DNA of 33,323 nucleotides, from positions 1-33,323 of the forward strand of contig JADLHW010000082.1 in assembly GCA_020848615.1 (NCBI GenBank), written 5' to 3'. Origin of the DNA: Thermoleophilia bacterium (lineage in GTDB: Bacteria; Actinomycetota; Thermoleophilia; Miltoncostaeales; Miltoncostaeaceae). A program made the translations under genes and the position numbers. How positions within the stretch are numbered: the first letter of the stretch is position 1; every line of letters begins with the position of its first letter. Of this stretch, positions 1 to 33,323 are shown piece by piece. The notes under the pieces are model-generated. The model was not told where the DNA came from. It was given only the letters and a program-made list of their open reading frames with translations, and did not search any database.

Positions 1-206
1 CGCCCGGACGCCGTGGCCTGCATCGCGTCGGTGGGGTACGGGCCGGCGACCTGCAGCGCGATGGGCGGGGCGTCCAGCACCGTCACGCCCTGCGGGGCGG
101 CGACGGGCGTGAGCCGCAGCCCGTCCGGGCCCGGCTCGACGCGGCAGACGGGGCTCGATGCGCCCTGGTGCACCCGGAGCCGCGCGGGCGGCGCCATGCG
201 CCTCAT
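1..206 (-). CDS. Unknown protein, N-terminal part only (runs off the window)
   Basis: An open minus-strand frame begins at ATG 204-206, or at the in-frame ATG 195-197, and continues without a stop to the window edge, giving about 68 residues. The start reads MRRMAPPARLRVHQG, followed by a Pro/Val-rich stretch with ordinary protein-like composition. I do not recognise the family. No clear Shine-Dalgarno precedes either ATG; a TAGACT element (minus strand, 287-292) could be the -10 of a promoter with an 80-nt leader. The gene is divergent from the anti-sigma-type ATPase gene. The call rests on the open frame and on the lack of a better reading of the opposite strand, so it is tentative. Confidence 0.4.
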   Translation of the reverse strand, partial: MRRMAPPARLRVHQGASSPVCRVEPGPDGLRLTPVAAPQGVTVLDAPPIALQVAGPYPTDAMQATASG

Positions 207-424
207 GCGGTGCGGCGGCCCAGCGGGGCGCGGGCGGAAGGAGGTTCGGACACGTGCGGCGTCCCCGGGTCGGTTGCGGCGGCGGAAGTCTAGGGCACCC
301 GCGGGCACCCGTCCGAACGGCCCGCCCGCCGAACCGGACGAAGGTCCTGACGGAAACCCCTCCAGGGTTCGGGGCGGACGCCGATACCATTCATGTGGCC
401 TCCTCCCGCGCATTCCCTGGACCG
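207..424. promoter_or_regulatory. Divergent intergenic region between the left-edge gene and the anti-sigma ATPase
   Basis: This stretch should hold promoters for both flanking genes. A TACCAT element at 385-390 (plus) lies 34 bases before the ATPase ATG, and TAGACT lies at 287-292 (minus). Neither has a convincing TTGACA-like -35. A strong AAGGAGG at 238-244 sits before GTG 254-256, which is in frame with the ATPase, but the residues it would add are Arg/Gly/Pro-rich and unlike the family, so it was not used. Confidence 0.3.
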
Positions 425-895
425 ATGAGCAACGACGCGCTGGTCTCAGCATTCCGGATCCCCGCGAGCCTGTCCTCGCTGGCGTTCGTGCGCGGCGCGG
501 TGGCCCTGATCATCGACCGTGAGTTCTGTGGCGGCGAGAGCGCCGGCCGGATGCTCCTGGCGGCCAGCGAGGCGGTCTCCAACGCCATCGAGCACGGCTC
601 GCCGCCGGACGGCGGCGGGGAGGTCGAGGTGCGCATCGCGATCACGGACACCGGCGCGACGCTGGTCGTCACCGATCAGGGACGTCCCGGCGTGCGCCCG
701 TCCATCGACGTGGACGCCCCCACCCCGCACCCCGCCAGCACGCGCGGCCGGGGCATCGTGATCATGCGGAACCTCTCCGACGACCTCCGCGTCGAGCCGG
801 CCGGGGCCGGCACCCGCGTGACGATGGACTTCCGCATCGCCCGCGTGGGCGCCCGCGGCGCGCACGGCGACGGCCGGGTGGCCGCCGCCGCCTGA
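425..895 (+). CDS. RsbW/SpoIIAB-like anti-sigma factor ATPase (HATPase_c_2)
   Basis: Predicted GHKL-fold serine kinase/anti-sigma protein of 156 aa, the usual size for RsbW-type proteins. The N box is AASEAVSNAIEHG (about residues 46-58, with E49 and N53). The G1 box is VTDQGRPG (82-89). The G2 lid is RGRGIVIMRNL (107-117). Members of this family bind ATP and either sequester a sigma factor or phosphorylate a STAS-domain antagonist in the cytoplasm. No sigma factor, STAS protein or PP2C phosphatase lies beside it, so its partner is unknown. ATG 425 was chosen because the domain begins right after it; the frame is open further upstream but that part looks non-coding. It converges with the ABC permease gene across a GC-rich hairpin. 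Confidence 0.85.
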   Translation: MSNDALVSAFRIPASLSSLAFVRGAVALIIDREFCGGESAGRMLLAASEAVSNAIEHGSPPDGGGEVEVRIAITDTGATLVVTDQGRPGVRPSIDVDAPTPHPASTRGRGIVIMRNLSDDLRVEPAGAGTRVTMDFRIARVGARGAHGDGRVAAAA

Positions 896-899
896 CGCC

Positions 900-939
900 G
901 GGCGGCGCGCGGACCCCGCGGGGCCCGCGCGGGGCGCCC
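900..939. terminator. Convergent GC-rich hairpin between the anti-sigma ATPase and ABC permease genes
   Basis: GGGCG plus CGCGCGG on the left pairs with CCGCGCG plus CGCCC on the right around a GC-rich loop, with a small internal mismatch. It fills the gap between two convergent genes and touches the permease stop. There is no U tract, so it would be a weak or factor-assisted terminator for either strand. Confidence 0.4.
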
Positions 940-3461
940 TACTCGTTCGCGATCGCGGCCAGGATGTTCAGCCGGGCCGCGCGGCGGGCCGGGAGGATCG
1001 CGGCGATCACCCCGAAGATCCCGGCGACCACCAGGAACACGATCATCGAGCCCCACGGGATGACCGTGGCGTTGAACTCGGGGATCGCCGAGACGCTCAC
1101 GATGCCGAGGAAGACCCCGAGCACCAGCCCCACGACCGCCCCGATGAGGGCGACGATGATCGCCTCCCACCGGATCATCGCCCGCACGTTGCGGCGGGAC
1201 AGCCCCACCGCCCGCAGCAGGCCGATCTCCCGGGTGCGTTCGAACACCGACAGGGCGAGGGTGAGGACGATCCCGAACACCGCGATGAGGATCGAGAGCG
1301 CCAGGAGCCCGTAGAAGATGTACAGGACGCCGTTGATCTGGTCGCCCACGAACGCCTTGTACTCGCTCTTGGTGTACAGCTCGAGGTTCGGGAACTGCGT
1401 GAGCTGCGCGGCGGCCGCGGCCTTCGCGGCGTCGGCGCTCACCCCGGTGTCGCCGGTGGCGAGCAGCAGGGCGTCCTGGCGGCTGGTGAAGTCGCGCCCG
1501 TACTCGTCGAGGGAGATGAAGAAGTCCCCGAACGAGTTGTCCTTCAGGATCGCGACCACCGTCAGCCGCTGCTGCCCGGACTTGGCGAACAGGGCCGGCA
1601 GCGCCGACCCCACCGACAGGTCCTTCTCCTTGGCGTAGTCCTCGTGCACCGCCACGGTGCCCGGCCGGTCGAGGTCGTCGATCGCGCCGGACACCACGCC
1701 GGGGTCGTAGACGCGCAGCAACTGGCGCGGATCGACGCCGGAGATGGTCTGGACGTCGCCGTCGCCGTCCTTGAACTGGCCGTCCCGCCAGGCGGTGACG
1801 CCCGACAGGTCGGGGCTCGCGGCGAGCGCCTGGCCGGCCACGGGGCTGAAGGGCTGCCCCTGTGACGCGAAGATGATCAGGTCCGCGCGCACCCGCCTGT
1901 CGAGGGTCCCGATGAACGTCTCGTGGATCGACGCGGCGAACACGGAGCCGCAGGTCACCAGCGCGACGCCGATCGTGAGGGCCGCGGCGGTCTGCGCCGT
2001 GCGGGACGGGTTGCGCATGGCGTTGCCCTGGCCCAGGCGGCCGGCGAGGCCCAGCCGGGTCATCGGCGCGCCGAGCACCCGCGCCAGCGGGCGCGCGACG
2101 TACTGCGTGAGCATCGCCGCGCCGATGAACAGCAGCATCGCGCCGAGGCCGATGAGGCTGAACCGCTGGGCCAGCCCGCCGGAGGGGCCGAGCATGCCCA
2201 GCAGCACCAGGGCGATGCCGAGCACGGTGAGGAGCACGGACATCACCCCGCGGACGCGGCGGGATCCGTGGACCTCCTGCTCGCGCAGCGCGGCGATCGG
2301 CGGCACGCGGCTCGCCCGCCACGCCGGCCCGAACGCCGCGACCAGCGTCACGACCATCCCGACGACGAGCCCGACGATGAGGGATCGCGATTCGACGACC
2401 AGGCCGGTCTGCGGGATCGAGGCGCCGATCGCGTTGAACAGCTCCCGCAGCGCCCATCCGCCGGCGATGCCGGCGATCACCCCGGCCACGGAGGCGGCGA
2501 GGCCCGTCAGGAACGCCTCGACCATCACCGAGCGCACCACCTGTCCCCCGGAGGCGCCGACGGCCCGCAACAGCCCCACCTGCCGGGTCCGCTGCGCCAC
2601 GGTGATCTTGAACGCGTTGAAGATGATGAAGCTGCCGACGAACAGCACGATCACCGCGAACGCCAGCAGCACGTTCCGCAGGATGTCGACGATCTGCTTG
2701 AACTGCCTGCTGTCCTGCTCGGTGGCGTCGGCGCCGGTGATGGCCTCGTAGCCCTTCGGCAGGACCGCCTGGACGCGGGCGACCAGCTGGGCGTCCGAGA
2801 CGCCCGGGGCGGCCGCCACGTCGATCGTGACGAACCGGTCCTCGCTGTCGAACACGCGCGCGGCCGTGGCCGGCGCGAACGAGGCGATGGTCGCGCCGGC
2901 GAGGTTGTTGGTGTCGCCGAAGCCCACCACGCCCACCAGCGTGTACTCGGCGCTGCCGGAGGTCGTGATGATCCGGATCCGGTCGCCAATGGCGAAGTCC
3001 TCGCCGTCGAACGTGTTCTTGTCGATGACGACGTCCCCGGCCCCGGTGGGCGCGCGGCCCTCGAGGACCTTCAGGGGGTTCAGCTCGGCGTTGCCGGTCC
3101 AGCCGAACCCGAGGGCGGGCGGGCCCTCCACGCCGGCGGGCTTGCCGTCCTTGCCGATGATCTGGGCGGTGCCGGCGGTGGTCCCGTCGGCGCTCGCGAC
3201 CCCGTCGATCCCGCGGATCGCCGGCAGCAACGAGGCCGGGACCGGCTGGCGGTCCAGGTCGGAGACCGTCTTCACGCCCTGCACCCGCACCGACACGTTC
3301 TGGTTCGCGGTGGACAGGACGTCGTCGAACGCCCGGTTGATGGTGTCGCCGAGCACGAACGAGGCGACCACGAACGTGACGCCCAGGAAGATCGCGATGG
3401 AGGTCAGGGCAACGCGGAGCTTGCTGCCCGTGAGGTTCCTGAGCGCGAGCCTCCAGGTCAT
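939..3461 (-). CDS. ABC transporter permease, FtsX/MacB type
   Basis: Integral membrane subunit (840 aa) of a MacB/LolCE-like ABC system, a family that moves lipids, peptides or drugs, or transmits force across the membrane. The N terminus is a short amphipathic stretch followed by a membrane segment (about residues 16-40, TSIAIFLGVTFVVASFVLG). A large extracellular MacB-PCD-like region follows (about 45-260). Next comes an FtsX core with helices around 265-290, 310-340 and 360-380, then helices near 410-450, a second extracellular region (about 500-710), and a second FtsX core (about 715-830, with TREIGLLRAVGLSRR). This double FtsX layout and the length are normal for actinobacterial permeases. 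ATG 3459-3461 overlaps the stop of the ATPase gene as ATGA, so the two are translationally coupled. The substrate is unknown. Confidence 0.93.
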   Translation of the reverse strand: MTWRLALRNLTGSKLRVALTSIAIFLGVTFVVASFVLGDTINRAFDDVLSTANQNVSVRVQGVKTVSDLDRQPVPASLLPAIRGIDGVASADGTTAGTAQIIGKDGKPAGVEGPPALGFGWTGNAELNPLKVLEGRAPTGAGDVVIDKNTFDGEDFAIGDRIRIITTSGSAEYTLVGVVGFGDTNNLAGATIASFAPATAARVFDSEDRFVTIDVAAAPGVSDAQLVARVQAVLPKGYEAITGADATEQDSRQFKQIVDILRNVLLAFAVIVLFVGSFIIFNAFKITVAQRTRQVGLLRAVGASGGQVVRSVMVEAFLTGLAASVAGVIAGIAGGWALRELFNAIGASIPQTGLVVESRSLIVGLVVGMVVTLVAAFGPAWRASRVPPIAALREQEVHGSRRVRGVMSVLLTVLGIALVLLGMLGPSGGLAQRFSLIGLGAMLLFIGAAMLTQYVARPLARVLGAPMTRLGLAGRLGQGNAMRNPSRTAQTAAALTIGVALVTCGSVFAASIHETFIGTLDRRVRADLIIFASQGQPFSPVAGQALAASPDLSGVTAWRDGQFKDGDGDVQTISGVDPRQLLRVYDPGVVSGAIDDLDRPGTVAVHEDYAKEKDLSVGSALPALFAKSGQQRLTVVAILKDNSFGDFFISLDEYGRDFTSRQDALLLATGDTGVSADAAKAAAAAQLTQFPNLELYTKSEYKAFVGDQINGVLYIFYGLLALSILIAVFGIVLTLALSVFERTREIGLLRAVGLSRRNVRAMIRWEAIIVALIGAVVGLVLGVFLGIVSVSAIPEFNATVIPWGSMIVFLVVAGIFGVIAAILPARRAARLNILAAIANE

Positions 3462-4228
3462 GTGCGCGGTCCCGCGCCGAGGACCTTCATGCGGTCCAGG
3501 ACCGTCCCGGGCGTCGGCTCGGTCATCTCGTCGACGATCCGGCCGTCGGCGAGGAACAGCACCGTGTCGGCGCGGCTCGCGGCACCCGGGTCATGAGTGA
3601 CCACCACGATCGTCTGCCCGTAGTCGTCGGCCGCGCGCCGCATGAAGTCCAGGAGCTCGGCGGAGGACTGGGAGTCCAGCTGGCCGGTGGGCTCGTCGGC
3701 GAACACGATGTCGGGGCGGGACACCAGCGCCCGTGCGGCGGCGACGCGCTGCTGCTGGCCGCCGGACAGCTCGGCGGGCCGGTGCTTGAGGCGGTCGCCG
3801 AGGTTCAGGGCCGAGACGACCTGGTCCATCCACGACGTGTCGGGGTCGCGTCCGGCGATGTCGAGGGGCAGGCGGATGTTCTCGAGCGCGGTGAGGGTGG
3901 GCACCAGGTTGAACGCCTGGAAGATGAAGCCCACGCGGTCGCGCCGCACCTTGGTGATCTCCTTCTCGGAGAGCCCGGTGAGCTCGATGTCGCCGATCCA
4001 GGTGCTGCCGGAGGTGAGCCGGTCGAGCCCCGCCATGCACTGCATGAGCGTCGACTTCCCGGAACCGGACGGCCCCATGATCGCCGTGAACTGCCCCGCC
4101 GGGAAGCTGTGGCTCACCCCGTTGAGCGCGCGCACCTCCGCGTCGCCCTCCCCGTAGATCCGGTACGCATCCTCGATGCGCGCGGCGACGGCCGTGGTGG
4201 GCGCCGCCGTCGTCGTCCCATCCGCCAT
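3458..4228 (-). CDS. ABC transporter ATP-binding protein, MacB/LolD type
   Basis: Cytoplasmic ATPase (256 aa) of the adjacent FtsX-type permease. It has Walker A GPSGSGKST (52-60), Q-loop FIFQAFNLVP (101-110), signature LSGGQQQRVA (154-163), Walker B IVFADEPTG (174-182), D-loop QLDSQS and H-loop TH at 211-212. The FQ-FNL and SGGQQQR patterns are typical of the LolD/MacB branch. An N-terminal extension of about 18 Ala/Thr-rich residues precedes the domain. ATG 4226-4228 is preceded by GGGAGG at good distance. It is first in a two-gene unit with the permease, with an 88-nt gap behind argD that holds a short hairpin, so it may be read partly through from argD or from its own weak promoter. Confidence 0.95.
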   Translation of the reverse strand: MADGTTTAAPTTAVAARIEDAYRIYGEGDAEVRALNGVSHSFPAGQFTAIMGPSGSGKSTLMQCMAGLDRLTSGSTWIGDIELTGLSEKEITKVRRDRVGFIFQAFNLVPTLTALENIRLPLDIAGRDPDTSWMDQVVSALNLGDRLKHRPAELSGGQQQRVAAARALVSRPDIVFADEPTGQLDSQSSAELLDFMRRAADDYGQTIVVVTHDPGAASRADTVLFLADGRIVDEMTEPTPGTVLDRMKVLGAGPRT

Positions 4229-4316
4229 GGGTCCTCCCGCAGTCCGTTTGCCCGATCAGCATCCCACGCGCGGCGGAGGGACAAACACCCCGGGGGTGGG
4301 TTCCTTGGCCGTGGCT

Positions 4317-5498
4317 TTACGCCGTAAGTGCGGGAATCGTCTCCCGGAGGGCGGCGAGGACGGCGTCCAGGTCCTCCCGGCCGATCACCAGCGGCGGCAG
4401 GAAGCGGATCGTCCGCGGCCCGGTGGCGTTCACCAGGATCCCGCGTGCGAGCATCGCCGACACCAGGTCGGCGGCGCGGGCCTGGGGCAGGTCCAGCCCG
4501 CACATGAGGCCCCTCCCGCGCGCCTCGGTGGCCAGACCGTCGGCGACGAGGCCCCGGAGGCCGTCCAGGAACCGGGCGCCCTCCTCCCGCACGTGCGCCT
4601 GCAGCGCGGGGTCGGCGAGCACGGCGGTGGCCGCGAGGCCGGCGGCGCACGCCAGCGGCCCGCCGGCGAACGTCGACCCGTGGTCTCCCGGCTGGAACGT
4701 CGCGTCGATGCCGGGCCGCGCCGTGATCGCCCCGATCGGCACGCCGCCGCCCAGGCTCTTGGCCATGGTCATGACGTCGGGTGCGATGCCGAGGTCCCGG
4801 TACGCGAAGGTGGGACCGGTGCGGGCCAGGCCCGTCTGGATCTCGTCGAACACCAGCAGCGCCCCGTGCCGGTCGCACAGCTCCCGGGCGAGCCGCAGCA
4901 TCTCGGGCGGCGTGGGGTGCACGCCGCTCTCGCCCTGGACGATCTCCATGAACACGGCCGCGGTCCGCGGCCCCACGGCGGCGTGCAGCCCCTCCATGTC
5001 CTGGCGGTCCACGTGCACCACGCCGGGCAGCAGCGGCCGGAACGCGTCCTGCTTGCCGGGCTGCCCGGTGAGCGTGAGGGCGCCGTAGGTGCGGCCGTGG
5101 AAGCTGTCGACGAGCGCGACGACCTCCGGCCGGCCCTGCCCGTGCTTGCGGCACAGCTTCAGCGCGGCCTCGACGGCCTCGGTGCCGGAGTTGCAGAAGA
5201 ACACCCGGCCACCCATGGAGTTGTCTCGGATCCACTCCGCCAGCGCGATCATCTGCTCGGTGTAGAACAGGTTCGAGACGTTGATGAGGCGGGCGGCCTG
5301 CTCCTGGATCGCGGCGACCACCGCGGGGTGGGAGTGCCCCACGTTGATCATGGAGATGCCGGCGACGCAGTCGATGTACCGGCGGCCGTCCGGGTCGAAC
5401 AGGCCGGCGCCCTCGCCGCGCACGAACTGCACGGGCTGCCGCCGGTAGTTCGGCATGAGCGCCTTCTGCTCGCGCTCGATGAGCCGTTCGTCGATCAT
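4317..5498 (-). CDS. argD: Acetylornithine aminotransferase
   Basis: PLP enzyme (393 aa, normal length) that transaminates N-acetylglutamate semialdehyde to N-acetylornithine, the fourth step of arginine synthesis. Visible features are the phosphate-binding NSGTEA (103-108), DSFHGRTYG (131-139), the cofactor-contacting Asp in FDEIQTGLARTG (217-228), and the Schiff-base lysine K247 in MTMAKSLGGG. ATG 5496-5498 overlaps the argB stop as ATGA. Several acetylornithine transaminases also act on succinyldiaminopimelate, but the arg context supports ArgD. It is the last arg gene here; argF, argR, argG and argH are not in this window. The frame is open for 64 codons upstream, but that part is a shadow of argB. 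Confidence 0.97.
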   Translation of the reverse strand: MIDERLIEREQKALMPNYRRQPVQFVRGEGAGLFDPDGRRYIDCVAGISMINVGHSHPAVVAAIQEQAARLINVSNLFYTEQMIALAEWIRDNSMGGRVFFCNSGTEAVEAALKLCRKHGQGRPEVVALVDSFHGRTYGALTLTGQPGKQDAFRPLLPGVVHVDRQDMEGLHAAVGPRTAAVFMEIVQGESGVHPTPPEMLRLARELCDRHGALLVFDEIQTGLARTGPTFAYRDLGIAPDVMTMAKSLGGGVPIGAITARPGIDATFQPGDHGSTFAGGPLACAAGLAATAVLADPALQAHVREEGARFLDGLRGLVADGLATEARGRGLMCGLDLPQARAADLVSAMLARGILVNATGPRTIRFLPPLVIGREDLDAVLAALRETIPALTA

Positions 5499-6391
5499 GC
5501 GGTGATCTTCGTGCCGATGCCGGCCTCGGTGAACAGCTCCATGAGCACCGAGTGCGGCACCCGCCCGTCCACGATCTGCGCCGCCTCGACCCCGTGGGCC
5601 AGCGCGTCGCGCACCCCGGCGAGCTTGGGCAGCATCCCGCCCGTGATCACGCCGTGGGCGATCATGTCCTCCAGCTCCAGCAGGGTGCACTCGCTGATGA
5701 GCGTGGCGGGGTCGTCCGGGTCCCGGTACAGCCCCTCCACGTCGGTGAGGAACAGCACCTTCCGGGCCCGCAGGGCGCCGGCGAGGCTGCCGGCCACGGT
5801 GTCGGCGTTCAGGTTGTAGCTCTGTCCCAGGGCGTCGACGCCCACGGACGCGACCACCGGCACGAAGTCCGACAGGTGCTGCAGCACCGCGGGGTTGATC
5901 GCCTCGACGCGCCCCACGAAGCCGATGTCGTTGCCGTTCGGGGTCTGCTTGGACGCCCGGATGAGGTTGCCGTCGTCCCCGGCGAGTCCCACGGCCGGCA
6001 CCCCGGCGACGTGCAGCTGGGCGACGATCTCCTTGTTGATCTTGCCCACCAGCACCATCTTGGCGAGCTCCATGGTGGCGGCGTCGGTGACGCGCAGCCC
6101 CTCCACGAACCGCACCTCGAGGCCCAGCAGGTCGGAGTAGCGGGAGATGTCGGGGCCGCCGCCGTGGACGACCACGGGGTTCATACCCACGAGCTTCAGC
6201 AGCGCGATGTCGCGGGCGAAGGAGGCCTTCAGCTCCGGGGTGACCATCGCGGCGCCCCCGTACTTCACGACGATCGTGTGGCCGGCGAAGTCCCGGATGT
6301 ACGGCAGCGCCTCCAGCAGGACCGCGACGCGGGCCTCCAGGCCCTCCCGCCGGTCCGCGAGGCTCGGTGTTCCCTCGGTGTTCGTGCCCAT
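5495..6391 (-). CDS. argB: Acetylglutamate kinase
   Basis: Phosphorylates N-acetylglutamate (298 aa), the second step of arginine synthesis. Amino-acid-kinase motifs are VVKYGGAAM (41-49, with K43), VVHGGGPDI (74-82), FVEGLRVTD (95-103), NADTVAGSLAGAL in the C-terminal half, and FLTDVEGLY. A helical N-terminal extension of about 35 residues precedes the first motif, as in hexameric arginine-inhibited enzymes, so feedback inhibition by arginine is likely (inference). ATG 6389-6391 has no obvious Shine-Dalgarno. A TAGGCT -10 element lies 10 bases upstream, so argBD may have its own promoter with a very short leader. This would make sense because a propeller gene separates it from argCJ. Confidence 0.97.
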   Translation of the reverse strand: MGTNTEGTPSLADRREGLEARVAVLLEALPYIRDFAGHTIVVKYGGAAMVTPELKASFARDIALLKLVGMNPVVVHGGGPDISRYSDLLGLEVRFVEGLRVTDAATMELAKMVLVGKINKEIVAQLHVAGVPAVGLAGDDGNLIRASKQTPNGNDIGFVGRVEAINPAVLQHLSDFVPVVASVGVDALGQSYNLNADTVAGSLAGALRARKVLFLTDVEGLYRDPDDPATLISECTLLELEDMIAHGVITGGMLPKLAGVRDALAHGVEAAQIVDGRVPHSVLMELFTEAGIGTKITA

Positions 6392-6401
6392 CAGAGCGGG
6401 C

Positions 6402-6407
6402 AGCCTA
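6402..6407 (-). promoter_or_regulatory. Possible -10 element for argBD
   Basis: TAGGCT on the minus strand, 10 bases before the argB ATG, fits an actinobacterial -10 (TAnnnT) with a near-leaderless transcript. No TTGACA-like -35 is evident at 16-18 bases upstream. Confidence 0.35.
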
Positions 6408-6446
6408 GTGGACGCGGCGCGAACCCTCCACGCCGGGGCGGCCCGG

Positions 6447-8633
6447 CTACCTCCGCCGCAGGGCCACCGACACCCGGCGCAGGGGCGGCTTCACCACCAG
6501 CGTCACCCCCACGCCGCGCAGCCGCACGTCGTAGCGCCCGGCGCCCAGGGCCGCACGACCCACGCGGGCGGGCAGCACGAACGCGTTGGCGCCACGGCGG
6601 GCGCGGTAGACCTTCGCGGCCAGCACCTTCCGGGCGCCGCGACGCGACACCTCGACCCGGACGGTCACACGGCTCGGGGCCCGGAAGCTCACGCGGATCC
6701 GGCAGGGCGCGCCGAGCCGCGCCGCGCGCACGCAGGCGGTGCGGAAGGCGGTCGCCGTGACACGCCGCAGGTTCGCGTTCCCGGTTCCGCCGCCGGATCC
6801 CACCACCTCCAGCGTCACCTCGTCGCTGTCGGTGCCCGCGAGGTCCACCATCGTGACGGTGTACGTGCGGCGCTGGGTGGCGATCAGCGGCGTGCCGGAG
6901 ATGACCCCGTTGGAGGGGTCGAGGGCGAGACCGGCGGGCAGGGACGGGCTCACGCTGAACGCCGCCGCCCCGGTGCGGCGCACGGTGCCCGGTCCCAGCG
7001 GGGTGAGCGCCGCGCCGACCCGTGCCGACACGGTGCTGGCGGTGTAGTTCACCTGGGTGGTGCCGTAGCCCAGCACGACGTCCTCGGCGCCGGCGTCCGT
7101 GCGACCCTGGGGGTCGGCGTTCTTGGTCCCCACCAGGGCGTCGGGGCGGCCGTCGCCGGTGAGATCCCCGGTGGCCGCGACCCAGGCGCCGGTCTGGTCG
7201 TTCGCGGCGCTGCCGCGGATGGTGATGGCGGCGCCATCGGGCTGCGCGAGGTTGAGCCGTCCGGCGGTGGGCAGCGCCGTGACCAGGTACGCGGCCCCCA
7301 CGTTCGACACGCCGGGCGCGTCCACGCCGTTCGCGCCCATGAGGATGTCGCCGCGCCCGTCGCCGGTGAGGTCCCCCACCGACGCCACCGACACGCCCAG
7401 CTGGTCGCCGCCCAGCGCCCCGTCCACCCGCACCGACCGCGTCCCCAGGTCCGAGAGGTCGACGGTGCGCGTGTCGGCGGAGCCCCGCACGAAGAACACC
7501 GCGCCGCTGTCCACCCGTCCCGGGGCGTCGGCCCGGGACGCGCCGATGAGCATCTCGCTGCGCCCGTCGCCGTCGCTGTCACCCACCGCGCCCAGGGCGA
7601 TGCCGAGCCAGTCGCCGGCGGCGGCGCCGTCGATGCGCGCGGCCCGGGTGCCCGCCTCGGGGCCGCCCAGGTCGAGGGTCGTCGTGGCGCCGCCGCCGAA
7701 CACCACGGACGCGGCGCCGGCGTCCAGGCGGCCGCCGGCCGGGCCGCCGGGGTCGAACAGGGGCGCCCCCAGGAGGATGTCGGGCCGGGTGTCGCCGTTC
7801 ACGTCGCCGCCGGCCGCGAGGCGGCTTCCGAGGTTGTCGTCGGCGGCGGCCCCGTCGATGCGCCAGACGCGGCCCGCGGGCGGGGCCGCGAGGTCGATGC
7901 TCGCCGGGGAGGCCGACCCCAGCACGACGTAGGCGGACCCGGAGCCGGTCCGGCCGTTGTTGTCGGCGAGGGGCGCGCCGACGACGACGTCGGCGAAGCC
8001 GTCGCCGTTCACGTCGCCCACGCCGGCCACGGCCGAGCCGAGGAGGTCGTTCGCGGCGGCGCCGTCGATGCGGATGCCGCGGTCGCCGAGCGACGCCAGG
8101 TCGAGCGGCGTGCGGGCGCTGCCGCCGAACACGATGTACGCCGAGCCGGCGTTCACGCGGCCACCGCCGTCGGCCTGGTACGCGCCGAGCACGATGTCGG
8201 TCTTGCCGTCGCCGTTCACGTCGCCGGCGGACGCCACGGACACCGCGGTGTTGTCGCCGGGAGCGGCCCCGTCGATGCGCACGACGTTCCCGGTGCCCGA
8301 CAGGTCGATCCCGCCGGGCCGGAACGGGCCGAACGCGAGGTACGCGGAACCGGCGAGGGTGCGGCCGAAGGGCCGTGCCTGCCAGGCGCCGACGAGCAGG
8401 TCGCGGGCCCCGTCGCCGTCGATGTCCCCGACCGCCGCCGCGGCCTCGCCGACGCGGTCACCCGGGGCGGCCCCGGAGATGCGCGAGACGCCCGCGCCGG
8501 GGCTGCTGAGGTTCAGCAGGCCCGTCTGCTGCGGGAGGACGGCGACGGCCCCGGCGGCAGCCGTCAGCAGTGCCGCGGCGGCCAGCGGGAGCGGTCTCAG
8601 ACGGCTTCGGGGGATGCGTCCTCGCACACTCAC
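6447..8633 (-). CDS. Secreted FG-GAP (integrin-alpha-like) beta-propeller protein with Ig-like domain
   Basis: Large predicted exported protein (728 aa). An Arg-rich start and hydrophobic stretch (about residues 15-33, LPLAAAALLTAAAGAVAV) form a signal peptide. Seven FG-GAP repeats follow at 60-70 residue spacing up to about residue 510. Each has a Ca-binding loop such as GDVNGDG, GDSDGDG or GDLTGDG and a start like RIDGAA, so they would close a seven-bladed propeller. An Ig-like (putative He_PIG) domain with LPAGLALD and GVISGTP comes next (about 550-615), then a basic Ig-like C-terminal module. The propeller class binds proteins or glycans outside the cell; the ligand here is unknown. The start is GTG 8631-8633, with a TGCTAGCGT extended -10 six bases upstream and no Shine-Dalgarno. 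It sits between argJ and argB, an unusual place. Confidence 0.9.
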   Translation of the reverse strand: MSVRGRIPRSRLRPLPLAAAALLTAAAGAVAVLPQQTGLLNLSSPGAGVSRISGAAPGDRVGEAAAAVGDIDGDGARDLLVGAWQARPFGRTLAGSAYLAFGPFRPGGIDLSGTGNVVRIDGAAPGDNTAVSVASAGDVNGDGKTDIVLGAYQADGGGRVNAGSAYIVFGGSARTPLDLASLGDRGIRIDGAAANDLLGSAVAGVGDVNGDGFADVVVGAPLADNNGRTGSGSAYVVLGSASPASIDLAAPPAGRVWRIDGAAADDNLGSRLAAGGDVNGDTRPDILLGAPLFDPGGPAGGRLDAGAASVVFGGGATTTLDLGGPEAGTRAARIDGAAAGDWLGIALGAVGDSDGDGRSEMLIGASRADAPGRVDSGAVFFVRGSADTRTVDLSDLGTRSVRVDGALGGDQLGVSVASVGDLTGDGRGDILMGANGVDAPGVSNVGAAYLVTALPTAGRLNLAQPDGAAITIRGSAANDQTGAWVAATGDLTGDGRPDALVGTKNADPQGRTDAGAEDVVLGYGTTQVNYTASTVSARVGAALTPLGPGTVRRTGAAAFSVSPSLPAGLALDPSNGVISGTPLIATQRRTYTVTMVDLAGTDSDEVTLEVVGSGGGTGNANLRRVTATAFRTACVRAARLGAPCRIRVSFRAPSRVTVRVEVSRRGARKVLAAKVYRARRGANAFVLPARVGRAALGAGRYDVRLRGVGVTLVVKPPLRRVSVALRRR

Positions 8634-8639
8634 GGCGCC

Positions 8640-8648
8640 ACGCTAGCA
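8640..8648 (-). promoter_or_regulatory. Possible extended -10 for the propeller gene (leaderless)
   Basis: TGCTAGCGT on the minus strand has the TGn extension and a TAnnnT hexamer that ends six bases before the GTG start. Transcription would begin at or next to the start codon. The -35 is not recognisable. Confidence 0.4.
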
Positions 8649-8677
8649 GCGTCGCCCGACGATGGACTACACCTTTT

Positions 8678-8705
8678 GTGAGGAGGACCACGCATCCCTC
8701 CTCAC
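8678..8705 (-). terminator. 9-bp hairpin upstream of the propeller gene
   Basis: GTGAGGAGG and CCTCCTCAC are perfect 9-base arms around a 10-base loop. It follows the stop of the possible 51-aa gene by seven bases. There is no U tract, but the stem could end transcription coming from argJ and the small gene. One arm contains a GAGGAGG Shine-Dalgarno-like sequence on the minus strand that would be hidden in the stem. Confidence 0.4.
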
Positions 8706-8712
8706 GGGTGTT

Positions 8713-8868
8713 TCAGATTGGTTCGGTGTGCGGTGCGCGCAGGGCCGCGACGTCCGCCCGGTCGAGGACGGCGACGTCGCCCAGCGGCTCGTCGTCGGGT
8801 GACTCGGGGGCGGGACCGCGGGCGATGGCGCGGCCCAGGAACGCGGCGAGCTTGTGGATGAATGACAC
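8713..8868 (-). CDS. Possible small protein, 51 aa, unknown
   Basis: A GTG-started frame in the 308-base space between argJ and the propeller gene. It begins VSFIHKLAAFLGRAIARG, which could form an amphipathic helix. An acidic middle (APESPDDEPLGD) and a second helical stretch (VAVLDRADVAALR) follow. The composition is protein-like and the arrangement (short helix, acidic linker, helix) is coherent, but no Shine-Dalgarno is evident and I know no homologue. It would be co-transcribed downstream of argJ and ends just before a 9-bp hairpin. If it is not a gene, this stretch is otherwise empty. Confidence 0.4.
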   Translation of the reverse strand: MSFIHKLAAFLGRAIARGPAPESPDDEPLGDVAVLDRADVAALRAPHTEPI

Positions 8869-8913
8869 GGGGACCGCCGGTGGTCGGTGAGGGTCGTCCC
8901 CTCCCTATCGGCA

Positions 8914-8939
8914 GCCCGGTGCCGGTGGTGCACCCGGGC
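8914..8939 (-). terminator. Weak hairpin just downstream of argJ
   Basis: GCCCGG-TGC and GCACCCGGGC can pair with one bulged base, three bases beyond the argJ stop. There is no U tract. It could slow or end transcription of the long infC-argJ operon, but this is uncertain. Confidence 0.3.
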
Positions 8940-8941
8940 GG

Positions 8942-10165
8942 TCAGGTCCGGTATTCGGCGTTCAGCGTCACGTAGGCGTGCGTGAGGTCGGACGCCCACA
9001 GGGCGTGTGAGGCGCTGCCGCGGCCCAGCGACACCTCCACGTCGTACTCCGGCCGGGCCATCACCCCGGGCGCGCCGGGGTCCGACAGCGCCAGTCCGTC
9101 AAGGGTCACGGCGAGGTCGGCGGGCACGCCCGGCGTGCGCGACAACGCCTGCCCCACGGCCTGGGAGATGCGGCCCCAGTTCGGGTCCCGCCCGAAGATC
9201 GCGCACTTGACCAGCGGCGACTCCCCGATCGCGCGGGCCACCCGCTCGGCCTCGGCCGCGTCGCGCGCCCCGGTCACGGCGATCCGCACGGCGTGCTCGG
9301 CGCCCTCCCCGTCCTTCACCATCTGGATCGCGGCCCAGCGGCACACCGCCGTGACGGCGTCCGAGAAGCGCTGGAGGTCGTCTCCGCGCAGGGGTTCGCC
9401 CACGCCGTTCGCCATCACCAGGAGCGTGTCCGACGGGCTCATCTGCCCGTCCACGCTGATGCGGTTGAAGCTCCGGTCGGCGGCCCGGCGGGTGACCTCC
9501 TGCACGTCGGCGGGGAGCAGCGCCGCGTCGGTGGTGAGGTACGCGAGCATCGTCGCCATGGTGGGCCGGATCATCCCGGCGCCCTTGGCGGCCATGCCGA
9601 GGTGCACGGCGCCCCCGGGGAGCTCCAGGCGGAAGGCCCCGCCCTTGGGGGCCCGGTCGGTGGTGCAGATCGCCCGGTTGAACTCCATGCCGTTCCCGGC
9701 GTCCTGTGCGGCGCACGCCGTGTCGATGGCCGGCAGGACCCTGCCCAGGTCGACCCGCTCGCCGATGGTGCCGGTGCTGCACACCGCCACGTTCGCGGGG
9801 TCGAGCTCCAGGCCGCGGGCGGCCCGCTCCGACATCCGCCGGGCGTCGTCGAGGCCGGGGGAGCCGGTGGCGGCGTTCGCGGTGCCCGCGTTCACGACCA
9901 CGGCCTGCAGCCGCGCCCGGTCCCGGGTGCGGTTGAGCCGCACCGGCGCCGACGGCAGGGCGTTGATGGTGTCCACCATCCAGGAGGCCACGGGCCGGAC
10001 GCTGCGCAGCACGCCGAGGTCGAGCGCCCCCGACGGCTTGAGGCCGCAGGAGGTCGCGCCGGCGGTGAACCCCTCCGGCGTGGTCACCGACCCGCCCGGG
10101 ACCGGCGCCAGGCCGTCCGGGGCGCCGAGCCAGTCGGACCGCTCGATGGGCGGGAACGTGCTCAC
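8942..10165 (-). CDS. argJ: Glutamate N-acetyltransferase / amino-acid acetyltransferase
   Basis: Transfers acetyl from N-acetylornithine to glutamate and, in bifunctional forms, also makes N-acetylglutamate from acetyl-CoA (407 aa, normal length). The N-terminal GFTAGATSCGLK and the GTANAATG segment are family hallmarks. The self-cleavage site is in MIRPTMATMLAY, where Thr205 would be the nucleophile and new N terminus of the beta chain. Whether it is mono- or bifunctional cannot be read from motifs. The start is GTG 10163-10165, which overlaps the argC stop as GTGA and places the conserved N terminus correctly. The frame is open for 44 codons further upstream, but these lie inside argC. Confidence 0.96.
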   Translation of the reverse strand: MSTFPPIERSDWLGAPDGLAPVPGGSVTTPEGFTAGATSCGLKPSGALDLGVLRSVRPVASWMVDTINALPSAPVRLNRTRDRARLQAVVVNAGTANAATGSPGLDDARRMSERAARGLELDPANVAVCSTGTIGERVDLGRVLPAIDTACAAQDAGNGMEFNRAICTTDRAPKGGAFRLELPGGAVHLGMAAKGAGMIRPTMATMLAYLTTDAALLPADVQEVTRRAADRSFNRISVDGQMSPSDTLLVMANGVGEPLRGDDLQRFSDAVTAVCRWAAIQMVKDGEGAEHAVRIAVTGARDAAEAERVARAIGESPLVKCAIFGRDPNWGRISQAVGQALSRTPGVPADLAVTLDGLALSDPGAPGVMARPEYDVEVSLGRGSASHALWASDLTHAYVTLNAEYRT

Positions 10166-11145
10166 AGACCCTCCGTCTCCGGGCGTCCGGCCATGAGGTT
10201 GAGGTTCTGCAGGGCCTGGCCGGCGGCGCCCTTGCCGAGGTTGTCGATCACCCCGAACGCGATCACGCGGCCGCGCGCCGCGTCGAGCACCGGGCACACC
10301 TGGGCGAAGTTCGTGCGCTGCACGGCCCGCATGCCCGGCGGGGTCTCCACGACCTCCACGAACGGGTGCCCGGCGTAGAAGGACCGGTACCGGTCCAGCA
10401 GCTCGTCCTGCGTGGACGGGGCGTCACCGGTGAGCCGGGCGTAGCAGGTGGCCAGCAGGCCGCGGTCCACCGGCACCAGGTGCGGCGTGAAGATCACGTC
10501 GGTCCCGAGCTCCTGGGCGATCTCGGGCGTGTGCCGGTGGCTCAGCACCTTGTACGCCGACACGCTCTCGGTGACGGTGCAGAAGTGGACGGCCTCGGTG
10601 GCCGTGCGGCCGGCGCCGCTCACGCCGCTCTTGGCGTCGACGACCACGTCGGCGAGCGCCCCGGCGAGCGGCAGCAGGGCCAGGATGCTCGCCTCGGGGT
10701 AACAGCCCGGGTTCGCGACGACCCGTGCGGTGCGGATCGCGTCCCGGTACCGCTCCGGCAGGCCGTACACGGCCTCGGCCAGCAGGTCGGGGCGGGGGTG
10801 CTCGAAGCCGTACCACTCCGGGTACAGGGCGGCGTCGCGCAGGCGGTGGTCCGCGGAGACGTCCACCACCCTCGCGCCGCGGTCCACGAGCTCCGACACG
10901 AGCTTCGCGGCCTCGGCGTGCGGGTAGCAGACGGCCGCGAGATCACCGGGCGCCACGGCCGCGGCGTCCGGCGGGGTGAGCACCTTGGCGACCCGGTACT
11001 GGGGGTGGATGTCGGTGATCCGCCGGCCCGCGTCGGCCCGGGCGGTCACGGTGCCCAGCTCGAACCACGGGTGCGCGTCGACGAGCGCGGCCAGCTGCGA
11101 GCCGGCGTACCCGGCGGCCCCCAGGACGTGGACGACGGCGCTCAT
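10162..11145 (-). CDS. argC: N-acetyl-gamma-glutamyl-phosphate reductase
   Basis: NADPH-dependent reductase (327 aa) that makes N-acetylglutamate semialdehyde, the third step of arginine synthesis. The Rossmann loop GAAGYAG is at 9-15, the catalytic cysteine is C148 in VANPGCYPEA, and SGVSGAGR and HRHTPEIAQEL follow. ATG 11143-11145 overlaps the pheT stop as ATGA, so it is translationally coupled to the tRNA synthetase genes. The reading frame extends far upstream as a shadow of pheT, and the ATG was chosen by homology and coupling. It ends overlapping argJ by 4 bases. Confidence 0.97.
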   Translation of the reverse strand: MSAVVHVLGAAGYAGSQLAALVDAHPWFELGTVTARADAGRRITDIHPQYRVAKVLTPPDAAAVAPGDLAAVCYPHAEAAKLVSELVDRGARVVDVSADHRLRDAALYPEWYGFEHPRPDLLAEAVYGLPERYRDAIRTARVVANPGCYPEASILALLPLAGALADVVVDAKSGVSGAGRTATEAVHFCTVTESVSAYKVLSHRHTPEIAQELGTDVIFTPHLVPVDRGLLATCYARLTGDAPSTQDELLDRYRSFYAGHPFVEVVETPPGMRAVQRTNFAQVCPVLDAARGRVIAFGVIDNLGKGAAGQALQNLNLMAGRPETEGL

Positions 11146-13559
11146 CCGCGCAACTCCGCGCCGTGGCGCTCGCCCAGCGCGGCGCGGACGGCGTCGACCG
11201 CGCCGGCGATCTCCTCGGCGGTGAGGGTGCGGCCCGGGTCGGCCACCGTGAGCCGCCGCGCGAGGCTCACGCGCCCGTCGCCGACCTGCGCGCCGGCGTA
11301 CCGGTCGAACACGCGCACGTCGCGCACCAGGGCGCCGCCGGCCTCCCGGGCGGTGCGCACCAGGTCCGCGGCGGTGACCTCGCCGGACACCACCACGGCC
11401 AGGTCGCGGGGCGAGGCCGGCACGGTGAGCAGATCCTCGAACCGCCGCGGCTCGGTGGGGGCGGCCGCCAGCAGGGCGGCGAGGTCCAGCACCACCGCGG
11501 CGGCCGGACCGGTGACGTCGAAGTTCCTGAGCACCCGCGGGTGGATCTCCCCCACCCAGCCCACGACCCGGTCGCCGCACGCGAGGCGGGTCTGGCGCAC
11601 CGGGTGGAAGTAGGGGGCGGCGTTGGGCTCCTGGGCGGGCCGCACGCCGGCCGCGGCGCACAGCGTCACCGCGAGGCCCGTGGCGGCGTGGATGTCCACC
11701 GGCGGCGCCGGCGTGCGCCAGTGGTCCTTCCCGGGGGTCCCGAACATCAGGGCCGCGAGGAACTCCCGCTCGTCGGCGAGCCCGTCCGCGCGCGGGGCGT
11801 AGGTGCGCCCCACCTCGAACAGGGCGCCGCTGGGACGCTGGTGCCGCTGGTTGCGGGAGGCGGCCCGCAGCAGGCCGGGCAGCATGGACCGCCGCATCAC
11901 GGCCATCTCCTCGGAGATGGGGTGGGCCAGGCGCACCACGTCGCGGCGCGGGTCGTCGGCGGCCATCTGCAGGCGGTCCGCGTCGTCCGGCGGGACGAAC
12001 CGGTAGGTCACGGCCTCGCTGAGGCCCAGGTCGGCCGCCAGCCGGCTCAGGCGCACCGCGAGCCGCTGGGCGGGCGTGCGGCGCCCGTCGCCCACCAGCC
12101 GCGGCAGCAGCTCCGGCACGTGCCGGTAGCCGTGGATGCGTCCGGCCTCCTCGATGAGGTCGGCCTCGCGGCTCACGTCCTTGCGGCGCCAGTACGGCAC
12201 CACGGCGTCCGCGGCGCCGGGGTGCTCGGTCACCGCGAAACCCAGGCGCCGGAGCGTGGCGGCCGCCTCGGCGGCGGGGATCTCCATGCCCAGCAGGGCC
12301 GCCGCGCGCGCGTGGCGCATGCGCACGGTCACGGGCTCCGGCGACGGCGTCGCCGCGTCGAGGACACCGGGCACGAGCTTCGCGCCGGCGAGCTCGGTCA
12401 TGAGCCGGCAGGCGATGGTCATCGCGACCGCGGGCAGCTCCTGCGGGAGCACCTTCTCGAACCGCGAGCTGGACTCCGACCTGAGCCCGAGGGCGAGCGA
12501 GGTGGTGAGGATGTTGGGGCCGTCGAAGCAGGCCGCCTCCATGAGCACCCGCGCGGTGCCGTCGTGCACCTCCACGTCCTCGGCGCCCATGATCCCGGCG
12601 ATCACCGCGGGCCGCTCCGCGTCGGCGATGACCAGCATGTCCGTGGTGAGGACCCGCCGCTGGCCGTCGAGCGTGGTGACCGGCTCGCCGTCCGCGGCGC
12701 GGCGCACGACGACGCCCGGCCCGGCCATGCGGTCCAGGTCGAAGGCGTGCAGCGGCTGGCCGGTGAGCAGCATCACGTAGTTCGTGATGTCCACCACGTT
12801 GCTGATGGACCGCATGCCGGCGGCCTCCACCCGGGCGGCGAGCCACGCCGGGGACGGCCCCACCGTCACGTCGGTGAGCACCCGGGCCATGTACCTGGGG
12901 CACAGGTCCGGCGCGTCGACGCGCAGCCACACGTGGTCCCCCACGGTGCCCGGTCCCTCCTCGGGCGCCTCGGTGAGGTCCAGCGGCGTGAGGTCGGCGC
13001 CGGTCACGGCGTGCACCTCGCGGGCCATCCCGAACACCGACAGGCAGTCCGGCCGGTTGCTCGTGATCTCGAGATCCAGGACCGTCTCGGCGATGGGCAG
13101 CACGTCGGCGAGCGGCGTGCCCGGGGCCGCCTCGGGCAGCTCCATGATCCCGCCGCCGTCCGATCCCAGGCCCAGCTCGGTGTCGCTGCACAGCATCCCG
13201 GAGCTCAGGACGCCGCGCAGCTTCGCGGTGCCGAGCGGCGGGCGCCCGGGCAGCACGGCGCCCGGCAGGGCCACCGCGACGGTGAGGCCGGCCCGGGCGT
13301 TCGGCGCGCCGCAGACGATCTGCCGGGGGGCGTCCTCGCCCACGTCGACGGTGCACACCCGCAGCCGGTCGGCGTTGGGGTGCCGGACGGCCTCCAGCAC
13401 CCTTCCCACCCGGAAGTTGCCGAGGTTGCCGTCCGCCTCCGGAACCCGTTCGTGCAGGCCCTCCACGGCGGTGCCGGTGTCGGCGAGCCGCTCCGCCAGC
13501 TCGCCGGCGGGCAGGCCGGCGTCGACGTGGTCGCGCAGCCACGACAGGGGCAGCTTCAC
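11142..13559 (-). CDS. pheT: Phenylalanyl-tRNA synthetase beta subunit
   Basis: Beta chain (805 aa, full length) of the alpha2-beta2 enzyme that charges tRNA-Phe. The order is an N-terminal module (KLPLSWLRDHVD), a tRNA-binding OB domain (about 38-150, with HPNADRLRVC and IVCGAPNAR), the B3/B4 editing domain, the B5 domain (about 400-480), the catalytic-like core, and the anticodon-binding FDX-ACB domain (about 710-800, with PRDLAVVV and the ending RRLTVADPGRTLTAEEI). The start is GTG 13557-13559, which overlaps the pheS stop as GTGA. The further upstream frame is a shadow of pheS. It overlaps argC by 4 bases at its end. Confidence 0.97.
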   Translation of the reverse strand: MKLPLSWLRDHVDAGLPAGELAERLADTGTAVEGLHERVPEADGNLGNFRVGRVLEAVRHPNADRLRVCTVDVGEDAPRQIVCGAPNARAGLTVAVALPGAVLPGRPPLGTAKLRGVLSSGMLCSDTELGLGSDGGGIMELPEAAPGTPLADVLPIAETVLDLEITSNRPDCLSVFGMAREVHAVTGADLTPLDLTEAPEEGPGTVGDHVWLRVDAPDLCPRYMARVLTDVTVGPSPAWLAARVEAAGMRSISNVVDITNYVMLLTGQPLHAFDLDRMAGPGVVVRRAADGEPVTTLDGQRRVLTTDMLVIADAERPAVIAGIMGAEDVEVHDGTARVLMEAACFDGPNILTTSLALGLRSESSSRFEKVLPQELPAVAMTIACRLMTELAGAKLVPGVLDAATPSPEPVTVRMRHARAAALLGMEIPAAEAAATLRRLGFAVTEHPGAADAVVPYWRRKDVSREADLIEEAGRIHGYRHVPELLPRLVGDGRRTPAQRLAVRLSRLAADLGLSEAVTYRFVPPDDADRLQMAADDPRRDVVRLAHPISEEMAVMRRSMLPGLLRAASRNQRHQRPSGALFEVGRTYAPRADGLADEREFLAALMFGTPGKDHWRTPAPPVDIHAATGLAVTLCAAAGVRPAQEPNAAPYFHPVRQTRLACGDRVVGWVGEIHPRVLRNFDVTGPAAAVVLDLAALLAAAPTEPRRFEDLLTVPASPRDLAVVVSGEVTAADLVRTAREAGGALVRDVRVFDRYAGAQVGDGRVSLARRLTVADPGRTLTAEEIAGAVDAVRAALGERHGAELRG

Positions 13560-14569
13560 GAGAACTGCTCCAGGAACCGCAGGTCGCTCTCGAACAGCAG
13601 GCGCAGGTCGGGCAGGCCGTGCCGCACCATCGCGATGCGGTCCAGGCCCATGCCGAACGCGAAGCCGGTCCACCGCTCGGGGTCGTAGCCGACGAAGCCG
13701 AACACGGCGGGGTCGACCATGCCGGCGCCCAGCAGCTCCAGCCACTGGTCGCGCCCGTGCCGGTCCCGCCACCGCACGTACAGCTCCACCGACGGCTCGG
13801 TGAACGGGAAGAAGTGGGGGCGCAGCACGTACTCGATGCCGTCGCCCAGGAGCTCCTTCGCCACGTGCACGAGCGTGCCCTTGAGGTGCGCGAGCGACAG
13901 GCCCTCGTCCACGGCGAGGCCCTCCAGCTGGTGGAACATGGGGCTGTGGGTCGCGTCCACGTCGTCGCGGCGGTACACGGCGCCCGGGACGATGACGTAC
14001 ACGGGCGGCGCCTGGGTCTCCATCACCCGGACCTGCACCGGGGAGGTCTGCGGGCGCAGCGCGGCGTGCGGTTGGCCCGCGATGTAGAAGGTGTCGCTGG
14101 ACGACCGGGCCGGGTGGCCGTCGGGCACGTTCAGGGCGGTGAAGTTGTGGTACTCGTCCTCGATCTCCGGGCCGTCGGCGATGCGGTAGCCCAGGGCCAG
14201 GAAGATCTCCTCCACCTCCAGCCGCACCTGGGTGAGCAGGTGCAGCGCCCCCGCGGGCCGGCCGTCCCCGGGCAGGGTGATGTCGGTGCGGTCCTCCAGG
14301 AGCTTGCGGCCCAGCTCCTCGCCCTCCAGGTCCTCCCGGCGGGCGGCGAGGGCGGCCTCCACGGCCTTCCGCGCCTCGTTCGCGGACTTGCCCATGGGGC
14401 CGCGCCGCTCCGGCGGCAGGCCGCCGATGCCGGACAGGATCTCCGCGAGGCCGCTCCTGCGGCCGGTGTGGGCGACGCGCGCCTCCTCGAGGGCGGCGAG
14501 CGTCGGTGCGCCGGCCACGTCGGCCAGCGCGCGGTCGCGCAGCGCGGTGATGTCCTCCGGCGTCGTCAC
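13556..14569 (-). CDS. pheS: Phenylalanyl-tRNA synthetase alpha subunit
   Basis: Catalytic alpha chain (337 aa) of the phenylalanyl-tRNA synthetase. It has an N-terminal coiled-coil (about 1-85), the class II region HPARSSSDTFY, motif 2 around YRRDDVDATHSPMFHQLEG, and motif 3 GFAFGMGLDRIAMVRHG near the C terminus. The start is GTG 14567-14569, seven bases after the methyltransferase stop and with only weak ribosome-binding sequence, so coupling to the preceding gene is likely. It overlaps pheT by 4 bases. Confidence 0.97.
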   Translation of the reverse strand: MTTPEDITALRDRALADVAGAPTLAALEEARVAHTGRRSGLAEILSGIGGLPPERRGPMGKSANEARKAVEAALAARREDLEGEELGRKLLEDRTDITLPGDGRPAGALHLLTQVRLEVEEIFLALGYRIADGPEIEDEYHNFTALNVPDGHPARSSSDTFYIAGQPHAALRPQTSPVQVRVMETQAPPVYVIVPGAVYRRDDVDATHSPMFHQLEGLAVDEGLSLAHLKGTLVHVAKELLGDGIEYVLRPHFFPFTEPSVELYVRWRDRHGRDQWLELLGAGMVDPAVFGFVGYDPERWTGFAFGMGLDRIAMVRHGLPDLRLLFESDLRFLEQFS

Positions 14570-14576
14570 CGACGCG

Positions 14577-15500
14577 TCAGGCTACAGGACGCCCGTGCCC
14601 GGGTTCCGAGGTGCTGCGCTGGCGGAGCGCCTCGGCGAGCAGCACGGCTCCCGCCGCCGCGACGTTCAGGGACTCCGTCCCGGGGGCCTGCGGGATCCGC
14701 ACGCGCCGCACCTCGAGGCCGCCGGCCCCCAGCACGGCGTTCAGCGCCTCGTCGTGCCCGGTGCGCTCCGCGCCCAGGGCGATCACCACGGGGCCGGTCA
14801 GGTCCGCGTCCCATGGCGGCACGCCGTCGGCGGCGTCCGCGACGACCACCGCGAAGCCCTCCCTCGTGGCGAGGTCGTCGGCGCGCACCCCCTCCAGCAG
14901 GGGCAGCGTGAACGTCGCGCCCATCGCGGCGCGCACCGCGCGGGGGTGGAACGGGTCGGCCGAGCCGGGGCCCAGGGCCACCCAGTCGGCGCCGAGCCCC
15001 GCCGCGGACCGCACGAGCGTGCCGACGTTACCCGGGTCCGACACGCCGCCCAGCCACAGGCCGGCCACCGGCGGCCACGCCACGTCCCGGAAGCCGGCCG
15101 GCCCCGGTTGCGGCAGCACGGCGATCACCCTGGGCGCGGTCGCGAGCGTCGCGCTGCGCGCCATGAGGTCCGCCGGCACGGCGTACCGCTCGTCCAGGTC
15201 GCCCAGGCGGTCCAGCAGCCCGGCGATCTCCGACGCTCGCGCGGCGTCCACGAGCACGGCCGCGGGCCGGACCCCGCGGTCCAGGGCGGCCTCCAGGAGG
15301 TCCTCGCCCTCCACGACCATGAGGCGCCGCTCGCGGCGCACCTTCTTGGCCTCGAGGGCGCGCACCAGCCGCAACCACGGGTTGCGGCCGGAGGTGACGG
15401 GACGCAGCGCCGGCCCGTGGCCGGCCCCGCGGCTCCTAGGCGGCGACGGCGCGGGCCTCGCGGACCCGCGCGCAGAGGCCGGCGAACGCCTCTGGCTCAT
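14577..15500 (-). CDS. SpoU/TrmH-family RNA 2'-O-methyltransferase
   Basis: Knotted SPOUT methyltransferase that uses SAM to methylate ribose in rRNA or tRNA; a homologue at this position in actinobacteria is often annotated as a 23S rRNA methyltransferase. Visible are the substrate-binding N-terminal region (TSGRNPWLRLVRALEAKK, VVEGEDLLEAAL), motif 1 GVSDPGNVGTLVRSA, motif 2 VVIALGAERTG, and motif 3 VRIPQAPGTESLNVAAAG. The start is uncertain. ATG 15498-15500 gives 307 aa but overlaps rplT by 65 bases with an Arg/Ser/Pro-rich extension. The only other in-frame candidate before the conserved TSGRNP is CTG 15405-15407 (276 aa). The stop lies 7 bases before pheS. Confidence 0.92.
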   Translation of the reverse strand: MSQRRSPASARGSARPAPSPPRSRGAGHGPALRPVTSGRNPWLRLVRALEAKKVRRERRLMVVEGEDLLEAALDRGVRPAAVLVDAARASEIAGLLDRLGDLDERYAVPADLMARSATLATAPRVIAVLPQPGPAGFRDVAWPPVAGLWLGGVSDPGNVGTLVRSAAGLGADWVALGPGSADPFHPRAVRAAMGATFTLPLLEGVRADDLATREGFAVVVADAADGVPPWDADLTGPVVIALGAERTGHDEALNAVLGAGGLEVRRVRIPQAPGTESLNVAAAGAVLLAEALRQRSTSEPGHGRPVA

Positions 15501-15801
15501 GGACGGCGAGGTCGGCGAGGACCTTGCGGTTCAGCTCGATGCCGAGGCCGCCGAGGCCGTGGATGAACTGACCGTAGGTGAGGCCCTGCTCACGGGCGGC
15601 CGCGTTGATGCGGGCGATCCACAGGCGGCGGAACTCGCGCTTCCGCACGCGGCGGTCGCGGTACTGGTACCGCAGGGACCGCTGGACCTGCTCCTTCGCG
15701 CGGCGGTAGCTGGTGTGCTTGGTGCCCCAGTACCCCTTCGCGATGCCGAGGACCTTGCGGCGCTTCTTGCGGGCCGCGACGGAACGCTTCACGCGAGCCA
15801 T
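15436..15801 (-). CDS. rplT: Large-subunit ribosomal protein bL20
   Basis: Primary 23S rRNA-binding protein of the 50S subunit (121 aa). The N terminus MARVKRSVAARKKRRKVL and the segments GYWGTKHTSYRRA, YQYRDRRVRKREFRRLW and INAAAREQGLTYGQF match the family closely. The start is one base after the rpmI stop (TGACATG). In other bacteria L20 represses its own operon by binding a leader, and a leader of suitable length precedes infC here, but no L20-type structure was verified. Confidence 0.98.
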   Translation of the reverse strand: MARVKRSVAARKKRRKVLGIAKGYWGTKHTSYRRAKEQVQRSLRYQYRDRRVRKREFRRLWIARINAAAREQGLTYGQFIHGLGGLGIELNRKVLADLAVHEPEAFAGLCARVREARAVAA

Positions 15802-15802
15802 G

Positions 15803-16000
15803 TCAGCGCTTCCCCAGGAGACGGAGGGCGGTGCGGGCGTGCTCCGGAGCGAGGACGCGCTCGCCGTCCTGCTGACGCTTCTTCTTGCCCGACATGTTCT
15901 CCATGTTGTGGCGCAGGCCGGAGGGGGCGAACATCACCTTCCCCTTGCGCGTGACACGGAACCGCTTGGAGGCGGCCCGGCTGGTCTTCATCTTGGGCAT
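15803..16000 (-). CDS. rpmI: Large-subunit ribosomal protein bL35
   Basis: Small basic 50S protein (65 aa, normal size). The N terminus MPKMKTSRAASKRFRVT and the internal HNMENMSGKKKRQ are diagnostic. ATG 15998-16000 follows the infC stop by one base; the same TGACATG junction recurs between rpmI and rplT, so translation is coupled down the three genes. Confidence 0.98.
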   Translation of the reverse strand: MPKMKTSRAASKRFRVTRKGKVMFAPSGLRHNMENMSGKKKRQQDGERVLAPEHARTALRLLGKR

Positions 16001-16001
16001 G

Positions 16002-16619
16002 TCAGGACTCGTCAGACGTTTGGCGTGCGGGCGCTGGGGAGGCGGCCCCTGATTCCTTCGCGGCGGCGGCGATTTCCTTCACCGGCGCGAGCATCATGAT
16101 CATGTTGCGGCCATCGAGGTTCGGTCGGCTCTCGATGATGGCGAGCTCTTTGAGCTCATCCGCGAGCCGGAGAAGGATGGCCTCTCCGCGCTCAGGATGC
16201 AAGAGCTCGCGGCCCCGGAACATGATCGTGACCTTGACCTTGTCCCGGTGCTTGAGGAACCGCTCGACGTGCCCCTTCTTGGTGGCGTAGTCGTGCGGGT
16301 CGATCTTCGGCCGGAACTTGATCTCCTTGATGACGATCTGGCTCTGGTGCTTGCGGGCCTGCTTGGCCTTCTGCTCCTGCTCGTACCGCCACTTGCCGTA
16401 GTCCATGATCCGGACGACGGGCGGGCGCGCGTCGGGGGCCACCTCGACCAGGTCCAGGTTCGCCCGCTGGGCGATCTCCTGGGCACGGGCGATCGGCACG
16501 ACGCCGACGTTCTCGCCGGACGCGTCGATGAGCCGGACGGACTCCACGCGGATCGCTTCGTTGATCCGCGTCGAAGGTCCGGCCGGCGGCCGCGTATCGG
16601 GTCCCCGCCTAGGAGGCAA
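16002..16619 (-). CDS. infC: Translation initiation factor IF-3
   Basis: Binds the 30S subunit, checks the start codon and keeps subunits apart (205 aa). The N domain has RINEAIRVESVRLI, LDLVEVAPDARPPV and MDYGKWRYEQEQKAK. The C domain has IKEIKFRP, HDYATKKGHVERFL and MFRGRE. An Ala/Ser-rich tail follows. The best start is TTG 16617-16619, 17 codons before the conserved RINEAI; no ATG or GTG is available. Rare starts are a known device by which IF-3 controls its own synthesis. The leader between the putative promoter and the start is about 130 bases. The stop is one base before rpmI. Confidence 0.96.
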   Translation of the reverse strand: MPPRRGPDTRPPAGPSTRINEAIRVESVRLIDASGENVGVVPIARAQEIAQRANLDLVEVAPDARPPVVRIMDYGKWRYEQEQKAKQARKHQSQIVIKEIKFRPKIDPHDYATKKGHVERFLKHRDKVKVTIMFRGRELLHPERGEAILLRLADELKELAIIESRPNLDGRNMIMMLAPVKEIAAAAKESGAASPAPARQTSDES

Positions 16620-16753
16620 CCAACATCCCGGACGTGCTCAGGCCACACCCCGCAGGTGGGCGGCGTGGCGGCGCGTGATGAAAGCGGATGAGAAGACGGG
16701 CGCTCCGGAGGACCATGCGTGTGTGGCGGTGCCGCGGGGTGCGGCGGAGGGGC
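16620..16753 (-). promoter_or_regulatory. 5' leader of the infC operon
   Basis: About 130 bases of untranslated leader run between the putative -10 and the infC TTG start. It contains a CCTCCT (minus strand, 16611-16616, just inside the gene) that could pair with Shine-Dalgarno-like sequence, and an open 35-codon frame beginning at ATG 16714-16716 and ending at 16609, overlapping the infC start. That frame lacks a ribosome-binding site. An L20- or IF-3-responsive control element is possible but not shown. Confidence 0.3.
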
Positions 16754-16762
16754 AGGATAGCA
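16754..16762 (-). promoter_or_regulatory. Possible extended -10 promoter of the infC operon
   Basis: TGCTATCCT on the minus strand combines a TGn extension with TATCCT, close to consensus for a high-GC organism. It lies between the preceding gene's stop and infC and would start transcription near 16747. There is no good -35, as is common for extended -10 promoters. Confidence 0.4.
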
Positions 16763-16780
16763 GGGCCCCCCGGACGCGGG

Positions 16781-16796
16781 TAGGCCGGATGCGGCC
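16781..16796 (-). terminator. Short hairpin after the Fe-ADH-like gene
   Basis: AGGCCG and CGGCCT pair perfectly around a CATC loop directly behind the stop codon. There is no U tract, so termination would be weak. Confidence 0.35.
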
Positions 16797-16799
16797 TTC

Positions 16800-17798
16800 T
16801 CACCACGCGGCCGCGTAGATCTCGCGCACACCGGCCTCCGTACCGGCCCCCGGGGTGTCGCCCAGCTCCGGCCGCCGGGCGGCCGCGGCCGCCAGCACCC
16901 CCAGCGCGTCCTCGGGCACGCCCAGGTCGCGCAGCCGCACCGCCCCGGCGCGGCGGGCGCCGTCCTCCGCGGCGGCGACCAGGTCCAGGCCCGGCGGCCA
17001 GCGGTCGCCCGCGCCTCCCGCGAGCGCCCGGAGCGTGTGCGGGAGCAGGACGGCGTTCGCCGGGCCGTGCCCGATCCCGGCGCGTTGGGCGAGGGTCTGC
17101 GCCATCACGTGGTGCATGCCGTACCCGGCCGAGCCGACGGCGTAGCCGCCCAGGATCGCGCCCAGCGCGAGGGCGTCCTGGTCGGGCACGTCGCCGAGGC
17201 CCGCCGCCAGCAGGCCCGCGGCGCGGTGCGCGGCCATCGACGCCACCGGGTTCGCCCGCGGGGTGAGCGGCGCCTCTGCGGCGTGGCCCAGGGCGTTCAT
17301 CGCCGTCGCGGCGAGCGCCTGGGACGGCGACGAGGCCATCACCAGCGGGTCGGCGAGCACCACGGCCGGGCGCACGCGGGCCCGCCCGGGCGGGAGCCCG
17401 GGGATCATGCGGTGGATGGCGGTCATCTCCGCGCCGGAGAGCGTCGTGGGGATCGCCACCACGCGGCGGGGCGGGTCCGCCGCCGCCAGGGCCTTCGCGA
17501 CGTCGATCACCCGGCCGCCGCCCAGCGCGAGCAACGTCCCCCCGCGCACACGGCCGCGCAGCTCGCGCGCGAGCTCGTCCACCTGGCCGGGCGGCACCAG
17601 GTGCACCTGGTCGGCCGCGCGGGCGAGGCCCGGCGCCTCGTCGAACCCGCGGCCGGTGGTGATCAGCGTGAAGTCACCGTCCACCGCGTCGACGGCGGTC
17701 GCGGCGACGCCGCGGCCGAAGCGGATCGTGCGCTCGCCGTCCCGCCACGTGAACGCCCGGGAGGGATCCCACTGGCCGATGTGCGTGGAGGTCGACAC
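16800..17798 (-). CDS. Iron-containing alcohol dehydrogenase / maleylacetate reductase-like protein
   Basis: Group III metal-dependent dehydrogenase fold (332 aa, slightly short). The dinucleotide loop reads LALGGGRVIDVAKAL (90-104). PTTLSGAEMTAIHR (117-130) resembles the PTT-AGSEMT motif of maleylacetate reductases. Candidate metal-binding histidines are in MNALGHAAEA (H172), GYGMHHVMAQ (H229, H230) and IGHGPANAV (H244). Known relatives reduce maleylacetate at the end of aromatic breakdown or oxidise alcohols; no aromatic genes are adjacent, so the substrate is open. The usual Ser of GGGS is Arg here. The start is GTG 17796-17798, with a CCGGAG about 11 bases upstream and a strong hairpin in front of that. 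Confidence 0.85.
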   Translation of the reverse strand: MSTSTHIGQWDPSRAFTWRDGERTIRFGRGVAATAVDAVDGDFTLITTGRGFDEAPGLARAADQVHLVPPGQVDELARELRGRVRGGTLLALGGGRVIDVAKALAAADPPRRVVAIPTTLSGAEMTAIHRMIPGLPPGRARVRPAVVLADPLVMASSPSQALAATAMNALGHAAEAPLTPRANPVASMAAHRAAGLLAAGLGDVPDQDALALGAILGGYAVGSAGYGMHHVMAQTLAQRAGIGHGPANAVLLPHTLRALAGGAGDRWPPGLDLVAAAEDGARRAGAVRLRDLGVPEDALGVLAAAAARRPELGDTPGAGTEAGVREIYAAAW

Positions 17799-17819
17799 GA
17801 GTCCGATGGCTCCGGGGGG

Positions 17820-17845
17820 AGCCGGCGGGCGGGGGCCCGCCGGCT
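17820..17845 (-). terminator. 11-bp hairpin between the HU and Fe-ADH-like genes
   Basis: AGCCGGCGGGC and GCCCGCCGGCT are perfect 11-base arms with a four-base loop. On the minus strand it lies downstream of HU and just before the ribosome-binding site of the dehydrogenase gene. It is followed by C residues, not U. It could end HU transcripts or control access to the next start. Confidence 0.45.
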
Positions 17846-17896
17846 CACCTCCGGGAGTCGGGACCGGCCGGACGCCTCATGCGTCCCGCCCGTCCG

Positions 17897-17919
17897 CGGC
17901 GCCGCCCGGTGCGGCGCCG
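17897..17919 (-). terminator. Probable terminator hairpin of the HU gene
   Basis: CGGCGCCGC and GCGGCGCCG form a 9-bp perfect stem with a five-base loop, six bases beyond the HU stop. No U tract follows on the minus strand; on the plus strand the sequence after the stem is U-rich, but no plus gene ends here. Confidence 0.5.
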
Positions 17920-17925
17920 TGGGAA

Positions 17926-18234
17926 CTACTTCTTCTTCTTGGCGGGCTTCTTGGCGCCCGCAGCCACCGACTCCTTGAGCACGGCACCCGGGGTGAACCG
18001 CGGCACCACACGCGCCGGGATGGTCACCTTCTTGCTCGGGTCCTGCGGGTTCACACCGACGCGCTCGGCGCGGTGGCTGATGGAGAACTTGCCGAAGCCG
18101 GCGAACGCGACGTCCTCTTGGCCCTTGAGGGCGTCGGAGATCTCGTCGAGGACCGCGTTCACGAGTGCCTGGGCCTGCGCGTTCGGGATGTCCGCGCGCT
18201 TGGCAACGCGACCCACGAACTCCGTCTTGTTCAT
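17926..18234 (-). CDS. hup: HU-type nucleoid DNA-binding protein
   Basis: Small basic DNA-bending protein (102 aa) that compacts the chromosome as a dimer. It starts MNKTEFVGRVAKRADI, has the signature GFGKFSI (47-53), and carries the beta-arm VNPQDPSKKVTIPARVVPRF with the DNA-intercalating proline at P63. A lysine tail (AKKPAKKKK) ends the protein, a short version of the actinobacterial HU tail. The usual RxGRNP is RVGVNP here, with one arginine lost. ATG 18232-18234 is preceded by AGGGGG at good distance; the open frame upstream of it is not coding. Hairpins follow the stop. Confidence 0.97.
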   Translation of the reverse strand: MNKTEFVGRVAKRADIPNAQAQALVNAVLDEISDALKGQEDVAFAGFGKFSISHRAERVGVNPQDPSKKVTIPARVVPRFTPGAVLKESVAAGAKKPAKKKK

Positions 18235-18278
18235 TACGACCCCCTGGTGTGGTGTCTTAGGCGACGCACTGGTTCCGC

Positions 18279-18294
18279 AACCTAGCACCAGGTT
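18279..18294 (-). promoter_or_regulatory. Possible HU promoter -10 within an inverted repeat
   Basis: TAGGTT on the minus strand (18279-18284) is a reasonable -10 about 45 bases before the HU ATG. It forms one half of an imperfect 16-base palindrome (AACCT...AGGTT) at 18279-18294, which could be an operator. No clear -35 is seen. Confidence 0.35.
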
Positions 18295-18436
18295 CGGATG
18301 AAATCCCGCATCCCGTGGGGGATCTCGCGCAGAGCCCCTCCGACGGGGGCCGGTGGGGGGGTCGGGCGGCATCCCCCGGATGGGGCATGTGCGTCCCTCC
18401 CACGGGTGTCCGCACTACCCCATTCCGGGGCCCGGG

Positions 18437-18465
18437 TTTCACGAAATAGAGATTTTGCCTACACG
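18437..18465 (+). promoter_or_regulatory. Possible promoter of the subtilisin gene
   Basis: TTTCAC (18437-18442) and TACACG (18460-18465) are separated by 17 bases in a locally AT-rich patch. Transcription would begin near 18472, about 25 bases before the chosen GTG. Confidence 0.35.
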
Positions 18466-18496
18466 GCCCCGGGCGCCGCCGGACGACACCAGGGTT

Positions 18497-20668
18497 GTGC
18501 GTCGATTCGCGACATCGTGCCGAGACCCGCGCCTCGCCGCACTCGCCGGGCTCGCGTCCCTGGCGATCTTCGCCGTCCCCGCACCGGCCGCGCCCCCGGT
18601 GTCGGACACCGTGCTGGTGAAGGTCGCGGGGGATGCGGGACCGGAGGCCCGGGCACGGATCGCCGACGCGATCGACGCCGAGGGCGTCACCACCCTCCCC
18701 GGGGGATGGCGGGTGTACGCCCTCCCCCAGCCCCAGACCGCCGACGAGGTCCGTGCCGACCTCGCCGGCGCCGAGGCGGCCGTGCGCGTGCAGCTCCCCG
18801 CGCGCGTACGGGCCCTCGGGCTCCCGAACGACCCCCTGTTCGCACCGGTCGACAACGGCTACCAGTGGGGGCTGCGCAACATCGGCTACTGGGGCGGCGA
18901 CGTGCCCGGCACCGACATCTCGGCGGTCGAGGGATGGGCACGCGTCGCGAACCCGGCCCCGGTGACCGTGGCGGTGGTCGACACCGGCGTGCAGGTCACG
19001 CACCCGGACCTCGCCGAGCGCATCTGGACGAACCCGGGCGAGATCGCCGGCAACGGCGTCGACGACGACCACGACGGCAAGGTCGACGACGTCAACGGGT
19101 GGGACTTCGCCGGCAACAACGCCTCGGTGTACGACGACGCCGCGGGCGACAAGCACGGGACCCACGTGGCCGGCGTGATCGCCGCGCGCCGCGGCAACGG
19201 GATCGGCGTCGCCGGCGTCGCCGACAACGCGCGGATCATGCCGCTCAAGTTCATCGGAGCCGATGGCAGCGGATGGAACGTCAACGCCATCCGCGCGATC
19301 GAGTACGCCGTCGCCAAGGGCGCCAGGGTCATCAACGCCTCGTTCGGGGGCGCCACCTACGACCCGGCGCTGTGCGACGCGATCGCATGGGCGGGCTCCC
19401 AGGGGGTGCTGGTGGTCGTGGCGGCCGGCAACACCGGCCAGAGCCTCGACGCCGCCGACACGTGGCCGGCCAAGTGCCCCAGCTCCACGATGCTCACCGT
19501 CGGGGCGATGACCCACACGGGCGCCCTGGCCTCGTTCTCGAACCGCAGCGCGACGCAGGTGGACCTCGCCGCGCCGGGCGAGTGGGTGGTGAGCGCGGTC
19601 CCCGGCGGCTACGACACGATGTCCGGCACCTCGATGGCCACCCCGCACGTCGCCGGCGTGGCCGCGGCGGTGCTGGGCCAGTCGCCCTCGCTCACCCCGT
19701 CGCAGACCCGCCAGGTGATCCTGGACGGCTCCGTGGCGATGCCGTCGCTGAACGGCATGGTGGCCGGCGGCCGGCGCCTGGACCTGGACGGCGCCCTCGC
19801 GCAGGCGGGGATGCCCCGCGGCGCGGACACGGAGGGTCCCGCGGCGTTCAGCCTGGGCGCGCCCGCCGACGGCGCGGCCGTCGCCGACCGCCGCCCGGTG
19901 CTCCGCTGGGAGGCATCCGCGGACGCCGGCAGCGGCCTCGCGTACTACCGCCTCACGATCGACGGCCGGCTCGCCGCCGACCGGGTGACCGGGCTCCAGA
20001 CCCGTCCGTCGCAGGCCCTGGCGGCCGGCACGCACAGCTGGTCGGTGGAGGCGGTCGACGCGGACGGCAACGCGACCCGCAGCGAGACGCGCACCTTCCG
20101 GATCGACACGACGGCCCCCACCCGGTTCTCGCTCCTGCAGCCGTCGGCGGGCGTCACCGTCACGGCGGGACGCGTCCCGGTGCGCTGGACGGCGGCGAGC
20201 GACGGTGGCTCCGGCCTGGCGCGCTACGAGGTCCTGGTGGACCGCCGCGTGGCCGCCAGCGTCTCCGGTGAGGCGGTCTCGGCCCCCGTGACCCTGTCCG
20301 CCGGCCGGCACGCCGTCGCGGTCCGCGCGGTCGACGGCGCGGGGAACCAGACCGTCACCGCCTCCCGGTCCCTCACCGCGGTGCGGCCCGCCGCCAAGGG
20401 CAACGTGCGCGTCGCCCCGGCGCGCGCCCGCGTGGGCTCACGGCCGGTCATCCGCGTGCGCTCCGGCCGGGCGGGCAGCGCCAGCCTGGCCGTCCGCGCG
20501 TACGACGGCACGCCGGTGGGAGGGCTGCGCGTGCGGCTGCGGCGCGGCGAGACCGCCGTGAAGCTGCCCGCATCCCTGTCCTCGCGGCTCGGGTCGGGGG
20601 CCTACCGGGTGATGCTGCGACCGGATGCGGCGTCGGCGGTGAGCGGCACGCTGCGCGTCACCGGCTGA
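18497..20668 (+). CDS. Secreted subtilisin-family (S8) serine protease with Ig/FN3-like C-terminal domains
   Basis: Exported peptidase (723 aa from GTG 18497). A signal peptide (about 1-32, RLAALAGLASLAIFAVPAP) and a propeptide-like region (about 36-105) come first. The S8 catalytic domain (about 120-430) has Asp162 in VVDTGVQ, His220 in HGTHVAGV and Ser379 in GTSMATPHVAG. Two FN3/Ig-like domains follow, beginning GPAAFSLGAP and APTRFSLLQP, each with GSGLA-YY/RYE motifs. A final beta-rich module (about residues 649-723) resembles the end of the propeller protein. The GTG start puts the signal peptide at the N terminus; the frame is open 48 codons earlier, but that part lacks signal-peptide character. 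It is divergent from HU and followed by a long stem-loop. Confidence 0.93.
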   Translation: MRRFATSCRDPRLAALAGLASLAIFAVPAPAAPPVSDTVLVKVAGDAGPEARARIADAIDAEGVTTLPGGWRVYALPQPQTADEVRADLAGAEAAVRVQLPARVRALGLPNDPLFAPVDNGYQWGLRNIGYWGGDVPGTDISAVEGWARVANPAPVTVAVVDTGVQVTHPDLAERIWTNPGEIAGNGVDDDHDGKVDDVNGWDFAGNNASVYDDAAGDKHGTHVAGVIAARRGNGIGVAGVADNARIMPLKFIGADGSGWNVNAIRAIEYAVAKGARVINASFGGATYDPALCDAIAWAGSQGVLVVVAAGNTGQSLDAADTWPAKCPSSTMLTVGAMTHTGALASFSNRSATQVDLAAPGEWVVSAVPGGYDTMSGTSMATPHVAGVAAAVLGQSPSLTPSQTRQVILDGSVAMPSLNGMVAGGRRLDLDGALAQAGMPRGADTEGPAAFSLGAPADGAAVADRRPVLRWEASADAGSGLAYYRLTIDGRLAADRVTGLQTRPSQALAAGTHSWSVEAVDADGNATRSETRTFRIDTTAPTRFSLLQPSAGVTVTAGRVPVRWTAASDGGSGLARYEVLVDRRVAASVSGEAVSAPVTLSAGRHAVAVRAVDGAGNQTVTASRSLTAVRPAAKGNVRVAPARARVGSRPVIRVRSGRAGSASLAVRAYDGTPVGGLRVRLRRGETAVKLPASLSSRLGSGAYRVMLRPDAASAVSGTLRVTG

Positions 20669-20669
20669 G

Positions 20670-20721
20670 GCCGGGAGGGGACCGACGATCCGGGACCAGG
20701 ACGGTGCGGCCCCCTCCCGGC
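20670..20721 (+). terminator. Stem-loop after the subtilisin gene
   Basis: GCCGGGAGGGG and CCCCTCCCGGC pair over 11 bases around a 30-base loop, immediately after the stop codon. No U tract follows. It likely marks the transcript 3' end. Confidence 0.4.
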
Positions 20722-20735
20722 AACACCGTACCAGT

Positions 20736-20758
20736 AAAACCTGATTTCAAAAGCAGGT
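20736..20758 (-). terminator. Probable intrinsic terminator of the 140-aa protein gene
   Basis: On the minus strand ACCTG and CAGGT pair around a 10-base A/T-rich loop and are followed by TTTT. It lies about 20 bases beyond the stop of the minus-strand gene. The stem is short, but the U run is one of the few in this GC-rich window. Confidence 0.4.
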
Positions 20759-20779
20759 AATGCGGAGCTGGGCACGGCC

Positions 20780-21202
20780 TCAGGCGAGGAGCGCGACCCG
20801 CACCACGGGGTCGCCGTCCTGCACCGGCACCTCGTGGAACCCCACCAGGCAGGGCAGCGAGTCGCGCATCTGCATGACGTCGCCCTCCTCGAGGGTGCCG
20901 CCCGCCAGCACGTAGCCGGCGAGCTCCTTGATGAGCTTGATGCCGGGCTCCAGGAACATGGTGGGCAGGTTCACGAGTTCCAGCTCGGGGTGCGCCGCGT
21001 AGACCCGCAGGCCCACCGTCGCCAGGCGGCAGCCGCGGGTGTGCTCCTCCTGGGTGAGCCACGGAGCGGCCGCCAGCTCCGGCATCGGGGGGCGGCCCTC
21101 GCCGCTGCCGATGGCCTGCAGCTCCTCGTGGCCGGGTGCACCGGGCACGTTGGGGGGCTCCACCGCGACCTGCACGCGGGGATCGTCGATGCGTGTCGTC
21201 AT
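20780..21202 (-). CDS. Conserved-looking protein of unknown function, 140 aa
   Basis: Cytoplasmic-looking protein with no signal peptide or membrane segment. It starts MTTRIDDPRVQVAVEPPNVP. A Pro-rich stretch follows, then a compact domain with HPELELVNLPTMFLEPGIK, ELAGYVLAGGTLEEGDVMQM and PCLVGFHEVPVQDGD. The pattern of hydrophobic strands with a loop GGTLEEGD recalls DUF4261-type domains, but this is a weak impression. ATG 21200-21202 was chosen because the residues upstream belong to the intergenic space; the ribosome-binding site is poor. It is divergent from hemA, sharing about 60 bases of upstream DNA. Confidence 0.75.
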   Translation of the reverse strand: MTTRIDDPRVQVAVEPPNVPGAPGHEELQAIGSGEGRPPMPELAAAPWLTQEEHTRGCRLATVGLRVYAAHPELELVNLPTMFLEPGIKLIKELAGYVLAGGTLEEGDVMQMRDSLPCLVGFHEVPVQDGDPVVRVALLA

Positions 21203-21207
21203 ACCCG

Positions 21208-21213
21208 TAGGCT
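21208..21213 (+). promoter_or_regulatory. Possible -10 element for the hemA homologue
   Basis: TAGGCT on the plus strand lies in the divergent space and would start transcription near 21220, upstream of both candidate GTG starts (21240 and 21261). There is no clear -35. Confidence 0.3.
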
Positions 21214-21260
21214 CGCACGGCGGCGGCGCCCCGTGGGGCGTGTCTGATGGACTACCGGGC

Positions 21261-22481
21261 GTGACCGCCGACCTGGCCGGGGACGCCGCGCCGCGCATCG
21301 CCGTGGCGGGGCTCGTCCATCACACCGCCGAGCTCGCGGTGCGCGGCGCCCTGGCGGCGCGGGCGCGGCCCCGCGAGGTGGCGGCCGCCCTGGGCCCGGG
21401 CACCGAGTGCGTGGTGCTCGCCACCTGCGACCGGCACGAGGTGTGGGCCGCCGCGCACGACGACCCGGCCCCGCGCCTGGTCGCCGCCCTGGCGGACCTC
21501 GGGGGCGTGCCGCCCGGGGTGCTGGCCGTGCGCCGGGGGCGGGACGCCGTGCGGCACCTCATGCGCGTCACCGCGGGCCTCGACGCGCTGGTCGTCGGCG
21601 AGCACGAGGTGCAGGGGCAGGTGGGGCACGCGTGGCGCCAGGCCAAGCACCACGGCGCGACCGGCCCGGTGCTCGACCGGCTGTTCCAGCACGCCCTGGC
21701 GACCGGCGGGCGGGCGCGGGCACGCACCGGGCTGGGCCGCGGACGGGTCTCCCTGGCATCGGTCGCGGTGGAGCTCGGCGTCTCCGCCGCCGGGGACGGC
21801 GTCGCGTCGGCCGTGGTCGTGGGCGTGGATCCCGTCGCCCGGGGCGTCGCGCGCCGGCTGGCGGCAGCCACCGGCGGGCGCACCGCCGTGCTGGGGCCGC
21901 ACGCCGCCGCGGCCCGCCTCGCGGGGGCGGTGGGGGCGTTCGCGCCCCGCGGACCCGCGGCGCTCGACGCGATGGACGGGGCCGATCTGGTGGTGGCGTG
22001 CGCCACGCCGGACCCTGCCGCCGCGGCGGTGCTGCGCGCGCGGCTCGCCGGCGGGTCGCCTCCGGTGTGCGTGGACCTGTGCGTCCCCCGCGCCGTGCCC
22101 GGGGCGGGCGTGCTCGACCTCGACGAGCTGCGCCCCGTGATCGCGCGGGCCCACGGGATGCGCGCCGCGGACGCCGCCGCGGCGGAGCGCCTCGTGAGCG
22201 CGGGGGTCGCGGACTTCGGGGACTGGCTGGCGGGACGCGCCGCGGCGCCCGCGATCGCGGCGCTCCCCGCCGGGGTGGAGCGGCTGCGCCGCGATGCGCT
22301 GGAGCGCGCGCTCCTGGGCGTCACGGATGCCGAGAGCCGGGCGCGCCTGGAGCGCCTGAGCCGCCGGATGGCCGGCGCCTACCTGCACGATCCGGTCACG
22401 CGGCTGCGCCGCTCCGCGGACCCGGCCGCCGACGCGGAGGTGCTGCTGCGGCTGCTCGGATCGGGCGGTCCCGGCGCCTGA
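21261..22481 (+). CDS. hemA: Glutamyl-tRNA reductase homologue, divergent
   Basis: GluTR reduces glutamyl-tRNA to glutamate-1-semialdehyde in C5 haem synthesis. The homologue (406 aa) keeps the order of the family: GLVHHTAELAVR (18-29), the catalytic-Cys region LATCDRHEVWA (53-63, C56), GLDALVVGEHEVQGQV (106-121), GRVSLASVAVELG (161-173), VDLCVPRAVPG, and a C-terminal dimerisation helix region. Two key sites differ: the TCNR motif is TCDR, and the NADPH loop normally like GAGxMG reads VVVGVDPVARG (185-195). It may be a weakened or repurposed paralogue or simply a divergent enzyme; no hemB, hemC, hemD or hemL is adjacent. Start GTG 21261-21263; GTG 21240 is an alternative. Confidence 0.8.
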   Translation: MTADLAGDAAPRIAVAGLVHHTAELAVRGALAARARPREVAAALGPGTECVVLATCDRHEVWAAAHDDPAPRLVAALADLGGVPPGVLAVRRGRDAVRHLMRVTAGLDALVVGEHEVQGQVGHAWRQAKHHGATGPVLDRLFQHALATGGRARARTGLGRGRVSLASVAVELGVSAAGDGVASAVVVGVDPVARGVARRLAAATGGRTAVLGPHAAAARLAGAVGAFAPRGPAALDAMDGADLVVACATPDPAAAAVLRARLAGGSPPVCVDLCVPRAVPGAGVLDLDELRPVIARAHGMRAADAAAAERLVSAGVADFGDWLAGRAAAPAIAALPAGVERLRRDALERALLGVTDAESRARLERLSRRMAGAYLHDPVTRLRRSADPAADAEVLLRLLGSGGPGA

Positions 22482-22564
22482 GCCGGGGCGTCCCGGGGCG
22501 GGACCGGAAGGGCGGAAACCGCCGGAACGCGCCCGGGACCTGTCGCGGTGGCGGGCAAGCCCGC

Positions 22565-22676
22565 TATCGTGTGCCTGTCGGTCGTATGGGCCGGCAAGAA
22601 TTGCGAGTGGTGGACTGCCTGGAGGGCCGAAGGGCTTGGCGGGTGATCAGCGGCTCGCCGAGCAATGAGGAAACGC
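22565..22676 (+). promoter_or_regulatory. Putative promoter -10 and long 5' leader of the cold-shock gene
   Basis: TATCGT at 22565-22570 could be a -10 and lies directly after a GCGGGC-AA-GCCCGC inverted repeat (22551-22564). Transcription from it would leave a leader of about 100 bases. Long structured leaders are typical of cspA-like genes, where they control translation in the cold; no specific structure was confirmed here. Confidence 0.35.
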
Positions 22677-22880
22677 ATGCCCGAAGGTACCGTGAAGTGG
22701 TTCTCCGCCGAGAAGGGCTTCGGCTTCATCACCCCGGATGACGGGGGCAAGGACCTCTTCGTCCACCACACCCAGATCCGCGCCGATGGCTACCGGAGCC
22801 TCGACGAGGGTCAGCGCGTCAGCTTCGACGCCGAGTCCGGTCCCAAGGGCCCGCAGGCGGCGAACGTCCAGACCGTCTAG
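22677..22880 (+). CDS. Cold-shock domain protein
   Basis: Single OB-fold RNA/ssDNA chaperone (67 aa). [18 protein letters not shown] includes RNP1 (KGFGFI, 13-18); RNP2 is DLFVHH (26-31), where many relatives have DIFVHF/Y. ATG 22677-22679 has GAGGA seven bases upstream and matches the family N terminus, so it is preferred over the ATG four codons earlier. The gene ends 19 bases before a very strong terminator that it shares with the convergent RNA-helicase gene. Confidence 0.97.
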
Positions 22881-22899
22881 GACAGCGGTTCCGCAAGAA

Positions 22900-22936
22900 G
22901 GGGCCCGGGCGGACGGATCCGCCCGGGCCCCTTTTT
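22900..22936. terminator. Strong bidirectional intrinsic terminator
   Basis: A perfect 14-bp stem (arms 22900-22913 and 22918-22931, loop CGGA) is followed on the plus strand by TTTTT and on the minus strand by TTCTT. It ends the cold-shock gene and the convergent helicase gene. It is the clearest terminator in the window. Confidence 0.92.
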
Positions 22937-22943
22937 CATGCCC

Positions 22944-24206
22944 TCAGACGGTGCGGGTGCCGCGCCGCACGCGGTTGGCGCCCGGCGTGGCGGGCACGCG
23001 GGGCCGTGCGGGAGGGGCCGCGGCCCTCGGCCCGGGACCGCGCCGGCCGCGCGAGCGGTACACGGTGCGGGGGCCCGACGCGGCGTAGCCGGTGTCGGCC
23101 CACCGCTCGTCCAGGCCCAGCCGCTGGGCGATGCGCCCGACGTCCGCGGCCTGGTCCGGGGTCACCAGGGTGACGGCCCGGCCGGTGCGCCCCGCGCGGG
23201 CGGTGCGCCCCACCCGGTGTGTGTAGGTGTCGTGGTCGTCCGGGGGGTCGAAGTTCACGACCAGGCCGAGGCCGTCCAGGTCGATGCCGCGACTCGCGAC
23301 GTCGGTGGCGATGAGGACGCGGGTGCGTCCCTGCGCGAACGCCTTCAGCGCGCGTTCCCGCTGCCGCTGGGTGAGGTCGCCGTGCAGCGACCCCGACGGC
23401 AGGCCGGCCTTGGTGAGCTTCTCCGCGAGGCGGGCCGCGCCGCGCTTGGTGCGGCAGAACACGATCGCCAGGTCGGCCTCGTCGCGCAGGCACTCCATGA
23501 GCGTGTCGGTGCGGTCGGAGTGCGCGCAGGCGATGAACGACTGGTCCAGCCGCTCCGCGATGGGCGCCGAGTCGCGCGGGTCCCCGGGCGCCTCCAGGCG
23601 CAGCGGGTCCTCGGTGAGCCGGTCGGCGAGATCCCGGACCTGCGGGCCCAGGGTCGCCGAGAACAGCATGGTCTGACGGTCGTCCGGCAGCTTCGCGACG
23701 ACCTCGTTGACCTGCGGCAGGAAGCCCATATCGAGCATCCGGTCGGCCTCGTCGAGGACGAGCAGGTCGACGTGCCTGAGGTCGATGAGCCGGCGGCGCA
23801 ACAGGTCGTTGAGGCGGCCGGGGGTCGCGATGATGACCTGGGCGCCGCGGGCGCCCTTGCTCTGGCGCACGAGGTCGACGCCGCCCACGATGACGGCGGT
23901 GCGCAGGCCGCGGACGGCGGCCAGGGGGGCCAGCTCCGCGCTGATCTGCGTGGCCAGCTCCCGCGTGGGGGCGAGCACGAGGGCGCGGGGGCCGTCGGGG
24001 GTCCCGTCGATCCCCTGCACCAGGGGCAGCCCGAAGGCGAGGGTCTTGCCGGAGCCCGTGGGGGCCTTCACCTGGACGTCGGCGCCGTCCAGGGCGTGCG
24101 GGAGCACCAGCTCCTGCACGGGGAAGGGGGACTCGAACCCGCGGGTGGCGAGGGACGCGCACAGGCGGGCGGTGACGCCGAGATCGGCGAACGTGGTGGT
24201 ACTCAG
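22944..24206 (-). CDS. DEAD-box ATP-dependent RNA helicase
   Basis: RNA-unwinding enzyme (420 aa) with a complete helicase core. It has a Q motif (FADLGVTARL and PFPVQELVLP), motif I APTGSGKT, Ia PTREL, Ib TPGRL, II DEAD in LLVLDEADRMLDMGF, III SAT, and motifs IV-VI with IVFCRTKRG, ATDVASRGIDL and HRVGRTARAGR. A basic Arg/Pro tail ends the protein, as in RhlE/CsdA-like helicases that act on ribosomes or structured mRNA. The start appears to be CTG 24204-24206: AAGGAG lies five bases upstream, and no in-frame ATG, GTG or TTG exists nearby. A start at the distant ATG (24527) would run through the promoter of the divergent gene. It shares its terminator with the cold-shock gene. Confidence 0.95.
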   Translation of the reverse strand: MSTTTFADLGVTARLCASLATRGFESPFPVQELVLPHALDGADVQVKAPTGSGKTLAFGLPLVQGIDGTPDGPRALVLAPTRELATQISAELAPLAAVRGLRTAVIVGGVDLVRQSKGARGAQVIIATPGRLNDLLRRRLIDLRHVDLLVLDEADRMLDMGFLPQVNEVVAKLPDDRQTMLFSATLGPQVRDLADRLTEDPLRLEAPGDPRDSAPIAERLDQSFIACAHSDRTDTLMECLRDEADLAIVFCRTKRGAARLAEKLTKAGLPSGSLHGDLTQRQRERALKAFAQGRTRVLIATDVASRGIDLDGLGLVVNFDPPDDHDTYTHRVGRTARAGRTGRAVTLVTPDQAADVGRIAQRLGLDERWADTGYAASGPRTVYRSRGRRGPGPRAAAPPARPRVPATPGANRVRRGTRTV

Positions 24207-24211
24207 ATGTG

Positions 24212-24217
24212 CTCCTT
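24212..24217 (-). promoter_or_regulatory. Ribosome-binding site that fixes the helicase CTG start
   Basis: AAGGAG on the minus strand stands five bases before CTG 24204-24206. This is the best Shine-Dalgarno for the helicase and selects a non-standard start codon. Confidence 0.65.
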
Positions 24218-24431
24218 GGCGGCCGGCGGCCGCGGTCTGGACGGTCGATCGTCCACCGCGAATCGGAACCGGGGCCAGGACGCTCTTCCACCGGGTGCGT
24301 TGGTGCACCCGTGCCCCGTCCGGCCGTGATGTGGCCCCGGGGTTGCGCCGAGGATAGCGGGTTGTCGCGGCAACGCCGCATCCGGCGGCGGTCCGGTGGC
24401 GAACGCGAGCGGCATGTGGCAGGTTGTCAGC

Positions 24432-24620
24432 ATGTCCGAGGCCGATCAGGGGACCGAGGCCGCACCGCCCGACTGCGAGCGCTGCGGCGTGCGGACCTAC
24501 CCCACCACCCGCGTCATGCGCTCCCACGACATCACCACCGGGCGCGCCATCCCGAAGGACGAGGCGTTCCCCGTGTGGCGCTGCCCGGCGTGCGGCCGGG
24601 AGACGCCCCGCACCGCCTGA
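24432..24620 (+). CDS. Small zinc-ribbon-like protein
   Basis: A 62-aa protein with two CxxC pairs, CERC near the N terminus and CPAC near the C terminus, about 35 residues apart, the classic spacing for a small zinc ribbon. The middle (RTYPTTRVMRSHDITTGRAIPKDEAF) is polar. ATG 24432-24434 is favoured because an AGG lies at suitable distance and the zinc ribbon starts soon after; the in-frame ATG at 24396 would add 12 residues. It is divergent from the helicase gene. Function is unknown; nucleic-acid or protein binding is possible. Confidence 0.7.
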   Translation: MSEADQGTEAAPPDCERCGVRTYPTTRVMRSHDITTGRAIPKDEAFPVWRCPACGRETPRTA

Positions 24621-24623
24621 CCG

Positions 24624-24639
24624 CCGGACCGCGGTCCGG
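24624..24639. terminator. 16-bp perfect palindrome between convergent genes
   Basis: CCGGACCGCGGTCCGG is its own reverse complement and sits between the stops of the zinc-ribbon and hydroxyacid-dehydrogenase genes. It could act as a weak terminator for both. There is no U tract. Confidence 0.4.
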
Positions 24640-24644
24640 TCGCC

Positions 24645-25601
24645 TCAGCCGCCGGGGACGGCGTTCCCCGGTTCGCGTCCGCGCAGCAGGACGTCCTCGA
24701 GGGCGTCGACGCACAGCATCCCCATGGCGGTGCGGGTGGTCAGCGTCGCGGACCCCAGGTGCGGTGCCATCACCACGTTCTCCAGGTCCCGCAGGCCGGG
24801 GTGGACGCGAGGCTCGTCCTCGAACACGTCCAGGGCGGCGCCGCCGATGACGCCGTCGCGCAACGCCGCGACGAGGGCGGCCTCGTCCACCACCGCGCCG
24901 CGGCTGGTGTTCACCAGCACCGCGTCCGGCCGCATGGCCCGCAGCGCCGCGGCGTCGATGAGGTGCCGGGTGTCCGGGGTGAGCGGGCAGTGGAGGCTCA
25001 CCACGTCGGCCCGGGCCAGCAGCTCACCGAACGTGCACTCCCCGGGTTCGCCCGTGGCGCGGCGGGAGGTGTGGACCACCTCCATGCCCAGCGCCCCGGC
25101 GATGCCGGCGGCGGCCCGCCCGATGCGCCCGAACCCCACGCACCCGAACACCAGTCCCGCGGCGCCGCGGCCCAGCATGAAGTTCGGGGTGAGCGCCCAT
25201 GGGCGGCCCCGCCGGATGCGGCGGTCGCCCTCGGTCACGCGCCGCAGCAGCGACAGCATGAGGGCGATCGCCATCTCTGCGGTGGCGTGGGTGAGCACGT
25301 CGGGGGTGTACCCCACCGTCACGCCGCGTTCCCGGGCGGCGGCCAGGTCGATGTGGTCGAGGCCCACCGACAGGGTGGCCACCACGCGCAGTCCGGGCCC
25401 GGCGGCGTCCAGGAGCTCGGCGTCGACGCGGTCGACGGGGGTCACCATGATCCCGGCCTTCCCCGCGGCGCGCCGCAGCAGCTCGCCGCGCGGCAGCGGA
25501 TCCTCCGTGGTGTTCTCATCCAGCGCGAACAGGGCGGCGAGCCGCTCCCGCACCGCGGGGGCGAAGCACCTGCTGGCGAGGACCGCGGGCCCGCCGGTCA
25601 C
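24645..25601 (-). CDS. D-isomer-specific 2-hydroxyacid dehydrogenase (glyoxylate/hydroxypyruvate reductase-like)
   Basis: NAD(P)-dependent enzyme (318 aa, normal length) that interconverts 2-oxo and D-2-hydroxy acids. The substrate-domain loop SVGLDHIDL (78-86) precedes the nucleotide loop GCVGFGRIGRA (153-163). The catalytic residues are Arg234 in NTSRGAVVDE, Glu263 in DVFEDEP and His281 in MAPHLGSAT. This combination is closest to glyoxylate/hydroxypyruvate reductases. The start is GTG 25599-25601, which overlaps the stop of the short VOC gene as GTGA. It is the last gene of the five-gene MarR operon, so it may process a hydroxy- or oxo-acid product of that pathway. Confidence 0.93.
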   Translation of the reverse strand: MTGGPAVLASRCFAPAVRERLAALFALDENTTEDPLPRGELLRRAAGKAGIMVTPVDRVDAELLDAAGPGLRVVATLSVGLDHIDLAAARERGVTVGYTPDVLTHATAEMAIALMLSLLRRVTEGDRRIRRGRPWALTPNFMLGRGAAGLVFGCVGFGRIGRAAAGIAGALGMEVVHTSRRATGEPGECTFGELLARADVVSLHCPLTPDTRHLIDAAALRAMRPDAVLVNTSRGAVVDEAALVAALRDGVIGGAALDVFEDEPRVHPGLRDLENVVMAPHLGSATLTTRTAMGMLCVDALEDVLLRGREPGNAVPGG

Positions 25602-25870
25602 GCGCCGGGCAGCCGCACGGCGCCATCCTCGCCCGGTTCCCGGAACGGGTTGTGGGCGACCTCCCACGGGTGCCCGTCCGGATCGATGAAGACGCCCGAG
25701 TGGCCGCCCCGGAAGGTGGCGGCCGGTTCCCGTCCGATCGTGGCGCCCGTCCGGAGGAACGCGATCTCCGGCGGGGCGTCGGCGGGCGTCCAGCCCAGGG
25801 CTTCGTGGAACGCCCGCGGGCGGGCGAGGTCGGCGACCCCGAGCGTGACCATGCTCACGCGCTGCTCCAT
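25598..25870 (-). CDS. VOC-family (glyoxalase/bleomycin-resistance) protein, internally shortened
   Basis: Only 90 aa, against 120-140 for the family. The N-terminal strand-helix (MEQRVSMVTLGVADL, AFHEALGW) and the C-terminal strand motif (GGHSGVFIDPDGHPWEVAHNPF) are well conserved. The middle third, which should carry strands and a metal or substrate residue, is missing: the sequence runs from IAFLRTGATIG directly into the final motif. The frame is intact and the gene is coupled to its neighbours (4 bases after the monooxygenase, 4-base overlap with the dehydrogenase). It may be a reduced domain, a partner subunit or a decayed gene. Confidence 0.8.
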   Translation of the reverse strand: MEQRVSMVTLGVADLARPRAFHEALGWTPADAPPEIAFLRTGATIGREPAATFRGGHSGVFIDPDGHPWEVAHNPFREPGEDGAVRLPGA

Positions 25871-25874
25871 GCCC

Positions 25875-26909
25875 TCAGGCTCCCGCCGCCGGCGGCGGCC
25901 AGCGCTCCTCGGGCCGCGCCTCGGGGATGGGCGCGCCCAGCAGGCGGCTGCGCGACGGGTCCATCGCCTCCAGCGGGCGCACCGCGGGGGCGCGCCACGC
26001 GGTGTAGGCGGCGCACGCCGCGTCGGCGTCGGCGGGGAACATGGCGAGGGCCTGGGCCAGGGCGTGCGCGTCGGCGATGCCGATGCCGGCGCTCGCGCCG
26101 GTCTCCGGTCCCAGGAAGTGCGCGGCGTCGCCGATGAGCGCCACCCCCGGTGTCCACCACTCCGGGCAGGTCAGCAGGTCCTGCTCGCCGTAGTGCAGCT
26201 CGTCGGTGGAGACCAGGCCGCGCACGCCGTCGGCGGACTCGGGCAGCAGCGCGGCGAACGCCTCGGCGAAGGCCGCGATGCCGGGCGCCACGGCGGCCTC
26301 GCGCCCGCACCGGTCCATGCTCCGCCAGCCGAACGACCCCTCGGGCCACGAGAAGAACCCGATGTGCCCGCCGTCCGAGAGGTACTTCATCGAGAAGACC
26401 TCCTCGGTGGGCACCGGGCTCATCCACTCGATCTTGGCCTCGGCGAGCGGCATGAACTCGGCGGCCAGCCCCGCCATCCCCCGCACCCGGGACCGCATGC
26501 CGTCGCAGGCCACCACGAGGTCCGCGTGCAGCTCCTCCGTCCCGTCCGGGCCCTCCGCGATCACGCCCGTGACCCGTCCGGAGGGGTCGCGCAGCAGGCC
26601 GGTGACCGTGTGGCGGTACCGCACGGGGATGCCCTCGGCGAGGCGGTGCAGCAGGCGGCCCACCTCCACGGCCACGGCGGCCGAGCTCCCGTCCGGGGTG
26701 GGTGCGATCGCCCGGCCCCTTGCCCGGATGCCGGCCAGCACCCCCAGCTCCTCCAGGGCCTCGTAGGAGTGGTGCCCCAGCATGAACCCGCGGCGCACGT
26801 ACTCACCGGGCTCCATCCGCTCCAGCACGACGGGTTCCGCCCCGCGGCGGCGCAGCAGCCCGGCCAGTGACAGCCCGACCAGGCCGCCGCCGGCGATGAC
26901 GACGCGCAT
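25875..26909 (-). CDS. FAD-dependent monooxygenase, group A (PHBH/UbiH-like)
   Basis: Flavoprotein hydroxylase (344 aa, short for the family at 370-420). It has an FAD-binding GxGxxG loop (IAGGGLVGLSLAG, 5-17), the DG motif LVVACDGMRSRVR (131-143) and the GD motif ALIGDAAHFLGPETGASAG (257-275). These three motifs define class A hydroxylases, which insert oxygen into aromatic or polyketide-like substrates with NAD(P)H. It stands between two VOC genes with gaps of 2 and 4 bases, second enzyme in the MarR operon. The substrate is not predictable; aromatic hydroxylation or inactivation of a natural product are both reasonable. Confidence 0.92.
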   Translation of the reverse strand: MRVVIAGGGLVGLSLAGLLRRRGAEPVVLERMEPGEYVRRGFMLGHHSYEALEELGVLAGIRARGRAIAPTPDGSSAAVAVEVGRLLHRLAEGIPVRYRHTVTGLLRDPSGRVTGVIAEGPDGTEELHADLVVACDGMRSRVRGMAGLAAEFMPLAEAKIEWMSPVPTEEVFSMKYLSDGGHIGFFSWPEGSFGWRSMDRCGREAAVAPGIAAFAEAFAALLPESADGVRGLVSTDELHYGEQDLLTCPEWWTPGVALIGDAAHFLGPETGASAGIGIADAHALAQALAMFPADADAACAAYTAWRAPAVRPLEAMDPSRSRLLGAPIPEARPEERWPPPAAGA

Positions 26910-26911
26910 TC

Positions 26912-27313
26912 TCAGTGCCCCCTGGGCTCGTGGCGCTGGATGAGGTCCCAGCGGTTGCCGTACATGTCGAGGAACTGGGCGACGGTGCCGTACGGCTCCT
27001 CGCGGGCCCGTTCCCGGAAGTGGACGCCCGCGGCGGTCATGCGGGCGTGGTCGCGCTGGAAGTCGTCGGTCTCCAGGAACAGGAAGACCCGCCCCCCGGT
27101 CTGGTCGCCCACGCGGTCCAGCTGGGCCTCCGAGACGGCCTCGGCGAGCAGCAGCGCGGCGCCGCGTCCGCCCTGGGGCGCGACCACGACCCAGCGCCTG
27201 CCGTCGCCCAGGTGGGTGTCCTCCACCAGGTCCATGCCGAGGTCGTCGACGAAGTGGGCGATGGCCTCGTCGTGGTCGCGCACGACGAGGGTGACGTGGG
27301 TGATGGCGGGCAT
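26912..27313 (-). CDS. VOC-family (glyoxalase/dioxygenase-like) protein
   Basis: Full-size VOC domain protein (133 aa) with paired beta-alpha-beta-beta-beta units. The first strand ITHVTLVVRDHDEAIAHF carries a candidate metal His (HVT), and the last strand reads TVAQFLDMYGNRWDLIQR. FLETDDFQRDHARM and GVHFRERA link the two halves. The ending DMYGNRWDLIQR is typical of ring-cleaving or lyase-like VOC proteins. ATG 27311-27313 has GGGAGG upstream. It is followed by the monooxygenase gene after 2 bases and is separated from marR by 49 bases that hold a perfect inverted repeat. Confidence 0.9.
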   Translation of the reverse strand: MPAITHVTLVVRDHDEAIAHFVDDLGMDLVEDTHLGDGRRWVVVAPQGGRGAALLLAEAVSEAQLDRVGDQTGGRVFLFLETDDFQRDHARMTAAGVHFRERAREEPYGTVAQFLDMYGNRWDLIQRHEPRGH

Positions 27314-27340
27314 GGCCGGGAGCCTCCCACAGCCACCCGA

Positions 27341-27358
27341 CGGCACGGCCCCGTGCCG
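27341..27358. repeat. 18-bp inverted repeat between marR and the VOC gene
   Basis: CGGCACGG-CC-CCGTGCCG is a perfect 8-bp inverted repeat five bases downstream of the MarR stop. It could attenuate transcription of the operon after the regulator gene or be a protein-binding site. There is no U tract. Confidence 0.4.
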
Positions 27359-27362
27359 CGGT

Positions 27363-27836
27363 TCACGGCCCGGGACGGGGCGGCACCACCGGGGTCCGGA
27401 TCTCCGCGAGCACGCTCCGCAGGCGTCCGGTGAGCCGCATGAGCTGCCGCCGCTCGCCCGGCGTGAACGCCTCGCCCATCAGGCGCTCCTGCGCGTCGCC
27501 GATGCGCGGCGCGGCCCGCTCCACCACGGCGCGGCCCTCCGGGGTGAGGTCCAGCAGCCGGCGGCGGCGGTCCGCCGCGTGCATGCGCCGGGCGATGAAC
27601 CCCATCGCCTCCAGCTGGTCCAGCACCTTCGCCATGTGGTTCGACCCCGCCTGGATCGCGCGGCCCACCGCCAGGGGCTCCAGCGGTTCGGGGTGCGCGA
27701 GTGCGAGCGTCGCCAGCACCCGGTACTGGACGAGCGTGAGGCCGGCCTCGCCGCGCGCGATGCGGTCGAACAGGCCGTGGATCTCCGCGCCCAGGGCGGC
27801 GAGATCCGCGTAGTCATCGGGGGAGTCCCGGGTCAC
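27363..27836 (-). CDS. MarR-family transcriptional regulator
   Basis: Dimeric winged-helix regulator (157 aa) of the type released from DNA by small phenolic or antibiotic-like ligands. The core runs LTLVQYRVLATLALAHP, then the recognition helix around AIQAGSNHMAKVLDQLEAMG, then the wing IARRMHAADRRRRLLDLTPEGRA, where DRRRR-LLDLT is the family signature. The start GTG 27834-27836 has no Shine-Dalgarno, and a TACACT -10 ends six bases before it, so the mRNA is probably leaderless. It heads the minus-strand operon and is divergent from the zinc alcohol dehydrogenase gene, so it likely represses both directions. Confidence 0.95.
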   Translation of the reverse strand: MTRDSPDDYADLAALGAEIHGLFDRIARGEAGLTLVQYRVLATLALAHPEPLEPLAVGRAIQAGSNHMAKVLDQLEAMGFIARRMHAADRRRRLLDLTPEGRAVVERAAPRIGDAQERLMGEAFTPGERRQLMRLTGRLRSVLAEIRTPVVPPRPGP

Positions 27837-27842
27837 GGGCGG

Positions 27843-27848
27843 AGTGTA
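27843..27848 (-). promoter_or_regulatory. Putative -10 of the MarR operon (leaderless)
   Basis: TACACT on the minus strand ends six bases before the GTG start of marR. It overlaps by two bases the plus-strand -10 of the alcohol dehydrogenase gene. Confidence 0.45.
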
Positions 27849-27852
27849 GGCT
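27847..27852 (+). promoter_or_regulatory. Putative -10 of the zinc alcohol dehydrogenase gene
   Basis: TAGGCT on the plus strand would start transcription near 27859, giving a leader of about 37 bases with a good GAGGAG ribosome-binding site before the ATG. Confidence 0.45.
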
Positions 27853-27858
27853 CACCCG

Positions 27859-27878
27859 GATTCACTCACCAGCGAGTC
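27859..27878. promoter_or_regulatory. Candidate MarR operator (imperfect palindrome)
   Basis: A 20-base imperfect palindrome with perfect inner arms ACTC (27864-27867) and GAGT (27874-27877) and matching outer GA/TC. MarR proteins bind 16-20 base palindromes at or beside promoters, and this one begins at the predicted plus-strand transcription start. Confidence 0.4.
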
Positions 27879-27895
27879 TTCCCCGAGGAGCGCCC

Positions 27896-28981
27896 ATGCG
27901 TGGCCTGGTCTTCAACGCACCGAAGGACGTGAGCGTCACCGATGTGCCGGATCCGGGCGTCGTGAACGCCACCGATGCCGTCGTCCGCGTCACCAAGGCG
28001 GGCATCTGCGGCTCCGACATGCACATCTTCAATCACGGGGACGCCTTCGGCTTCGACCCCGGCTGCCGCCTGGGCCACGAGTTCGTCGGCGTGGTGGAGG
28101 CCGTGGGCTCCGCGGTGAAGACCGTGAGGCCCGGTGACCGCATCGTCGCGCCCTTCTGGCTGTCCTGCGGGGAGTGCCACTACTGCAGGAAGGGCCTCCC
28201 CACCTCCTGCGTGCAGGGCGGCTGCTTCGGCTTCCAGGCGTTCTGGGGCTTCGGCGGCGCCGTTGAGGGCGGTCAGTCCCAGTTCGTGCGGGTGCCGCTG
28301 GCCGACGGGACGCTGGTGAAGGTGCCGGACGAGCTCGCCGACGTGGACGACAGGGTCCTGCTGCCGCTGGTGGACGTGTTCACCACCGCCTACCACGCCG
28401 CGAGGAACTCCGGCGTCACGGCCGGCCAGACCGCCCTGGTGATCGGCGACGGCGCGGTGGGCCTGCTGGCCTGCCAGGCCGCGAAGCTGCTGGGCGCCGG
28501 CAACGTCGTGTTGTCGGGCCATCACGACGACCGGCTTGCCGTGGGCGCGAGCCTGGGGGCCACGCACACCGTGAACGCCAAGACCAACGCCGACCACCTG
28601 GCGGAGTTGCTGGGCGACCTCACCTCGTCGTACGGCCCGGACGTCGTCATCGACGCGATCTCCAGCGCCGACTCCATGGTGCAGGCCGCGAACACCGTGC
28701 AGCCGGGCGGCACCGTGTCATGGGTGGGCATGGAGGTGTTCCTGGGCGCCCCGCAGCTGCCGTGGGACGTGTGCTTCCTGCGGAACCTCACGATCCGCGG
28801 CGGCGTCGCCCCGGTGCGCAGCTACCTGCCGGAGCTGTGGCCGCTGGTGGCCTCCGGGACGCTGGACCCGTCGCCGGTGCTCACCCACGACCTTCCGCTG
28901 GAGCGGGCGGCGGAGGGCTACGAGATCATGGCCACGCGGGCCGAGGGCTCCGTGAAGGTCTGCGTCTCCCCCGGCCACTGA
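27896..28981 (+). CDS. Zinc-dependent alcohol dehydrogenase (MDR family)
   Basis: Medium-chain dehydrogenase (361 aa) for alcohols, polyols or aldehydes. Catalytic zinc ligands are C38 in AGICGSDMH and H61-E62 in GHEFVG. The structural zinc lobe has C91, C94, C97 and C105 in the segment CGECHYCRKGLPTSC. The cofactor loop is VIGDGAVGLLACQAAK. Its nearest appearance is the formaldehyde/threonine-dehydrogenase-like branch. ATG 27896-27898 has GAGGAG seven bases upstream, a strong site. It is divergent from the MarR operon and probably under its control, and converges with a membrane-protein gene across a long hairpin. Confidence 0.95.
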   Translation: MRGLVFNAPKDVSVTDVPDPGVVNATDAVVRVTKAGICGSDMHIFNHGDAFGFDPGCRLGHEFVGVVEAVGSAVKTVRPGDRIVAPFWLSCGECHYCRKGLPTSCVQGGCFGFQAFWGFGGAVEGGQSQFVRVPLADGTLVKVPDELADVDDRVLLPLVDVFTTAYHAARNSGVTAGQTALVIGDGAVGLLACQAAKLLGAGNVVLSGHHDDRLAVGASLGATHTVNAKTNADHLAELLGDLTSSYGPDVVIDAISSADSMVQAANTVQPGGTVSWVGMEVFLGAPQLPWDVCFLRNLTIRGGVAPVRSYLPELWPLVASGTLDPSPVLTHDLPLERAAEGYEIMATRAEGSVKVCVSPGH

Positions 28982-28987
28982 CCGGGT

Positions 28988-29018
28988 GCCGGGCGGGGGC
29001 GATCCGCCCTCGCCCGGC
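28988..29018. terminator. 14-bp hairpin between convergent ADH and membrane-protein genes
   Basis: The arms 28988-29001 and 29005-29018 pair throughout with one G-T pair and an ATC loop. It fills the gap between the ADH stop and the stop of the membrane-protein gene. No U tract follows on either strand. Confidence 0.55.
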
Positions 29019-29426
29019 TCAGTGGCCGATGCCCAGCAGGATCGTGATCGCCAGGAGCGCGAACGTCCCGCCGAGCGTCGCGGCCATCGCGGCCCGCCGC
29101 CAGACGCTGCGGGGCCCGCTCAGCGCGGCTGCGGCGGCCACGCACAGCGCCACCACGGCGAGGGCGCCGAACGCCACGATCATCGTGCCGCGACCATCGC
29201 GGGCGGCGTACTCCCAGCGGCTGGTGTCGCCGGCCACGAAGTAACGGTCGGCCGCCCGTGCATACACGGGCATCCACGCAACGCCGGCGGCCAGCAGGCC
29301 GGCGGCCAGGACGAACGGCGACCTCCGGACGGTGAGCACCCCGGAGGCCACGGGCACCGCGAGCCCGAGCGAGGCGAGGAACCCCAGGACGAGCAGCCAG
29401 AAGACGATGCTGTCGACGGTCTCCAC
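29019..29426 (-). CDS. Four-helix integral membrane protein, unknown
   Basis: Small membrane protein (135 aa) with four predicted transmembrane segments. TM1 is SIVFWLLVLGFLASLGLAV, TM2 FVLAAGLLAAGVAWMPVYA, TM3 MIVAFGALAVVALCVAAA and TM4 LGGTFALLAITILLGIGH. A loop with the aromatic/charged stretch ADRYFVAGDTSRWEYAARD lies between TM2 and TM3. I do not recognise the family. Start GTG 29424-29426 has no Shine-Dalgarno; a TAGCCT -10 ends seven bases upstream, so it is probably leaderless. It lies 10 bases downstream of the P-type ATPase gene on the same strand. Confidence 0.8.
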   Translation of the reverse strand: METVDSIVFWLLVLGFLASLGLAVPVASGVLTVRRSPFVLAAGLLAAGVAWMPVYARAADRYFVAGDTSRWEYAARDGRGTMIVAFGALAVVALCVAAAAALSGPRSVWRRAAMAATLGGTFALLAITILLGIGH

Positions 29427-29433
29427 GGCCCGG

Positions 29434-29439
29434 AGGCTA
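29434..29439 (-). promoter_or_regulatory. Possible -10 for the four-helix membrane protein (leaderless)
   Basis: TAGCCT on the minus strand ends seven bases before the GTG start and overlaps the last codon and stop of the upstream ATPase gene. The gene could be read from here as well as from the ATPase operon. Confidence 0.35.
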
Positions 29440-31440
29440 GCCCGGGACGGGCTCGCCCTCACGGCCGCACACGCGCCGCCCGTCGGGCGCGATGCGCGGC
29501 CCGAAGCAGTCCCTCGGCGCGCGCCTCGCGAGGAGGCGCAGGCCGTTGAGGGTCACGATCACGGTGGAGCCCTCATGGCCCAGCACGCCGAGGGGCAGCG
29601 GCAGCGACGCCACGAGGGTGCCGATCACCAGGATGCAGATCGTCCCGAGTCCCAGGATGAGGTTCGCGCGCAGGCGCCGCCGGGTCGCGCGCGCCACCTG
29701 GACCCCGAACGACAGGCGCTCGAGGCGGTCGGACATCAGGACGACGTCACCGGCCTCCAGGGCCTGGTCGGCGCCCCGCCCGCCCATCGCGACCCCGACC
29801 TCCGCGGCGGCGAGCGCCGGGGCGTCGTTGATGCCGTCGCCCACCATCATCACCCGCTCACCGCCCGCCTGGAGGGCCCGCACCATGGCGAGCTTGTCCT
29901 CCGGCGACATGTGGGCGTGGGCCTCCTCGATGCCCAGCCGGTCGCACACGAACCGGACGGCGTCGTCGTGGTCGCCGGACACCACCACGGGCCGGCACCC
30001 GGCGTCGCGCATCGCGGCGATGGCGGCGCCGGCCTGGGGTCGCACCTGGTCCGCGGCGCCCAGCACCCCCACGGGCTCGCCGTCGCGGCACACCACCAGC
30101 CGGGTGGCGTGGGCGGGGAGCGCGTCCGCGGGGACCTCGGCACCGCGCGCGGCGACGGCGGAGGGCGACAGCACCTCCACCAGGCCGTCGCCGACCGCTG
30201 CGCTCACCCCGGCGCCCGGCAGGGCGCGGTGCCCACTGTGGCCGGGGACGGTGACGCCGGCGTTCGCGGCGGCCCTGGCCACGGCGCCCGCCAGCGGGTG
30301 CAGCGACCCGGCCTCCGCCGCGGCGGCGAGGGCGAGCACCTCCTCGCGGCCGGCCCCGCCGAGCGGCGTGCACCCCACCACCTCCGGCGCGCCCGCGGTG
30401 AGGGTCCCGGTCTTGTCCAGGCACACGACGTTCGCGGTGCCCAGGTGGTCGAGGGCGTCGGCGCCCTTCACCAGCACGCCCGCCCGGGCGGCCGCGGCGA
30501 GGCCGGCCAGGGTCGTCGCCGGCAGGCCGATCGCGAGCGCGCACGGGCTCATGACCACCAGCAGGGTCATGGCCTGCAGGAAGGCGTCGGGGAAGTCCCG
30601 GCCCAGGCCCAGCAGCGCCAGCAGGGCGACCCCGGTGACCGCGAGGACCGCCAGGACGTAGCGGCTGAGCCACCGCTCCACGACCGACACCACGCCGGTG
30701 TGCCGCTCCCGGGCGTCGGCGACGAGGCCGATGATGCGCGCGAGGGTGCTGTCGTCGGCGGCACGTTCCACGACGCACTCCACGGCGGCCTCCAGCACGA
30801 TGGCGCCGGCCGGCACGGCGGCGCCGGGTGCGAGCGGCACCGGTTCGGACTCGCCGGTGAGGGCCGACACGTCCGCCGAACCCACGCCGGTCGCGACGCG
30901 CGCATCGACCCCGAGGCGCTCCCCGGGCCGCACGCGCACCCGCATGCCGGGCCGGACATCCTCGATGGGCGTGTCACGGTCGGTCCCGTCCTCGCCGATC
31001 ACGCGGGCGGCCCCGGGCCGCAGGTCCATGAGGGAGCGCACGGCACCCTCGGTGCGGGCGAGGGAGATCTCCTCCAGCACGCTGCCGAGGCTGAACAGCA
31101 CCAGCAGGATCGCGCCCTCCGGCCAGGCGCCGATTGATGCGGCCCCCGCGGCGGCGAGCAACATGAGCGCGTCGACGCTCACCCGCCCCTCCCGCGCGGC
31201 CGCCACGGTGGGCATCACGGCGCCGGCGCCGCCGGCCACCAGGGCGATGGCGAACAGCGGCCAGCCGGGCGCATCCACGAGCGGCGCGAGGAGGCCGAGG
31301 CCGGTGGCGAGCACGGCGATCACCACGCGGATGACGCCGCCGCGCACCTCCGCGATGGCGCCGGCCAGCGGCGATGGCGCCCGGGAGGCCGCATCGGTGC
31401 AGGCGCAGGGCGCCGCCGGTGCTGGGGCGGTGGTGGTCAC
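29437..31440 (-). CDS. P1B-type heavy-metal-transporting ATPase, P1B-4 (SPC) class
   Basis: Membrane pump (667 aa) that exports metal ions using ATP. It has the actuator loop TGES (195-198), the ion-site motif SPC (298-300) in MSPCALAIGLP, phosphorylation D342 in DKTGTLT, the HP dipeptide (381-382) and the hinge GDGINDAP (535-542). Near the C terminus it has HEGSTVIVTLNGLRLL (622-637). SPC together with HEG(G/S)T defines the P1B-4 group, known for Co, Fe or Zn export. There is no N-terminal HMA domain, only two cysteines (C12, C14), and the C-terminal tail has two more (in RDCFGP and RRVCGRE). The start is GTG 31438-31440, with a poor ribosome-binding site. Confidence 0.93.
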   Translation of the reverse strand: MTTTAPAPAAPCACTDAASRAPSPLAGAIAEVRGGVIRVVIAVLATGLGLLAPLVDAPGWPLFAIALVAGGAGAVMPTVAAAREGRVSVDALMLLAAAGAASIGAWPEGAILLVLFSLGSVLEEISLARTEGAVRSLMDLRPGAARVIGEDGTDRDTPIEDVRPGMRVRVRPGERLGVDARVATGVGSADVSALTGESEPVPLAPGAAVPAGAIVLEAAVECVVERAADDSTLARIIGLVADARERHTGVVSVVERWLSRYVLAVLAVTGVALLALLGLGRDFPDAFLQAMTLLVVMSPCALAIGLPATTLAGLAAAARAGVLVKGADALDHLGTANVVCLDKTGTLTAGAPEVVGCTPLGGAGREEVLALAAAAEAGSLHPLAGAVARAAANAGVTVPGHSGHRALPGAGVSAAVGDGLVEVLSPSAVAARGAEVPADALPAHATRLVVCRDGEPVGVLGAADQVRPQAGAAIAAMRDAGCRPVVVSGDHDDAVRFVCDRLGIEEAHAHMSPEDKLAMVRALQAGGERVMMVGDGINDAPALAAAEVGVAMGGRGADQALEAGDVVLMSDRLERLSFGVQVARATRRRLRANLILGLGTICILVIGTLVASLPLPLGVLGHEGSTVIVTLNGLRLLARRAPRDCFGPRIAPDGRRVCGREGEPVPG

Positions 31441-31522
31441 AACGGCTTCTTCGGCGCGCGGGATGGTGCAACCGAGCGTACGCGCAAGGGCCGCCGCCCC
31501 ACGCGTTCCTGGGGAAACCCTT

Positions 31523-31558
31523 ACTCCCCGGTGCGCCCGCGCGTGGACCCCGGGGAGT
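31523..31558 (-). terminator. Hairpin after the Tim44-domain gene
   Basis: ACTCCCCGG and CCGGGGAGT are perfect 9-base arms around an 18-base GC-rich loop. On the minus strand it begins nine bases after the Tim44-protein stop and is followed by AAGGGTTTCC. It probably separates that gene from the metal ATPase gene. Confidence 0.45.
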
Positions 31559-31567
31559 CGGCGCCGG

Positions 31568-32944
31568 TCAGGGCACCGGCACGGCGTTCGCGAGCCGCCA
31601 CGGGGTCGTGTCGGGGGGCTCCTGGAGGGTCATGGTCCAGTGCTCGGTGAACCGGGCCGGGCGCATGTCGGAACCGGCGATGGCGTCCGCCGTGTCCCGG
31701 TCCTGGATGAACCGCACGCCCCGCAGGCGCACCTCGACGTCCACCCGGGCGGGCGTCGAGGCGGCGTCCACGCGGGTGATGTGGATGGCCTCGACGTGCG
31801 GGCCGCGCACCACGAGGCGGTGCCGGTCGTCGCCGTCCGGGCGCAGGAGATCCGCCGCGGCGGCCGGGGTCGCGACCTGGAGCAGCGCGTCGTCGTCGCC
31901 GTCCACGGCCGCGGCCCACGCGGCGACGGCGCGGCGGGCGGCGGCCTCGATGACGCCCGGGTCGAACCGCTCGTCGCTCAGCGAGATGTCGCGGGCGGCG
32001 GCGAGGGCGGAACCGTCGAAGTCGACGTCGGCGACCTCCGGGAGGGTGAAGCCCTCGGGGATGCGGTCCTCCACGGCGAGGCCGGTGAGCTCCCGGTCCG
32101 GCATGGCGGGGTCGTCGGCGGGGTCGGCGACCACCGGATCGGTGAGGTTGTGGGTGCCCTCGCGGTCCTGCTCGATCGACATCAGCGTCCAGCGGTCACC
32201 GGTGCGCTCCAGCGTCCAGTACTCCCGCAGGCCCGTTTCGGTGGTCTGGGAACCGTCGTGGTTGATGATCCTCCCGGTCCGGTCGACCACGTGGTCGTCG
32301 AGCGTGGCCGAGATCCGGACGACGACGCGGTCGTCCTCGGTGCCCGCAACGTTCGTGAGCCCCACGTACTCGACGCCGACGGGGCCCTTCACCACCACGA
32401 CGTTGTGCCACCCCTTGGCCGCGAAGTCGTCCAGGCGGCGCTTCCATTCGACCATCAGGTCGGAACCCACCGCCGCCGACAGGGCACCGGTGTCGCGCGC
32501 GCTCCACGCGCGCTGGATGTCGCCGAACAGGGCCTCGGCGTCCGGGATGACCCGCTCGGGGGCGAATGCCGGGTCGTCCTCGGCGGCGACGCGGGCCCTG
32601 CCCGCGACGTCCGCGGTGCGCCTGCCGCGCAGGCCGGCGGTGGCCCGGTCGGCGGCCTTCGCGGCGGCGACGGTCCACCGGGCGATCGCCTGCCGCTTGC
32701 GGTGCACCGCAAAGGCGATGACCGTCGCCCCGACGATGAAGATGATGAGGATCCGCGGGTCGCCGCCCCCGCCGCCGGTGCCGCCACCTCCGCCGCCGCC
32801 CCCGATGCCGCCGCCGCCACCGCCGCCACCGCCGCCCCCGCCGCCGAACCCGCCGGAACCGCCGCCGGCGGCCCCCAGGAGCCGCGCCGGTGCGGTGAGC
32901 ACGAGCAGGGCCAGGGCGGCGGGAAGCGTGCAGAGGGGTCTCAT
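31568..32944 (-). CDS. Membrane-anchored protein with two Tim44-like domains and a polyglycine linker
   Basis: Protein of 458 aa. Residues 1-25 (RPLCTLPAALALLVLTAPA) are a signal peptide or first membrane segment. Residues 27-61 are almost all glycine. Residues 65-80 (ILIIFIVGATVIAFAV) are a membrane helix followed by a basic stretch (HRKRQ). The C-terminal part has a Tim44-type fold (about 125-275, with EALFGDIQRAWSARD and LREYWTLERTGDRWTLMSIEQD). A second unit (about 320-458) repeats the pattern with VIEAAARRAVAAWAAAVDG and FTEHWTMTLQEP. Bacterial Tim44-like proteins are membrane-linked; their role is mostly unknown. ATG 32942-32944 gives the signal peptide; an upstream open frame is not coding. 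Confidence 0.88.
   Translation of the reverse strand: MRPLCTLPAALALLVLTAPARLLGAAGGGSGGFGGGGGGGGGGGGGIGGGGGGGGTGGGGGDPRILIIFIVGATVIAFAVHRKRQAIARWTVAAAKAADRATAGLRGRRTADVAGRARVAAEDDPAFAPERVIPDAEALFGDIQRAWSARDTGALSAAVGSDLMVEWKRRLDDFAAKGWHNVVVVKGPVGVEYVGLTNVAGTEDDRVVVRISATLDDHVVDRTGRIINHDGSQTTETGLREYWTLERTGDRWTLMSIEQDREGTHNLTDPVVADPADDPAMPDRELTGLAVEDRIPEGFTLPEVADVDFDGSALAAARDISLSDERFDPGVIEAAARRAVAAWAAAVDGDDDALLQVATPAAAADLLRPDGDDRHRLVVRGPHVEAIHITRVDAASTPARVDVEVRLRGVRFIQDRDTADAIAGSDMRPARFTEHWTMTLQEPPDTTPWRLANAVPVP
32762..32866 (-). repeat. GGN-triplet repeat coding for the polyglycine linker
   Basis: About 105 bases of almost pure glycine codons (GGC/GGG/GGT) inside the Tim44-domain gene. This low-complexity tract is prone to slippage and to sequencing or assembly error, so its exact length is uncertain. 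Confidence 0.8.
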
Positions 32945-33082
32945 GTGCTCATCGGTCGGCGGCCGTCGCGGCGCGCGGTGGCAAGGGCTGGGCCGATGGT
33001 GCCCCACGCCGGCGGTTTCGTCGAGTGGCCCGGCCCGAGGGCGGTCCGGGCGCCACCGGACGGCCGGCGGGACGGGACGGAC

Positions 33083-33088
33083 TACGCT
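33083..33088 (+). promoter_or_regulatory. Possible -10 for the deazaflavin oxidoreductase gene
   Basis: TACGCT on the plus strand lies 24 bases before the GTG start and would give a short leader containing the GGGAGG ribosome-binding site. It stands in the 168-base divergent space beside the Tim44-domain gene. Confidence 0.35.
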
Positions 33089-33112
33089 CGGGGTATCGGA
33101 AGGGAGGACATC

Positions 33113-33323
33113 GTGAGCGACACGGACGCACGGGCATCGCGCCTCCCGCCCCGCCGGCTCATCCGCCCGCTCTGGGCGGGGCATCGCGCGGTGTACCGCA
33201 TCACCGGGCGCAGGGTCGGCCTGTGGCGCACCCGCACGGGCCGGGACCGGCGGGCGATCGTCGCCCACGTGGAGGACGCGATGAACGGCTGGGCGGATCC
33301 CAGGCGGGCGTGGTGGCGCAACC
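33113..33323 (+). CDS. Deazaflavin (F420)-dependent nitroreductase/quinone reductase-like protein, N-terminal part
   Basis: The first 70 codons of a gene that runs off the right edge. GTG 33113-33115 has GGGAGG six bases upstream, one of the best ribosome-binding sites in the window. The start SRLPPRRLIRPL, the segment HRAVYRITGRRVGLWR and the later AMNGWADPRRAWWRN resemble the F420H2-dependent DUF385 family, which reduces quinones or nitro compounds. Compared with my memory of the family, short pieces seem missing after GLWR and between HVED and AMNGW, although the frame is intact. This suggests, but does not prove, F420 use. Confidence 0.7.
   Translation, partial: MSDTDARASRLPPRRLIRPLWAGHRAVYRITGRRVGLWRTRTGRDRRAIVAHVEDAMNGWADPRRAWWRN

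Follow-up and report, generated by a model that had tools for sequence, protein, structure and literature searches.

Why does a gene for an apparently secreted protein stand inside a cluster of arginine biosynthesis genes, and does its place there say anything about its function? The question is raised by the window, the whole stretch of 33,323 nucleotides analysed here, on the minus strand of which the order is pheS-pheT-argC-argJ, a 51-aa ORF, an FG-GAP gene and argB-argD (Table 1); the first of these is what we take, from its ORF, to be pheS. A previous, sequence-only reading had described a secreted seven-repeat FG-GAP gene and the 51-aa ORF between argJ and argB on the same strand, a description confirmed by the ORFs, the Pfam matches and the repeats. 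In what follows, G000 is the source genome of the window, g1 is its genus, composed of G000 and G001, and f1 is its family, of which 42 genomes were surveyed.

Table 1. Coordinates (in the window) of the arginine cluster, the inserted genes and the associated sequence elements
Feature	Position	Strand	Remarks
argD (acetylornithine aminotransferase)	4317-5495	minus	Pfam Aminotran_3, E=1.6e-104
argB (acetylglutamate kinase)	5495-6391	minus	ATG at 6391; Pfam AA_kinase, E=1.3e-46
Putative argB -10 box, TAGGCT	6402-6407	minus	10 nt before ATG
FG-GAP gene (inserted)	6447-8633	minus	ORF, GTG start, 728 aa
Putative FG-GAP -10 box, TAGCGT	8640-8645	minus	6 nt before GTG; identical in G001; leaderless-type
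Conserved block upstream of FG-GAP, 28 nt	8660-8687	minus	Possible operator
Inverted repeat GTGAGGAGG/CCTCCTCAC	8678-8705	not assigned	Stem at same place in G001
51-aa small ORF	8713-8868	minus	Start, stop and length same in G001; 49% identity
Hairpin GAGGG...CCCTC after argJ	8886-8905	minus	Predicted fold; same stem predicted in G001
argJ	8942-10165	minus	Pfam ArgJ, E=9.5e-111
argC	10162-11145	minus	Start codon overlapping pheT end
pheT	11142-13559	minus	Overlaps/abuts argC

The propeller gene and the small ORF

The product of the FG-GAP gene is laid out as a signal peptide (a signal-peptide-like N-terminal hydrophobic stretch at residues 17-33), an LPQQxG motif, seven FG-GAP repeats, an Ig-like He_PIG domain and a variable C-terminal domain. 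Pfam searches with the 728-aa protein retrieved FG-GAP (E=1.1e-40) and the He_PIG Ig-like domain (E=9e-10), the former (PF01839) scoring 137.3 bits, above its curated cut-off of 22.1. The seven repeats carry the motif GDx[DNT]GD at residues 69, 137, 206, 276, 351, 420 and 489. Calcium loops of the type Dx[DN]xDG are strict in four of the seven blades and off by one residue in the remaining three, and only two of the seven blades have GAP. The sequence scan of the protein revealed neither an LPXTG-like motif nor a second stretch of comparable hydropathy. An AlphaFold model built from a six-sequence alignment (mean pLDDT 62.5) is fairly confident for residues 39-522, mostly with pLDDT of 60-94, and poor beyond residue 522. 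The modelled structure has a propeller fold, for which the best matches in PDB are integrin alpha headpieces, with TM-scores normalised by the target of up to 0.74 (e.g. 3nid_A, 0.73, E 3e-17). The best PDB matches by sequence are integrin alpha propellers too (E 5e-6), in agreement with the fold matches. Most likely, the protein is exported and functions as a calcium-stabilised, integrin-alpha-like seven-bladed propeller that would bind something extracellular.

Bacterial integrin-type seven-bladed propellers, as characterised in an excerpt of PMC3192720, likewise consist of seven FG-GAP repeats whose calcium loops resemble Dx[DN]xDG, whereas the propeller studied here is followed by He_PIG and by a C-terminal domain not resolved in the model. 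It probably resembles the integrin propeller in working, yet falls outside the strict set of that source, because the strict Cage motif quoted in the excerpt has no match in the FG-GAP proteins of G000 and G001, and only four of the seven calcium loops are strict.

The 51-aa ORF is genus-specific, being present in two of the 42 family genomes, G000 and G001, and at the same site in both. It has a conserved middle, DDxPLGD...DVAALRA, and matched no Pfam family. That it is coding receives weak support from dN/dS of 0.63 over its 51 codons.

A genus-specific insertion at a recurrently occupied joint

At full length and high identity the FG-GAP gene occurs in two of the 42 family genomes, G000 and G001. 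The G001 ortholog, 70% identical (dN/dS 0.35), occupies the same place between argJ and argB, which makes a binning error unlikely; ArgB of the two genomes is 93% identical. In the tree of concatenated ArgC, ArgJ, ArgB and ArgD, g1 is sister to g2 (support 95), followed by g4 (99). Since these sister genera are tight at the argJ-argB joint, with gaps of 92-128 bp in g2 and 11 bp in g4, the insertion is genus-specific and derived, and is placed on the g1 stem. The view of the sequence-only reading that the insertion is lineage-specific is thus borne out by the two genomes of g1 and the tight joints of g2 and g4. Class-wide presence of the gene at this place, the outcome that would have pointed to an ancestral order, was not seen; among the loci compared, the largest gap outside the family, 1135 bp, is too small to hold it.

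Other FG-GAP proteins of the family are encoded at different genomic sites and belong to different clades, although several share the layout of signal peptide, LPQQxG, propeller and He_PIG. A scan of contigs for relatives returned 41 loci at 22-40% identity, none of them close. Two possible recent origins were ruled out, namely, a transfer into g1 (the GC content of the interval is 77% against 75% in the window, and its coding score is high) and copying of another FG-GAP gene of the same genome (the two g1 proteins group apart, in a clade with a long stem). The FG-GAP protein tree has open forks around the exact origin of the pair. A distant relative of the arg-locus propeller, an ORF of 4159 aa in which no fewer than 13 calcium-type loops of FG-GAP occur, is encoded elsewhere in the source genome (G000:C53:26387-38866; L158:2388-14867).

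Comparison of the argJ-argB gap across genomes revealed that it reaches at least 1 kb at 12 of 29 family loci, which, the family genera being few and related, are not 12 independent events, and at one of 105 outside loci (from 103 genomes in ten other families, with a median gap of 23 bp), some of which, in families f3, f8 and f11, rest on weak argB matches that may represent a related kinase. Fisher's test, which ignores relatedness, gives p 1.4e-8 for this difference. These counts cover genomes having both genes on one contig, which sets aside four split-contig family genomes (G005, G007, G019 and G029) and genomes in which only one of the genes was found, as well as outside genomes in which argJ lies beyond the matches listed; one duplicate row was removed.

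Six mutually unrelated cargo sets were found at the joint, as judged from ORFs called with a crude codon-usage score that misses some genes (e.g. it calls two in G033 and three in close relatives). These are the propeller in g1; genes for Zn/Mn transport (ABC, ABC-3, CDF and Nramp families), mostly on the opposite strand, in g12; solute-binding, bestrophin-like and periplasmic-binding genes in part of g9; a subtilase accompanied by an uncharacterised protein in g3 and g5; DUF1275 with a secreted, uncharacterised protein in g10; and a glyoxalase-fold protein in g6. When cargo was compared between genera at E 1e-5, only that of g3 and g5 matched. The tree requires at least seven changes of the cargo state and at least six of the tight or loose state. 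With six unrelated sets at the same joint, nothing singles out a surface protein.

Neighbouring joints of the family are closed. The pheT-argC distance is -10 to +2 in all 32 family loci holding both genes, argC and argJ are at most 28 bp apart in 34 of 34, and argB and argD at most 20 bp apart in 27 of 29. Thus, the argJ-argB joint is a family-wide insertion hot spot, of which no published description was found among the titles and abstract openings searched. Only in G005 (L092) and G006 (L076) are argB and argD set apart, by about 680 bp. In seven stretches from family f6 (L165, L166, L168, L169, L173, L175 and L176) pheT lies near argJ, and tblastn with ArgC of the window found no argC there; in f1 argC stands between pheT and argJ.

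Promoter-like boxes and hairpins around the insert

TANNNT boxes mark leaderless genes in Actinobacteria, as indicated in excerpts of PMC3160421 and PMC3898074. In likeness to such TA-led genes, the putative boxes of the window have their first T about 12-16 nt before the start, at 12 nt for the FG-GAP gene and 16 nt for argB. The excerpt of PMC3160421 places the signal at about 12 bp, and argB here would thus have a very short leader. The putative argB box is a six-letter pattern. The sequence-only reading had credited argB with its own TAGGCT element, and this proved correct beyond the window: a TANNNT box 5-11 nt upstream of the argB start is present in 23 of 34 family genomes, tight and loose ones included, and in two of 32 outside genomes, as compared to 0-2 and 0-3 matching genomes in the two sets at six shifted control spacings.

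Ten family genomes with gaps of at most 200 bp have the box without an insert. The box therefore does not come with the insert, as would be expected if it preceded insertion. One of the two outside genomes with the box, G181 of family f7, is also the only outsider with an insert larger than 1 kb. The G181 insert (L171:2631-3765) holds a PIN-domain (VapC-like) gene, and downstream of it TAGCCT lies 8 nt before the argB ATG. Correspondence between box and insert has exceptions: no strict TANNNT is present in g12, g3 and g5, all of them loose, and by eye only NANNAT is discernible at similar spacing, so insertion without a strict box exists. Both box and insert are missing from g4, and in g7, as read by eye, argB appears to have a leadered promoter.

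The FG-GAP gene itself seems to possess a conserved leaderless-type promoter. The 66 nt upstream of its start are identical at 60 positions between G000 and G001, as against 74% identity over the entire aligned interval. Searching with up to three mismatches for the 28-nt block within this conserved region, we found it once in G000 and once in G001, with no other site in either genome. A scan of the region for sigma-70 consensus promoters gave no hit, which is to be expected when a genome is rich in GC and has promoters of the TANNNT type.

Of the hairpins proposed to flank the inserted genes, the upstream one stands and the downstream one does not. The upstream inverted repeat is the only tested hairpin that clearly beats shuffled sequences, with a z-score of -2.8 in G000 (+0.3 in G001), while the downstream hairpin at 6400-6450 is ordinary (z -0.3), as is its counterpart in G001. 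The predicted hairpin after argJ, not far above shuffles, is a candidate for the 3′ end of a pheT-argC-argJ unit. No consensus terminator was found on the minus strand of 6200-9100. The single Rfam match in this region, mir-598, scored far below the cut-off and was discarded as chance. The proposal that the FG-GAP gene is insulated from the arginine genes does not hold across the genus, because in G001 the FG-GAP stop codon forms part of the argB -10 box and thus no terminator separates the two genes there.

Why the joint is open

The explanation that we favour, with a probability of roughly two thirds, is that a permissive joint with its own argB promoter accounts for the insertion, and that the propeller gene lies beside the arginine genes owing to permissiveness of the site, not to its function. 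The joint would separate two transcription units, pheT-argC-argJ on one side and argB-argD on the other, and be open to insertion. In this scenario, the family ancestor would have given argB its own leaderless-type promoter, and DNA landing thereafter between argJ and that promoter would have left transcription of argB-argD uncut and been tolerated. Unrelated genes could then have settled at the joint in at least six lineages. On the g1 stem the arrival would have been a family-typical secreted FG-GAP/He_PIG propeller gene with its own promoter, plus the 51-aa ORF. The promoter box of argB is the best correlate of the open joint and probably the reason for it; what opened the joint is inseparable from what the opening allowed.

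Repeated, mutually unrelated cargo at one joint might also be produced by a mobile element or site-specific integration at an attachment or target site used again and again, and the PIN-domain gene of the outside case could be read in the same way. However, no integrase or transposase family was found in the 21 interval ORFs scanned, out of 41 longer than 100 aa. The g1 insert is limited to the FG-GAP gene and the 51-aa ORF, neither of them an integrase or transposase, and there is no tRNA within the window. Furthermore, the Zn/Mn and S8 cargo is common to several genomes and therefore not recent, and the GC content of the g1 interval, given above, speaks against this origin too. Altogether, we regard such integration as unlikely.

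Functional linkage would mean that the propeller was selected into the arginine cluster as a growth-linked surface protein, co-expressed with the arginine or phenylalanyl-tRNA synthetase genes. The FG-GAP gene does lie on the arg strand and is kept in both g1 genomes, and the overlap of its stop codon with the argB box in G001 makes read-through into argB-argD likely there. Against this, the gene appears to have a conserved promoter of its own, other genera carry unrelated cargo at the joint (in g12 on the opposite strand), and the arginine repressor ArgR (PF01316) was found in none of 37 f1 genomes searched. The same search detected ArgR in 17 of 24 relatives from outside the family, including most of those from f2, f3, f4, f6 and f8, and a control search was positive in nine of 14 known genomes. 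Members of the same class that have ArgR share the argJ-argB order in their arginine clusters, and in several of them ArgR lies close to argB. ArgR is also absent from the five f5 and f7 genomes searched, yet the loci sampled from these families are tight except for G181, which implies that losing ArgR is not by itself enough to open the joint. Given the putative promoter of its own, conserved in g1, the uniqueness of the 28-nt block and the lack of ArgR in the f1 genomes searched, the suggested co-regulation of the FG-GAP gene with arginine synthesis is unsupported, and we consider functional linkage quite improbable.

Equally hard to credit is that argB-argD first left the cluster, taking a promoter along, and later rejoined it, the inserts being leftovers of rearrangement: in basal g7 (G007) argB and argJ are indeed on different contigs, argB being preceded by argG and further genes, and the g12 cargo is on the opposite strand, but tight argJ-argB joints in other families, g2, g4, g8, g11 and part of g9 would make repeated rejoining costly, and the argB-argD and argC-argJ joints are intact nearly everywhere.

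In the life-cycle model of operons, operons are split by gene insertion. Such splitting, as presented in an excerpt of PMC7760734, is similar to the favoured permissive-joint explanation in that a conserved cluster is broken, with spacing and internal promoters changing, but differs in that here a single joint was struck repeatedly, with differing cargo, and an internal promoter would mark the permissive lineages. The propeller gene is in itself ordinary; the locus provides a resolved natural case in which one operon joint opens in one family and is refilled by unrelated genes while its neighbours stay closed. The candidate cause is simple, namely a promoter box at the start codon following the joint, and lends itself to testing in other operons. 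Only tentatively, and with more doubt than confidence, can this be generalised to the proposition that a leaderless promoter gained within a conserved operon makes the joint concerned a lasting landing site, since a gene requiring no more than a -10 box just ahead of its start codon would let any DNA settle upstream. If true, TANNNT boxes in leaderless-rich bacteria would predict operon break points and lineage-specific gene build-up.

At three family loci (L078, L094 and L095, from G021, G036 and G032, respectively) the argJ-argB interval measures about 835 bp, is relatively rich in AT (63-64% GC) and has no called gene; it may be what is left of lost cargo.
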